From the NCBI RefSeq assembly GCF_002095435.2, contig NZ_MJEJ02000053.1, forward strand, positions 186,001 to 250,000: 64,000 nucleotides of DNA, read 5' to 3'. The position numbers were made by a program, and so were the translations under genes. Within the stretch, counting starts at the first letter, position 1; each line of letters begins with the position of its first letter. Source of the DNA: Williamsia sp. 1138. Its GTDB lineage: Bacteria > Actinomycetota > Actinomycetes > Mycobacteriales > Mycobacteriaceae. Of this stretch, positions 1 through 64,000 are shown piece by piece. The notes below the pieces were generated by a model. The model ran no database searches. It was not told the origin of the DNA and worked only from the letters and a program-made list of their open reading frames with translations.

Positions 1-2346
1 TACTGGGACATCGCCGCGACGCTCGACGCCGGCGCAGAGGCGACGCCACGCAGTTTCGGTGCCCGCCTGGTCAGCGTCGACGGCGATCGTGTCGCCAGTG
101 GACGCGACTTCGACTCGGTCGGAGGCCTGAAGAAGGCCGACGGCGTCGTCATCCTCGACGAGAACCGCGCGGTCGCACTCGCCGGAGGGCTGCAGGGCGC
201 CTCCATGTCGGTGTCCTCGGTCGAGGAGAAGCCGTACACCCGCAAGCCGTATGCCCCGTTCATGACGTCGACGCTGCAGCAGGAGGCGGGCCGCAAGCTG
301 CGGTTCACCTCTGACCGCACGATGCGGGTCGCGCAGCGGCTGTACGAAAACGGCTACATCACCTATATGCGTACCGACTCGACCACGCTGTCCGAGTCGG
401 CGATCACGGCGGCCCGTAATCAGGCCCGTGACCTCTATGGGGCGAACTTCGTCCATCCGACGCCGCGGCAGTACACCCGCAAGGTGAAAAACGCGCAGGA
501 GGCCCACGAGGCCATCCGGCCGGCCGGTGAGTCCTTCCGGACCCCCGGTGAGGTCGCCTCTGCATTGCAGACCGACGAGTTCCGGCTCTATGAGCTGATC
601 TGGCAGCGGACCGTCGCCTCCCAGATGGCCGACGCCCGCGGCACCACGATGAGTCTGCGGATCACCGGAGACGCGCGGACGGGGGAGACCTGCACCTTCG
701 CCGCCTCCGGTCGCACCATCACGTTCCCCGGATTCTTGTCTGCCTACGTCGAGACCGTCGACGAGCAGGCCGGTGGCACCGCCGACGACGCCGAGAGCCG
801 TCTCCCGAACCTCGTTCAGGGTCAGGCGCTGACCGCCACCGAACTGCGGCCGGACGGGCACACCACCAACCCGCCTGCGCGCTACACCGAGGCGTCGCTG
901 GTGAAGACGTTGGAGGAGTTGGGGATCGGCCGCCCGTCGACGTACGCGTCGATCATCGGCACCATCCAGGACCGCGGATACGTCCACAAGAAGGGCTCGG
1001 CGCTCGTGCCGTCCTGGATCGCGTTCGCCGTCGTCGGGCTGCTCGAGGCCTACTTCAAACGGCTTGTGGACTACGACTTCACCGCCTCGCTCGAAGACGA
1101 TCTCGACCAGATCGCCAGCGGCGCGGAGAACCGCACCAACTGGCTGACGCAGTTCTACTTCGGGCAAGAAGGCGCCGAAGGTCAGGCTGCGACCGGTCTG
1201 AAGAAGCTGGTCGGCATCAATCTCGAAGAGATCGATGCACGGACCGTGAACTCGATCCGCCTGTTCGACGACGATCAGGGCAGGCCCGTGTACGTCCGCG
1301 TCGGCCGGTTCGGTCCGTACCTCGAGCGCACCGTCACGCCTGACGGCGGCGGCGAGCCGGAGTCGCAACGAGCCAACCTGCCCGACGACATCACCCCGGA
1401 CGAGCTGACGCTCGAACTCGCCGAGAAGCTCTTCAGCACCCCGCAGGAGGGCCGTACCCTCGGTGTCGACCCGCTCTCGGGCAACGAGATCGTGGCGAAG
1501 GAAGGCCGTTTCGGTCCGTATGTGACCGAGATCCTGCCTGATCCCGAAGACGATGGAGACGACGACGCGTCGTCGCCCGCACTCGCCCCACCGCCGGCGC
1601 CCACCCCGCTCGACGACGGCGCGACCCCGTTGGACGCTCCCTCTGGTGGCGGCGGCACCGCGACCGCGACCAAGAAGGCAACGGCCAAGAAGACCGCAAA
1701 GAAGGCTGCCAAGAAGGCCGGGCCGAAGCCGCGCACGGGGTCGTTGTTCAAGTCGATGGAGATCGGTTCGGTCACCCTCGAGGATGCGCTGAAGCTGCTG
1801 TCGCTGCCCCGGATCGTCGGCCAGGATGCCGAAGGTCAGGAGATCACCGCCCAGAACGGCCGGTATGGTCCGTACCTCAAGCGCGGCACCGACTCCCGGT
1901 CGCTGACGAGCGAGGATCAGATCTTCGACATCACCCTCGAAGAGGCGCTGAAGATCTACTCCGAGCCCAAGCGTCGCGGTCGTGCGGCCGCCGCGCCGCC
2001 GCTGCGGGAACTGGGTAAGGACCCGGTGTCGGAGGCCCCGATGGTGATCAAGGACGGCCGATTCGGTCCGTACGTCACCGACGGTGAAACCAACGCCAGC
2101 CTGCGCAAGGACGACGACGTGGCGTCGATCACCGACGAGCGGGCCTCTGAACTGCTGGCGGACCGGCGCGCTCGTGGGCCCGCCAAGAAGTCGGCGAGGA
2201 AGGCAGCCAAGAAGGCGCCGGCGAAGAAGGCCGCTGCCAAGAAGACCGCCGCCAAGAAGGCTCCGGCGAAGAAGGCCGCTGCCAAGAAGACGACCGCCAA
2301 GAAGACCGCAGCCAAGAAGACCCCGCCGAAGAAGTCGACGGACTAG
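1..2346 (+). CDS. topA: DNA topoisomerase I, 5' end missing
   Basis: Type IA topoisomerase that relaxes negative supercoils by nicking and passing single strands. The frame is open from base 1, so the N-terminal Toprim domain lies outside the window. The active-site region YITYMRTDSTTLS (around base 355-390) carries the tyrosine that becomes covalently joined to DNA. Four zinc-free Topo_C repeats are marked by GRFGPY or GRYGPY. Two lysine/alanine-rich segments follow: one internal (bases 1665-1735) and a longer C-terminal tail (bases 2180-2343) built from repeated KKA/KKT units; basic tails of this kind help processivity in mycobacterial TopA. The tail contains a 29-bp near-duplicate at 2218 and 2263. 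The neighbours (cyclase, then holB) match the order recalled around M. tuberculosis Rv3644c-Rv3646c. Confidence 0.97.
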   Translation, partial: YWDIAATLDAGAEATPRSFGARLVSVDGDRVASGRDFDSVGGLKKADGVVILDENRAVALAGGLQGASMSVSSVEEKPYTRKPYAPFMTSTLQQEAGRKLRFTSDRTMRVAQRLYENGYITYMRTDSTTLSESAITAARNQARDLYGANFVHPTPRQYTRKVKNAQEAHEAIRPAGESFRTPGEVASALQTDEFRLYELIWQRTVASQMADARGTTMSLRITGDARTGETCTFAASGRTITFPGFLSAYVETVDEQAGGTADDAESRLPNLVQGQALTATELRPDGHTTNPPARYTEASLVKTLEELGIGRPSTYASIIGTIQDRGYVHKKGSALVPSWIAFAVVGLLEAYFKRLVDYDFTASLEDDLDQIASGAENRTNWLTQFYFGQEGAEGQAATGLKKLVGINLEEIDARTVNSIRLFDDDQGRPVYVRVGRFGPYLERTVTPDGGGEPESQRANLPDDITPDELTLELAEKLFSTPQEGRTLGVDPLSGNEIVAKEGRFGPYVTEILPDPEDDGDDDASSPALAPPPAPTPLDDGATPLDAPSGGGGTATATKKATAKKTAKKAAKKAGPKPRTGSLFKSMEIGSVTLEDALKLLSLPRIVGQDAEGQEITAQNGRYGPYLKRGTDSRSLTSEDQIFDITLEEALKIYSEPKRRGRAAAAPPLRELGKDPVSEAPMVIKDGRFGPYVTDGETNASLRKDDDVASITDERASELLADRRARGPAKKSARKAAKKAPAKKAAAKKTAAKKAPAKKAAAKKTTAKKTAAKKTPPKKSTD

Positions 2347-2350
2347 GTTC

Positions 2351-3919
2351 TCAGACGTCGACCTCGTATTTGGGCCTGGCCAAGCGGGTTTCGATGCCGC
2401 GTCCGCGTAGCTCGATGCCCTCGCCGATATCCCAGTGGGACGCTTCCTCGGACGAGGCCAGGTACACGGCGCGGGCCGAACCGAGGACTCGGCTCGGCTC
2501 GAACTTGGCCAGATCGGTCAGCCGGGCGGCCTCGTTGACCGGGTCGCCGATGACGGTGTACTCGAGGCGCTGTTGCGAACCGATGTGCCCGGCGATGGCT
2601 TTGCCCGCCGACACCCCGATGCCGACGTCGGTGTCGCCGAGCGCGGCGTCGAGTTCCTGACGCAGCGTCCGCGCCGCGGCGAGCGCCTGGCCTGCGAAGT
2701 CTTCCTGGTCGAGCGGGGCTCCAAAGATGGCGAGCGCCGCGTCACCCTGGAACTTGTTGACGAATCCGCCGTGCCTGCCGACCACGTCGACGATCACTCG
2801 GAAGAACTCGTTGAGCAGGTTGACGACGTCGCGCGGTGGTCGGTTGACGGCGAGGCGGGTCGAGCCGACGATGTCGACGAACAGCACCCCGACGTAGCGT
2901 TCCTCGCCGCCGAGCTCGGTGCCGATCTCGATGGCGCGGCGGGCCACGTCCTCACCCACGTAGCGGCCGAACAGGTTGCGGAGCTGCTGACGCTCCCGCA
3001 CGTCGGCGACCATCTCGTTGAAGCCGGCCTGCAGCAGACCCAGGTCGCTGCCGTCGTAGATGCGGACCGAGGTGTCGAGGTTGCCCTCGCGCACCTCGTG
3101 CTGCGCCAGCCGCAGTTGCTTGATGGGGTCGGCGATGGCCGAGACCAGACGCACCAGCCCGATCGATCCGAACGCCAGAGCCGCACCCGCCATCCACAGG
3201 ATGGGGCGCTGCAGCCCGGCGGCGTCGGTGTCGATGACGCCGATCTGCTGCCCGACGACGAGGGCGATGATCACGGCCAGCGGCGCGGCCACGCTGATCA
3301 CCCAGAAGAGGATGATGCGCTGGGTGACGCTGGGTGCGGTGGCGTCTTCGGGATTGTTGGCCATGGCCGCCACGGTGATCGGGCGGAGCACCTTCTCGGA
3401 CTGCATGTACCCCAGGACGCACGTGACGAGCGCGCCGACGAACGACCCGAGCGCCACGACCAGCGCGGTGCGACCGGACTGGGAAAGGCTCAGCAAGGAG
3501 AAGACCGCGCCGCCGACCAGCCAGAGGGCGCCGTGGACGATCATCAGGAGCAACGGCAGGCGCAGGGCCCGGCGGCGCGCACTCTCGTTGTCCAGGCGCG
3601 ATCGGCGCCGGTGCCAGACCAACACCGGCAACGAGAGCCGGATCGTGGCGTAGCCGCTGACGATGCCCGCGATGACCAGGTAGAGAACGAAGATGGTTTG
3701 TCCGACGCCGCTGATCTCCGACAGGCTCACGGAGGTCTGGGCCGGCAGGCCGAAACGGAGGAAAGCGAAGGTGAACAGGGCGCCGGCAACGTTCGCGCGG
3801 AGCATGTCGAGAGCCAGCACAGGCCACGGAGTGCGCACCAACCAGCGCAACAAGTGCCAGGTGCGCTGTAGCTGCGACTGTCTCTCGACCACGTGAACAC
3901 GGTAGCTGCCTGCTTGCAA
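2351..3919 (-). CDS. Membrane class III adenylate cyclase with HAMP domain
   Basis: Predicted cyclase making cAMP from ATP at the cytoplasmic face of the membrane, similar to M. tuberculosis Rv3645. The first 255 or so residues hold about six hydrophobic helices. A HAMP-type linker follows (IADPIKQLRLAQHEV) and then a class III catalytic domain (about 340-510). Key residues are visible: the two metal-binding aspartates in LFVDIVGST and FQGDAALAIF, the substrate lysine just before it in NKFQGD (which favours ATP over GTP), and the transition-state pair in NEAAR. The start used here is a TTG with no clear ribosome-binding site; a GTG at 3892 is an alternative. It converges on topA with only four bases between the stops. 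Confidence 0.9.
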   Translation of the reverse strand: MQAGSYRVHVVERQSQLQRTWHLLRWLVRTPWPVLALDMLRANVAGALFTFAFLRFGLPAQTSVSLSEISGVGQTIFVLYLVIAGIVSGYATIRLSLPVLVWHRRRSRLDNESARRRALRLPLLLMIVHGALWLVGGAVFSLLSLSQSGRTALVVALGSFVGALVTCVLGYMQSEKVLRPITVAAMANNPEDATAPSVTQRIILFWVISVAAPLAVIIALVVGQQIGVIDTDAAGLQRPILWMAGAALAFGSIGLVRLVSAIADPIKQLRLAQHEVREGNLDTSVRIYDGSDLGLLQAGFNEMVADVRERQQLRNLFGRYVGEDVARRAIEIGTELGGEERYVGVLFVDIVGSTRLAVNRPPRDVVNLLNEFFRVIVDVVGRHGGFVNKFQGDAALAIFGAPLDQEDFAGQALAAARTLRQELDAALGDTDVGIGVSAGKAIAGHIGSQQRLEYTVIGDPVNEAARLTDLAKFEPSRVLGSARAVYLASSEEASHWDIGEGIELRGRGIETRLARPKYEVDV

Positions 3920-3961
3920 GAGTTAAACACGGCTGTCGGAGGGTGCAGATAGGCTTGACCT

Positions 3962-5206
3962 GTGACAACAGTGTTCGATCGACTGGTCGGCCAGCCGGAT
4001 GTGGTGGGAGAACTCACAGTCGCGTCTGTCGCCGCAGCTCATTTGGCCGCTTCCCGTGATCTGGAAGCTCACGGTGGGACGCCGGACGACGGCCCGAGAC
4101 ATGGCTCCTCGGCGATGACGCACGCGTGGCTCTTCACCGGTCCGCCGGGTTCAGGACGCTCGGTGGCGGCTCAGTGCTTCGCTGCGGCCCTGCAGTGTGA
4201 GGTGGCCGATGCGCCCGGATGCGGCCGCTGCCACGCCTGCACGACCGTGATGGCGGGAACCCACGCGGATGTTCGTCGGATCGTGCCCCAGGGTCTGTCC
4301 ATCTCCGTCAAGGAGATGCGCGCGGTGGTGCAGACGGCTGCGCGCCGTCCCAGCGTGGGCCGCTGGCAGGTCGTGGTCATCGAAGATGCCGACCGGCTCA
4401 CCGAAGGCGCGGCCAATGCTCTGCTGAAAGCGGTCGAGGAGCCGCCCCCTCGCACCGTGTTTCTCTTGTGTGCGCCGAGCGTCGACCCCGAGGACATCGC
4501 GGTGACCCTGCGGTCTCGGTGCCGGCATGTGGCGTTGACGATGCCCTCGGTCTCGGCGATCGCCGAGGTTCTCATCGGCAACGACGGCATCGACCCCGAG
4601 ATGGCCCGTTGGGCGGCGTCGATCTGCGGCGGCCACGTAGGACGGGCCCGGCGGCTGGCGACAGACGAGGAGTCGCGGGAGCAACGCAAACAGGCCCTGG
4701 GGGTCGCGAGGGCCGCCACCAGGGATGCCACCGCGTATGCGGCCGCCGAGGCGCTGGTGAAGACCGCGACCGACGCGGCGAAAGCGATCAGTGCGCGACT
4801 CGACGAGGCAGAGACCGAGGAGATGCGGACATCCCTGGGCGCCGGAGGTACCGGCAAGGGCGCGGGCGGGGCGCTTCGGGGATCGGCCGGCATCCTCAAA
4901 GAACTCGAGCGCCGGCAGAAGTCGAGAGAGACGCGCACCGGTCGAGATCTGCTCGATCGAGCCCTGGTCGACCTCGCGGCGCTGTTCCGCGACGCGCTGG
5001 CCGCGTCCTTCGGGTCGCCGGTGGCCGCGATGCACCCGGACATGTCCGAGCAGACCGTCGCCATGGCCGGCTACGCACGTCCTGAGGAACTGCTGGCGTG
5101 CGTGGAGGCGGTACTGCAGTGCCGAGAAGCGCTGGGCTTCAACGTCAAGCCGAAGTTCGCCGTCGACGCGATGGTGGCGGAGATCGGTCTGGCGCTGCGC
5201 CACTGA
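3962..5206 (+). CDS. holB: DNA polymerase III subunit delta-prime
   Basis: Clamp-loader subunit of the replicative polymerase. It has an AAA+ fold of about 414 residues, slightly longer than M. tuberculosis Rv3644c as recalled. It shows a P-loop variant (GPPGSGRS), a four-cysteine zinc module just after it (C-x7-C-x2-C-x2-C around bases 4196-4245), the D-E-x-x type motif region EDADRLTEGAANALLKAVEEPP and the sensor motif LRSRCRH. The start is GTG, with MTTVFDRLVGQ matching the usual N terminus. It is divergent from the cyclase gene, 42 bp away. Confidence 0.93.
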   Translation: MTTVFDRLVGQPDVVGELTVASVAAAHLAASRDLEAHGGTPDDGPRHGSSAMTHAWLFTGPPGSGRSVAAQCFAAALQCEVADAPGCGRCHACTTVMAGTHADVRRIVPQGLSISVKEMRAVVQTAARRPSVGRWQVVVIEDADRLTEGAANALLKAVEEPPPRTVFLLCAPSVDPEDIAVTLRSRCRHVALTMPSVSAIAEVLIGNDGIDPEMARWAASICGGHVGRARRLATDEESREQRKQALGVARAATRDATAYAAAEALVKTATDAAKAISARLDEAETEEMRTSLGAGGTGKGAGGALRGSAGILKELERRQKSRETRTGRDLLDRALVDLAALFRDALAASFGSPVAAMHPDMSEQTVAMAGYARPEELLACVEAVLQCREALGFNVKPKFAVDAMVAEIGLALRH

Positions 5207-5234
5207 CGTGCGTGGGTTGGGAAGTCGGACCGGG

Positions 5235-6125
5235 TCAGCTGAACAGGGCGAGGGCGTCGCCGAACATTCCCTGGCTTTCGATGACCATGGAGTTCTCATC
5301 GGGGTCGATGCGGGTGATCTGCTGTACCTGATCGCCGTACCAGAAGTAGGTGTGCGGGCTGATGTTGCCGCCCGGGGCCTCGGCGACCTGTCCGAGGGTG
5401 TAGCCCACCATCTCCTTCACCGCGAGGGTGGACTTGAGGTTGGTGACGGGGTGCACCATGAGCAGGTGGCGGTGCGGGACGCTGAACACCACGCCGTGCT
5501 CGGCCTCCCCGAGTTCGGTAGCGATGATCCGCCGCATGTTCAGCGCTTTGGTGGCTATGAAGAACGAGTCGCCGACCAGTGCTGTGATCCCCGGCGTGCC
5601 GTCGATCGGGATCTGTTGGGTGGCATAGGGTTCGGCGTCGGTATTGCGCTGGCCGGCCTGGTAGAGCAGGTCGAGGTCGCGGCCCTGCAGGCTGCTGTCG
5701 GTGAGGGTCTCGACGGTGGTCGGCAGGTCGCGGCACAGGTGGGTGACCAGGTCGTCGCTGAACCGGCGGGCGTACGTCATCGACAGCTGTGGGTCGGCGC
5801 CCACCTCGACGGGCTGAAGCCGGGTACGGACTTCGGTCAGCAGGTCGGGCTCGGACAATTCCTCGGCGTCGGGGGCCGAGCGCCCTTCCAGATGCCTGGC
5901 GAAATGTGTCCCGATGTGCGCGGACCATCCGCTCTCGGGGAGGGTCCGGCAGGCGGCGACGAGGTTCTGCAAGAAGTAGCGCTCGCCGTCGGGGCCCAGC
6001 AAGAACACGTCCCCGTACTCGGGGTCGTCGACGGCCTCGACCTCGATACCGAGATCCCGGAGCGCCCTCGTCGCCAGTGCGATGACCGCGCGTTCGGTGT
6101 CCTCGGGTGCCGTGCGTTTCGTCAT
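5235..6125 (-). CDS. Conserved hypothetical protein, 296 residues
   Basis: I do not recognise a named family. The ATG at 6125 is chosen because GGAGG lies seven bases upstream; a longer frame to 6224 would overlap the MarR gene. The protein is soluble, acidic and without membrane segments or a signal peptide. It contains a Y-F-L-Q-N segment (residues about 40-45), the motif VFSVPHRHLLMVHPV (about 205-220) and the C-terminal pattern SPHTYFWYGDQVQQI. The length and the alternating hydrophobic pattern suggest a two-domain alpha/beta protein. It sits between holB and a marR gene transcribed in the same direction, 20 bp downstream of the latter, so the two may form an operon. No function is proposed. 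Confidence 0.75.
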   Translation of the reverse strand: MTKRTAPEDTERAVIALATRALRDLGIEVEAVDDPEYGDVFLLGPDGERYFLQNLVAACRTLPESGWSAHIGTHFARHLEGRSAPDAEELSEPDLLTEVRTRLQPVEVGADPQLSMTYARRFSDDLVTHLCRDLPTTVETLTDSSLQGRDLDLLYQAGQRNTDAEPYATQQIPIDGTPGITALVGDSFFIATKALNMRRIIATELGEAEHGVVFSVPHRHLLMVHPVTNLKSTLAVKEMVGYTLGQVAEAPGGNISPHTYFWYGDQVQQITRIDPDENSMVIESQGMFGDALALFS

Positions 6126-6145
6126 CGAACCTCCATGTGGCAACC

Positions 6146-6574
6146 CTACTGATCGGCAGCCGCCACCTCCTTCAGGCAGTTCGTGAACTCGAGGTAGCGG
6201 TTGCGGCCGAGCCGCTGCTGCCACTGCGCCTCGACCGCGGCCATCGCGGTAGCCGTCCGGGACTTCATCGCGGCACCTGCTGCGGTGGGGGTGACCAGTG
6301 TGGCGCGACGGTCCGCAGGATCTCGAATTGAGCTGACGAAACCGTGCGTCTCGAGGTGTGCAAGTAGCTGGGAAACGCCCTGCCGGGTGATCCGGCTCCG
6401 ATCGGCGAGCGCGCTGGGCCGGGTTCCGTGGTCGTCGACCGAGTCGAGTAAGCGCAGATGGGACACCCGCAGAGGGGCAATGGATCCCATCTGCCCCTGG
6501 AGGTCGATCCGAAATCGCTCGAAGGCGCCACTCATCAACTCGGCGAGGTGAGGTGGCCCGTGCTCTTGTGCCAT
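6146..6574 (-). CDS. MarR-family transcriptional regulator
   Basis: Predicted winged-helix repressor of about 142 residues, the usual MarR length. The recognition-helix region reads RPSALADRSRITRQGVSQLLAHLETHGFV (about 50-78), followed by the wing DPADRRATLVTPT typical of the family. The ATG at 6574 (MAQEHGPP) is preferred over an in-frame TTG at 6598, because the longer version would begin inside the AT-rich promoter region. It is divergent from an aminoglycoside-phosphotransferase-like gene, which is its most likely target together with itself. Its ligand is unknown. Confidence 0.88.
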   Translation of the reverse strand: MAQEHGPPHLAELMSGAFERFRIDLQGQMGSIAPLRVSHLRLLDSVDDHGTRPSALADRSRITRQGVSQLLAHLETHGFVSSIRDPADRRATLVTPTAAGAAMKSRTATAMAAVEAQWQQRLGRNRYLEFTNCLKEVAAADQ

Positions 6575-6631
6575 GTAGTCAACATACTTTATTATCAACT
6601 TAGTTTACCAATTTCGTACTGGGGGCCCGCG
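6575..6631. promoter_or_regulatory. AT-rich divergent promoter/operator between marR and APH-like gene
   Basis: This 57-bp gap is far more AT-rich than its surroundings. It carries two direct half-sites, TCAACATACTT (6580-6590) and TCAACTTAGTT (6595-6605), spaced about 15 bp apart, which is about one and a half helical turns. TATTAT and GATAAT stretches could act as -10 boxes in either direction. Assignment to the adjacent MarR protein is inference from position. Confidence 0.5.
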
Positions 6632-7711
6632 ATGATCGAGATGCCGACGCCGACCGATCACACGCTGCAGACTGTGGCTGCCCAACTCGGGATCGGTGAC
6701 TGTTCGACCTATGAATGTCGGCCGCTCGATGTCGACGTGGAAGCGCCCGGGACCGCAGGATTGTGGCGGGCTCGCCTGAACGGTGACCGCGGAGAGGGAA
6801 CCGCCGTCGTCAAGTTGCTCCGACACCCCCGGGACTGGCCGATCCTGGCCCAACTCCCGCCGGACGCCCAGGCCATGTTCATCCACCAATTCCCGTGGTC
6901 GGACGACCCTGAGGTTGTGTGCGAGGTCGCCGACCTCTGCCCCGCGGGTCTGAGGACGGTGGGCCTGCTCGCCACGCAGTGGCACGGTGAGAGCCTGCGA
7001 TCGATGTGGCTGGAAGATCTCGGCGAGGTCCGGACTTTCACCGCTGCAACCGAATTCGTCACCGCAGCTCGGTTGCTGGGCGCGTTGGCGGCCCGCAGGG
7101 ACAGCGCGGGCTCGCCGTTGTCGGAGCGGTTCGACGACTCCTTCGCGCTGACGATGATCGCCCGCAACCGGGTTCAGGGTGGTGACCTGCCGCTTCTTGG
7201 GGGGCCACTGCGCGATGTGTCAGAGGATGTGATGCCGACTGACCTGGGCGATGACCTGCGCTGGGTCGGAGAGCACTTGGACGAGGTGCTCGATCGCGTT
7301 CTCCAGGTGCGTCACACCCCGGTGCACGGGGACGCCGCTCCGGACAACGTCGTCGTCGACCCCGTCGACTGGGAAGCGGTGGTGCTCATCGATCTCGCGC
7401 TGACCCCACGACATGCGCTTGGTTATGACCTGGGCCAGTTGATCTTCGGGCGCCACAGCCCCGTTGTCGGGATGGGCGCCGGCGTCATCGACTCGATCGT
7501 GGCGGCGTACCTCCTGGGCCTTCATGACGAAGGGATGGCAGTCGACCTCGAGGAGGTCTGGTTGGGCTTCGTCGGTTCGGCCCTCATTCGCAACGCGTTC
7601 GAGGTCACCACCGCGACGACGGATCGACCCACCAAGATCGCCGCCGCGCGGTACCTCGTTCGCAGGGCCATTGACCTGGGCTTGATACCGGTGCGGACCC
7701 CAGTCGGTTGA
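6632..7711 (+). CDS. Phosphotransferase of the aminoglycoside/choline kinase-like family
   Basis: Predicted small-molecule kinase with the APH fold, 359 residues. The Brenner-type catalytic motif HGDAAPDNVVV (about residue 232) and the later metal-binding aspartate in VLIDLAL are clear. The N-terminal lobe has a plausible ATP lysine in GTAVVKLLRH. The start ATG at 6632 leaves only the promoter region between it and the divergent marR gene. The substrate cannot be read from sequence; the family includes antibiotic kinases, macrolide kinases, choline and homoserine kinases. Control by MarR suggests response to a toxic or aromatic compound, but this is inference. Confidence 0.8.
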   Translation: MIEMPTPTDHTLQTVAAQLGIGDCSTYECRPLDVDVEAPGTAGLWRARLNGDRGEGTAVVKLLRHPRDWPILAQLPPDAQAMFIHQFPWSDDPEVVCEVADLCPAGLRTVGLLATQWHGESLRSMWLEDLGEVRTFTAATEFVTAARLLGALAARRDSAGSPLSERFDDSFALTMIARNRVQGGDLPLLGGPLRDVSEDVMPTDLGDDLRWVGEHLDEVLDRVLQVRHTPVHGDAAPDNVVVDPVDWEAVVLIDLALTPRHALGYDLGQLIFGRHSPVVGMGAGVIDSIVAAYLLGLHDEGMAVDLEEVWLGFVGSALIRNAFEVTTATTDRPTKIAAARYLVRRAIDLGLIPVRTPVG

Positions 7712-7717
7712 GCCGGT

Positions 7718-7747
7718 TTGGTGCTCGCCGATCGTGCTCGATAGACT
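7718..7747 (+). promoter_or_regulatory. Probable promoter of tRNA-Thr
   Basis: TTGGTG at 7718-7723 and TAGACT at 7742-7747 are separated by 18 bp and sit 24 bp before the tRNA 5' end, a normal geometry for a housekeeping sigma-factor promoter. Confidence 0.5.
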
Positions 7748-7771
7748 GGCTCTCGCTGCCTCGCGCAGCAC

Positions 7772-7847
7772 GCCGCCTTAGCTCAGTCGGTAGAGCGCTT
7801 CACTCGTAATGAAAAGGTCGCGAGTTCGATTCTCGCAGGCGGCTCCA
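7772..7847 (+). tRNA. tRNA-Thr (anticodon CGU), CCA encoded
   Basis: Cloverleaf read by eye. The acceptor stem GCCGCCT (7772-7778) pairs with AGGCGGC (7837-7843). The D stem is GCTC/GAGC, the anticodon stem is 7798-7802 with 7810-7814, and the T arm has the GTTCGAT loop. The anticodon CGT is at 7805-7807 and reads the threonine codon ACG. The CCA tail (7845-7847) is encoded. One A-C mismatch lies at the outer end of the anticodon stem. Confidence 0.96.
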
Positions 7848-7849
7848 CG

Positions 7850-7877
7850 AAAAGGCCCCCCACTGTGGGGGCCTTTT
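7850..7877 (+). terminator. Rho-independent terminator after tRNA-Thr
   Basis: Strong GC-rich hairpin: AAAAGGCCCC pairs with GGGGCCTTTT around a short loop, and the last four bases are a T run. It begins three bases after the tRNA CCA. Confidence 0.85.
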
Positions 7878-7900
7878 GGCACTCACACAAAAGCACACCG

Positions 7901-7942
7901 TTCGGTCATATGCACACGTCGCAACGTGTGCATATGACCGAA
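7901..7942. repeat. Perfect 19-bp inverted repeat, 4-nt loop
   Basis: Bases 7901-7919 are the exact reverse complement of 7924-7942, with CGCA between them. The outer half of the motif (ACGTGTGCAT) occurs a third time as a direct repeat at 7943-7952. It lies between the tRNA terminator and the 3' end of the convergent hxlR-type gene, so it may act as a terminator or mRNA 3'-end stabiliser for that gene, but it lacks a T tract. Confidence 0.8.
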
Positions 7943-7957
7943 ACGTGTGCATCTGTG

Positions 7958-8467
7958 TCAGAACGGGGTGAGCAGCGGGCGCTCGGATCGGAGGGCCATG
8001 GAGATGGGGTCTGTTCGGGTCGCCGCGCCGAGCCCTGGTCCGGGACGTACGAGCAATTCGGGCGCACCGGGCACCCCCGCGCACTGCGGACAGCGGCCGA
8101 ACTCGTCGATGTCGGTGCCGCAGGCACTATGAGAGAAAATTCGGCGGCGCCGCGTCGGATCGGATCGACCATCACCCCAGCGGATCAGTGCGTGCAGTGC
8201 CGGCCACAGGTCCAGGCCGGCGGCGGTGAGCACGTAGTCGGTGCGGCCTCCACGGGGCGCCCGTTCGAGCACTCCCGCGTCGATCAGGGCCGAAAGGCGC
8301 TGGGTCAGTACCGCTTTGGAGATGTCGAGGCGCTGCTGGAAGTCGGTGAAACGGCGGACCCCGAAGAAGCACTCGCGCAGGATGAGCATCGTCCAGCGTT
8401 CGCCGACGATTTCCAGGGCACGCGCCAGCGAGCAGTCCTGCGTGTCGTAATCGGTGCCGAGTGCCAT
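7958..8467 (-). CDS. HxlR-family transcriptional regulator
   Basis: Winged-helix regulator of 169 residues. The N terminus DTQDCSLARALEIVGERWTMLILRE is the standard HxlR opening, with a cysteine that is redox-active in several members. It continues with FTDFQQRLDISKAVLTQRLSALIDAGVLER. The C-terminal extension (ACGTDIDEFGRCPQCAG) carries two more cysteines in a C-x2-C pair and one nearby, which could bind a metal or sense oxidants. The ATG at 8467 is chosen because upstream in-frame codons would run into the divergent MFS promoter. It probably controls the divergent MFS exporter. Confidence 0.88.
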   Translation of the reverse strand: MALGTDYDTQDCSLARALEIVGERWTMLILRECFFGVRRFTDFQQRLDISKAVLTQRLSALIDAGVLERAPRGGRTDYVLTAAGLDLWPALHALIRWGDGRSDPTRRRRIFSHSACGTDIDEFGRCPQCAGVPGAPELLVRPGPGLGAATRTDPISMALRSERPLLTPF

Positions 8468-8507
8468 GGCCCGCAACTCTACACCGATGGTCTGTTCACC
8501 AGACCTT

Positions 8508-8537
8508 GTGATAACTTTTCGTGATAGTTCGGTGATC
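8508..8537. promoter_or_regulatory. Direct GTGAT repeats in hxlR-MFS divergent region
   Basis: Three GTGAT(A/C) boxes start at 8508, 8521 and 8532, and the first two are embedded in longer imperfect direct repeats (GTGATAACTTTTC and GTGATAGTTCGG). A GGTCTG/CAGACC inverted repeat lies just upstream (8489-8505). Both are candidate operators for the flanking HxlR protein. Confidence 0.4.
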
Positions 8538-8553
8538 AGACCAAAGGGCGGCC

Positions 8554-9987
8554 ATGACCAGTTCGGATGTTCAGGACACCGCAGTGCAGGCACGGCGCTC
8601 GCTCGTCGTCTCGGCCCTGGGCACCTTGCTGGTCCTGGTCGCGTTCACCGCGCCGCTGTCGACGATCAACGCCACCGCGGCCTCCCTCGACGCCGGGGTG
8701 TCGGGAACCACCTGGATCCTGAGCTCGATGAGCATCGGCCTTGCTGCGGCTCTGCTGTCCACCGGGACGATCGCGGACGACTTCGGTCGCCGCCGCACGT
8801 TGGTGATCGGCTTGCTCGTGGTCGCGGCCGGGTCGGTCGTGGGTGTTCTCGTCCCGGACGTCGTCGCCTTCGTGTTGACGCGGGTCGTGGTCGGGGTCGG
8901 GGGCGCGGCGGTGATCGCATCCAGCCTCGGCATCATCGCGCACACCTTCGCACCCGGGCCCGCACGTGCGGCCGCCAGCGGCATCTGGGGAGCCAGTGTC
9001 GGCGCGGGTATCGCGATCGGACCGCTACTGTCTGCGCTGCTGGAACGGGTGCACAGCTGGCACGACGCCTATTGGGTCCTTGTCGCCGCTGCCGTGATCC
9101 TCGCGGTCGCGGCGGAAAAGCTGGTACGGGAGTCGCGGTCGGAGCACCGCCGGGGTCTGGATCTGCCCGGGGCCGTGCTGTTCGCGGGAGGGATCAGTGC
9201 CTTGCTGGCCGCGCTGGTCGAGGGCAGGCAGGGCTGGTCTGAACCGACGGTCATCGTCCTGTTCGTGGCTGCCGGTGTTGTCCTGGCAGCGTTCTGGTTC
9301 GTCGAATACCGCAGCACGACATCGATGGTGGACCTCGCGCTGCTCCGATCACCCGCGTTTGTGGCGGCGACAACGGCAGCGTTCGTCACCGGCGCGGGTG
9401 TCATCGCGGTGATGTCGTTCATGTCGGGCTTTCTGGGCGCGGCGCTGGGGATCTCGGCGGTCGGCGCCGCGTGGTTGTTGTTCTCGTGGTCGGCAACGAG
9501 CGTGGTGACCGCTCTGTTGGCGCGACGCATCTCGCCGCGGGTGCCCGGCCGGGTGCAATTGGCACTCGGCCTGGTCGGGATCGCGGCGGGACTGCTGGGA
9601 CTGGCCGGAATCGACGAGAGCTCGGGCTGGGCCCGGTTCTTACCGGGCCTGATCGTCGCCGGCGTCGCCTCCGGTGTGGTCAACGCCGCACTCGGACGAG
9701 AGGCGGTGGCGAGCGTTCCGCCGGGTCGCGGCGGAATGGGTAGTGGCGCCAACAACACCGCGCGATATGTCGGGTCGGCCATCGGGGTCACCGTCGTCGC
9801 AGTGATCGCGACTCATCCCCGGGCCGGCTCGTCGGCAGAAGGCCTGATCGCCGGGTGGAATGTGGCAGCGGTGGTGGCAGCGGCTGTTTCCCTGCTCGGT
9901 GGCCTGGCCGTCCTGGGCTTTCATGCCCGAGTCGCACCGGCAACGCGGGCCGCGGCGGCAGCGAAGAAATCGACGACCGCTGGGTAG
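8554..9987 (+). CDS. MFS efflux transporter, DHA2 (14-helix) type
   Basis: Predicted proton-driven drug or metabolite exporter of 477 residues with about 14 hydrophobic helices. The first helices contain DFGRRRTLVIG, the cytoplasmic loop 2-3 signature of the major facilitator family, and the arginine of helix 4 in LTRVVVGVGGAAVIASSL. Helix 5 has the antiporter motif C pattern (GASVGAGIAIGPLLSAL). It is divergent from the HxlR gene, which suggests inducible expression. The substrate is unknown. Confidence 0.88.
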   Translation: MTSSDVQDTAVQARRSLVVSALGTLLVLVAFTAPLSTINATAASLDAGVSGTTWILSSMSIGLAAALLSTGTIADDFGRRRTLVIGLLVVAAGSVVGVLVPDVVAFVLTRVVVGVGGAAVIASSLGIIAHTFAPGPARAAASGIWGASVGAGIAIGPLLSALLERVHSWHDAYWVLVAAAVILAVAAEKLVRESRSEHRRGLDLPGAVLFAGGISALLAALVEGRQGWSEPTVIVLFVAAGVVLAAFWFVEYRSTTSMVDLALLRSPAFVAATTAAFVTGAGVIAVMSFMSGFLGAALGISAVGAAWLLFSWSATSVVTALLARRISPRVPGRVQLALGLVGIAAGLLGLAGIDESSGWARFLPGLIVAGVASGVVNAALGREAVASVPPGRGGMGSGANNTARYVGSAIGVTVVAVIATHPRAGSSAEGLIAGWNVAAVVAAAVSLLGGLAVLGFHARVAPATRAAAAAKKSTTAG

Positions 9988-10039
9988 ACTGGCGTCTTCG
10001 TCCGTGGTCGCGTGCGCAACAATCGGTGGGAGTTCGGTC

Positions 10040-10813
10040 ATGAGCGTTTTGGTGAGTTTTCATGCGCATCCGGACGATGAGGTGTTCAGCACCGGTGGCG
10101 TGATGCGCGCGGCCGCCGATGCCGGCCATCGAGTGGTGCTGGTGACGGCGACCGATGGCGCGGTGGGGGAGTTCCCCGAAGGGATACTCGACGAGGGCGA
10201 GGCGTTGGCGGATCGCCGTCGAAACGAACTCGAGGAGTCGGCGAAGATCCTTGGGGTACATCGCCTGGTGATGTTCGGATATGCAGATTCGGGGATGGCC
10301 GGCACCGCGGAGAACGCGAATCCGCTGGCGTTCATGAACATCGGGGTCGACGAGGCCGCGCAGCAATTGGCAGACGTGCTCCTCGAGGAACAGGCCGATG
10401 TCGTGACCATCTACGACAGCAACGGCGGCTACGGACATCCCGACCACATCCAAGTCCATCACGTGGGTCGTCGCGCTGCCGAGATCGCCGGTACTGCATA
10501 CGTGTACGAGAGCGTGGTCAACCGTGACCACATGCAGAAACTGATCCGGTCGAACCCGAAGTGGACGGAGGAGGACGCGTCGATCGATCTGTCGACCATC
10601 GGGTTGCCGGACGCCGACATCACCACCGAGGTCGACGTCAGCGAGTACATGACCGCCAAGCGCGCGGCCATGGTGGCTCACGCGACCCAGATCGGTGACT
10701 TCGGGCCTTTTCTGGGCATGACCGAGGACGAACTGCGTGCAGCCTTCGGACTCGAATGGTTCCGTCGCGTGCGCGGTGTCGACGGACCGCGAGAACGCTC
10801 GCTGCCCCTCTGA
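10040..10813 (+). CDS. PIG-L/LmbE-family zinc deacetylase
   Basis: Predicted N-acetylglucosaminyl deacetylase-like hydrolase of 257 residues. The zinc ligands and catalytic aspartate lie in AHPDDE (about residues 9-14) and the third ligand in GHPDHIQVH (about 134-142). The family includes mycothiol enzymes MshB and Mca, but the sequence between motifs is not that of Mca, so the substrate is open. The ATG at 10040 follows GGTGGGAG at a good distance. It is 52 bp after the MFS gene on the same strand and could be cotranscribed. Confidence 0.85.
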   Translation: MSVLVSFHAHPDDEVFSTGGVMRAAADAGHRVVLVTATDGAVGEFPEGILDEGEALADRRRNELEESAKILGVHRLVMFGYADSGMAGTAENANPLAFMNIGVDEAAQQLADVLLEEQADVVTIYDSNGGYGHPDHIQVHHVGRRAAEIAGTAYVYESVVNRDHMQKLIRSNPKWTEEDASIDLSTIGLPDADITTEVDVSEYMTAKRAAMVAHATQIGDFGPFLGMTEDELRAAFGLEWFRRVRGVDGPRERSLPL

Positions 10814-10827
10814 TCAGCGATTATGAT

Positions 10828-10843
10828 TCAAGCATTTGCTTGA
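10828..10843. promoter_or_regulatory. Operator-like palindrome upstream of MFS gene
   Basis: TCAAGCATTTGCTTGA is a perfect palindrome (7-bp arms, TT centre) lying 24 bp before the MFS start codon, a typical place for a TetR-type repressor site. No regulator gene is adjacent. Confidence 0.55.
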
Positions 10844-10867
10844 TCCTCCCCGCAAAGGTGATCGCCC

Positions 10868-12346
10868 ATGACCGCTCCGCAGGCCCCGGCCGTCCCGACC
10901 CGTAACAGCTGGCTGACGCTGGTAGCGATGACCGGCAGCCTGTCGATGATCATGCTCGATCAGACCGTCGTCACTGTCGCATTGCCGACGATGACCCGGG
11001 AACTGCCACTGTCGCCGACCGGTCAGCAGTGGGTGGTCAACGCCTACGTACTCGCGATGGCCGCGACCGTGGCGCTCGGCGGCAAGCTGGGAGCCAAATA
11101 CGGTCCCGTCACCACCTTCCGCGCAGGCGTGGTCATTTTCTTCCTTGCTTCGGCGATGTGCGGGCTCGCCCCGTCCGGCTCGTTCGGCGAGGAATGGATC
11201 ATCATCGCCCGCTCGACCCAGGGGCTGGGAGCGGCGCTGATGATGCCGGTGAGCGCGACCATCGTGATGGGCGCATTCCCGCTGTCCATGCGCGGGAAGG
11301 CAATGGCCGTCTACGTGGGCATCAGCCAGATCTTTCTGGCTGTCGGCCCGCTGCTCGGCGGCGCACTCACCGAATGGGTCAGCTGGCGTGCGGTGTTCTG
11401 GCTCAACGTGCCGGTCGGGATCATCGCGTTGCTGCTGGTGGCCAGGGCCCGTCCCGACAATGCGAAGCAGCCGTCGTCGGTGATCAAGCCGATCCCGGTG
11501 GCGCTGATGATCATCGGTCTCGGCGTGAGTGTGTATGCCATCCAGCAGGCGGGCACGTGGGGATGGGGGTCGACGAAGACGCTGGGACTCCTGGCGGCCG
11601 GGATCTTGGTGACGGCGATCTTCGTCTGGTCGCAGCTCAAGACGCCCGACCCGCTCGTGCAGGTCCAGATGCTTGCGCGCCGGGCATTCCTCGGCAACGT
11701 GACGGTGCTGTTCGCAACCCAGTTCAGTCTGCTCGCGATCGTTCTCTACTCGACTCTCTACGTGCAGGATCTGCTGGGCTACAGCCCGATGATGGCAGGC
11801 GTCGCTGCATTGCCACTGATCTTTCCCCTGGCGGTGGGCGCTCAGCTGGCCGGTCGCTGGTACGACAAGCAGGGGGTTCGGCCACCGGTGATCGCCGGCA
11901 TGGCGGTGGCCACGGTGGGTGTGGTCGTCTGGGCGGCCACCTTCTCGCAACTCGAGTACGTGGTGCAGATACCGGGCATGGTGATCACCGGGTTCGGCCT
12001 GGGGCTGGTGTTCTCGCCGGTCAACACCGACGCCCTCGGTCGGGTCGGGGCCGCCGAACGCGCGCAGGCCTCGGGCATCGTGCAGACCGTTCGTCAACTC
12101 GGCGGCACGCTCGGTGTCGCGGTGATCGGCGCGATCGTGCTGGCCCAGCAACGCGAGGGCACCCAGGCGGCCCACGCGAGCCGAAATCCGAAGCAGGAGA
12201 TCATCGACAACTCGGCGGACGCCATCGCGATCGGATTCTATGCCGCAGCAGCGGTATTCGCGGTGGGCCTCGTCGCGTCGTACTTCCTGCTCTCGAAGGA
12301 GCGGGTGGTCGAAGACCCCGACACCGTTCCGGCCGAAAGCTTCTGA
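10868..12346 (+). CDS. MFS drug exporter, EmrB/QacA (DHA2) type
   Basis: Fourteen-helix exporter of 492 residues. Helix 1 carries LDQTVVTVALPTM, the DHA2 motif, helix 5 has GISQIFLAVGPLLGGALTEWVSWRAVFWLNVPVG (motif C and the following W-R-x-x-F signature), and the second half has the equivalent loops. It probably exports cationic or amphipathic drugs by proton antiport, but the substrate is not readable. The perfect palindrome at 10828-10843 suggests control by an unlinked repressor. Confidence 0.88.
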   Translation: MTAPQAPAVPTRNSWLTLVAMTGSLSMIMLDQTVVTVALPTMTRELPLSPTGQQWVVNAYVLAMAATVALGGKLGAKYGPVTTFRAGVVIFFLASAMCGLAPSGSFGEEWIIIARSTQGLGAALMMPVSATIVMGAFPLSMRGKAMAVYVGISQIFLAVGPLLGGALTEWVSWRAVFWLNVPVGIIALLLVARARPDNAKQPSSVIKPIPVALMIIGLGVSVYAIQQAGTWGWGSTKTLGLLAAGILVTAIFVWSQLKTPDPLVQVQMLARRAFLGNVTVLFATQFSLLAIVLYSTLYVQDLLGYSPMMAGVAALPLIFPLAVGAQLAGRWYDKQGVRPPVIAGMAVATVGVVVWAATFSQLEYVVQIPGMVITGFGLGLVFSPVNTDALGRVGAAERAQASGIVQTVRQLGGTLGVAVIGAIVLAQQREGTQAAHASRNPKQEIIDNSADAIAIGFYAAAAVFAVGLVASYFLLSKERVVEDPDTVPAESF

Positions 12347-12361
12347 CAAGACCGACAGAGG

Positions 12362-12907
12362 TCAGATCGCGCCCGGGTCGGTCCGCAGGAGTCCGTGCAC
12401 CACCAGATCGTGGCGCGTGCCGTTCCGGCCGAGGACAGCCGAACGCAGCACCCCCTCTTCGACGAAGCCGCATCTGTGGGCAACGGTGCGCGAGGCCGTA
12501 TTCGAGGCATACGCGTCGAGACCGACACGGACGGCCCCGATCTGCCACGAATACCCGATGAGCAGCCGCGTCGCGCGGGTGGCCACGCCCCGGCCCCGGG
12601 CGTGCGGCGCCACCGAATACCCGATCTTGGTGACATCGTCTTCGTCCTCGGCACGCAGCCCGCACAGACCGAGGAAGTGATTACCGGAATCGACGATGGC
12701 GAGGTCGAAACCCGGCCACACCCGGGTCGATCTGCTCTCGACGAAATCGCGGGCGTCCGCCTCGGTGTAGGGCTGCGGTACGACGGTGAATTCCGCGGTG
12801 ACCGGATCCTGGCTGGCTGCGAGCACCGACGGGATGTCACCCGCCTCGAGCGGGCGCAGCGTGATCACGTCATCGGCGATCGTCGGGATACGGCGCGGCC
12901 AGTCCAT
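12362..12907 (-). CDS. GNAT acetyltransferase, RimJ/RimL type
   Basis: Predicted N-acetyltransferase of 181 residues. The N terminus VITLRPLEAGDIPSVLAASQDP is typical of RimJ/RimL-like proteins that acetylate protein alpha-amines or small molecules. The acetyl-CoA motif A reads KIGYSVAPHARGRGVATRATRLLI, with the R-G-R-G pyrophosphate loop. It converges with the MFS gene at a 15-bp gap and is divergent from the next membrane protein. Confidence 0.85.
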   Translation of the reverse strand: MDWPRRIPTIADDVITLRPLEAGDIPSVLAASQDPVTAEFTVVPQPYTEADARDFVESRSTRVWPGFDLAIVDSGNHFLGLCGLRAEDEDDVTKIGYSVAPHARGRGVATRATRLLIGYSWQIGAVRVGLDAYASNTASRTVAHRCGFVEEGVLRSAVLGRNGTRHDLVVHGLLRTDPGAI

Positions 12908-12940
12908 GAGCCCACGGTAGTGCCGAGGCGGCCTCGTTTA

Positions 12941-12957
12941 AGGTTCAACGTGAACCT
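12941..12957. promoter_or_regulatory. Palindrome AGGTTCA-N3-TGAACCT
   Basis: Perfect 7-bp arms around ACG, located in the 72-bp gap between the divergent GNAT and DUF6541 genes, 23 bp before the latter start. It is a likely operator; the cognate regulator is unknown. Confidence 0.55.
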
Positions 12958-12979
12958 GTAGACGACGAATGGGAATTGC

Positions 12980-15958
<2,979 letters not shown>

Positions 15959-15961
<3 letters not shown>

Positions 15962-15995
15962 CCGAACGGGGCGGTGGTTTCGGCACGGTCGGCGG
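15959..15995. terminator. Possible bidirectional terminator between epimerase and rmlB
   Basis: CCGCCG at 15959-15964 pairs with CGGCGG at 15990-15995, with a nested CCGAA/TTCGG. There is no clear T tract. The position between convergent stops supports a terminator role. Confidence 0.35.
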
Positions 15996-17051
<1,056 letters not shown>

Positions 17052-17085
17052 TCATGTGGCGGGCTCCGGCCTTAAGGTGTCACGT

Positions 17086-17961
17086 ATGCGTGGAATCATC
17101 CTGGCCGGGGGAACCGGAACTCGGCTGCATCCCATAACTCAGGGTGTCAGCAAACAATTGGTCCCGGTCTATGACAAACCGATGATCTACTATCCGCTGA
17201 CGACGCTGATGCTCGCGGGTATTCGGGAAATCTTGATAATCACCACTCCGCATGATGAACAGGCATTTCGATCACTGCTCGGCGACGGCAGCCAATTCGG
17301 GCTGACTCTGACCTACCGGGTTCAGGAAAGCCCTGACGGCCTGGCGCAGGCCTTTGTCCTGGGCGCCGACCACATCGGCTCCGACTCGGTCGCGTTGGTC
17401 CTCGGCGACAATATTTTTTACGGCCCCGGTTTGGGTTCGCAACTGGGCCGGTTCCATGACATCGAGGGCGGCGCGGTCTTCGCTTATTGGGTGCGCAATC
17501 CCGAGGCTTATGGCGTGGTCGATTTCAACAGCGACGGCACGGCGATCGATCTGCAAGAAAAGCCGGAGAAACCCAAGTCCAATTTCGCGGTTCCCGGTTT
17601 GTATTTCTATGACAACAACGTCGTCGAGATCGCGGCGAACCTCGAGCCCAGTGCGCGCGGCGAGTACGAGATCACCGACGTCAACCGCGCCTACCTCGAC
17701 AAAGGCCTGCTCCAGGTCGAAGTGCTGCCACGAGGCACAGCCTGGCTCGACACCGGCACCTTCGACTCGCTGCTCGACGCAGGCAACTTCGTCCGCACCG
17801 TCGAAGAACGCCAAGGACTCAAGATCGCCGTCCCCGAAGAAGTCGCATGGCGCCGTGGATTCATCGACGACGACCAGCTCCGCGCGCGGGCGCAGGGCCT
17901 GACCAAGTCGGGATACGGCACCTACCTTCTCGACCTCCTCGAACGCGGTAAGGAACACTGA
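17086..17961 (+). CDS. rmlA: Glucose-1-phosphate thymidylyltransferase
   Basis: First enzyme of the dTDP-rhamnose pathway, joining glucose-1-phosphate to dTTP. It has 291 residues, the normal length. The nucleotide-binding motif is [21 protein letters not shown], and [11 protein letters not shown] and the late WLDTGT motif are in place. The ATG at 17086 begins exactly at the usual MRGIILAGG. The first 530 bases use many A/T-ending codons (for example the stretch encoding DNIFYG contains seven T in a row), whereas the remainder uses C-ending codons like rmlB, which suggests a mosaic gene. rmlC follows after five bases. Confidence 0.95.
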
Positions 17962-17966
17962 CATTC

Positions 17967-18587
17967 ATGCTGATCGAACCACTGGCCATCGACGGCGCCT
18001 GGAAGATCACCCCGAAGAAGTTCGGTGATCCGCGCGGCCTGTTCATGGAAGCCTTTCGCGCTGACGTGCTCTCCGAGGTCATCGGACACCCGTTCGACCT
18101 GCAGCAGCAAAACCTGTCGGTGTCGGCCGCGGGTGTGTTGCGCGGTGTCCACTTCGCTGATGTCCCACCGGGACAAGCGAAGTACGTGAGCTGTCCGCGC
18201 GGGGCCATCTTCGACGTCGTCGTCGACATCCGGGTCGGGTCGCCGACCTTCGGTGCCTGGGACGGGGTGCTCCTCGATGACGTCGACCGCTGTGCGGTGT
18301 ATGTGGGTGAGGGACTCGGCCACGCCTTCGTCTCGCTCGAAGACGATTCTGTGGTCACTTATCTGTGCTCGACCGGTTACAACCCGACCGGGGAACACGG
18401 TATCCACCCCCTCGATCCGGAGATCGGCATCGAGTTCCCGACCACCGCCCGCGACGGCTCACCGCTGCAGTTCACGTTGTCGGACAAAGACACCGACGCC
18501 CCGAGTCTGTCCGAGGCCCGCTCGATGGGATTGCTGCCCGGCCACGATGACGTCGCTGCCTTCCTCCGCGGACTCGCGGAAAGCTGA
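17967..18587 (+). CDS. rmlC: dTDP-4-dehydrorhamnose 3,5-epimerase
   Basis: Third enzyme of dTDP-rhamnose synthesis, a cupin-fold epimerase of 206 residues. Characteristic pieces are PKKFGDPRGLFMEAFR, QQQNLSVSAAGVLRGVHF with the catalytic histidine, and the later region VYVGEGLGHAFVSLEDDSVVTYLCSTGYNP with the active-site tyrosine. It lies five bases after rmlA and is surely cotranscribed. The fourth gene, rmlD, is not in the window, as is normal in mycobacteria. Confidence 0.94.
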   Translation: MLIEPLAIDGAWKITPKKFGDPRGLFMEAFRADVLSEVIGHPFDLQQQNLSVSAAGVLRGVHFADVPPGQAKYVSCPRGAIFDVVVDIRVGSPTFGAWDGVLLDDVDRCAVYVGEGLGHAFVSLEDDSVVTYLCSTGYNPTGEHGIHPLDPEIGIEFPTTARDGSPLQFTLSDKDTDAPSLSEARSMGLLPGHDDVAAFLRGLAES

Positions 18588-18599
18588 TCCCCGCACCCC

Positions 18600-19199
18600 T
18601 CAGCGCAGTTCGGTTGTGGTCGAACACAACTCGTCGATGATGTCAGGATCGTGGCTCACCAGCACGATGCCGGTGCCCGCGGCGGCGACCGACCGCAGCA
18701 TCGCCACCACGTCGGCGGATGCGATGGGGTCGAGCATCGCGGTGGGCTCGTCGCACATCAGATAACGCGGGTGCTGTACCAGCGCCCGGGCCAGGCATGC
18801 GCGTTGCAATTGCCCGTCGCTGACCTGGGAGGGATACCGGGACAGCAGATCCCGGCCCAACCCGGTCCGTTCGGCAAACGACACCGGATCGACGGGGCGG
18901 TCGGCGATGTCGCCCGGCTCGGTGATGATGCGCGTCAGCGTCCACCTCGGGTTGCAGACGAGCCGCGGGTGCTGGTCGAGCATCGCGATGGACCCCGCAG
19001 GCGCTGCTGCGCCGCCATCGAAGCGCACCGTACCCGCGTCGGGGCGGCGGAGGCCGGCAAGCACTCTCAGCAGAGTGGTCTTCCCCGTTCCGGAGCGCCC
19101 ATAGATGCCGCTGATCGCGCCGGCCGGGGCCGCGAAGTCCTTGCCGTCCAACACGATGTGATCGCCGAAGCGGACGGTCACGTTCTCGGCGGAGATCAT
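18600..19199 (-). CDS. ABC importer ATPase, NikE/DppF type
   Basis: Second ATPase of a five-gene nickel/peptide-type importer. It is short (199 residues), lacking the C-terminal OppF extension. Walker A is GRSGTGKTT, the signature is VSDGQLQRACLARAL and Walker B is YLMCDEPTAMLD, followed by the H-loop LVSHDP. The ATG overlaps the stop of the upstream ATPase gene as ATGA, as at every junction of this operon. The gene converges on rmlC with 12 bp between. The small size and tight coding are like NikE of metal importers. Confidence 0.87.
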   Translation of the reverse strand: MISAENVTVRFGDHIVLDGKDFAAPAGAISGIYGRSGTGKTTLLRVLAGLRRPDAGTVRFDGGAAAPAGSIAMLDQHPRLVCNPRWTLTRIITEPGDIADRPVDPVSFAERTGLGRDLLSRYPSQVSDGQLQRACLARALVQHPRYLMCDEPTAMLDPIASADVVAMLRSVAAAGTGIVLVSHDPDIIDELCSTTTELR

Positions 19200-19957
19200 G
19201 CCTGCGCTCCTGCGAACAACCGGCCGATGTAGCGGTCGGCACTGGACAGCACCCGCGCCGGGGCGTCCTGCAGGACGACCTCGCCGGCGCGCATGACAGC
19301 GACGGAATCGCAGATCTGCGCGCGAAGCAAGGACTTCAGTTCGTGCGTGACCACCAGCACCGCGCAGCCGTCGTCGGCGATCGCGCGCAGCAACTTCCAC
19401 ACCAGGTCTGCGAGCTCTGGGTCTAGTGCCGAGGTGGGTTCGTCGGCTATGACGAGCGCGGGCCTGCCGGCGATGGCCGCGGCGATGGCGGCGCGCTGGG
19501 CCATCCCCCCGGACAGTTCGTGCGGGTACAACCTCAACGCGTCCTTCGGAAGCCCGACCAGGGCGGCCAATTCTGCGGCGTCGCGGTCACTGTCGAGGAT
19601 CCGGACGACCTCGGTGAGTTGTGATCCCAGTGTCCGGACGGGCGTGAACGACGTCGCAGGCGACTGTGGGACCAGGCCGACCGTCCGTCCGCGCAGGGCA
19701 CGCCACCGCCGTTCGTCGTCGAAGGCGATGGTATCGTCGCCGATCACCAGTTCGCCGGTTGCCGACGATCCCGGCGGGAGCAAGCCGCACAACGCCAGTG
19801 CCACCAGAGATTTGCCGCAGCCCGATTCACCGACGAGCGCGGTGACCTGACCACCCTCCACATCGAGGTCGACGCCCTGCAGACCCACCACACGATCGCG
19901 GTGTCTGCCGCGGGTTGCGATCGTCACACCGAAGCGGCGCAGGTGTGCGGCGCTCAC
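19196..19957 (-). CDS. ABC importer ATPase, NikD/DppD type
   Basis: First ATPase of the importer, 253 residues. Walker A is GESGCGKS, the Q-loop region reads GLVPQSPATSFTPVRTL (similar to the NPLHT region of NikD), the signature is LSGGMAQRAAIAAA and Walker B is LVIADEPTSALD, with H-loop VVTHEL. The GTG at 19957 overlaps the permease stop by four bases (GTGA). A longer upstream frame exists but would cover much of the permease gene. Confidence 0.88.
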   Translation of the reverse strand: MSAAHLRRFGVTIATRGRHRDRVVGLQGVDLDVEGGQVTALVGESGCGKSLVALALCGLLPPGSSATGELVIGDDTIAFDDERRWRALRGRTVGLVPQSPATSFTPVRTLGSQLTEVVRILDSDRDAAELAALVGLPKDALRLYPHELSGGMAQRAAIAAAIAGRPALVIADEPTSALDPELADLVWKLLRAIADDGCAVLVVTHELKSLLRAQICDSVAVMRAGEVVLQDAPARVLSSADRYIGRLFAGAQA

Positions 19958-20778
19958 CAGACCTGCCCTCCCGGGGGTTGCATCTGCCTCCGCAGAATCG
20001 AGCCACCGGCGGCGAAGGCGAGTGCGGTGACGATCAGCGCCGTGGCCGGGACGACGAGGGTCCACCATGCTCCGAGCATCACATCGCCTCGCGCCTGTCC
20101 GAGTAGGGTGCCGAGACTCGCGCGGTCGGGGGACAGTCCGACTCCGAGGAACGACAACGTCGACTCGTGCCAGACGGCGTGGGGGAGCAGCATCATCATC
20201 GCGACCAGGGCCTGTCCGCCCACCACCGGAAGGAGGTGGTTGCGCGCGACGAACCAGCGACTCGCGCCGGCGAGCCGTGCCGATCTGACCCATCCCGCTT
20301 CAGCGTTCGACAGCAGTTCGGCCCGCACGACCCGCGCGACCGACGGCCAGTGGGTCAGAGAGATCGACAGGATGATCGCCAGCGGATCACCGCGCCAGAG
20401 TGCGGCGATGACGATCCCGACGACGAGGTGGGGAAGTGCGTTGACCCCGTCGACGATGCGCATCACCACGGCGTCGACCCAGCCGCCGGCCGCGATCGAT
20501 CCGACCCCGACGAGCACTCCGAGCAGCGTCGCCGCCACCGCGCAGATAGCGGCGATCACCAGGGAGATCCGCAATCCCTGGGCGGTTCTCACCAGCAGGT
20601 CATAGCCGGAATGGTCGGTGCCGAACAGGTGCCCCGAACCCGGGGCCTGCAGGGCCGCAGCGAAATCGGCGACCTGATCACCCGCTGCCATCGGTATGAC
20701 GATGGCGAGCAGCGCGATCGCTACGACCAGCACCCAGGGCCAGCCGAGCCGCAGTCGTGTGGTGATCATGGTGGTCAC
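19954..20778 (-). CDS. ABC importer permease, NikC/DppC type
   Basis: Inner-membrane permease of 274 residues with one N-terminal helix and about five more in the binding-protein-dependent transport domain. LFGTDHSGYDLLVRTAQGLRISL is the standard opening of DppC/NikC proteins. The EAA-type loop reads RVVRAELLSNAEAGWVRSARLAGASRWFVARNHLLP (about 135-170). The GTG at 20778 overlaps the stop of the first permease (GTGA); an ATG at 20769 is an alternative. Confidence 0.87.
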   Translation of the reverse strand: MTTMITTRLRLGWPWVLVVAIALLAIVIPMAAGDQVADFAAALQAPGSGHLFGTDHSGYDLLVRTAQGLRISLVIAAICAVAATLLGVLVGVGSIAAGGWVDAVVMRIVDGVNALPHLVVGIVIAALWRGDPLAIILSISLTHWPSVARVVRAELLSNAEAGWVRSARLAGASRWFVARNHLLPVVGGQALVAMMMLLPHAVWHESTLSFLGVGLSPDRASLGTLLGQARGDVMLGAWWTLVVPATALIVTALAFAAGGSILRRQMQPPGGQVW

Positions 20779-21755
20779 GCGCGCATCCCGATCCTGGGGT
20801 CCAGCGCGGTGGCCGCGGCGTCGGACAGGGCAGAGCCGAGCAGTACGGCCAGGGCTGCGCCGACGGTCAGGGTGGCCAACAGCGAGAAGTCCAGAGCCGA
20901 CGCCGATTCGACGAGCACCGCCGCGACGCCGGGCCAGCCGAACACCGTCTCCACGATGGCGGCGCCGGCGATCACCTCGGGCAGTCGGGTGCCGAGCAGG
21001 GCCAGGGTCGGCGCGATCGAGGATGGCACGATGTGACCCTTGAGCAAGGCCCAGCCGTGGATACCGCGGGCACGCGCGGCGCGGATGGCATCGGTGCCCG
21101 CGGTGTCGACGACGGCAGCCCTCGTGGTCAGCAACAGCCACGGCACCTGCGAGATGGTCAGTGCGACAAAGGGAAGTACCGCGTGGGCGACGAGACCGCC
21201 GACCGTGTACGGATCGCCTGGTGAGCGGGCCCCCGACGTCGGGAACAGGCCGAGGCCAACGGCGAGCACCGCCACCAGCACCAGCGACACCACGAATGGC
21301 GGAACTGCAGCGAAGGTTGCCGACAGCGCCGAGCAGAGCTTGTCGAGTACTCCGCCGCGGCGCATCCCGGCCAACGCGCCCAGGGTGACCGCGATGAGGG
21401 TCGCGGCGATCAGGGCTGCGGCCGACAGGCCCAGGGTGAAGGGCATCCGCTGGGTGAGAACCGCCTCGACGGATTGCGACTGCGTCGACGACCAGCCGAG
21501 GTCGCCGGTGAACAGGTCACCGAGCCAGCGCCACCAGGCCGTGTACCAGGAGACATCGGTGTCGTAGGCGGCCCGCACCGCCTGCCGCTGAGACAGGGTC
21601 GCCGTCTGGTAGTTGTCCCCGAGATAGACCGCCAGCGGATCGAAAGGCGACAGTGAGGCGATCGCGAACATCGCCGCCGACACCGCCAGCGTCACCGGAA
21701 CAGCGATCAGCGTGCGGATGCCCAGCAGGCGCGCAGCAGGCGCGAGGCGGCTCAC
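20775..21755 (-). CDS. ABC importer permease, NikB/DppB type
   Basis: First permease of the importer, about 326 residues and six helices. The N-terminal periplasmic segment LSPFDPLAVYLGD and the EAA loop DTAGTDAIRAARARGIHGWALLKGHIVPSS are typical. ETVFGWPGVAAVLVESASALDFSLL near the C terminus is a strong DppB/NikB marker. The GTG at 21755 is chosen because it gives the same four-base GTGA overlap found at the other junctions; ATG at 21764 is a close alternative. Confidence 0.86.
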   Translation of the reverse strand: MSRLAPAARLLGIRTLIAVPVTLAVSAAMFAIASLSPFDPLAVYLGDNYQTATLSQRQAVRAAYDTDVSWYTAWWRWLGDLFTGDLGWSSTQSQSVEAVLTQRMPFTLGLSAAALIAATLIAVTLGALAGMRRGGVLDKLCSALSATFAAVPPFVVSLVLVAVLAVGLGLFPTSGARSPGDPYTVGGLVAHAVLPFVALTISQVPWLLLTTRAAVVDTAGTDAIRAARARGIHGWALLKGHIVPSSIAPTLALLGTRLPEVIAGAAIVETVFGWPGVAAVLVESASALDFSLLATLTVGAALAVLLGSALSDAAATALDPRIGMRA

Positions 21756-23335
21756 CGCGTCCATGCGGCGGTATGCCACCACGGGCCCCAGGCGATCCCG
21801 TGGGAGTGCGGTTCGAGGATCGGGGGGCTCTGTTGCCAGCCCAGATCCCGATAGGCGTACGTGTGATCGAGGAACACGAGGAACACGTACGACGGCGCGG
21901 TCTTGTACAGCGACTGGATGTCCCGATACCGCGCATCGTTCTCCGGCGACGGCGCCGACTCGCGGGCCTGCTGTAGCAAGGCATCCATTCCAGGTGGGGC
22001 GAAGTCGCCCGGATTCGAATACGGCGAGGAATTCGGCACGCGGGTATGCAGCGTGTCGTACACCTGGGAGTCGATGCTGTACGGCGTGGCTCCGCCGCCG
22101 AGCACGACCGCTGAGGTACCCAGCAACGTCTCGATCTCGTCCCAACTGCTGCCCCGGGGGGTGACCTCGATTCCGAGCGGCTTCATGGCAGCTGCGAAGG
22201 CGACTGCCAGGTCACGACGCAGGGTGTCCTGAGCGTTGTAGAGCAGTTCGAAAGAGGCTTCTCGACCGTCCTTTTCACGTATGCCGGCCGGCCCTGTGAC
22301 CCATCCTGCGGCATCGAGTACGGATTCGGCGCCGGTGGCGTCGAACGCGAACTCGGCGTCGGGATCGTAGGCGTCGCCGTAGACCGCCGCGACCGGTGTG
22401 CCGGCGGCGCGGCCGTGGCCATCGAGGACATCGGTGATCACGGCCTCGCGGTCGATGCCGAGGTTCATCGCCAGCCGGGCTCGCGGATCGGCAGTGAACG
22501 GGTTCTGCGCGGGAAACGACACCCCACGCCAATCGGCGGATTGGACGCCCACCGTCTCGACACCATCGCGACCGGCCACCGCCGCAAGCATTTTCGGAGG
22601 CAGACTCGCGCCGTCGACCTCACCGGCCGCGATTCGCTGAGCTCTGGTGTTGTCCTCGGGTGTGTAGGTGAACACCAGCGACGTCACCTCGGGGGTCTCA
22701 CCCCAGTAGTCCTCGCGTGCGGTCATCACCGCCTGATCGGGCCGCAGACTTTCCAGTTCGTACGGACCGGTGCCCACCGGCGCGGTGTTCAGGGCCCAAT
22801 CGGCGACCGGGGCGTCTTCGATCTTCTCCGACGGGGCGATACCGAGCAAGAGGTAGGGGGAGGGGTCTGCATCGGTGTTCATGGTGACCACGACAGCGCC
22901 CGGTCCATCGGCCCTGATGTCGACGATGGGGGTGAAGTTGGTGGAGATCTCCGACGCCACAACAGGATTGCGCACCGCGGCGTACGTCGTGACCACATCC
23001 GACGAGTCGAGGGTTGACCCGTCCGAAAACCTCACCCCGGCCCGCAGCGGTAGTCGCCATTGTCGCGGGCCCATCTGCGCGGGCCCGGAGGTTGCCAGCG
23101 ACGGAACGAGATCCGGCAAGCGGTCGTCGGTGTCGGCCTGCGGCCGGAGCAGGCCTTCATAGATCGGCGAGACCCCGAGTTCGCCGTAACCGGCGACCGG
23201 GTTGTAACCGCCGAGCTCCTGGCCGTCGGCGAGAACGATGCGATCGGGTCGTTCGACAGGCGACCCTGCGCAGGCACTGATGGCAAGTGCGGCAGCGCTC
23301 AACGCGACCACTGCCCGCAGGCCACTTCGACGCAC
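21752..23335 (-). CDS. Lipoprotein substrate-binding protein, SBP family 5 (NikA/OppA-like)
   Basis: Extracellular binding protein of 527 residues. The N terminus is a lipoprotein signal peptide with lipobox AISAC (Cys at about 21). Family-5 features include LRAGVRFSDGSTLDSSDVVTTYAAV, PVGTGPYELES and the middle DPRARLAMNLGIDREAV. It is first in the importer operon and starts 24 bp from a perfect 20-bp palindrome. Family 5 binds peptides, nickel or metallophores; the divergent metal-type ArsR regulator favours a metal or metal-chelate substrate. Confidence 0.88.
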   Translation of the reverse strand: MRRSGLRAVVALSAAALAISACAGSPVERPDRIVLADGQELGGYNPVAGYGELGVSPIYEGLLRPQADTDDRLPDLVPSLATSGPAQMGPRQWRLPLRAGVRFSDGSTLDSSDVVTTYAAVRNPVVASEISTNFTPIVDIRADGPGAVVVTMNTDADPSPYLLLGIAPSEKIEDAPVADWALNTAPVGTGPYELESLRPDQAVMTAREDYWGETPEVTSLVFTYTPEDNTRAQRIAAGEVDGASLPPKMLAAVAGRDGVETVGVQSADWRGVSFPAQNPFTADPRARLAMNLGIDREAVITDVLDGHGRAAGTPVAAVYGDAYDPDAEFAFDATGAESVLDAAGWVTGPAGIREKDGREASFELLYNAQDTLRRDLAVAFAAAMKPLGIEVTPRGSSWDEIETLLGTSAVVLGGGATPYSIDSQVYDTLHTRVPNSSPYSNPGDFAPPGMDALLQQARESAPSPENDARYRDIQSLYKTAPSYVFLVFLDHTYAYRDLGWQQSPPILEPHSHGIAWGPWWHTAAWTR

Positions 23336-23358
23336 CGGCTGATCCCTTCGACTCCAAT

Positions 23359-23378
23359 ATGTGTCTGCGCAGACACAT
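23359..23378. promoter_or_regulatory. Perfect 20-bp palindromic operator
   Basis: ATGTGTCTGCGCAGACACAT is fully self-complementary and lies between the importer operon and the divergent ArsR gene. A third half-site ATGTGTC follows at 23381-23387. The position and symmetry fit an ArsR/SmtB repressor site that would cover the importer promoter. Confidence 0.8.
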
Positions 23379-23441
23379 TAATGTGTCGTACCCTAACACC
23401 GGACGCAGCGGGTGGCAGTACGAGCGGCGAAGGGACTGGCG

Positions 23442-23759
23442 ATGGCCGGGCACCAGCACACCGAGATCGATGGGTGGGCCAATCGCTTTGCGCTGCTGTC
23501 GGATTCCACCCGGCTGAGCTTGCTGACCCACATGCACGAGCACCCGGGGGCCACCGTCAGCGAGCTGGCCGACGCCGCGTCGATCACGGAGAACGCGGCG
23601 TCACAATCGTTGCGCGCCCTGCGCGCCCAGGGCTGGGTCACCACCACCAAATCCGGGCGGACCGTTCATTACCGGATCGTTCCAGACGCCATCGTCCACC
23701 GGATCCTGCACGACATCATGGGCGCCGAACACGCGGAGCATTCAGCGCACGAGCACTGA
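23442..23759 (+). CDS. ArsR/SmtB-family metal-type regulator with His-rich tail
   Basis: Winged-helix repressor of 105 residues. It opens with HQHTEIDGWANRFALLSDSTRLSLLTHMHEHPG, the usual ArsR helix 1-3 pattern, with histidines at both ends. The recognition helix is TENAASQSLRALRAQGWV. The C terminus HRILHDIMGAEHAEHSAHEH supplies six histidines and several acids, as in the nickel/cobalt sensors NmtR and KmtR. The ATG at 23442 is preferred over a GTG at 23412 because AAGGGA lies at a suitable distance. It probably represses the divergent importer when metal is bound. Confidence 0.88.
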   Translation: MAGHQHTEIDGWANRFALLSDSTRLSLLTHMHEHPGATVSELADAASITENAASQSLRALRAQGWVTTTKSGRTVHYRIVPDAIVHRILHDIMGAEHAEHSAHEH

Positions 23760-23848
23760 ACGGACTGGGGTTTCTCGGCCCCGTCAGGGGTGTCGGAGGG
23801 GAATGTGCCCTCGATGGCTGCTCAGGGGGACGAATTTGGTGGCCGACC

Positions 23849-24199
23849 TCAGTCCTCGTCTGGCCGGTTCTCCAGTTTCGCGTTCTGCAGCGCGATCGCG
23901 CGAGCCAGGCGGGCGTACTTGATCTCCAAGTCGCGGAACCGCAGGTAGGTGCTGATCGTGGTGAACGCGAAGGCGACGACGAGGCAATACAGCACCAGGT
24001 CGGTGCCACGTCCGACCCCGACCCAGCCGGCGAGAGTGGTCAGGTCGTCGGGCCGCAGCAAGGCGTAGACACCGAACGCCAGGAAGCCGAGGAACGCGAG
24101 CTTCACCCAGGCCGATGCCCGGGCGTTGCCGCGCTGGGTGATGAAGTAACCGACCAGTGCGATGACGAACAGGATGAGGATGATCTGGATTGCCAGCAT
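23849..24199 (-). CDS. DUF2304 membrane protein
   Basis: Small protein of 116 residues with three hydrophobic helices and an acidic C-terminal amphipathic helix (FRDLEIKYARLARAIALQNAKLENRPDED). It resembles mycobacterial Rv3632, which as I recall partners the polyprenyl-phosphate glucosyltransferase PpgS. The gene begins four bases after the stop of that type of glycosyltransferase, on the same strand, which supports a shared complex. Confidence 0.85.
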   Translation of the reverse strand: MLAIQIILILFVIALVGYFITQRGNARASAWVKLAFLGFLAFGVYALLRPDDLTTLAGWVGVGRGTDLVLYCLVVAFAFTTISTYLRFRDLEIKYARLARAIALQNAKLENRPDED

Positions 24200-24203
24200 G
24201 GTG

Positions 24204-24929
24204 TTATCGCCTCATCCGGCCGTGGAGCAGGCCGTCGGCCAAGATGTTGACCCCGTTGAGCAACGACTGTCCCTTGGCCATCGAGTATTCGGTGTAGAGG
24301 ATCGTCACGGGTTGCTCGGCGACCCGCCACTTGCGGGCGTCGATCAGCGCGACGAACTCCGAGGCGTGGCTCATCCCGTTCATGATGAGATCCAGCTCGG
24401 CGGCCACCTTTTTGTTGAACACGCGCAGGCCGTTGTGGGCGTCGGTCAATCCGAGTCGCCGGGTGCGCGGGCTCAGGAAAACGATGGTGCGCAGCGCCAT
24501 TCGCTTGATGATCGGAACGCTCTTGCTGCGATCGTCCGCGAAACGGGTGCCGATGACCATGTCCAGTGGCTCGGTGCGCAGACGCTCCAACATGGCGACC
24601 ACGTCGTCGACCTGGTGCTGGCCGTCGGCGTCGAAGGTGACGAAGTACGCTGCGCCTGGTTGGGATCGGGCGTACTCGACCCCGGTCTGGATGGCGGCCC
24701 CCTGCCCGAGGTTCACCGGATGGCGTACCAATCGCACTCCGGCGGCCAGGATCTCGTCCGCGGAACCGTCTTTGCTGCCGTCGTCGACGCAGACGATGTT
24801 GGGGAAGGTGAGTTTTGCGGCGGAGACGACCGAGCGGATCACCGGAGCTTCGTTGTACACCGGGACGATCAGCCACACATCGCCGTTGCCGTTGCTGTCG
24901 ACGGCAGGTGAGTCAGCGATCTCACACAC
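24204..24929 (-). CDS. Family 2 glycosyltransferase, polyprenyl-phosphate glycosyl synthase (PpgS-like)
   Basis: Predicted cytoplasmic-face enzyme that moves a sugar from a nucleotide donor to polyprenyl phosphate. The GT2 fold starts at LIVPVYNEAPVI, with VDDGSKDGS, and the metal-binding DADGQHQ. The end (HASEFVALIDARKWRVAEQPVTILYTEYSMAKGQS) is the typical acceptor region. The start is uncertain: a frame to 25016 exists but would overlap the start of the divergent gene, and TAGACT at 24967-24972 looks like a -10 box on this strand, so the GTG at 24929 is used. DUF2304 follows after four bases. Confidence 0.82.
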   Translation of the reverse strand: MCEIADSPAVDSNGNGDVWLIVPVYNEAPVIRSVVSAAKLTFPNIVCVDDGSKDGSADEILAAGVRLVRHPVNLGQGAAIQTGVEYARSQPGAAYFVTFDADGQHQVDDVVAMLERLRTEPLDMVIGTRFADDRSKSVPIIKRMALRTIVFLSPRTRRLGLTDAHNGLRVFNKKVAAELDLIMNGMSHASEFVALIDARKWRVAEQPVTILYTEYSMAKGQSLLNGVNILADGLLHGRMRR

Positions 24930-24999
24930 CTCCGCGCGCTCGTCGAGAAGAAACAGGCCGATAGGGAGTCTAACGGCACCGGCGGCGTATTCTTCCACC

Positions 25000-25875
25000 G
25001 TGCTGGTCGACGTCATGCTGCCGTTCTACGGCGACATGTCCCTCTTCCAGGCCGCAGTCCGCAGCGTTCTCGCGCAGACCCATACCCGGTTCCGCCTGGT
25101 CATGGTGGACGACCAATATCCCGACCCCGAGCCTGCGCGCTGGTTCCAGGCCGTCGACGACCCCCGGCTGCACTACCTGCGCAACACCGAGAACCTCGGG
25201 GTCAACGGCAACTTCCGGCGCTGCGTCGACCTCGTGGAGGCACCTGCGTTCACGATCATGGGGTGCGACGACCTGATGGGTCCGGACCATCTGGCCCGCG
25301 CTGTCGCCGCGCTGGCAGGCAATCCCGACGCCGCGATCGTGGCGGGTGGGGTCGAGGTCATCGACGCCTCCGGGACCGTCGTACGGCCCCTGGGGGACCG
25401 GGTGAAGTCGATGCTGGCGCCGAGCGCGGCGACCACCCTGCGCGGCGAAGAACTGGCCGCCGGTCTGTATCGCGGCAACTGGACCTATTTCCCGTCGCTG
25501 CTCTGGCGCCGCGACATCGCCCGGCCGATCGGTTTCCGGGAGGGTCTGGAGGTGGTCTTGGACCTGGCGCTTCTGGTGGACATCGCCCGATCGGGCGGAT
25601 CACTGGTCTTCGATCCGGAGGTGACGTTCTCCTACCGGCGACACGTGGCGTCGGTCAGTTCGGTCCGTGCGGTCGACGGCAGGCGCTTCGCCGAGGAGCG
25701 GGAGTTCTTCGCCGCAGAGGCCAGGACGTGCGAGTCGCTGGGCTGGACCACCGCCGCGAAGGCCGCCCGTCGTCATCCCACCTCCCGGCTGAATGCCGCG
25801 ACACTGCTGCCCGGCGCGCTACTCGGCAGGCAGTGGCCGGTCGCCGGGGAGTTGGCTCGGCACCTCGTGCGCTGA
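25000..25875 (+). CDS. Family 2 glycosyltransferase
   Basis: Predicted glycosyltransferase of 291 residues. The GT-A fold begins VLVDVMLPFYGDMSLFQAAVRSVLAQTH, followed by LVMVDDQYPDP and the metal-binding region FTIMGCDDLMGPDHL. The later WRRDIARPIGFREGLEVVLDLALLVDI is the acceptor region of many cell-wall GT2 proteins. It starts at a GTG with no ribosome-binding site; TATTCT at 24988 would give a transcript beginning at or near the start codon, so it may be leaderless. Its last 57 bases overlap the end of the convergent membrane protein gene. Confidence 0.83.
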   Translation: MLVDVMLPFYGDMSLFQAAVRSVLAQTHTRFRLVMVDDQYPDPEPARWFQAVDDPRLHYLRNTENLGVNGNFRRCVDLVEAPAFTIMGCDDLMGPDHLARAVAALAGNPDAAIVAGGVEVIDASGTVVRPLGDRVKSMLAPSAATTLRGEELAAGLYRGNWTYFPSLLWRRDIARPIGFREGLEVVLDLALLVDIARSGGSLVFDPEVTFSYRRHVASVSSVRAVDGRRFAEEREFFAAEARTCESLGWTTAAKAARRHPTSRLNAATLLPGALLGRQWPVAGELARHLVR

Positions 25876-27066
25876 GCCCGGACGCGCCGCCGCGACAAGG
25901 TGCACGGACATGCCGACCAGCGGGCCGACGATCAATGCGAGCGGCACCCGCACCTCGAGGTCGGCCGGGATGAACAGCAGTCCGATGCTGACCGCGGTGC
26001 CCACCCACCACCCCGTCGCGTAGAGACGGTGCCGACCGGCTGCCAGTGCCATCGCACCGGTCAGCGTGAGCGCTGCCATCGCGACGGCCCCTGCCGTCAG
26101 GGCGGCCACGGTGGTTCCCGACAGCCGGTAGTCGCCACCGAAGATGTTCTCCAGCAGCCACGGGCCGAGCAACCACGCAGCGACCGAGCCCACTGCGCCG
26201 ACCCCGATCACGATGCCCAGCGGCACCGTGAGGGCGTTGAGCAGCCGTTCCCGATTCTCGACGAAGCGGCTGATGAGAGCCCCTTGGAAGCTGTTCAACG
26301 GCACCAGCAGTGGAGCCCTGGTCAGGGTCACCGCCAGGATCACCGCCCCGGCTGCGGAGTCGAGGGCGCCGCTGGTGGAGAGCTTGATCAACACCGGGAA
26401 GCCCATGACCAGGATCGCACTTGCCAGGGCCGCGGACATCGCGGTGAACGTGTTGCGGGCGAGTTCGCGGGTCGCGACATCACCCCGGACGCCGAGGGCC
26501 GCGCGCGCGGGACGCAGGAACAGCAGCACGACCGCCGAGGACACCGTGCCCGCCACCGTGATGATCAGGAATGCACCCAGACCCCACCCCTCGGCGACGG
26601 CGATGACGGTCAAGGTGAGGCGGATGAGGGCGTCGACGACGAGCAACGTCCCGAACGGGCCCCAGCGGCCGAGTCCCGAGAGCGCGCCGCCGAGGCCCGC
26701 GTAGATCCCGAACGCAGCGACCCCGGCCGAGAGCAGCGCCACCGATTCCAGGCGATGCGATTCGAACACAGTTGTCGCCCAGCCGATTGCGGTGACGGCG
26801 ACGACGGCGCCGAGGCCGAGACCGACCATTGCGTTGAGCGGCATCGGACGCGCGCCGGGCGCAGGCCCGTCTTTCATCCGCGCTCCCCGGACCGCCCGGG
26901 TCGTCTCTTGGAGTTGACCGTTCTGGGTGCCCGTGACCAGGCCGTACGCCGCCCAGAACACGGCGAACGCGGCATATCCGTCGGCCCCGAGACCGCGGGC
27001 GGCGAGCAGCAGCACCAGATACCCCGAGATCGCGGCGACCACCGTCGCCAGTGCCACCCGGCTCAT
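25819..27066 (-). CDS. Polysaccharide flippase-like membrane protein
   Basis: Integral membrane protein of 415 residues with about 12 hydrophobic helices and a layout like the MATE/MOP superfamily, in which lipid-linked sugar flippases are found; it resembles mycobacterial Rv3630. The first helix begins MSRVALATVVAAISGYLVLLLAARGLG, where an early G-x-x-x-Y-A-A-F pattern follows as in Wzx-like proteins. The ATG at 27066 follows AGGTG; a GTG at 27072 is possible. Together with the two glycosyltransferases and DUF2304 it suggests building and flipping a lipid-linked glycan. Confidence 0.75.
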   Translation of the reverse strand: MSRVALATVVAAISGYLVLLLAARGLGADGYAAFAVFWAAYGLVTGTQNGQLQETTRAVRGARMKDGPAPGARPMPLNAMVGLGLGAVVAVTAIGWATTVFESHRLESVALLSAGVAAFGIYAGLGGALSGLGRWGPFGTLLVVDALIRLTLTVIAVAEGWGLGAFLIITVAGTVSSAVVLLFLRPARAALGVRGDVATRELARNTFTAMSAALASAILVMGFPVLIKLSTSGALDSAAGAVILAVTLTRAPLLVPLNSFQGALISRFVENRERLLNALTVPLGIVIGVGAVGSVAAWLLGPWLLENIFGGDYRLSGTTVAALTAGAVAMAALTLTGAMALAAGRHRLYATGWWVGTAVSIGLLFIPADLEVRVPLALIVGPLVGMSVHLVAAARPGSAHEVPSQLPGDRPLPAE

Positions 27067-27100
27067 GGGCACACCTGGCTCATCGGGCCACCCCGTCCCA

Positions 27101-28501
27101 CTAGAGCCCTGGGTACATCGGCAGCGACCGCTGCCCCAACCACTTGTCCCAGAGATCGTTCAGTGGCCGCGGACTGAACCGCGCGGCGAGTCCGGTGAAA
27201 TCCTCGGTGGTGACCGAGCTGTACCGGTACTGACGTGTCCACTCCCGCAGCAGATCGAAGAACTTGTCGTCGCCCACCTGTTTGCGCAGGGCGTGCAGGG
27301 TCAGCGCGCCGCGCTTGTACACCCGGTCGTCGAACATCTTCTCCGGCCCCGGGTCGCCGATGATCAGATCGACCGGCGACGCGGCGAGGCGATCGTAGTA
27401 CTTGCGTGCGTGTGCCTCGGCGGTCATGCCACCCGACCGTTCCGACCACAGCCACTCGCTGTAGCAGGCGAAACCCTCGTGGAGCCAGATGTGTCTCCAC
27501 CGGTTCAGCGTCAGGGAATTACCGAACCACTGGTGCGCCAACTCGTGCGCGACCAGGCGTTCATACGATCCGGAGCCGTCGCAGTGGTTCGCGCCGAAGA
27601 TCGACATGCCCTGGGCCTCGATGGGGATCTCCAGCTCGTCGTCGGTGATCACCACGGAATACTCCGGGAACGGGTAGGGGCCGAACATGTCCACGAACGC
27701 ATCCATCATCTGCCGCTGCTTGGCGAAGTCGTGCTCGACGTTGCGTCGCAGGGCCGGCGGGAAGACCGCGTGGATGGGAACGGGCTTGGTGGTCAGTGTC
27801 TTTCGGGTGTACTGGCCGATCTGGATGGTGGCCAGGTACGACGCCATCGGCTCGACCTGCTCGTACACCCACGTCGTCTGCGCGGCCCTGATCCGCTTAC
27901 GGATCAGCACCCCGTTGGCGACGGCCATGAACGGGGTGTCGGTGGTGATCGAGATGCCGTAGGCGGCCTTGGACGTCGGGTGGTCGTCGCAGGGATACCA
28001 GGACGCGGCCCCGTTGGGCTGGCTCGCGACCAGCGAACCCTCCGTGAGTTCCTCCCAGCCGACCTCGCCCCACCGGCCGCGGATCGGCCGCGGGTTGCCG
28101 GCGTACTTCACCAGGATCGTCATGACACCGCCCGCAGGCAGGTCCGTGGCCATCGTGATGGTCAGCTTGCGGCTGCGATGAGAGAACCGGCGCACCTTCT
28201 CGCCGTTGACGGTGACACGATCGACCTTCAGCGAGTTCGACAGGTCGAGGGAGAACCGACCGAGAGTGCTGACCGTGGTCGCGGTGATCACCGCGGTACC
28301 CGCAAGACGGTTCGTGGCCACCTTGTATTCGAGGTCGAGGTCGTAACGGGACACGTGATACCCGAGATTGCCGTTTCCGGGCAGATAGGGATCGATACCG
28401 TCGGAGGGGTCGCCGAGGAGCGGCTGTCCGGTCCCACCTGACCGCCTGCCTGGTTTACCCGGCACAAATCCTCCAGTTCCAGCTGATTTTTGGTTCTTCA
28501 T
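27101..28501 (-). CDS. M1-family zinc aminopeptidase
   Basis: Predicted metallopeptidase of 466 residues, shorter than classical PepN because it lacks the C-terminal helical domain. The zinc site is HELAHQW (about residue 303) with the third ligand glutamate in LHEGFACYSEWLW. The exopeptidase-type loop here is AQGMSIFG in place of the common GAMEN. The N terminus is rich in Gly/Pro and has no signal peptide. Substitution of GAMEN makes its amino-end specificity uncertain. The gene is divergent from the DoxX gene. Confidence 0.88.
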   Translation of the reverse strand: MKNQKSAGTGGFVPGKPGRRSGGTGQPLLGDPSDGIDPYLPGNGNLGYHVSRYDLDLEYKVATNRLAGTAVITATTVSTLGRFSLDLSNSLKVDRVTVNGEKVRRFSHRSRKLTITMATDLPAGGVMTILVKYAGNPRPIRGRWGEVGWEELTEGSLVASQPNGAASWYPCDDHPTSKAAYGISITTDTPFMAVANGVLIRKRIRAAQTTWVYEQVEPMASYLATIQIGQYTRKTLTTKPVPIHAVFPPALRRNVEHDFAKQRQMMDAFVDMFGPYPFPEYSVVITDDELEIPIEAQGMSIFGANHCDGSGSYERLVAHELAHQWFGNSLTLNRWRHIWLHEGFACYSEWLWSERSGGMTAEAHARKYYDRLAASPVDLIIGDPGPEKMFDDRVYKRGALTLHALRKQVGDDKFFDLLREWTRQYRYSSVTTEDFTGLAARFSPRPLNDLWDKWLGQRSLPMYPGL

Positions 28502-28599
28502 GACGTTACATGGAGTGTGCGGCGACGGCGCTCGAAGACCCGTGGTGCCGGCGGCCGGGATTCCTCCACGCGTGTACATCGAGGACAAGGACGACAGTC

Positions 28600-29016
28600 A
28601 TGGGTACATCTCGAAATTTCGCTTCTCTGGTGGCCAGGGTCATCCTCGGCGTCATCTTCATCTTCCACGGCTGGCAGAAGTTGCACACCAACGGAATCGA
28701 CGCCACCGAGGCCTACTTCAAGATGCTCGACATCCCGCTCCCGAAGGCCGCGGCCTGGTACTCGGCGTTGGTGGAGTTCGGCGGCGGGATCCTGCTGATC
28801 CTCGGGGTGCTGATGCCCCTGGTGTCGCTGCTGCTGATCGCCGACATGATCGGTGCCATCTTCTACGCCCACATCGACAACGGGTTCTGGAATGCAGACG
28901 GTGGCTACGAGTTGCCGCTCGCGCTCATCGCCGGTCTCGTGGCCGTCGGACTCGCCGAGACCGGTCGAACCGGTGCCGACGGATATCTCACGAGCCGACG
29001 GCGAAACCGGGTCTAG
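28600..29016 (+). CDS. DoxX-family membrane protein
   Basis: Four-helix membrane protein of 138 residues. LVARVILGVIFIFHGWQKL is the DoxX opening, and VEFGGGILLILGVLMPLVSLLLIADMIGAIF is the conserved middle. Members are linked to redox or thiosulfate metabolism; in M. tuberculosis a DoxX protein works with a superoxide dismutase complex. The ATG at 28600 follows GAGGACAAGGA. The next gene is convergent, with 10 bp between stops. Confidence 0.85.
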   Translation: MGTSRNFASLVARVILGVIFIFHGWQKLHTNGIDATEAYFKMLDIPLPKAAAWYSALVEFGGGILLILGVLMPLVSLLLIADMIGAIFYAHIDNGFWNADGGYELPLALIAGLVAVGLAETGRTGADGYLTSRRRNRV

Positions 29017-29026
29017 CGCCACCACG

Positions 29027-32000
29027 TCAGTTCCACGGTGCGATCGGATTACCTTGCCAACGGGTCGAATCCGGCACCACGTCACCGCGCATGACCAGCG
29101 ACGCCGGGCCGACGGTCGCGCCGGCACCGAGTCCGGCGGCGGGCAGCGCCACACAGTGCGGCCCGAGGGTGGCGCCAGGTCCCAGGACCACCTCGTCGAT
29201 CGCCATCACGCGGTCGTGGAACAGGTGGGTCTGGACCACGCAGCCGCGTTGTACGGTCGCGCCGTCGCCGAGGGTGACGAGGTCGGCCTCAGGGAGCCAA
29301 TAGGTTTCGCACCAGACGCCCTTGCCGATGTGGGCGCCGAGCATCCGCAGCCACAGGTTCAGGATGGGGGTGCCGGTCGCCGCGTTGGCGAACCACGGTG
29401 CCGCGACCGTCTCCACGAACGCGTCCGAGAGCTCGTTGCGCCACACGAAGGAACTCCACAGCGGATGCTCGGTGGCTTCGATCTTCCCGACCACGGCCCA
29501 CTTGGCCGCGGCGGCGATACAGCAGGCGGCGGCCCCGGCAACCAGCAGGACCAGTCCGCTGACCGCAGCAGCGATGAAGTAATTCGAGGACTGGGCGATG
29601 TACTGCAGTCCGATCAGCACGAACAGTCCCAGCCCGAAGGTGATCATCACGGGGATCAGTCGCAATGTCTCCACGAACGCGCGGGCCGCCTTCAGCTTCA
29701 GCGGCGGATCGAAGGTCCGCGACGTATCTGACTGGGCGGCGGCGCGGCGCAGACGTACCGGCGGGCTACCCAGCCAACTCGACCCCGACTTCGCCTTGCT
29801 GGGGGTCGCCGACAGCACAGCCACCAGAGAGTTCTTCGGGACCTTGCGGCCCGGGCCGGTCATCCCCGAGTTGCCGAGGAAGGCGCGCTTGCCGACCTTG
29901 GCCTCATCGATGTGCATCCAGCCACCGCCGAGTTCGTACGACGCGACCATGGTGTCGTCGGCCAGGAACGCGCCGTCGCCGACGGTGGTGAACTTCGGGA
30001 TCACCAGGGCGGTGGAGATCTCGGTGCCCTTGCCGATGTCGGCGCCGAGCAGCCGGAACCACCAGGGCGTCAGCAGCGAGGCGTAGAGCGGGAAGAGGAA
30101 GGTTCGCGCCGCGTCCATCAGCCGTTCGGTGACCCATACCTGCCAGCCGACGCGCGAGCGCACCGGGTGATAGCCCTTCTGCATCCCGATGGACAACAGC
30201 CGCACCAGCACCGCGGTGATGACCGCGAAGACGAGCAGGCTCACCAGGGTTGCGACGGGGAGCAGTGCGACGGATCGCAGTGCGACGGACCGCAATCGGT
30301 CGGCATCGGCGGCCCAGCTGCCGATCACCGCGAGCCCGGCACCGAGGGACAGCAACGGCACCCCGGCGAGCAGGACGGACGAGATCCCGAAGATCGGCAC
30401 CCAGTAGCTGCGTTTCTCCGGCCGGTGATCGGGCCAGGGACGCTGGGCCTTGCCGGTCTTGACGGCGGGTGACCCGGCCCAGAGTTGGCCGCCCTTGATC
30501 TTGCCCATCACGGCGCTGCCCGGCGCGATCTCGGCGTTCGGGCCGATCCGGGTGCCGGGCATGAGAGTGGAGCGGGAGCCGACGCTGGCTCCGGAACCGA
30601 TCTCGATGTCGCCGATGTGGACCACGTCGCCGTCGATCCACCAGCCGGCCAGATCCACCTCGGGTTCCACCGAACAGCCGTCGCCAAGGGTGATCATGCC
30701 GGTGACCGGGGGCAGGGTGTGCATGTCGACGCCGCGGCCGATCTGCGCGCCCAGCGAGCGGGCGAAGTAGATCATCCACGGGGCTCCGGACAGATTCGCG
30801 GCGCCGCTCGCCTCGGTCAGCCGTTCGGCGATCCACAGCCGTAGATGCACCGACCCGCCGCGGGGGTAGTCGCCGGGCTCGACCCCGGCGAGCAACATCC
30901 GGATCCCGGCCGCGGCGGTGACCATCCGGCCGAGCGGAGTGATGAAGACGATGAACGCGGCGACGACGATCCACCAGTTGATCGGCGTGATCCAGGCGGC
31001 GTCGTAGAAGCGCGACAGCACGTTGTTGGCGATCGCCAGCCAGGTGACCCACTGCAGGCCGGTGAGCGTGGTGAGCGGCACCGACAACGCGACCTGCGCG
31101 AGACCGGCCCTGCGTGGGGTCGGTGCGACGATGCGGGGTTCGGTGACTGCACCGGGATTGATGTCGTCGAGCATCTGCGCCAGTGAGCCCAGCCGCGGAT
31201 GGTCATAGAGATCGGCGACGGTCACGGTCGGGAAGCGCTGGCGCAGGATCGTCACCAATTGGGCTGCGGCCAATGAGCCACCGCCCTCGGAGAAGAAGTC
31301 GGCCTTGGTGTCGGTGATCGTGACCCCGAGTACCGAGGTCCAGTGCTGTGCGACCCAGGCCTCGGTGGCTCCGAGATGACTCGTGTCGTCATCTCCTCCG
31401 GAGGACGGCAGCGGCCAGGGCAAGGCGTTGCGGTCGACCTTCCCGGAGGTGCGTGTCGGCAGCTCGTCGACCAATACGAGCCGGGGGATCAGGGCTGCGG
31501 GTAGCTGGTCGGACAGGTGGTCACGAGCCGCGGCGAGGTCGAAGCCGGGATCGGTGGAGACGAGGTAGCCCACCAGTACGGAGTTGCCGGCGGCCGATTT
31601 TCGGACCGCGGCGGCCGCGCCGCCCACTCCGGGCAGGTGCTGCAGGGCGTTGTCGACCTCGCCGAGTTCGATGCGGCGTCCACCGACCTTCACCTGGTCG
31701 TCGGCGCGGCCCATGAACACCAGGCCTTCGACCTCGAACCGCACGAGGTCGCCGCTGCGATAGGCGCGATCCCAGCCCAGGGTGGCCATGGGCGAGTACT
31801 TCTCGGCGTCTTTGGCCGGGTCGAGGTAGCGGGCCAGTCCGACGCCGCCGATGACCAGTTCGCCGACCTCCCCGGGCGCCACCTGTACGCCTTCGGCGTC
31901 GACGACGGCCAGATCCCAGCCGGCGAGCGGCAGCCCGATACGCACGGGCTTGCTGCCGTCGAGAAGCGCGGCGCAGGCGACGACGGTTGCCTCGGTCGGA

Positions 32001-32890
32001 CCGTAGGTGTTCCACACCTCGCGGCCGTCCACCGCGAGCCGTTCGCCGAGCTCGGGCGGGCAGGCTTCGCCGCCGAAGATCAGCAGCCGGACGGCCTCGA
32101 GGGCCTCGGGCGGCCAGAGGGAGGCGAGGGTCGGGACCGTCGAGACCACGGTGATGTCGCGTTGCACCAGCCACGGGCCGAGGTCCATCCCGGACCGCAC
32201 CAGCGACCGCGGGGCGGGGACGAGGCAGGCGCCGTGACGCCAGGCCAGCCACATCTCTTCGCAGGAGGCGTCGAAGGCGACGGACAGCCCGGCCAGCACC
32301 CGGTCACCCGGGCCCAGTGGCTCGTCCTGCAAGAACATCTGCGCTTCGGCGTCGACGAACGCGGCGGCGTTGCGATGGGTGACGGCCACGCCTTTCGGTG
32401 TCCCGGTGGAACCCGAGGTGAAGATGATCCAGGCGTCGTTGTCGATGTCGGGGCGGACGGCATCGCCATCGGTGTCGCTGCGGGTGAGCCCCAGGTCCGA
32501 CGGCCAGGTGAGTCCTTCGGCGCCGAGGATCGCTGCCACCTTCGCCTCCCCGAACACGAGGGTGGCGCGCTCGGGCGGATCGTCGGCGTCGACGGGGACG
32601 TAGGCGGCTCCGGCGGCGAGGGTCGACAGAATGGCCAGGTAGAGCTCGCGGGAGCCCGACGGCATCCGGATCCCGACTCGATCACCGAGGCCGATCCCTC
32701 GACTCCCCAGCCAGACCGCACCCTCATCGACGAGTTCCATCACCTCGGAATAGGTGAGGACGACGTCGCCGTCGTCGATGGCGGGCGCATCGGGATGGGC
32801 TGACGAGGTCTCCGTCAAGATGTCCATCAGGGTCCGTGCGGTCGGCGCCTGCGCAGATCTGTTGAACTGCGCGAGGGTCGGAGCGGTCAC
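29027..32890 (-). CDS. Pls/PosA-type non-ribosomal peptide synthetase (polylysine-synthetase-like)
   Basis: A 1287-residue fused enzyme with the layout of Streptomyces epsilon-poly-L-lysine synthetase. The adenylation domain (about 1-490) has core motifs FTSGSTGTPKG (157-167), NTYGPTE (294-300) and the catalytic Lys484 in TSGKVDRNAL. The carrier domain has the phosphopantetheine serine at about 539 (GGGSL). From about 600 onward there are six hydrophobic helices and three hexapeptide/condensation-like repeats, seen as recurring GDG-type and LGAxIGKG motifs. The pocket residues read DAESIGTVVK, close to a lysine code. It probably makes an amino-acid homopolymer or an isopeptide-linked product at the membrane. 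Confidence 0.88.
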   Translation of the reverse strand: MTAPTLAQFNRSAQAPTARTLMDILTETSSAHPDAPAIDDGDVVLTYSEVMELVDEGAVWLGSRGIGLGDRVGIRMPSGSRELYLAILSTLAAGAAYVPVDADDPPERATLVFGEAKVAAILGAEGLTWPSDLGLTRSDTDGDAVRPDIDNDAWIIFTSGSTGTPKGVAVTHRNAAAFVDAEAQMFLQDEPLGPGDRVLAGLSVAFDASCEEMWLAWRHGACLVPAPRSLVRSGMDLGPWLVQRDITVVSTVPTLASLWPPEALEAVRLLIFGGEACPPELGERLAVDGREVWNTYGPTEATVVACAALLDGSKPVRIGLPLAGWDLAVVDAEGVQVAPGEVGELVIGGVGLARYLDPAKDAEKYSPMATLGWDRAYRSGDLVRFEVEGLVFMGRADDQVKVGGRRIELGEVDNALQHLPGVGGAAAAVRKSAAGNSVLVGYLVSTDPGFDLAAARDHLSDQLPAALIPRLVLVDELPTRTSGKVDRNALPWPLPSSGGDDDTSHLGATEAWVAQHWTSVLGVTITDTKADFFSEGGGSLAAAQLVTILRQRFPTVTVADLYDHPRLGSLAQMLDDINPGAVTEPRIVAPTPRRAGLAQVALSVPLTTLTGLQWVTWLAIANNVLSRFYDAAWITPINWWIVVAAFIVFITPLGRMVTAAAGIRMLLAGVEPGDYPRGGSVHLRLWIAERLTEASGAANLSGAPWMIYFARSLGAQIGRGVDMHTLPPVTGMITLGDGCSVEPEVDLAGWWIDGDVVHIGDIEIGSGASVGSRSTLMPGTRIGPNAEIAPGSAVMGKIKGGQLWAGSPAVKTGKAQRPWPDHRPEKRSYWVPIFGISSVLLAGVPLLSLGAGLAVIGSWAADADRLRSVALRSVALLPVATLVSLLVFAVITAVLVRLLSIGMQKGYHPVRSRVGWQVWVTERLMDAARTFLFPLYASLLTPWWFRLLGADIGKGTEISTALVIPKFTTVGDGAFLADDTMVASYELGGGWMHIDEAKVGKRAFLGNSGMTGPGRKVPKNSLVAVLSATPSKAKSGSSWLGSPPVRLRRAAAQSDTSRTFDPPLKLKAARAFVETLRLIPVMITFGLGLFVLIGLQYIAQSSNYFIAAAVSGLVLLVAGAAACCIAAAAKWAVVGKIEATEHPLWSSFVWRNELSDAFVETVAAPWFANAATGTPILNLWLRMLGAHIGKGVWCETYWLPEADLVTLGDGATVQRGCVVQTHLFHDRVMAIDEVVLGPGATLGPHCVALPAAGLGAGATVGPASLVMRGDVVPDSTRWQGNPIAPWN

Positions 32891-33125
32891 CGAGGTCCTT
32901 CCTTCGTCGTACTTGGTCCGGTCATTGTCTCAGCTGGGCGCGTACCGCGATGCCCACGAGAGGACGCGTCGGGCATTTTCCAGCCATTGCGCTGGCTCAA
33001 CAGCGCAGGTGAGAGCCGTAACTTCACCAACGGTTGGCCTCCCGTTCACGAACACGGAACCGGCGGGCCTTGTCGTTGCAGGCGGCGCGCAGCAGGATGG
33101 AAGTAACCGTGGAAGGGAGTAACAG

Positions 33126-34103
33126 ATGGTTGTGACCAGGCACCGCCACCCGAGCCTTCGCTCGTACCCGGTCTGGCTGGCGTCGCGACTGCTGATCAAA
33201 CCGGCCCTGACGCTGTGGCCGATCGGGGCGCTGGGGCTGCGGCCGCTGTTCCTGATCGACGAGATCTTCGCCCTGGGTCCCAAGGCCAAGGGGATAGTGC
33301 GGGAGCAGATGCAACTGGCTGGGCGGCCGGTGGAACTGTCCTTGCCCGCCGGCCCGAGCAATCGCGATGACGCCACCGCGATCCTGTACCTGCACGGCGG
33401 CGCGATGGTCGTGTGCGGTCTCGCCACGCACCGGGCGGTTGCTTCTCGGTTGTGCCGCGACACCGGGTTGCCGGTGTACTCCGTCGCCTACCGGCAACTG
33501 CCCGAGGCGGGGGTCGGTACCTCGGCGACGGACGCCTATCAGGCCTACCGGGAGCTCATCACCGAGCGCGGTTTCTCTCACGTGGTGGTGGCCGGGGATT
33601 CGGCCGGTGGCTTCCTGTCGGGCAAGGTCATCGAGTTCGCACACCGTGATGGGATGCCAGCTCCCGCGGCATTCATCGGTTACTCGCCGCTGCTCGATCT
33701 CGATCTCGCGGCCAACCCGGACCGAACGAGCAGATCCGACGCGTATCTGCCGATCGGCAAACTGGGCAAACTCCGGCCGCGGTTCGATCAGGGCCCGATC
33801 GCGCTACGCGGCGCCCGCCGTATCGCCGACGTTCCCTCGGAGGCGTTCCCGCCGACGATCCTCGTCACGGCCGAAGACGAGATGCTCGAACCCGACGCGC
33901 TGGAGTTGATCGAGAACCTGGCGGCCGACGGGGTGCAGGCCGAACTGCACAGTTATTCCTGGCAGGTCCACGCGTTCCCGGTGCTCGCGGGCAGGCTGCC
34001 CGACGCACTGCGGGCCATTGCGCGTACAGCCGCATTCGCCAAAGAGGCCGCCGCTGCGGCGCGCGTCGGGCGCGAGAACAGTGAACTAGAAGGAGTGGGT
34101 TGA
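33126..34103 (+). CDS. Alpha/beta hydrolase, hormone-sensitive-lipase type
   Basis: Predicted esterase of 325 residues. The oxyanion motif is LHGGAMVV (about residue 90), the nucleophile elbow is GDSAGG (about 160), the acid lies in VTAEDEMLEPDA and the histidine in QVHAFPV near the end. This is the mycobacterial Lip family, which acts on short- or medium-chain esters. GAAGGGAG precedes the ATG. The stop overlaps a possible TTG start of the acyl-CoA dehydrogenase gene, so the two form an operon. Confidence 0.87.
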   Translation: MVVTRHRHPSLRSYPVWLASRLLIKPALTLWPIGALGLRPLFLIDEIFALGPKAKGIVREQMQLAGRPVELSLPAGPSNRDDATAILYLHGGAMVVCGLATHRAVASRLCRDTGLPVYSVAYRQLPEAGVGTSATDAYQAYRELITERGFSHVVVAGDSAGGFLSGKVIEFAHRDGMPAPAAFIGYSPLLDLDLAANPDRTSRSDAYLPIGKLGKLRPRFDQGPIALRGARRIADVPSEAFPPTILVTAEDEMLEPDALELIENLAADGVQAELHSYSWQVHAFPVLAGRLPDALRAIARTAAFAKEAAAAARVGRENSELEGVG

Positions 34104-34108
34104 TACCG

Positions 34109-35296
34109 ATGACCGACAAGCAAACCTTGGCCGAGCTGTTCGCCACCGACCCGCTCATCACCGACGACGAGCGGGAGATCCGGGACACGGTGGCGGCTTT
34201 CGGTCGATCGAGACTGCGTCCGCACGTGGCCGAGTGGTTCGAGGATGGTTCGCTTCCGGTCCGGGAACTGGCCGCCGAACTCGGTGAGCTGGGGGTGCTG
34301 GGGATGCACCTCGACGGCTACGGCTGCGCCGGGATGTCGGCCACCACCTACGGCCTTGTCTGCACCGAACTCGAGGCCGTCGACAGCGGACTGCGGAGCT
34401 TCGTCTCGGTGCAGGGTTCGCTGGCCATGTTCGCGATCCACGAGTTCGGCTCGGAAGAGCAGAAGCAGCAGTGGCTACCGGATATGGCGGCAGGCAAGGC
34501 GATCGGGTGCTTCGGGCTGACCGAGCCCGACTTCGGGTCGAACCCGGCGGGCATGCGGACCAACGCGAAGCGCGACGGAGATGACTGGGTGCTCAACGGC
34601 ACCAAGATGTGGATCACCAACGGCTCGGTCGCAGATGTCGCGGTGGTGTGGGCGCGCACCGATCTGGGGGAGGGCTCGCGGGGTGTGCGCGGTTTCGTGG
34701 TGCCCACCGATACCCCCGGGTTCAGTGCGCCGGAGATCAAACACAAACTCTCCCTGCGTGCCTCGGTGACCTCGGAACTCGTCCTCGAGGAGGTTCGGCT
34801 ACCCGCGTCGGCGATGCTGCCCGGAGTCGAGGGGCTGCGCGGACCGCTGAGTTGTCTGAACGAGGCCCGTTTCGGCATCGTCTTCGGCTCGGTGGGGGCG
34901 GCGCGCGATTGCCTGGAGACAGCGATCGACTATGCCGGGGAGCGGGATGTCTTCGACAAACCGCTGTCCGGGTATCAGCTCACCCAGGCGAAGCTCGCGG
35001 ATATGGCGCTCGAATGGGGCAAGGGGACGTTGCTCGCCCTGCACCTCGGTCGGCTCAAGGATGCGGGTTCGCTGCGGCCGGAGCAGGTCAGCCTCGGCAA
35101 ACTGAACAACGTCCGCGAGGCGATCAAGATCGCCCGTGAGTGTCGGACGATACTGGGCGCCAACGGCATCACCCTCGAGTACCCCATCATCCGGCATGCC
35201 AACAACCTGGAGTCGGTGCTGACGTACGAGGGCACCTCCGAGATGCACCAGCTGATGATCGGCAAGGCGCTGACGGGTCACGACGCCTTCCGCTGA
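34109..35296 (+). CDS. Acyl-CoA dehydrogenase, glutaryl-CoA dehydrogenase-like
   Basis: FAD-dependent dehydrogenase of 395 residues. CFGLTEPDFGSNPAGMRT and GTKMWITNGSVADVAVVWART are the FAD- and substrate-contacting motifs, and the catalytic glutamate is in YEGTSEMHQLMIGKALTG. The ending T-G-x-x-A-F is like glutaryl-CoA dehydrogenases, which oxidise and decarboxylate glutaryl-CoA from lysine breakdown. ATG 34109 is used; a TTG at 34100 has better spacing from AAGGAG. The gene follows an esterase, so the true substrate could be another short acyl-CoA. Confidence 0.87.
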   Translation: MTDKQTLAELFATDPLITDDEREIRDTVAAFGRSRLRPHVAEWFEDGSLPVRELAAELGELGVLGMHLDGYGCAGMSATTYGLVCTELEAVDSGLRSFVSVQGSLAMFAIHEFGSEEQKQQWLPDMAAGKAIGCFGLTEPDFGSNPAGMRTNAKRDGDDWVLNGTKMWITNGSVADVAVVWARTDLGEGSRGVRGFVVPTDTPGFSAPEIKHKLSLRASVTSELVLEEVRLPASAMLPGVEGLRGPLSCLNEARFGIVFGSVGAARDCLETAIDYAGERDVFDKPLSGYQLTQAKLADMALEWGKGTLLALHLGRLKDAGSLRPEQVSLGKLNNVREAIKIARECRTILGANGITLEYPIIRHANNLESVLTYEGTSEMHQLMIGKALTGHDAFR

Positions 35297-35303
35297 TTCC
35301 GCA

Positions 35304-35370
35304 AACCCACTCGTTCCAAAAGACCCAGGTGCTGCAGCACCTGGGTCTTCCTGGAGTAGCTGGGTGTGTT
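35304..35370. repeat. Intergenic palindromic element, copy A, with perfect 30-bp hairpin core
   Basis: Bases 35320-35334 and 35335-35349 are perfect reverse complements with no loop. The wider element (starting ACCCACTCGTTCC and ending GTGTGTTG) is homologous to 58784-58850. It follows the acyl-CoA dehydrogenase stop and probably ends that transcript, although only a short T stretch is present. Confidence 0.8.
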
Positions 35371-35477
35371 GGTGGGCGCCCTTCGGCTCACGCTGCGTCA
35401 TAACGTTCTCAAGGAGAGGTGCGGCAACTACGTTCGCGGAGAACATATTCGCAGTCCAGTTCTTCGGGAGGTAGGCC

Positions 35478-36446
35478 ATGTCTGCACAGATCGACGTCGT
35501 CAAAATCGGGGGCAATATCGGCGCGCGGGTGGACGGGGTCACGCTCTCGGGCGATCTCGACTCCGCGACGCTGGCAACGATCAACAACGCTCTGCTCGCC
35601 CACAAGGTGATCTTCTTCCGCGGGCAGGATCATCTCGACGACGACGGACAGCTCGCGTTCGCGCGGTCACTCGGGATCCCGACGATCGCCCACCCGACGG
35701 TCACCTCCCGCGGCGACACCATCTTGCCGATCGACTCCGACTACGGGCGCGCGAACAGCTGGCACACCGATGTCACCTTCGTTGACCGGATTCCCAAGGC
35801 GTCGATCCTGCGTGCGGTCACACTGCCGACCTATGGCGGATCCACCACCTGGGCGAACACGGTCGCGGCGTACGAGAATCTGCCGACATCCCTCAAGGCG
35901 CTGACCGAGAACTTGTGGGCGGTCCACACGAACGTGACCGACTACGCCGGAACGGCAGCCGAACTCGTCAATGCCAAGAATGGCCCGGGAGACGTAGCGC
36001 AGCGGAGCTCGACCAATCTCGCGGACGCCTACCGCGCCGAGTTCCAGTCGTCGTATTACGAGACCGAGCACCCCGTGGTCCGGGTCCATCCGGAGACCGG
36101 TGAGCGGGCGTTGCTCCTCGGTAACTTCGTCAAACGCTTCGTCGACCTCGGGAGCGTCGAGTCGGCGGAGCTCTTCAACGTCCTGCAGGCCCGGATCATC
36201 AAGCTGGAGAACACGGTCCGATGGAACTGGGAGTCCGGCGACCTGGCGATCTGGGACAACCGCGCCACGCAGCACTACGCGGTCGCCGACTACGACGACC
36301 AGTACCGCCGACTCAACCGGATCACCCTGGCCGGTGATGTCCCCGTCGGTGTCGACGGTGCGCAGAGCCGAGTCGTCGCCGGCGACGCCTCACATTTCTC
36401 GGACATCGTCGATCCTCGAGCCTCAGATCGCGCCGTCGCGGTCTGA
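35478..36446 (+). CDS. Fe(II)/2-oxoglutarate alkylsulfatase, Rv3406/AtsK-like
   Basis: TauD-family dioxygenase of 322 residues, closely matching M. tuberculosis Rv3406 as I recall it. It would cleave alkyl sulfates (for example 2-ethylhexyl sulfate) to an aldehyde and sulfate, supplying sulfur. The iron ligands are WHTDVTF (His and Asp, about residues 95-97) and the distal histidine in [14 protein letters not shown]; the 2-oxoglutarate arginine is in the [13 protein letters not shown] region. GGGAGG precedes the ATG. A 181-bp upstream gap holds the palindromic element and promoter. Confidence 0.93.
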
Positions 36447-36466
36447 GGGAGCCGCTGCGTCGGACT

Positions 36467-36498
36467 CAATGGAACACTATGGAGATTGTGTTCCTTTG
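36467..36498. promoter_or_regulatory. Inverted repeat operator before DUF2236 gene
   Basis: CAATGGAACAC (36467-36477) and GTGTTCCTTTG (36488-36498) are inverted with one mismatch in 11 bp and a 10-bp spacer. The repeat ends 16 bp before the ATG, a typical repressor position. No regulator gene is adjacent. Confidence 0.6.
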
Positions 36499-36514
36499 CT
36501 GCTACGGTTTCCCT

Positions 36515-37405
36515 ATGACCGACGCAATAGACACGCCGTCTGCAGAACTGGCGGACGATGCCGACCGTCCCGAGCTCGTCGGAGCTCCACTCGGACCGGG
36601 TTCGCTGACCTGGAAGTACTTCGGCGACAGCCGCCTGGGTCTGCTCGGGCCGCGTCCTGCGGTTCTCGAGAACATGCTGCCCGCGCTGGGGCAGGCCGTG
36701 ATGGAGCACTCGGTGTTCTTCGACGATCCGTTCGCCCGGATCAAGCGGTCTCTGCCGGGGATCTACGGCACCGTCTACTCTTCCGAAGGCGATCCGGTGG
36801 GCGCGATGGTTCGTGATTTTCACACGGATATCAAGGGCACGATGCCTGATGGGGAGCGGTATCACGCGTTGAATCCCGAGACGTACTACTGGGCGCACGC
36901 CACGTTCGTCGATGCGTTGCTCACCGGTACCGATCGGATGATCAAGAAGCTGACCGACGCGGAGAAAGAGCAGATCTACGCGGAATCGATCACCTGGTAT
37001 CGCCGCTACGGCGTCAGTGATCGTCCGATGCCGGCTACCTACGCGGACTTCGTCGAGTACTGGGATCGCACCGTCGACGAGGTGCTCATTCCGCACAAGA
37101 CCGCCCGGTACGGGGTCGGATACGTCACAAAGGGTTATCCGCTGCCGCCTGGCATGCACCCGCTGGTGTGGAAGGTGCTCTCCCGTCTGGTGAATCCGTT
37201 CGCGGCCTTCATCACCACCGGCGGGATGCCGGAACGCTCGCGGGAGCAGCTCGACCTGCCGTGGAGTGAGCGCAAAGAGCGCAACTACCGGCGGTTCTGT
37301 GCCGGCGTCCGCGCGATCGATCCGCTCTACCGGCGCCTGCCGGCGAAGGTCCGATACAACAAGTACGCACTGAAGGGATTCGCGCAGGCCGGAGTGCGGC
37401 CCTGA
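36515..37405 (+). CDS. DUF2236 (MpaB/latex-clearing-type) oxygenase
   Basis: Predicted heme b oxygenase-fold protein of 296 residues. The DUF2236 pattern is clear: LPAVLENMLPALG-like N-terminal helix, RDFHTDIKG with the first histidine, and YYWAHATFVDAL with the second. The fold includes rubber oxygenase Lcp and fungal MpaB; the substrate here is unknown. The later half ends with basic residues. ATG 36515 is chosen over one at 36479, which lies inside the operator. It follows the alkylsulfatase gene by 68 bp. Confidence 0.83.
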   Translation: MTDAIDTPSAELADDADRPELVGAPLGPGSLTWKYFGDSRLGLLGPRPAVLENMLPALGQAVMEHSVFFDDPFARIKRSLPGIYGTVYSSEGDPVGAMVRDFHTDIKGTMPDGERYHALNPETYYWAHATFVDALLTGTDRMIKKLTDAEKEQIYAESITWYRRYGVSDRPMPATYADFVEYWDRTVDEVLIPHKTARYGVGYVTKGYPLPPGMHPLVWKVLSRLVNPFAAFITTGGMPERSREQLDLPWSERKERNYRRFCAGVRAIDPLYRRLPAKVRYNKYALKGFAQAGVRP

Positions 37406-37429
37406 GGGGTGGCCGTGTTCACTTGAGGC

Positions 37430-37801
37430 ATGCACGTTCTGAAGAGGCTCGGTTCCAGCCTGACCGTGATCGGCTCGCTGGTGCTGATGATTTGTGTCGC
37501 ATTGTTGTCGGTGAGCTGGGCAAATGACGGTAGGTGGGGCTGGTTCGCGCTCGGGATGGTGATTATCGCCGTCAACATCGCGTTGGTCGCGACCGAACTC
37601 CGGCCCAAGCCCAAGCCTCTGCCCTGGACGATGTCTGAGGTCCGAGAGGTCACCGCCGGCATCGACAACGAGGTCAATGCCATCCGCAAGCTACGTCGCG
37701 CAGACCGGGGTCTGAGCCTGGAGAAGGCCGCGAAGCTGGTGAGTCAGGCTCGTTCGGAAGGCACCGAAGGACCGGGCGAGTCGTCGGACACCGCCCGCTG
37801 A
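37430..37801 (+). CDS. Small two-helix membrane protein, unknown function
   Basis: Protein of 123 residues with two hydrophobic helices (about 8-30 and 37-57) and a basic, helical, cytoplasmic C-terminal half (TMSEVREVTAGIDNEVNAIRKLRRADRGLSLEKAAKLV). I do not recognise the family. It lies 24 bp after the DUF2236 gene on the same strand. Its last 58 bases overlap the end of the convergent ABC exporter gene. Confidence 0.65.
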   Translation: MHVLKRLGSSLTVIGSLVLMICVALLSVSWANDGRWGWFALGMVIIAVNIALVATELRPKPKPLPWTMSEVREVTAGIDNEVNAIRKLRRADRGLSLEKAAKLVSQARSEGTEGPGESSDTAR

Positions 37802-39678
37802 TCGGTGTCGTCCGCGAACTGCGTGCGGTACAACTCCGCGTAGCGGCCGCTGCGCGCGAGCAGCTCGAGGTGGGTGCCGCGTTCGACAACCCGTCCGTCT
37901 TCCAGGACCAGGATCTCGTCGGCGGCCCGGATGGTCGAGAGCCGGTGCGCGATCACCACGGAGGTCCGTCCTTCCAGCGCCTCGGCCAGAGCTTCCTGCA
38001 CCGCCGCCTCCGACGTCGAATCCAGATGCGCTGTGGCCTCGTCGAGGATGACGACGGCCGGGTGGGCCAAGAGCAGCCGGGCGATCGTCAGTCGTTGGCG
38101 CTCTCCACCGGAGAGGCGGTATCCGCGCTCGCCGACCACGGTGTCGAGACCGTCGGCCAGGCTCGCCACCAGTCCGTCGAGGCGTGAGCGCCGCAGCGCA
38201 TCCCAGATGTCCTGTTCGGTCGCTGCCGGGTTGGCCAGCAACAGATTTGCGCGGACGGTGTCGTGGAACAGGTGACCGTCCTGCGTCACCAGCCCGATGG
38301 CCCGGTGCATCGACCCGCTTTCCAGGTCGCGGATATCGTTGTCGCCCAGTTTGATCGCTCCGGAATCGACGTCGTACAGGCGCGTCGCCAACTGTGCGAT
38401 CGTCGATTTGCCCGCACCCGAGCTGCCGACGAGCGCGACCATCTTGCCCGGCGGGACGGTGAACGACACGTCATGGATCACCTCGTCGCCGCCCCGCTTG
38501 TCCAGCACTGCAACCTCTTCGAGCGATGCGAGCGACACCTTCTCCGCCGAGGGATAGCTGAAGCTCACGTTCTGGAAGCTCAGGGACTGCTGGCCGGTCG
38601 GCGCGGTGATGGCGTCGGGCTTGTCGGCGATCAGGGGCGCCAGGTCGAGGACCTCGAAGACGCGCTCGAAACTGACGAGTGCACTCATGATCTCGACGCG
38701 CGCGTTGGCCAGAGCCGTCATCGGCGCATACATGCGGGTCAGCAACAGGGCGAGCGAGACCACGGCGCCGGCGTTGAGATGTCCCTGTAGGGCCAAGTAT
38801 CCGCCCAGTCCGTAGATGAGCGCGAGAGCCAGCGCGGACACCAGGGTCAGCGAGGTGACGAAGATGCTCTGCGCCAGAGACCTCCGGACGCCGATGTCGC
38901 GGACCTTGTCGGCGCGCCACGAGAACTCTTCGGATTCCTGGCTGGGGCGTCCGAACAGTTTCACCAGCGTCGCTCCGGGCGCGGAGAAGCGTTCGGTCAT
39001 CTGTGTCGACATCAGCGAGTTGTATTCGGCGGCCTCCCGGGACAGGGCCGCCATCCGCTTGCCCATCCGGCGGGCCGGAAGCACGAAGAGCGGCAAGAGG
39101 ACCAGTGCCAGCAACGTGATCTGCCAGCTGATCGAGATCATCACCGCCAAGGTCAGGGTGAGGGTGACGATGTTCGACACGACGCCCGACAGGGTGTCGG
39201 AGAACGCACGCTGGGCGCCGATCACGTCGTTGTTCAGTCGGCTGACCAGTGCGCCCGTGCGGGTGCGGGTGAAGAAGGCGATCGGCATCTTCTGGACGTG
39301 GTCGAAGACCGCGCGGCGCAGGTCGTAGATCAAGCCCTCGCCGATGTTCGACGACAGCCAGCTCACCACCAGGCCGGTCGCTGCCTCGGCCACCGCGATG
39401 ATCGCGATCAGGACGGCGAGCCACACCACCGTCGAGGTCGCTCCGTCGCCGACGATGTTGTTGACCACCCGGCCGGCCAGGATCGGGGTGACGACGGTCA
39501 GGATGGCGACGACGATGCTCAGGACCATGAACACCGTGAGCTTGCCGCGGTGCGGCTTGGCGAACGCGGCAATCCGTCGCACCGTGATGCCGCGGTTCTC
39601 GCGACGGCGTTCCTTGCTCAGGTCGGGCCCGTTCATCGACCGATACATCGTGTTCCAGGCAACTGACTCCATACTCAT
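37744..39678 (-). CDS. ABC exporter, fused membrane and ATPase domains (MsbA/LmrA type)
   Basis: Half-transporter of 644 residues that would dimerise to export lipids or drugs. Six helices lie in about 50-345, with the cytoplasmic loop RTRTGALVSRLNNDVIGAQRAFSDTLS typical of the family. In the ATPase domain Walker A is GSSGAGKST, the signature is LSGGERQRLTIARLL, Walker B is VVILDEATAHLD and the H-loop is VIAHRLST. It starts at ATG 39678, only seven bases from the -10 box of a SoxR-like promoter, so its mRNA is probably leaderless. Redox-cycling compounds are candidate substrates or inducers. Confidence 0.92.
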   Translation of the reverse strand: MSMESVAWNTMYRSMNGPDLSKERRRENRGITVRRIAAFAKPHRGKLTVFMVLSIVVAILTVVTPILAGRVVNNIVGDGATSTVVWLAVLIAIIAVAEAATGLVVSWLSSNIGEGLIYDLRRAVFDHVQKMPIAFFTRTRTGALVSRLNNDVIGAQRAFSDTLSGVVSNIVTLTLTLAVMISISWQITLLALVLLPLFVLPARRMGKRMAALSREAAEYNSLMSTQMTERFSAPGATLVKLFGRPSQESEEFSWRADKVRDIGVRRSLAQSIFVTSLTLVSALALALIYGLGGYLALQGHLNAGAVVSLALLLTRMYAPMTALANARVEIMSALVSFERVFEVLDLAPLIADKPDAITAPTGQQSLSFQNVSFSYPSAEKVSLASLEEVAVLDKRGGDEVIHDVSFTVPPGKMVALVGSSGAGKSTIAQLATRLYDVDSGAIKLGDNDIRDLESGSMHRAIGLVTQDGHLFHDTVRANLLLANPAATEQDIWDALRRSRLDGLVASLADGLDTVVGERGYRLSGGERQRLTIARLLLAHPAVVILDEATAHLDSTSEAAVQEALAEALEGRTSVVIAHRLSTIRAADEILVLEDGRVVERGTHLELLARSGRYAELYRTQFADDTDQRAVSDDSPGPSVPSERA

Positions 39679-39685
39679 GATCCCT

Positions 39686-39716
39686 ACAGTAGAAGTTCAA
39701 GTTCACTTGAAGTCAA
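39686..39716 (-). promoter_or_regulatory. SoxR/MerR-type promoter with 19-bp spacer
   Basis: On the minus strand TTGACT (39716-39711) and TACTGT (39691-39686) are separated by 19 bp, longer than the normal 17. The spacer and -35 edge hold TTCAAGTGAACTTGAA, a palindrome differing by one base in its core from the recalled SoxR consensus. This is the classic layout in which a MerR-family activator untwists DNA to start transcription. Confidence 0.75.
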
Positions 39717-39815
39717 TGGAGTTTGCCCACAGCTGAATTCGACCGCTCGAAAAGGCCCCGTCTGCGGCCTGTGATGAACTGGAATGACAACACGGCGGAT
39801 GAGGGAGATGGTCTG

Positions 39816-40823
39816 GTGGCATTGCGGCTCGGATACAAGGCTTCGGCAGAGCAGTTCAACCCGCGTGAGCTGGTCGAGATCGCGGTGGCGGCCGAGGAAC
39901 ACGGCATGGATTCGGTGGCGGTGTCCGATCACTTCCAGCCGTGGCGGCATGAGGGTGGGCATGCCCCGTTCTCGTTGGCGTGGATGGCCGCGGTGGGTGA
40001 GCGGACCAACCGGGTGCAGATCGGTACCTCGGTGATGACGCCGACGTTCCGGTACAACCCGGCGGTGATCGCGCAGGCGTTCGCGTCGATGGCCTGCATG
40101 TACCCGGGCCGGATCATGCTCGGGGTCGGCACCGGCGAAGCGCTCAACGAGTACGCGACCGGTTTCCAGGGTGAGTGGCCCGAGTTCAAGGAACGGTTCG
40201 CGCGGCTGCGTGAGGCGGTCCGGTTGATGCGTGAGCTGTGGACCGGCGACGAGGTGAACTTCGACGGCGAGTACTACAAGACCCAGGGCGCCTACATGTA
40301 CGACCTCCCTGAGCAGCCGGTGCCGGTGTACATCGCGGCCGGTGGCCCAGTCGTCGCTCGCTACGCGGGCCGGTCGGGTGACGGTTTCATCTGTACCTCG
40401 GGCAAGGGCATGGAGCTCTACACCGAGAAGCTGATCCCGTCGGTCAAGGAAGGCGCGGACAAGGCCGAGCGGAACTTCGACGACATCGACCGGATGATCG
40501 AGATCAAGATCTCCTACGATCCCGACCCCGAGTTGGCGTTGGAGAACTGCCGGTTCTGGGCGCCGCTGTCGCTGACCCCGGAGCAGAAGCACAGTGTGAA
40601 CTCCTCGACTGAGATGGAACGCCTCGCCGACGAGCTGCCGATCGAGCAGGTTGCCAAGCGCTGGATCGTCGCCTCTGATCCCGATGAGGCGGTCGAGAAG
40701 GTCAAGGCGTACACCGACGCCGGCCTCAACCACCTGGTCTTCCACGCACCGGGCCACGATCAGCAGCGGTTCCTGACCAACTTCCAGAAGGATCTCGAGC
40801 CCCGCCTGCGCAAGCTCGGCTGA
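39816..40823 (+). CDS. fgd1: F420-dependent glucose-6-phosphate dehydrogenase
   Basis: Oxidises glucose-6-phosphate with coenzyme F420, supplying reduced F420. It has 335 residues, and the opening [50 protein letters not shown] (positions 3-52) is nearly the same as M. tuberculosis Rv0407 as recalled. [13 protein letters not shown] and VFHAPGHDQ are further markers. The GTG at 39816 follows GAGGGAGA and matches the known N terminus. In M. tuberculosis pta follows directly; here 3.8 kb of other genes intervene. Confidence 0.96.
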
Positions 40824-40830
40824 CCGGTTT

Positions 40831-40881
40831 TGGTGGGTTCTGGCGAGCATTTCCCCAGGTGGGGGACGCCAGAACCCACCA
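40831..40881. repeat. 15-bp perfect inverted repeat at convergent gene ends
   Basis: TGGTGGGTTCTGGCG (40831-40845) is the exact reverse complement of 40867-40881. The 21-nt loop itself has CCCCA/TGGGG pairing. It shares the left-arm sequence (TGGTGGGTTC-GGCGAGCAT) with the element at 44546-44610. It lies between fgd1 and a convergent gene and may terminate both. Confidence 0.75.
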
Positions 40882-40891
40882 CTTCCGGGGG

Positions 40892-41710
40892 CTACATGCG
40901 CGAGTAGCGGGCCATCGCGAAGCTGTAGAGGCCGTAGGCGGCGATCCCGATCCCGGCGAGGATCAACAGGAACTTGCCGAACGGCGCTTCCCCCAGGGTC
41001 TTGACGGCCCCGTCGATACCGGTGGCCTTGGACGGGTCCGAGTTGATGGACGCGACGATCACCAGGATTCCTGCGCCGACCAGGACCAGACCCTTCGCCG
41101 TGTATCCGGCGATGCCGAGCGGCGTGATGATCGTGCTGCCGGAGATCTTGAGGTCGTCGAGGAAGTTCTTGGTCACGCCCTTGTACACGTGGTACCCGCC
41201 GATGGCGATGACGACCAAGCCGGCGATGACGAGAACGGTCTTGCCTGCCGTGTTCTCCATCAGACGTGCCGACAGACCGGCGCTCTGCTGACCGCTCGAC
41301 TGGCCGGTGCCGCGGGCGAACTGGAACGCCGAGAAAGCGAACCCGAAATAGACCACCGCCACGCCGGCGGCCTTTGCGCGATCGAAGAGTCCGGACGCAC
41401 CTGAGTCGCCGTCACCCGGTTCGGTGGCGTGCGGACCGATGATGGCCTCGGCGACCCGCCACAGCGCCATCGCCAGGAAGGCGACGGCCGCGATCCACAG
41501 CATTGTCTTGCCGCCGGGGCTGCTGCCGAGCGTCCCCAATGCCCCGGACTGGTCGGCGTTGCCGCCGGAGCCGAAGGCGATGCGGGTGATGATGAACGCG
41601 ATCAGCAGGTGGACCAGCCCGCTCACGATGTGGCCGGCGCGAGCCGCCCGTTCGAACGCCGTGCTGTCGGTGGCCCTGTCCACCGCGCCACTCACTCGAT
41701 TTTCAGCCAT
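40892..41710 (-). CDS. DUF1206 membrane protein
   Basis: Integral membrane protein of 272 residues made of three tandem two-helix DUF1206 units. Each unit begins with a pattern like RAGHIVSGLVHLLIAFI, AKAAGVAVVYFGFAFSAFQ or GIAGYTAKGLVLVGAGILVI and ends with a helix followed by a GAY/GGYHVYKG or AYGLYSFA segment. The function of the family is unknown. The ATG at 41710 follows GAGGTG. It lies between fgd1 and a tiny membrane-peptide gene. Confidence 0.85.
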   Translation of the reverse strand: MAENRVSGAVDRATDSTAFERAARAGHIVSGLVHLLIAFIITRIAFGSGGNADQSGALGTLGSSPGGKTMLWIAAVAFLAMALWRVAEAIIGPHATEPGDGDSGASGLFDRAKAAGVAVVYFGFAFSAFQFARGTGQSSGQQSAGLSARLMENTAGKTVLVIAGLVVIAIGGYHVYKGVTKNFLDDLKISGSTIITPLGIAGYTAKGLVLVGAGILVIVASINSDPSKATGIDGAVKTLGEAPFGKFLLILAGIGIAAYGLYSFAMARYSRM

Positions 41711-41961
41711 GGGCACCTCTGACGTGTAGTGATGAGACGGGGCGCGGTCTGGACCTCGTGGACCCTTCAACATTAGTGGGCCTATGGTCGGCTTCGTCAC
41801 AGGAGGTTGCTCCTGGCTCGACTCCGCCGCACTGCGCGCCTATGTTGGGGACCTTGATCGACCCGGCCACATCGGACGGTTGATCACCGAGTACGTCAGT
41901 CGAGAAGTGAGTCAGTGCCGACTCCAGCGGCATCGTAAACCCCTCACTCCAGGAGTCCCCA

Positions 41962-42081
41962 GTGCAGTTCTTTCCTATTCTCGTCGTCCTTCAGGGCATC
42001 CTCTTGTCGACCTGGATGATCTACGGCATGGCCGCGATCATCGTCCGCCGCGTCGACGACATTCCTCCTCAGGCGGCCTGA
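41962..42081 (+). CDS. Small membrane peptide, 39 residues
   Basis: GTG start with AGGAG (41951-41955) six bases upstream and TGA at 42079. The product begins MQFFPILVVLQGILLS, has one hydrophobic helix (about 3-27) and ends in a short charged tail RRVDDIPPQAA. It lies in a 358-bp space between DUF1206 and LysR genes, and its last 13 bases overlap the LysR 3' end on the other strand. The size and single helix fit regulatory small membrane proteins, but no homologue is known to me. Confidence 0.6.
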   Translation: MQFFPILVVLQGILLSTWMIYGMAAIIVRRVDDIPPQAA

Positions 42082-42965
42082 CGCACGTCGACCCGCTCCC
42101 GGAGCAGGTCGATGATCCGCCGCACCGCAGGGTTGTCTCGTACCGCCTCCCGGGTCCGGACGGCGATCGTCCGCATCGGGGTCGGATTGATCAGCGGCCT
42201 CGACACCAATCCCGGTGGCAGGATCCCGACGCCGAGTCGGGGCAGGACGGTGATGCCGACGCCTGCGGCGACGAAGCTGATGGCCGTCGGATAGTCGTGT
42301 GTCTCGATGTGGAATCCGGGACTGAAACCCACCACCGAACAGGCATCGAGAATCGATTGCCGGCAGGGTCCGCGCGATACATCGTTGTCGACCCACCGCT
42401 CGTCGCGCAGCGCGGCGAGTTCCACGTGGTCGCGGCCGGCGAGCAGATGGTGTTCGGGCAAGACCACCACGTAGGGCTCACTCAGCAGCTCCTCGACCTC
42501 GTAACCGCGCAGCGAGGTCGACGCGGCACCTTCGACATAGATCTCCACATCGGGGTCACCCGAAGAATCGTGGGCCAGCTCGACGAGCCGCAAATCGACT
42601 CGGAGCCTGGGGAACTCGTGGGTGATCGCGGCGATCACGGGAGGTATCCAGGCTGCGCCCGCCGACGCGAAGTAACTCACGGACAAACTGCCGACTCGAC
42701 CCGATCGCAGATCGGCGACGAGTGATTCGAGTTCCGCCAGCCGCTCGAGGACGTGAGCGGCTTCCTCGGCGAGGGTTCGACCCGCCGCGGTCGTCTCTAT
42801 GCCGCGTCCGTGTTTCTCGACGAGGGTGAGACCGGTTTCCCGTTGCAGAGCGGTGAGGTGCTGACTGATCGCCGACGGCGTGTATCCGAGCGCGGCCGCG
42901 GCGCCGTTGATCGAGCCGGCCGCGACGACGGCCCGGAAAATACGTAAGCGGTGCACATCCAGCAT
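42069..42965 (-). CDS. LysR-family transcriptional regulator
   Basis: Protein of 298 residues. The N-terminal helix-turn-helix reads MLDVHRLRIFRAVVAAGSINGAAAALGYTPSAISQHLTALQRETGLTLVEKHGRG-type (positions 1-55), as in LysR regulators of the small-molecule-sensing kind. The remainder is a periplasmic-binding-like effector domain. It is divergent from the EamA transporter gene, which it probably controls, with an ATACGTAAGC inverted pair around its start region. Confidence 0.9.
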   Translation of the reverse strand: MLDVHRLRIFRAVVAAGSINGAAAALGYTPSAISQHLTALQRETGLTLVEKHGRGIETTAAGRTLAEEAAHVLERLAELESLVADLRSGRVGSLSVSYFASAGAAWIPPVIAAITHEFPRLRVDLRLVELAHDSSGDPDVEIYVEGAASTSLRGYEVEELLSEPYVVVLPEHHLLAGRDHVELAALRDERWVDNDVSRGPCRQSILDACSVVGFSPGFHIETHDYPTAISFVAAGVGITVLPRLGVGILPPGLVSRPLINPTPMRTIAVRTREAVRDNPAVRRIIDLLRERVDVRQAA

Positions 42966-43025
42966 CTGCTAACCGTACAGTCGGACTGAATTGTCAACAA
43001 GAAGTAATCGCTTGTGCTTACGTAT
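42940..43025. promoter_or_regulatory. Paired ATACGTAAGC sites in LysR-EamA divergent region
   Basis: ATACGTAAGC at 42940-42949 and its exact reverse complement at 43016-43025 flank the LysR start and the EamA promoter region. Widely spaced inverted sites suit LysR tetramers that bend DNA. TTGTCAACAAGAAGT between them is AT-rich and could hold promoters. Confidence 0.45.
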
Positions 43026-43047
43026 GCGGGTCGACGACAGTAGGAGT

Positions 43048-43974
43048 ATGAAAGCCAAGCTCTCGAGCAACCTCGCCGTTGTTGCCGCAGTGATCACCGT
43101 GCTGCTCTGGGCGTCCTCTTTTGTCGTCATCCGTTTCGTCGGGGAATCGTTGTCGCCCGGGGCGATGGCTTTCTCCCGGCTTCTGGTCGGTGCGGCGGTG
43201 CTGGTGGTGATCGCGATGCGGTACCGCAGGCCCATCCCGCGGGGGCGCGCACTGGCGCTGGTCATCGGCTACGGATTGCTCTGGTTTGCGGCGTACACGG
43301 TATTGCTGAACTGGGCCGAACAGCACCTGGACGCCGGCACCGCCGCCCTGCTCGTCAACTTCGCGCCGATACTCGTGGCGATCTTTGCCGGTCTGTTCAT
43401 GGGCGAAGGGTTTGCGCGACCGCTGGTCATCGGGATCGTCATCGCGTTTGCCGGGGTGCTGCTGATCGCCCTCGGAGGCTCCGGCGGCAGCCACAACGAT
43501 CGACTCGGCATCATGCTCGGACTGGTCACCGCCGTTCTCTATGCGGCGGGAGTACTCATGCAGAAGGTCGCCCTTCGCACCGTGGATGCGGTGACCGCTA
43601 CGTGGGTGGGTTGTGTCGCGGGCTTGCTCGCCACCACTCCGTTCGCGCCGCAGGCGGTGGGTGAACTGGCCGACGCCTCCGCGGGGGCGATCGCGGGCGT
43701 GGTGTTCCTGGGTGTGGGGCCGACTGCCATCGCTTTCCTGACCTGGGCGTACGCATTGTCGCGGACGGACGCGGGGAAGATGGCCGCGACCACACTTGCG
43801 GTACCGGCCATCGCCATCGGGCTGTCGTGGGTCTTTCTCGGCGAGGTCCCGACCGTACTCGGACTCGTGGGTGGCGCCATGGCGCTGACCGGTGTCGCGA
43901 TCAGCAGGCGCAGACCGCGGCAACAATCGGCTGCTGTCGATGCCCAGGTACCCGAAGCGAGCCCGACCTCCTAA
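43048..43974 (+). CDS. EamA/DMT-family transporter
   Basis: Ten-helix membrane protein of 308 residues, made of two EamA repeats. AVITVLLWASSFVVIRFVGESLSPGAMAFSRLLVGA opens the first repeat, and the second starts near GLVTAVLYAAGVLMQKVALR. The family exports amino acids or metabolites such as threonine, cysteine or nucleosides. AGGAGT is close to the ATG. It is divergent from LysR and 9 bp upstream of a TetR gene. Confidence 0.87.
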   Translation: MKAKLSSNLAVVAAVITVLLWASSFVVIRFVGESLSPGAMAFSRLLVGAAVLVVIAMRYRRPIPRGRALALVIGYGLLWFAAYTVLLNWAEQHLDAGTAALLVNFAPILVAIFAGLFMGEGFARPLVIGIVIAFAGVLLIALGGSGGSHNDRLGIMLGLVTAVLYAAGVLMQKVALRTVDAVTATWVGCVAGLLATTPFAPQAVGELADASAGAIAGVVFLGVGPTAIAFLTWAYALSRTDAGKMAATTLAVPAIAIGLSWVFLGEVPTVLGLVGGAMALTGVAISRRRPRQQSAAVDAQVPEASPTS

Positions 43975-43983
43975 TCTTCTTGT

Positions 43984-44544
43984 ATGGATCGAGAGCGGAT
44001 GGTCGACGTCGCCATCGCAGTGGTGGAGAGATTCGGCGCGCGGGCGCTGAGTCTGACGTCGGTCGCCCGTCACGCGGGCGTCGGGCGGGCGACCGCGTAC
44101 CGGATGTTCGGAGGTCGGGACGAACTGGTCCAGGCGATCGTCGAGCGGGAGGTCAAGACCCTCGGTGATCTGATCAAGGAATGGACGGCGTCCGAGTCCG
44201 AACCGGCCGACAAGGTGCGAATCCTTGTGATCAACGTGATGGCCTACATCCGCAAACACGAAGCGCTGCAGTACATCCTGCAGAACGAGCCGGAAGAGAT
44301 CATCACCACCCTGGTGGCCCGTGGCCCCGACAGGGGGACCGACGTCACCATTGTCGACCTGATCGTGGCCAACAGCGTCGGCAACTTCGAGGGAGAGCCC
44401 GAACTCGAGGCCGCGTTGGTGCCCGATTCACGTCGGGCGACCGAGCTGATGGTCCGGGTTGTGTACTCGTACATGCTGATTCCGCGTAGTGCGATGTCCG
44501 ATGAGGACATCGCCGACATGGTGGTACGCGCAGTCATCCGTTAG
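43984..44544 (+). CDS. TetR-family transcriptional regulator
   Basis: Protein of 186 residues. The helix-turn-helix reads LTSVARHAGVGRATAYRMFGGRDELVQAIVERE (about 23-55), a good TetR N terminus; the ligand domain is helical and not assignable. It starts nine bases after the EamA transporter and probably shares its transcript. No clear palindromic operator was seen next to it, so its targets may be unlinked. Confidence 0.87.
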   Translation: MDRERMVDVAIAVVERFGARALSLTSVARHAGVGRATAYRMFGGRDELVQAIVEREVKTLGDLIKEWTASESEPADKVRILVINVMAYIRKHEALQYILQNEPEEIITTLVARGPDRGTDVTIVDLIVANSVGNFEGEPELEAALVPDSRRATELMVRVVYSYMLIPRSAMSDEDIADMVVRAVIR

Positions 44545-44545
44545 T

Positions 44546-44610
44546 CCGATCTTGGTGGGTTCGGGCGAGCATCTGCCCAGTTCGGCCCCACCAGAAGCCA
44601 CCAAGATCGG
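44546..44610. repeat. Inverted repeat related to the 40831 element
   Basis: CCGATCTTGGTGG (44546-44558) pairs perfectly with CCACCAAGATCGG (44598-44610). The left half continues GTTCGGGCGAGCAT, almost the same as the fgd1-side element (GTTCTGGCGAGCAT). It sits between tetR and pta, both on the plus strand, and ends 23 bp before the pta start. Confidence 0.7.
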
Positions 44611-44633
44611 GTACTACATCTATGGTGGGCGGC

Positions 44634-46721
44634 ATGGGCTCTTCATCGTCGAGCAGCATCTATCTGGCATCACCCGAGGGCGACACCGGGAAGTCGACGG
44701 TGGCGTTGGGGGTGTTGCACCTGTTGGCGGCCTCCGGAGGACGGGTGGGGGTGTTCCGGCCGATCTCGCGTACCAACTCCGGCCAGCGTGACTACATCCT
44801 GGAACTCCTGATCGAGCACGACTCCACCGATCTGAGTTACGAGGATTGCATCGGTGTCACCTACGAACAGGTGCATGCTGATCCAGATGCGGCGTTGAGC
44901 GAGATCGTCACCCGCTTCCACGCGGTCGAGCAGCGATGCGACGCCGTCCTCGTGATCGGGTCCGATTACACCGATATCGCCAGCCCGTCCGAGCTCAGCT
45001 TCAACGCCAGGATCGCGGCCAACCTGCAGACGCCGATGCTGTTGGCCCTCAAGGCGGCGGAACGCAGCGAGGCCGAGGTAGTGGGGCTGGCGGAACTCTG
45101 CCTGGCCGAGTTGGCCACCAACCACGCCCAGGCGGTTGCGTTGATCGCGAACCGCTGCGATCCCGATCGGTTGGCCCAGGTGAAAGAGGCCCTGGAGTCG
45201 GCGACCGGGCTGCCCGCCTGGGCGCTACCCGAAGATCCGGTGCTCATCGCCCCCACGGTCGGCGAACTGATGGCGGAGCTGGGCGGCGAGATCTACAGCG
45301 GCGACCCCGAACTGCTGAGCAGGGAAGCCATGCACGTGATGGTCGGCGGGATGACCGTCGAGCACATCTTGGAGCGGCTCACCGAAGGTCTGGCGGTGAT
45401 CACCCCGGCCGATCGGTCCGACGTGCTGGTCTCGCTGGTCGCGGCAAATGCGGCGGAGGGGTTCCCCAAGCTCTCCGGGATCATCCTCAACGGTGGGCTC
45501 AAGCCGCACCCCAAGATCGCCGCGTTGATGGAGGGATTGCAGTCCTCGCTCCCGATCATCACCTGCGAACAGGGGACGTACGAGACAGCACGGGCGGCAG
45601 CACATGCCCGGGCCCGGATGAACATCGACTCTGTCCGCAAGATCGATGTCGCTCTCAACCTCATGGAGGAGCACGTCGATTCGGTGGGGCTGCTCGAGAA
45701 GCTGCAGTTGCCCATTCCCGAAGTCGTCACGCCGCAGATGTTCGAGTACCAGCTGATCGAGCAGGCCCGCAAGAACAAGAAGCGAATTGTGTTGCCGGAG
45801 GGCGGAGATGACCGCATCCTGCGCGCAGCGGGACGGTTGCTGCGGCGCCAGGTCGCCGACCTCACCATCCTCGGCGACGAGCGCTCCGTCCGGGACCGGG
45901 CTGCCGAACTGGGTATCGACCTGTCCGATGCCACCGTCATCGACCCGGCGACCTCGGAGCTTCTGGACGAGTTCATCGACACCTATACCGAGTTGCGCAA
46001 GCACAAGGGCATGGACAAACAGCGTGCCCGAACGATCGTGCAGGATGTCTCCTACTTCGGCACCCTGATGGTGCAGTTGGGTTACGCCGACGGCATGGTG
46101 TCGGGAGCGGTGCACACCACCGCACACACCATCCGCCCGGCGTTCGAGATCATCAAGACCGTGCCAGGGGTATCGACGGTTTCGAGTGTCTTCTTCATGT
46201 GTCTCGCCGATCATGTTCTGGCGTACGGGGATTGCGCTGTGGTCCCCGATCCGACGGCTGAGCAACTCGCCGACATCGCGATCTCGTCAGCTGCCACCTC
46301 GGCCCGCTTCGGTATCGAGCCACGGGTCGCGTTGCTCTCGTACTCGACCGGAGAATCCGGCAGCGGCGCCGACGTCGAGAAGGTGCGTGAGGCGGCCAAA
46401 CTCGTGCGCCAGCGGGCCCCGGAATTGTTGATGGAAGGGCCCATCCAGTACGACGCGGCGGTCGACCCGTCGGTGGCGAGCACGAAGATGCCCAACTCAC
46501 CCGTGGCCGGTCAGGCCACCGTACTGATCTTCCCGGACCTCAACACCGGCAACAACACCTACAAAGCGGTGCAGCGCAGCGCAGATGCCGTGGCCGTCGG
46601 ACCTGTGTTGCAGGGTCTGCGTAAACCGATCAACGACCTGTCTCGCGGCGCGCTCGTGTCCGACATCGTCAACACCGTCGCGATCACCGCGATCCAAGCC
46701 CAGGGGCAGCCAGATGAGTGA
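44634..46721 (+). CDS. pta: Phosphate acetyltransferase
   Basis: Converts acetyl-CoA and phosphate to acetyl phosphate. It is the long form, 695 residues: an N-terminal dethiobiotin-synthetase-like P-loop domain ([10 protein letters not shown]), a DRTGG-type middle domain and the C-terminal catalytic domain (about 375-695, with [22 protein letters not shown] and [25 protein letters not shown]). The ATG at 44634 gives the same N terminus as other actinobacterial enzymes; ATG 44622 is possible. It overlaps ackA by eight bases, so the acetate pathway is coupled. Confidence 0.95.
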
Positions 46722-47928
46722 CACCGACTCGACCGACACCGTGTTCGTCCTGAACGCCGGCTCGTCGTCGCTGAAATACCAGTTGGTGCGACCGGCGTCG
46801 GGTGAGGTTGTCGCGCATGGGCTCGTCGAGCGAATCGGGGAAAGCAGTGCCAAAGTCGTACTCATCCGCGGCGACGACACCAAAGAGTTCGTCGGGGAGA
46901 TCGCCGATCACCGGGCGGGGCTGGCGAAGGCCCTGGAGCTGTCGCGGGTGCAAGATCGGGATCTGACGTCCGAAGGTATCACCGCCGTCGGCCACCGGGT
47001 TGTCCATGGCGGGCCGAAGTTCTACAAACCGACTGTCATCGACGACGACGTGATCGAGGCCATCAACGAACTCGAAGACCTGGCGCCGCTGCACAATCCG
47101 GTCAACGTCCTCGGCATCGAGGCGATCCGGGAACTGCTGCCGGACGTGCCGTCCGTGGCGGTCTTCGACACGGCGTTCTTTCACGATCTGCCGGAGCACG
47201 CGGCGGCCTATGCGATCGACAAGGAGCTCGCCGAGGCGCACCACATCCGGCGCTACGGCTTTCACGGGACGTCGCATGAGTACGTGTCGCAGCAGACGGC
47301 CGAGTTCCTCGGCGCCGATCCGGAGAGTTTGAATCAGATTGTCCTGCATCTCGGTAACGGCGCGTCGGCCTCGGCCATCGAAGGCGGCCGGCCGGTGGAG
47401 ACCTCGATGGGTCTGACCCCGCTCGAGGGTCTGGTCATGGGAACCCGCAGCGGCGACATCGATCCTGGCGTCGTGATGTACCTCCGCCGTGCGGCCGGCA
47501 TGGACGTCGACCAGATCGACGCAGTTCTGAACCGGCAGTCCGGGTTGAAGGGGTTGTGCGGCGAGAACGACTTCCGCGCGTTGACCGAACGAGTCGAAGC
47601 CGGTGACGCCGACGCGACGTTGGCGTACAACGTGTACATCCATCGCCTGCGCAAGTACGTCGGTGCCTACATGGTGACCCTGGGTCGGACCGATGCGATC
47701 GTGTTCACCGCCGGGGTCGGCGAGAACGCCGCCAAGGTACGCGCCGACGCGATGGCAGGTCTCGAGAACTTCGGGGTCCAGCTCGACGCCGAGCGCAACT
47801 CCGCCAGAAGCCGTGAGGCCAGGATCATCTCGACGGACGATTCTGCCGTGACCGTGTTGGTCGTCCCGACCAACGAAGAACTGGCCATCGCTCGGCAGTC
47901 GGTGCAGGCGCTGAACGACCGCCCCTGA
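46714..47928 (+). CDS. ackA: Acetate kinase
   Basis: Makes ATP and acetate from acetyl phosphate, or the reverse. It has 404 residues. [12 protein letters not shown] is the first phosphate motif, [11 protein letters not shown] the substrate loop, [11 protein letters not shown] the catalytic region with the histidine, and [14 protein letters not shown] the late acetokinase motif. The ATG overlaps the end of pta by eight bases, giving a two-gene pta-ackA operon as in many bacteria. Confidence 0.96.
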
Positions 47929-47934
47929 CCCCGA

Positions 47935-47991
47935 TGATGTGTCCTTTTGGCGGTGCCCACCTGGGCTTTTGATCGCCAAAAGGGCACATCA
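47935..47991. repeat. 18-bp inverted repeat between ackA and pknG
   Basis: Bases 47935-47952 and 47974-47991 pair over 18 positions with one mismatch (a G-U pair in RNA). The core is TGTCCTTTTGGCG. The two genes converge here with 68 bp between stops, so it is a probable shared terminator, though it lacks a T tract. Confidence 0.7.
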
Positions 47992-47996
47992 CCGGG

Positions 47997-51293
<3,297 letters not shown>

Positions 51294-51297
<4 letters not shown>

Positions 51298-52712
51298 CGG
51301 TACTCCCTGATTCGCGGGAACAGCCCGGCCAGTGCCGCGACAGCCGCCGCGATGCCGAGCAGCATGATGCCCAGCCCGGCGTAGCCGATCACGACGCGGG
51401 CGGTGTTGATGTCGTCCCGGAATGTCTCCCGCGTGTTGGTGATGCCCTCGACCAAGGCGGTGTCCAGGCGGGTGTAGGCCGCGGCCGCACCATCCGGATT
51501 GTCGCCGACGGCGATGGCGGTCGCCCCGTTGAAATCACCGGCGTTGGTGCGCTCGAGCATCGCTGCGTGAGCTTCGCGCCACATGGCGAGTGCCGCGGTG
51601 GCCTCGTCCACCGAATCCTCGGCGACATCTCGGCGTTCGTCGTCGCGGTAATCGTCGAGCAATTCGCCGATCTGGGCGGTCGCGTCGGCGTAACCCGCCT
51701 CCAGGGATTCCTGATCGCCGCGACGGACCAGCGACAGCGTCTCGTCGGATCGGGCCTGCTGGATCAGGATGCGTGCCGAGGTCAGCTCGCGCAGGGGTGC
51801 GGCTCCTCGATTCTCGGCATTGCTGGTGGCGTTCACCGAGAGCAGTCCGCCGACCAGTAGCCACAGCAATCCGATGACCAAGAATCCGACCCCGCTGAGC
51901 AGTCCGACGTTGAACCGGCGTCGACTGCGGCGGGCGACGTAGATGTGTGTGCCGATCATGACGGCGAGCACCAGCACGAGGGCGATGTAGACACCCCAGG
52001 GTGGGCTCGTGAAGTTGGTTCGCGCGTCACCGATGGCGTCGGCCCGCTCGGTGTACAGACGTTCGGCTGCGGGCAGGATCGTCGACTGCATCATGTTCGA
52101 CGCCTCCCCGAGATATGCGGAGCCGACCGGGTTGCCGAGGCGGTTGTTGATGCGCGCCGATTCGATGAGTCCGGTGTAGACCGGGATCTGCGACGAGAGG
52201 ATGGTGAGGTCCTCGCGGATCATGGCGTTGTCGATGGACGCGCCGCTGACCGATTGGACGAGTGCCTGCCCGGACGTTGCGATCGCGTCGTTATAGCGTT
52301 CCCGCAGCTCAGGCGGTTCGAGCCCGCCGGATATGAACGCGGTGTTGGCCGCGGCGTCGGCGATGGACAGCGAGCTGTAGAGAACCTGCGAGGCCTCCGC
52401 GAGGGGTTCGGTCTCGACGATCATCCCCTCGAGGGTGCTGGTCCGATCGTCGAGTGTGTCCGAGGCGTACCAGCCGACGGTGACGCAGGAGATGACCAGC
52501 ACGATGGCGAGCAAGAACAACTTGCCCGGGCTGGTCCACGCCAGTTGCCGGATGTTGGTGAAGGGATTCTGGGCGCGTTCGCGGGTCAGCACCATCAATT
52601 CGCGCCGCGTCAGCGGGGCCGGGCGGTCGGCGGCCCGCCGAAAGCGGTACCCCTGCGTCCTGTCCGCACGCATGAGCCGGGTACGCAAAGAGGTTGCGTT
52701 GCCGCCGGTCAC
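51294..52712 (-). CDS. glnX: Membrane sensor partner of GlnH and PknG
   Basis: Membrane protein of 472 residues resembling Rv0412c. It has a hydrophobic helix near 65-90, a long extracellular helical domain, helices near 225-245 and 255-280, a second helical sensor-like domain and a final helix near 445-465. The acidic four-helix domains resemble chemoreceptor ligand domains. In M. tuberculosis it transmits amino-acid signals from GlnH to PknG. It begins at a GTG. Confidence 0.88.
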
Positions 52713-52743
52713 ACGATCCCTTCTTCCCGGAGTTCGCCGGTTG

Positions 52744-52772
52744 CTCAGGGTTTCTGCCTGAGAGGATTTTTT
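52744..52772 (+). terminator. Hairpin with T run in glnX-mutT3 divergent region
   Basis: CTCAGG (52744-52749) pairs with CCTGAG (52757-52762), followed by six T (52767-52772) on the plus strand. It points toward mutT3 but lies upstream of it, so it might end antisense transcription from the glnX side, or the complement may be a leader structure of glnX. Confidence 0.4.
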
Positions 52773-52892
52773 GTAGCTGTAACCGACATTACTGCGGATA
52801 CGGGTGGGTCAGTGACAGTGCGGCACCGTGTCACCACGTCGGCCCAAGTAGCGTGAGGATCGAGAATGATCGGCCTGGCGAGGAGGTGCCGC

Positions 52893-53372
52893 GTGCGTGG
52901 CGACGGCGACGGATGGGTTTTCGACGCGGATGGATCGCGGTATTGGGGTCGGCACGGCGCTGCCGGCTTGCTCCTCTTCACATCTAGTGAAACGAGCGCG
53001 GCGCTCATTCTGTTACAGCACCGCGCGGTCTGGAGTCATCAGGGCGGCACGTGGGCGCTACCCGGCGGGGCCCGCGACTCCCACGAGAGTGCCGTCGACA
53101 CCGCCACGCGGGAAGCCGACGAGGAGGCCGGCATCGCGGACGCCGAACTCACCGTCCACGCAGAGCTGGTGACCCACCGCGCGCCCAGCGGTTGGACCTA
53201 CACGACGGTGATCGCCGAGGTGGCGGCACCGCTGGCGACGACGGCCAACATGGAGTCGGTCGAGTTGCGCTGGGTGACCCCGGAGGAAGTGGACGGGCTC
53301 TCGCTGCACCCGGCGTTCGCGGCGAGCTGGCCCGAGCTGCGGACGCAACTCCTGGCGCTGGCGGGCACCTGA
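52893..53372 (+). CDS. mutT3: Nudix hydrolase, MutT3-like
   Basis: Predicted nucleotide pyrophosphatase, 159 residues. The Nudix box is GARDSHE-SAVDTAT-READEEAGI, fully matching the consensus. Flanking YWGRHGAAGLLLFT and LQHRAVWSHQGGTWALPGG are the same as in Rv0413 as recalled. The GTG at 52893 follows GAGGAGG and is followed by the conserved RGDGDGW, so it is preferred over ATG 52866. MutT3-like enzymes remove oxidised nucleotides such as 8-oxo-dGTP. Confidence 0.9.
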   Translation: MRGDGDGWVFDADGSRYWGRHGAAGLLLFTSSETSAALILLQHRAVWSHQGGTWALPGGARDSHESAVDTATREADEEAGIADAELTVHAELVTHRAPSGWTYTTVIAEVAAPLATTANMESVELRWVTPEEVDGLSLHPAFAASWPELRTQLLALAGT

Positions 53373-53393
53373 GTTTATCGGCGGGACAGCCCT

Positions 53394-53849
53394 TCAGCTG
53401 AGCCGGTTCGCGGCCGCGATCAGAGCGCTCAGTGCCGATTCCTCACCACCGGCACCACTTCCCATCGACCAGCTGCGACGGCCATCTCGCTCGCAGAGCA
53501 GGAACGTGGTGCTCCCGCCCGCATGCGAGTACTGGTGTAGTCCGATGATCTCGACGCCCAGATGAAGCTGGTACAGCATGTCGGACAACCCGGCGATCGC
53601 GCCGGTGGCGGTCGCGCTGATCGGTGCGACCGTAGCGCCGGTGTCGATGGTGGCCTGGCAGTGGACCAGGTCGTGCGGAGCTCGCGAGGTGTTCCAGGTG
53701 CCGAGGCGAATCGGACCTGACGTGGGGGCATAGGTGTCGGTGAAGGTGGACCAGTCCATGTCGGCCGCTTCGGCGCGCAAGGCCGGAGGCAGCGGTGTGG
53801 CGAAACGAGCGGCCAGATCGGTCGGGCCTGAAGAGGTGAGAGTTTTCAT
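53394..53849 (-). CDS. Stand-alone LeuA-type regulatory (LeuA_dimer) domain protein
   Basis: Protein of 151 residues equal to only the C-terminal allosteric domain of 2-isopropylmalate synthase. The match covers CQATIDTGATVAPIS-type strand, GAIAGLSDML, the VEIIGLHQYSHAGG segment (compare the recalled VLDYYEHAMSAG of LeuA), RSWSMG and SALSALIAAANRL. In LeuA this domain binds leucine. There is no catalytic barrel. A 13-codon leader peptide with Ile-Leu-Val-Val lies 73 bases upstream, so its expression likely responds to branched-chain amino acids. It could bind leucine and modulate another enzyme, but this is inference. Confidence 0.8.
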   Translation of the reverse strand: MKTLTSSGPTDLAARFATPLPPALRAEAADMDWSTFTDTYAPTSGPIRLGTWNTSRAPHDLVHCQATIDTGATVAPISATATGAIAGLSDMLYQLHLGVEIIGLHQYSHAGGSTTFLLCERDGRRSWSMGSGAGGEESALSALIAAANRLS

Positions 53850-53894
53850 GAGAGCGGTCTTCCGGTGAGAAAAGGATGACCAGCAGATAGCACG

Positions 53895-53933
53895 ACGGCC
53901 CGCAGCGGGGGGCCGGTCGGATCAGACCCCGCT
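53895..53933 (-). promoter_or_regulatory. Attenuator with two mutually exclusive hairpins
   Basis: On the minus strand, AGCGGGG inside the leader reading frame (53933-53927) can pair with CCCCGCT (53910-53904). Alternatively CGGCCC (53915-53910) can pair with GGGCCG (53901-53896). The two share base 53910 and overlap spatially, so ribosome position on the leader would decide which forms. A CTTTT stretch lies some way downstream, so the ending mechanism is not certain. Confidence 0.55.
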
Positions 53934-53963
53934 ACGGGTACGTACTACGAGAATTCGCTTCAT
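53922..53963 (-). CDS. Branched-chain leader peptide MKRILVVRTRSGV
   Basis: Thirteen-codon reading frame with ATG at 53963 and TGA at 53922, preceded by GGAG six bases upstream. Codons 4-7 are Ile-Leu-Val-Val, the run expected of a transcription-attenuation leader for branched-chain amino-acid genes; actinobacterial ilvB leaders as recalled contain a similar R-I-L-V. It precedes a gene for a LeuA-type regulatory domain, which fits exactly. Confidence 0.72.
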   Translation of the reverse strand: MKRILVVRTRSGV

Positions 53964-53982
53964 GATCGCTCCACCATAGACC

Positions 53983-54678
53983 TCAGCTTTTCGGTGACGC
54001 AAGCAGTTTCTGCCGCAACCTCTGCGCTGCCGAGCGTGGATCCGCGGCGGCGGTTATGGCCCTGACCACCACGATCCTGCTCGCGCCTGCTGCCAGGACA
54101 TCGGGGAGCCGGGCCTCGTCGATGCCACCGATCGCGAACCACGGCCGCTCGGTGACAAGAGCCGCGGTGTCGCGGACGAGTGCGAGTCCCGGCGCCGGCC
54201 GGCCGGGTTTGGTCGGTGTCGGCCAGCACGGTCCGGTGCAGAAGTAGTCGACCCCGGTCGCCGTCGCGGCGGCGGTGGCCTCGGAGAGCGCGTGGGTCGA
54301 CCGTCCGATGATGATGTCGTCGCCGACGATCCGACGGGCGAGGGCGACAGGCAGATCGTCTTGCCCGAGGTGCAGCACGTCGGCGCCGGTGAGCGCGGCG
54401 ATGTCGGCGCGGTCGTTGACCGACAGCAGTGCACCGTGCCGCGCAGCGACCTCCGCCAGCGCCCCGAGCAGGTCGATCTCCTGGGCGGCCTCGAGCGGCC
54501 CGAACTCGCGTTCGCCCGCCGAGCCCTTGTCCCGGAGCTGGATGATGTCGACGCCACCGGCGAGTGCTTGCTCGGCGAACGCGATCAGATCTCCACGTTC
54601 GCGGCGAGCGTCGGTGCAGAGGTAGAGCCGTGCGTCGGCCAGACGGGCGCTGCGGGTGGAACGGTCGGTGGGAGTCAC
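53983..54678 (-). CDS. thiE: Thiamine-phosphate synthase
   Basis: Joins hydroxymethylpyrimidine diphosphate to thiazole phosphate. It has 231 residues. [52 protein letters not shown] and [17 protein letters not shown] are all family motifs, close to Rv0414c as recalled. The GTG at 54678 is chosen to give the standard N terminus. It is divergent from the thiO operon, whose TPP riboswitch lies between them, so thiE itself seems not to be under that switch. Confidence 0.94.
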
Positions 54679-54716
54679 GAGGTCAAAATGTACCGGCGTA
54701 CCCTTGATGGCAATAC

Positions 54717-54813
54717 ACACACGGGTGCTCGAGGGAGACGTCGGGCTGAGATCGGGACGCGAACCGTCCACGAGACCGTTACACCTGATCCGGGTAATGC
54801 CGGCGAAGGAAGG
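54717..54813 (+). ncRNA. TPP riboswitch upstream of thiO
   Basis: THI element with the conserved parts in order: ACGGGTGC near 54721, GGCTGAGA at 54743-54750, ACACCTGATCCGGGTAATGC at 54781-54800 and GGCGAAGGAAGG at the 3' end. The 3' helix runs into the GGAGG ribosome-binding site of thiO (54812-54816), which suggests control of translation when thiamine pyrophosphate is bound. Confidence 0.95.
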
Positions 54814-54821
54814 AGGTGCCG

Positions 54822-55861
54822 ATGAAGACCCTCACGATTGTCGGCGGAGCTGTCATCGGCTTGTCCTGTGCGCTCTATGCTGCCGAGAACGGCTGGGAAG
54901 TAACGGTTTACGAAGCCGACGAAACCTCCGCGGCGTCGCGCGTCGCGGCGGGCATGCTAGGTATCGCAGGGGAGAGCCGCACCGGAGAAGACACGTATCT
55001 CGCGTTCGCCGAGCAGGCGATGTCCCGGTGGCCCGCATTCCTCGAGCGTCTCGGTGACGACCGCATCGTGGCCGCATCGTCGAGTCTGATGGTCGGGGTG
55101 GACAGTGCGGATGTGGGCGAGCTGGCGATGGTCGCGGACTGGCTACGCGACCGCGGTCATCCGGTGGAGCCGTTGACCGGCAAAGACATTCGTGCATTGG
55201 AGCCGGCAGTGTCGGCCAGGATCCGTAGCGGCTTCTGCGCCTCCGGTGAACTCGCGGTGGACAATCGGCGACTTCTGCAGGTGCTCTCGGATCGGGCTAC
55301 GGAAGCAGGTGTGCAGATCGTCCGGAAGCAGGTTGCCGACCTTGCCGACGTTCCGGGAGACCAGGTCTTGCTGGCCGCGGGCGTGGGCTCTGCGATGTTG
55401 TGGCCGGACCTCGGCGTGTATCCGTCGAAGGGCGAGATCCTGCGGTTGGGCTGGGCAGCGGGAGCGTTGCCGCCACCCGGACATGTTGTCCGGGGCCGTA
55501 TCAACGGACGGGCCGTCTACGTCGTGCCCCGCCCTGACGGGGTCGTGGTGGGGGCCACGCAGTACGACGGCGGCGACGATCGGTTGCCCGGCGCGGGCGG
55601 GGTCGCTGATCTGCTCAACGACGCCATCGAACTCATGCCGCCTCTGCGGGAGTACCGATTGTTGTCGGCGGAAGCGGGCCTGCGCCCGGCGACCGCGGAC
55701 GGCATGCCCCTCATCGGCCGGCTCGACGACCGCACGGTGGTGGCCACCGGTCACGGCCGCAACGGCATCCTCATGAGCGCCATCACCGCGGAACTGATCA
55801 CAGAGGTGCTGGCGGGCAAGACCATTGACAATCCGTCGATCGATGCAGGGAGAAGGCGGTC

Positions 55862-55865
<4 letters not shown>
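54822..55865 (+). CDS. thiO: Glycine oxidase
   Basis: FAD-dependent oxidase that turns glycine into iminoglyoxylate for the thiazole ring of thiamine. It has 347 residues. [20 protein letters not shown] is the FAD-binding motif, followed by [10 protein letters not shown]. The late [16 protein letters not shown] and [20 protein letters not shown] are the DAO-family motif. The ATG at 54822 follows GGAGG that overlaps the riboswitch. It overlaps thiS by four bases. Confidence 0.93.
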
Positions 55866-56918
<1,053 letters not shown>

Positions 56919-56986
56919 GCGACCCCGCTGAAGATCAACCGCAAGGATGAGGCGAGGGTGCGCTGTGCTCTGGCACACTGACCTTC

Positions 56987-58024
56987 ATGATCAGTGTTCA
57001 GGGATTGACAAAGGTCTACGGAAAGAATCAGGTGGTCAGCAATCTGACCTTCGACGTGAAACCCGGTGTCGTCACCGGTTTCCTCGGACCCAATGGCGCC
57101 GGGAAATCGACGACGATGCGCATGATTCTCGGACTGGACCGGCCCACCTCGGGTGTGGCGACCATCAACGGCGTCACGTATCAGAAGTTGAAGAACCCGT
57201 TGACGCAGGTCGGTGCGTTGCTCGACGCCAAATGGGTGCACCCGAACCGCAGCGCCCGAAGCCATTTGCGCTGGATGGCCGCGGCGAACGGCATCCCGGC
57301 GCATCGCGTCGACCAGGTGCTGAGCGATGTGGGCCTCACCGAGGTGGCGGGCAAGAAAGCAGGCGGATTCTCACTCGGTATGTCGCAGCGGCTCGGGATC
57401 GCCGGTGCCCTGCTGGGTGATCCCGGTGTCCTGCTGTTCGACGAGCCGGTCAACGGTCTCGATCCGGAAGGCATCGTCTGGATCCGAAAGTTCATGCGTG
57501 CCTTGGCCGATCAGGGCCGGACGGTCTTGGTCTCGAGTCACCTGCTCACCGAGATGTCGCTCACCGCAGAGCATCTGATCGTCATCGGACGTGGCCAGCT
57601 CATCGCGAACTCGTCTGTCAAGGACTTCACCAGCAATGCACAGGTCACGGTGCGGGTGCGGAGCCCGCGGCTCGGAGAGCTGCAGTCCGCTTTGGCGTCG
57701 GCGGGTCTGCGATCGGTGCCGCTGCCGGACGACGGCACCGGACCGGCGTTGAGCCTGGAGAACGTGACCACCGATCAGGTCGGTGACATCGCGGCCGCCA
57801 ACGGTATCGGTCTGCACGAACTCTCGGGTAAGACAGCCTCCCTCGAAGAGGTGTTCATGTCGATGACCGCGGGTGCGGTCGAGTACCACGGCGACTCGTC
57901 GATGGCGTACAGCGCGCAGCAGCAGGCCTCCTACGGTGGCCCACCCCCGCAGGGTCAATACGGTGGTCCGCCGCCCGATCAGTCGCCGCAACAGCCGAAA
58001 CAGTTCGGGGGAGGACAAGCCTGA
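56987..58024 (+). CDS. ABC exporter ATPase
   Basis: ATPase of an ABC-2 type exporter, 345 residues. Walker A is GPNGAGKST, the signature reads FSLGMSQRLGIAGALLGDP, Walker B is VLLFDEPVNGLDPEG and the H-loop is VSSHLL. After the ATPase domain (about 1-215) there is a regulatory region and a low-complexity tail rich in Gln, Gly and Pro with repeated YGGPPP units (about 310-345). It is coupled to the permease gene by a one-base overlap. It lies between thiG and thiD but shows no thiamine link. Confidence 0.88.
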   Translation: MISVQGLTKVYGKNQVVSNLTFDVKPGVVTGFLGPNGAGKSTTMRMILGLDRPTSGVATINGVTYQKLKNPLTQVGALLDAKWVHPNRSARSHLRWMAAANGIPAHRVDQVLSDVGLTEVAGKKAGGFSLGMSQRLGIAGALLGDPGVLLFDEPVNGLDPEGIVWIRKFMRALADQGRTVLVSSHLLTEMSLTAEHLIVIGRGQLIANSSVKDFTSNAQVTVRVRSPRLGELQSALASAGLRSVPLPDDGTGPALSLENVTTDQVGDIAAANGIGLHELSGKTASLEEVFMSMTAGAVEYHGDSSMAYSAQQQASYGGPPPQGQYGGPPPDQSPQQPKQFGGGQA

Positions 58025-58770
58025 TGTTGACCAATACCATTGCAGCCGAACGAATCAAGCTGATCACCACCAGGTCGCCCTACTGGTGTGTCGGCATCGT
58101 CATCGTCTTGGGGATCGGGCTCGCCCTCATCTTCGGATTGGTGACGAACGGTGAGAGTACGAGCACCGACACCAACGTCTCCGACTACGTGATCGGTGTC
58201 ACCGGATTCGGCATCACGGTCTTGATGATCATGGCCGTGCTCGCGGTGACGAGCGAGTTCAGGTTCGGCACCATCAGGACCACTTTTCAAGCCGTGCCAC
58301 AGCGTTACAACGTCCTCATCGCCAAAGCCGTGGTCTACGGAGGCCTCTCGGCGGCGATCACGTTCGTGCTGACGTTGATCTCGCTACCGATGGGCAAGGC
58401 GCTCTCGGGTAGCGACGTCGACCTGCTCGGCTCACACGCCGTGCGGCTCTACTGGGGTGTCCCGGTCTACGCGTTCTTCGCGGTGCTGATCGGGCTCGGA
58501 CTCGGTGCACTGATCAGGCAGACGGCAGGTGCGATCGTGATCCTGCTGGTGTGGAGCCTGGTGCTGGAGAACGTCCTGTCGGCCATCCCGAAGGTCAGCG
58601 ATGTCGCCGGCCCACTGATGCCCTTCCTCAATGCCAATCACTTCATCGATGGCCGCGAGTACGGCTTCGACTGGTGGTGGAACGAATACGGCTCGCTGCT
58701 CTACTTCGTGGTGATCTCGGCGCTCATCTTCGGTGCCGCCATCTTCGTCACCGATCGGCGCGACGCCTGA
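58024..58770 (+). CDS. ABC-2 type exporter permease
   Basis: Membrane partner of the preceding ATPase, 248 residues with about six helices. AAERIKLITTRSPYWCVGIVIVLGIGLALIFGLV is the typical cytoplasmic coupling helix plus first membrane helix of ABC-2 exporters. Its start overlaps the ATPase stop (TGATG). The substrate is unknown. A palindromic repeat element lies directly after the stop and separates it from the convergent thiD. Confidence 0.85.
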   Translation: MLTNTIAAERIKLITTRSPYWCVGIVIVLGIGLALIFGLVTNGESTSTDTNVSDYVIGVTGFGITVLMIMAVLAVTSEFRFGTIRTTFQAVPQRYNVLIAKAVVYGGLSAAITFVLTLISLPMGKALSGSDVDLLGSHAVRLYWGVPVYAFFAVLIGLGLGALIRQTAGAIVILLVWSLVLENVLSAIPKVSDVAGPLMPFLNANHFIDGREYGFDWWWNEYGSLLYFVVISALIFGAAIFVTDRRDA

Positions 58771-58783
58771 TCCGACCTACTCA

Positions 58784-58850
58784 TACCCACCCGTTCCGGG
58801 CACTCCCAGCAGCTGCAACACCTGGGTGTTCTCGGAGCGGGTGGTTGTGT
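58784..58850. repeat. Intergenic palindromic element, copy B
   Basis: Homologous to 35304-35370 over its length. The outer arm ACCCACCCGTTCCG (58785-58798) pairs with CGGAGCGGGTGG (58833-58844) and an inner palindrome surrounds GCAGCTGC. It separates the convergent ABC permease and thiD genes and probably terminates them. Confidence 0.75.
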
Positions 58851-58852
58851 GT

Positions 58853-61561
<2,709 letters not shown>

Positions 61562-61588
61562 GGTTACCGAACGCAGCCTACGCCAGCG

Positions 61589-63211
61589 TCAGGTGAGTTG
61601 TGCCACGAGTGTGCGTTTGTCGATTTTGCCGACCGCGGTGACGGGTAGTGAACGCACCACCCGCAGCAGGTCGGGTTGCTTGAATGTCGCGAGCCCACGG
61701 TCGGCCAGAAAGGCCCTGACCGTGGGTAGATCGGGTGCCGGGCCGTCGGTGACGATGGCCGCGCAGATCTTCTCACCGAGGCCGGGATCGGGCAGCCCGA
61801 CGACTGCGGCTTGCCGAATGTCCGGGTGAGCCAGCAGGTTCTCTTCGACATCGTCAGCGGCGACGTTCTCACCGCCGCGGACGATCGTGTCCTTGATGCG
61901 GCCGGTGACCATCAGATGCCCAGAAGGCAACCGCCGCACCCTGTCCCCGCTGCGGTAGTAACCATCACCGGTGAACGAGCGCGCGTTGTGCTCGTCGGCG
62001 CGGTAGTAGCCGCGAATCGTGTACGGGCCGCGGACCAGTAGCTCGCCGTCGGATCCGTCGGGTACGTCGGCGCCGTTGTCGTCGACGATCCGGAGCTCGT
62101 CGAGGTCGCTCATCGGTGTCCCCTGGGTGCGGGTGACCACAGCCTCGTCATCGTCGGCCCGGGTGTAGCAGATGAGCCCTTCGGCCATGCCGAACACCTG
62201 CTGTACCGCACCGTCGAACACGGCGTTCGCGGCGATCGCGTCCGGTCCGGCGAGTTTGGCCCCGCCCACCTGCATCAAGCGCAGGGACGAGATGTCCGCG
62301 GGCTCCCACTCGGTGGCAGCGGTCCAGACCTGGGCCAGCGCCGGCACGAGTGCGACGACGGTGACGCGATGCTTCTCGATCAGGTCGAATGTGTTGTCAG
62401 GAGACGGGTTGTCGGTGAAGACGGTGTGCCCGCCCACCGACAGGACGCCCAGCAGACCTGGGCAGGCGAGTGGGAAGTTGTGGGCGGCGGGGAGGGCGAC
62501 GAGGTAGGTGTCGCCCGAGGTCAACGCGGCGATCTCGGCGCTGCGCTGTGCATTGAACCGGTAGTCGTTGTGGGTGCGCGCGATCAGTTTGGGTAGACCG
62601 GTGGTGCCGCCCGAGACGAGGAACAGAGCAGGCGCGTCGGGGTCGGGTGCGGGTACCTCCTGCAGTGATTCGGTGTCACCATCGGGCAGCGGGGAGAACT
62701 CGCCGGGGTCGCCCGTCACGAAGATGCTCCGCACCGCGGGCCGGCGGGCGACCAACTCCCGCGCGAGGCCGCGGTAGTCGAAGTCCTTGCTCTCGTCGTG
62801 GCAGATGTATCCGACCGCCCCGGCTGTCTGCGCGAGGTGGGCGATCTCGTTGATCCGGTGTGCGGGCAGCGCCATCACGGGGGCGATGCCGGCACGCAGC
62901 AATCCGAACAGGTTGATCGCGAACTCCACCGAGTTCTGGTTCTGCAGGATCACGCGGTCGCCCGGGCGGAGTCCGGTGTCGAGGAAACCCGCGGCGCGGG
63001 ACCGGGCCGCTGCGACGAACTCCTCGTAGGTGAGGGCCCGGTCGGTATCGGAGATTGCAGCCGCCTGTGGACGAACATCGGCCTGGTCCCACAACACCCG
63101 CCACAGCGGCAGGTCCGACCACAGACCGAGGTCGCGGTAGCGGGCGGCGGTGGGACCGGGGTGATCGGCGAAACCGCTGGTGAGATCGCCGAAAGTGGTG
63201 GAATCAGGCAT
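61589..63211 (-). CDS. Salicylate/2,3-dihydroxybenzoate-AMP ligase (EntE/MbtA-like)
   Basis: Stand-alone adenylation enzyme of 540 residues that starts siderophore assembly by activating an aryl acid and loading a carrier protein. FLVSGGTTGLPKLIARTHNDY is the phosphate loop. PAAHNFPLACPG has the Asn that contacts the aryl hydroxyl and marks this subfamily, and the catalytic lysine is in TAVGKIDKRTL. The divergent salicylate synthase gene suggests salicylate as substrate. IdeR-like boxes lie between them. Confidence 0.9.
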   Translation of the reverse strand: MPDSTTFGDLTSGFADHPGPTAARYRDLGLWSDLPLWRVLWDQADVRPQAAAISDTDRALTYEEFVAAARSRAAGFLDTGLRPGDRVILQNQNSVEFAINLFGLLRAGIAPVMALPAHRINEIAHLAQTAGAVGYICHDESKDFDYRGLARELVARRPAVRSIFVTGDPGEFSPLPDGDTESLQEVPAPDPDAPALFLVSGGTTGLPKLIARTHNDYRFNAQRSAEIAALTSGDTYLVALPAAHNFPLACPGLLGVLSVGGHTVFTDNPSPDNTFDLIEKHRVTVVALVPALAQVWTAATEWEPADISSLRLMQVGGAKLAGPDAIAANAVFDGAVQQVFGMAEGLICYTRADDDEAVVTRTQGTPMSDLDELRIVDDNGADVPDGSDGELLVRGPYTIRGYYRADEHNARSFTGDGYYRSGDRVRRLPSGHLMVTGRIKDTIVRGGENVAADDVEENLLAHPDIRQAAVVGLPDPGLGEKICAAIVTDGPAPDLPTVRAFLADRGLATFKQPDLLRVVRSLPVTAVGKIDKRTLVAQLT

Positions 63212-63308
63212 GCGTTGAGTCCTCGTTGGGTGGCCTACGGGGGTGCCGGGGACCGAGTTCTATACCGGACCGGCGTCACCTCGTCACAAGAGACTTGGCG
63301 CCCCGCTT

Positions 63309-63351
63309 TGCTTAGGCTAACCTTCAAGCGGAACTTAGCCAAGCCTAAGTG
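63309..63351. promoter_or_regulatory. Two IdeR/DtxR-type iron boxes
   Basis: TTTGCTTAGGCTAACCTTC (63308-63326) matches the recalled 19-bp IdeR consensus at about 15 positions. A second site centred on TTAGCCAAGCCTAA (63335-63348) matches less well, about 13 positions on the other strand. Both lie between the divergent siderophore genes and would shut them in iron-replete cells. Confidence 0.8.
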
Positions 63352-63419
63352 GAGCACGGTCGCGTGATGCGGTGAGCAGAGGATGTCATGAGCAAAGCAT
63401 GTGCCGCAGGAGTGTCGCG

Positions 63420-64000
63420 ATGACAGCGACCATCGACACGGCGAGCGACGACCACGCCCATTCCGGCGGCATCGGCACCGTGGATGCCGCGGAGATCTGT
63501 GCTGCGTGGGCCGCAGCGGGCATCACGTCCGATTACGTGGTCTACGAGCGCGAGAACCGATGGGTCTTCGCCGGAGGCCACCGCGCCGAGCTGCGACTCA
63601 CCACCGAGACGATCACCACCGTCGCAGGCGATCTGGAGACTGTCGGCGAATGGACCGGATCGCCGGCGGCCGCGATCTCGAAGACGTTGTCGGAGTTGCC
63701 GTTCCCGCATTGGCGCGTCTACGGCTGGGTGGGATTCGACTTCTGTGCCCCGGGGCTCGGCGCCGCCCATCATCTCGCTCCGGGCAGTGTCCTCGCGCAC
63801 CTCATCGTGCCGGAGTTCGAGGCCTGGATCGACAACGACGGGATTCGCATCGAGGGCGCCGACGCGGCCACCGACGCGCGGCTGCGCGAGATCGCAGCGG
63901 ACACCGACCGCAGCGATCCGGTTGTGCCGCGGCCTCTCCCGGTCCACGACGACACCTCCGACTACCGCGCGCGGGTGGCGACCGCCGTCGCCGAGATCCA
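63420..64000 (+). CDS. Salicylate synthase/isochorismate synthase, 3' end missing
   Basis: The frame runs off the window end after about 193 codons. WRVYGWVGFDFCAPG (about residues 100-115) matches the GWVAFDF region of MbtI as recalled, and APGSVLAHLIVPEFEAWI and SDYRARVATAVAEI continue the match. MbtI-type enzymes convert chorismate to salicylate by way of isochorismate. CAGGAG precedes the ATG. With the divergent AMP ligase it forms the start of a siderophore locus. An isochorismate-only enzyme for DHB is possible, since the catalytic residues lie beyond the window. Confidence 0.85.
   Translation, partial: MTATIDTASDDHAHSGGIGTVDAAEICAAWAAAGITSDYVVYERENRWVFAGGHRAELRLTTETITTVAGDLETVGEWTGSPAAAISKTLSELPFPHWRVYGWVGFDFCAPGLGAAHHLAPGSVLAHLIVPEFEAWIDNDGIRIEGADAATDARLREIAADTDRSDPVVPRPLPVHDDTSDYRARVATAVAEI

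Follow-up and report, generated by a model that had tools for sequence, protein, structure and literature searches.

The window analysed here, a stretch of 64,000 nucleotides from Williamsia sp. 1138, encodes on its minus strand (positions 53394–53849) a 151-residue paralogue of the leucine biosynthesis enzyme LeuA that has no catalytic barrel and retains linker subdomain II and the allosteric domain. The gene is preceded by a short leader ORF within an RNA element that has a sister in the LEU element of leuA, with which it shares the pseudoknot, and in which the leucine codons of leuA leaders are replaced by Leu-Val-Val. In searches of the open-access literature we recognised no description of a standalone LeuA allosteric domain, or of a LEU-type leader in front of one; the LEU element and a widespread detached LeuA allosteric domain, which we have not found described together, are thus linked here.

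Domain composition of the barrel-less protein

The origin of this protein is apparent from its family. Searched alone, the window protein had no match among Pfam or NCBIfam models or PDB sequences, and the LeuA_dimer profile PF08502 gave no match to it at E ≤ 10. The same profile matches 50 of the 64 family members at E ≤ 1 (best E-value 1.8e-11), so that the preliminary description, according to which the gene consists only of the leucine-binding domain of LeuA without the barrel, was right at the family level, although its proposed profile check succeeds with the family and fails with the window protein itself. An alignment of the 64 homologues (A1) was matched by hhalign to an alignment of LeuA proteins (A3) with a probability of 97.8% and an E-value of 7.8e-13, spanning LeuA positions 438–603, which by the published domain limits (PMC2704214) comprise linker subdomain II and the allosteric domain. 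In the reverse direction, the profile of the barrel-less family retrieves the M. tuberculosis isopropylmalate synthase (IPMS) at 1e-9, and the LeuA model TIGR00970 matches six of the relatives, in each case via its C-terminal end. The AlphaFold model of the 151-residue protein (pLDDT 93.5) gave nine Foldseek matches at E ≤ 0.001, eight of which, the best included, are M. tuberculosis LeuA chains (TM 0.75–0.80) and one a chain of the regulatory domain of Leptospira citramalate synthase. The TIM barrel is absent, given the length of the protein and the alignment of its family with LeuA 438–603 only. The assignment as a LeuA paralogue without the barrel thus holds. The Williamsia genome itself has a single LeuA_dimer match, inside its full LeuA. 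NCBI uses the protein name 'alpha-isopropylmalate synthase regulatory domain-containing protein' for such domains, so that the barrel-less protein may already carry an annotation.

From LeuA-type allosteric domains such as those of M. tuberculosis IPMS (PDB 3FIG, 1SR9) and Leptospira citramalate synthase (3F6G) the barrel-less protein differs in the missing barrel, in a changed effector pocket and in being encoded by a separate gene with its own leader. In M. tuberculosis LeuA the residues named at the leucine site are L535, A536, V551, Y554, A558, A565 and A567 (PMC2704214), and we transferred these numbers by counting along the alignment of the family profile with the M. tuberculosis protein. 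At its base the pocket is retained (G533 in 60/64 sequences, P534 in 52/64, a mostly aliphatic residue at 535, and Ile in place of V551 in 53/64). Tyr554 is replaced by Phe or Leu in 62/64 and Ala558 stays Ala in just three, and the lid loop that carries A565 is shorter than in LeuA; leucine-contact residues are therefore only partly retained. Three residues specific to the family, Glu100 (59/64), His105 (59/64) and Gln106 (58/64), occupy the positions of LeuA Ala550, Tyr555 and Glu556. With Tyr554, Ala558 and the lid loop changed and Glu, His and Gln near-invariant at the effector site, the earlier designation of the protein as a leucine sensor is doubtful.

The same residues and the shortened lid loop would be accounted for if the protein were an autonomous metabolite binder, a standalone dimer with another ligand and another target to which LeuA is merely ancestral, and the varied gene neighbours among the genera compared point the same way. 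This reading is weakened by the leader, which is of the leuA type, carries branched-chain codons and ties the protein to the same pathway, and we regard it as rather unlikely.

Phylogenetic distribution and selection

We surveyed an order-wide sample of 42 genomes from the bacterial family of the window and 207 genomes outside it. Among the matches listed, the standalone form is present in 38 of the 42 family genomes, in open frames of 158–287 codons and at E-values of 1.7e-31 or better. The other four family genomes comprise one with no match (G085), one in which only LeuA is matched (G002) and two with weaker matches among those listed (8.3e-18 in G030, best in a 621-residue frame, and 5.4e-10 in G053). 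Outside the family, 202 of the 207 genomes have a match, and among the matches listed all frames are LeuA-sized but for two, of 152 and 377 residues, in assemblies that are 57% and 74% complete. An earlier tally of 180 of 201 genomes is an overcount, because in G002 the sole profile match is LeuA itself. A protein scan of named genomes for close relatives found none. The closest homologue among the matches listed, 62% identical, comes from a record titled Williamsia faeni that is marked unverified and contaminated.

Across 12 close pairs of the barrel-less gene the dN/dS ratio is 0.05–0.28, and it is about 0.2 between the window gene and two homologues from the same genus; selection and conservation together rule out a pseudogene or a chance ORF. 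That the locus is a LeuA fragment in decay, its leader being a remnant, might be suggested by the weak similarity of the window protein to the profiles and by one broken, leader-less copy on a Mycobacterium intracellulare plasmid. It is contradicted by these ratios, by the open frames in 38 of 42 family genomes among the matches listed and by the conservation of the leader, and we give this explanation practically no credence. The plasmid copy emerged from a search with one of the homologues (L013), which retrieved two plasmid records, one from M. intracellulare and one from Nonomuraea; the former (L275, NZ_CP012886.2) holds a remnant of the gene with a broken frame, beside which the leader element was looked for and not found. 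Phage records gave no match.

The leader ORF and its control codons

The leader ORF of the window gene (53922–53963, minus strand) encodes MKRILVVRTRSGV followed by TGA, with CTC GTA GTA as its control codons. The exact motif GGGGTCT[GA]A, which marks the end of the leader, is found upstream of 75 of the 90 fetched homologues; the covariance model recovers the element at eight of the 14 motif-less loci submitted and at one more (L041) in its genome region, bringing the total to 84 of 90 homologous loci. The other six are L052, L055, L073, L074, L075 and L077. Two of these, L052 and L073 (genus g3), have no model match and yet show another short upstream frame and a possible hairpin, perhaps representing a leader that has diverged. 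A leader frame ending at the motif could be called in 71 of the 75 cases. The frame stops earlier in L020 (MKRMKLVFRP), L029 (MKRIKLVFRP) and L048 (MQRLLVVHP), where Leu-Val codons remain, and in L046 it is open with no start codon found nearby.

In the codons at which a ribosome would stall, Val occupies position −7 in 68 of the 71 leaders and −8 in 55, and Leu occupies −9 in 51. In the leuA leaders of the same sample, by contrast, Leu is found at −7 and −8 in 27 of 27 and at −9 in 26 of 27 (three of the 30 leuA loci have no exact motif and were left out of this count). Val at −7 persists when only unique peptides are counted (40/43) and in a set from named genomes, where it is seen in 79 of 82 countable leaders (83 unique) among the matches listed. 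The branched-chain codons noted in the preliminary description are thus conserved as Leu-Val-Val. An R-S-G-V ending occurs in 69/71 leaders, its Gly-Val-stop part being built into the motif by which the leaders were selected. Valine is encoded by GTA in 114 of the 155 leader Val codons, as against 3.6% of the Val codons in 32 ORFs of the window chosen by codon-position GC. Given Val at −7 in 68/71 of these leaders and Leu there in all 27 leuA leaders, valine is, on codon content, a likelier signal than leucine.

These codon counts bear on the earlier proposal of a leucine sensor, made when leucine is scarce and docking on LeuA. The allosteric-domain fold predicted by AlphaFold and recovered by Foldseek would suit such a protein, and so would the Leu codon at −9 in 51/71 leaders; the presence of Val rather than Leu at −7 and −8 and the changed pocket residues argue against it, and we hold this possibility to be improbable.

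Among the 80 loci listed from named genomes, genera with the leader are Rhodococcus, Nocardia, Gordonia, Williamsia, Prescottella, Rhodococcoides, Antrihabitans, Millisia and Jongsikchunia. The leader pattern identifies at least 119 loci in named genomes, with the gene present at 115 of these 119; at the other four, one of which (L180) has an all-leucine leader, the leader match is near that end of the available stretch at which the gene is to be expected.

The sequence TATGGT (53973–53978, minus strand) conforms to a −10 box of the form TANNNT; its distance of 9 nt from the leader ATG implies a leaderless or nearly leaderless transcript. In 64 of 70 cases such a box is found 5–10 bases upstream of the leader start, and in none of 70 when the searched interval is shifted by 20 nt, and a Shine-Dalgarno-like motif precedes the leader in only three of 70; for leuA leaders the corresponding counts are 25/27 and 0/27. 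The window leader carries both TATGGT and GGAG upstream. From these upstream signals the leader ORF looks leaderless rather than led by a Shine-Dalgarno sequence; of the preliminary description, the 13-codon branched-chain leader stands and is conserved, whereas its ribosome-binding site does not extend to the family. The branched-chain leader of ilvBNC in Corynebacterium is similar in its Val codons and in a transcript that begins at the leader start: in C. glutamicum the first transcribed base is reported to be one base away from the start codon of the leader, and replacement of the three Val codons to abolish the valine response (PMC11857589).

Conserved and mutually exclusive RNA helices

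Both the leader and its RNA have good support. Folding of the region from the leader to the gene is better than that of most shuffled sequences (z = −2.5; 4/200 shuffles are equally good), and the homologous leaders share two alternative sets of helices, all on the minus strand in the window. For pairing counts we used an alignment (A2) selected by the exact motif; of the 73 distinct leaders it holds 59, near-duplicates, L039 (start miscalled) and L072 (long insertion) being left out. Since this choice hides variation in helix H1 and makes the Gly-Val-stop end true by construction, we added a wider set of 32 (A4), fitted to the model, which includes leaders without the exact motif (38 loci were submitted, six of them without a match).

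In the first structure the last leader codons (53927–53937) form the 5′ arm of H1, whose 3′ arm lies at 53900–53912; 99.1% of its pairs are formed in A2, and six show two-sided changes in the wider set. Helix H2 joins GACCGG (53913–53918) with CTGGTC (53878–53883) into a pseudoknot with H1 and is 99.0% paired, with A-U replaced by G-C in 10 sequences. A further helix, P0, is formed between the valine codons themselves (GTAGTAC, 53942–53948) and GTGCTAT (53887–53893); it is 82.8% paired and has two pairs with two-sided changes, so that conservation of the Val codons may be partly structural. The second structure consists of a local hairpin, H3 (arms at 53910–53915 and 53896–53901), which excludes both H1 and H2 and is 93.2% paired, with A-U to G-C changes in nine sequences, and of a sequestor hairpin. 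The 5′ arm of the latter, GGTCATCCT (53873–53881), overlaps the 3′ arm of H2, and its 3′ arm, GGAAGACC (53856–53863), includes the putative ribosome-binding site of the gene. Of its pairs, the outer ones (GGUC/GACC) are formed in 53 to 57 of the 59 sequences, while the inner ones are poorly kept (in 21 and 36 of 59 at two of them). The codon run pairs with alignment columns 79–86 and the putative binding site with the region of the H2 3′ arm.

Where column 57 changes from A to G, pairing is restored by the partner in H2 (10 sequences) as well as by that in H3 (nine), as is expected of mutually exclusive helices. In A2 the percentage of paired bases, the number of two-sided cells and the covariation score exceed those of all 500 shuffles, which keep kinship, for both structures; a count of the pairs that show two-sided changes is not above shuffles (4 against 3.2 in shuffles, reached in 179/500, and 5 against 4.6, reached in 305/500). 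Sliding H3 and the sequestor by one column gave 25 two-sided cells as against 23 in place, and RNAalifold on A2 proposed H1 alone, without two-sided changes. In the wider set, 14 of the 24 pairs (6/11 in H1) show two-sided changes, a number reached by none of 500 shuffles that keep kinship, in an alignment that was fitted to the model. The word GACC is found beside the putative ribosome-binding site in 62 of 70 tails (L039 left out), compared with 11.5 expected by shuffling and eight for the reversed word. With a folding program that does not handle pseudoknots, the binding-site stretch shows the expected greater openness in the stalled state in only 35 of 58 leaders (mean 0.299 vs 0.262), which gives no clear ON/OFF separation, and H2, which such a program cannot hold as part of a pseudoknot, has a mean probability of 0.229. 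The two competing hairpins proposed earlier are recovered as conserved pairing in H1/H2 and in H3 with the outer pairs of the sequestor, and neither the LeuA_dimer match nor the leader with its hairpins is missing at the family level.

No terminator-like site was found in 53300–54100, and a T5 run occurs in only four of 75 gaps between leader and gene; with no intrinsic terminator followed by a U run before the gene, a classical transcription attenuator was rejected. In this respect the locus differs from ilvBNC, for which a terminator/antiterminator pair is described in the accounts cited (PMC11857589, PMC10272879). A known Rfam element was likewise rejected, a search of 53300–55000 giving only a TPP riboswitch above the gathering score, and among five further loci, including those of leuA, only tRNAs exceeded it.

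Relationship to the LEU element of leuA

A covariance model built from the leaders of the barrel-less gene (R1) finds all 30 leuA loci tested, 29 of them at E-values of 1e-6 or better and one at 0.011. It has 108 matches at E ≤ 0.01 in 61 genomes, of which 47 precede leuA, 11 precede a leuA paralogue, 49 precede the barrel-less gene (44 assigned in the main scan; L266–L269 and L276, G056:C80, added by individual inspection) and one appears to be due to chance. The last (G047:C16, E = 0.006) was rejected, as profile searches of its 1.5 kb stretch gave no related gene. The R1 match that ranks next in the window has an E-value of 0.24. The ending GGGGTCTGA is shared with these leaders by 27 of the 30 leuA leaders.

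The leader element of the barrel-less gene is a sister of the LEU element, which was described upstream of leuA in Actinobacteria by Seliverstov et al. (2005; PMC1262725). Set against the description in words given there, the two share a short leader ORF, a two-helix pseudoknot and an alternative hairpin. They differ in the gene that follows (leuA in one case, its barrel-less paralogue in the other), in the codon run (leucine codons as against Leu-Val-Val) and, judging from that description, in the partner of the codon run, which here pairs between the helices and not with the Shine-Dalgarno box, the latter having a hairpin of its own. The 2005 authors left the mode of action of the LEU element open, and they reported that classical attenuation did not account for the effects of leader-codon mutations in ilvB and leuA of S. 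coelicolor (PMC1262725).

The simplest history, as far as sequence comparison can suggest, would be a duplication of leuA together with its leader, after which the barrel was lost and the codons changed from Leu to Val. A partial duplicate of the LeuA C-terminus, apparently a younger barrel-less piece, lies some 3 kb from the full leuA in another genome (L271, G008:C1:337680–338249), so that such fragments do arise. The same RNA is leucine-coded before leuA and valine-coded before the barrel-less gene of one genome, which makes each a natural control for the other and codon reading by the LEU element directly testable.

The 11 matches of R1 before a second, lower-scoring LeuA paralogue (G047:C13, G039:C6, G058:C7, G021:C23, G009:C9, G036:C12, G013:C25, G048:C100, G060:C90, G025:C12 and G023:C14) show that this paralogue also has a LEU-type leader; the copy in G023 has an internal stop.

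A possible mode of action

Separately made regulatory subunits are familiar from acetohydroxyacid synthase, in the form of IlvN and IlvH. Like these, and like HisZ acting on the short form of HisG, the barrel-less protein would be a separate allosteric protein for an enzyme of amino-acid biosynthesis; it differs from them in that the enzyme, LeuA, keeps its own allosteric domain and that the partner is putative. LeuA consumes 2-ketoisovalerate, the precursor of valine. We tentatively favour a translated, valine-sensing leader controlling a LeuA-type allosteric domain that acts in trans, perhaps as a brake that spares ketoisovalerate, and place this somewhat short of an even chance. Anatomy, homology, conserved pairing and the codon switch are shown by the sequences, whereas stalling, signal, ligand, partner and the direction of the effect are inferences.

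In such a scheme the short, probably leaderless ORF would be translated and, when charged tRNA-Val (perhaps also tRNA-Leu) is plentiful, the ribosome would reach the leader stop and cover the 5′ arms of H1 and H2. With these helices blocked, H3 could form together with the sequestor, which covers the putative ribosome-binding site, and little protein would be made. A ribosome stalled on Leu-Val-Val would instead allow the pseudoknot of H1 and H2 to take the strand of the sequestor, and the gene would be translated. The product may then act in trans on a LeuA-type partner through the interface of allosteric domains. Its most likely direction would be that of a brake on LeuA, leaving 2-ketoisovalerate for valine synthesis, which we infer from pathway logic and the switch from Leu to Val codons. 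The more specific proposal, that throughout the family a standalone LeuA subunit is turned on at valine shortage by its Leu-to-Val leader and throttles LeuA in trans, is one that we consider doubtful.

The effect could also be the opposite. In LeuA the leucine sites lie at the interface of two allosteric domains (PMC11057210), so that a heterodimer with the altered pocket could block feedback: pairing with LeuA subunits, the protein would make them insensitive to leucine and open the pathway at branched-chain shortage. The co-occurrence of Leu and Val codons in the leader is compatible with this, but the shift from Leu to Val fits the sparing of valine precursors better than the production of leucine, and we judge an activating role to be unlikely.

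If the protein does act on LeuA as a valine-responsive brake or otherwise, the branch point between valine and leucine would be controlled in trans, which, if true, would be of interest for amino-acid-producing actinobacteria. The conserved leader and the barrel-less LeuA hint that valine and leucine production may be balanced in a way not yet described.

Gene neighbourhood

In the window the gene is flanked by a NUDIX gene on one side and thiE on the other, which bears out the mutT3 and thiE neighbours named in the preliminary description, and thiO was identified as well. Elsewhere thiE lies inside the fetched stretch at 24 of 90 homologous loci; neighbours vary among the genera compared, and the neighbourhood gave no functional clue. 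Upstream of thiO the window carries a TPP riboswitch (54711–54828, plus strand; 58.5 bits, above the gathering score), and the longest thiE frame, which is on the opposite strand, overlaps it with its 5′ end.

At seven of the 38 loci scanned (L011, L013, L025, L031, L054, L092 and L093) the gene adjoins a cluster of tRNAs that includes those for Gly, Cys and Val, and a further tRNA-Val (cac) is present in six of the seven. The position of a tRNA-Val beside a gene with a valine-coded leader is curious, and may descend from one ancestor.
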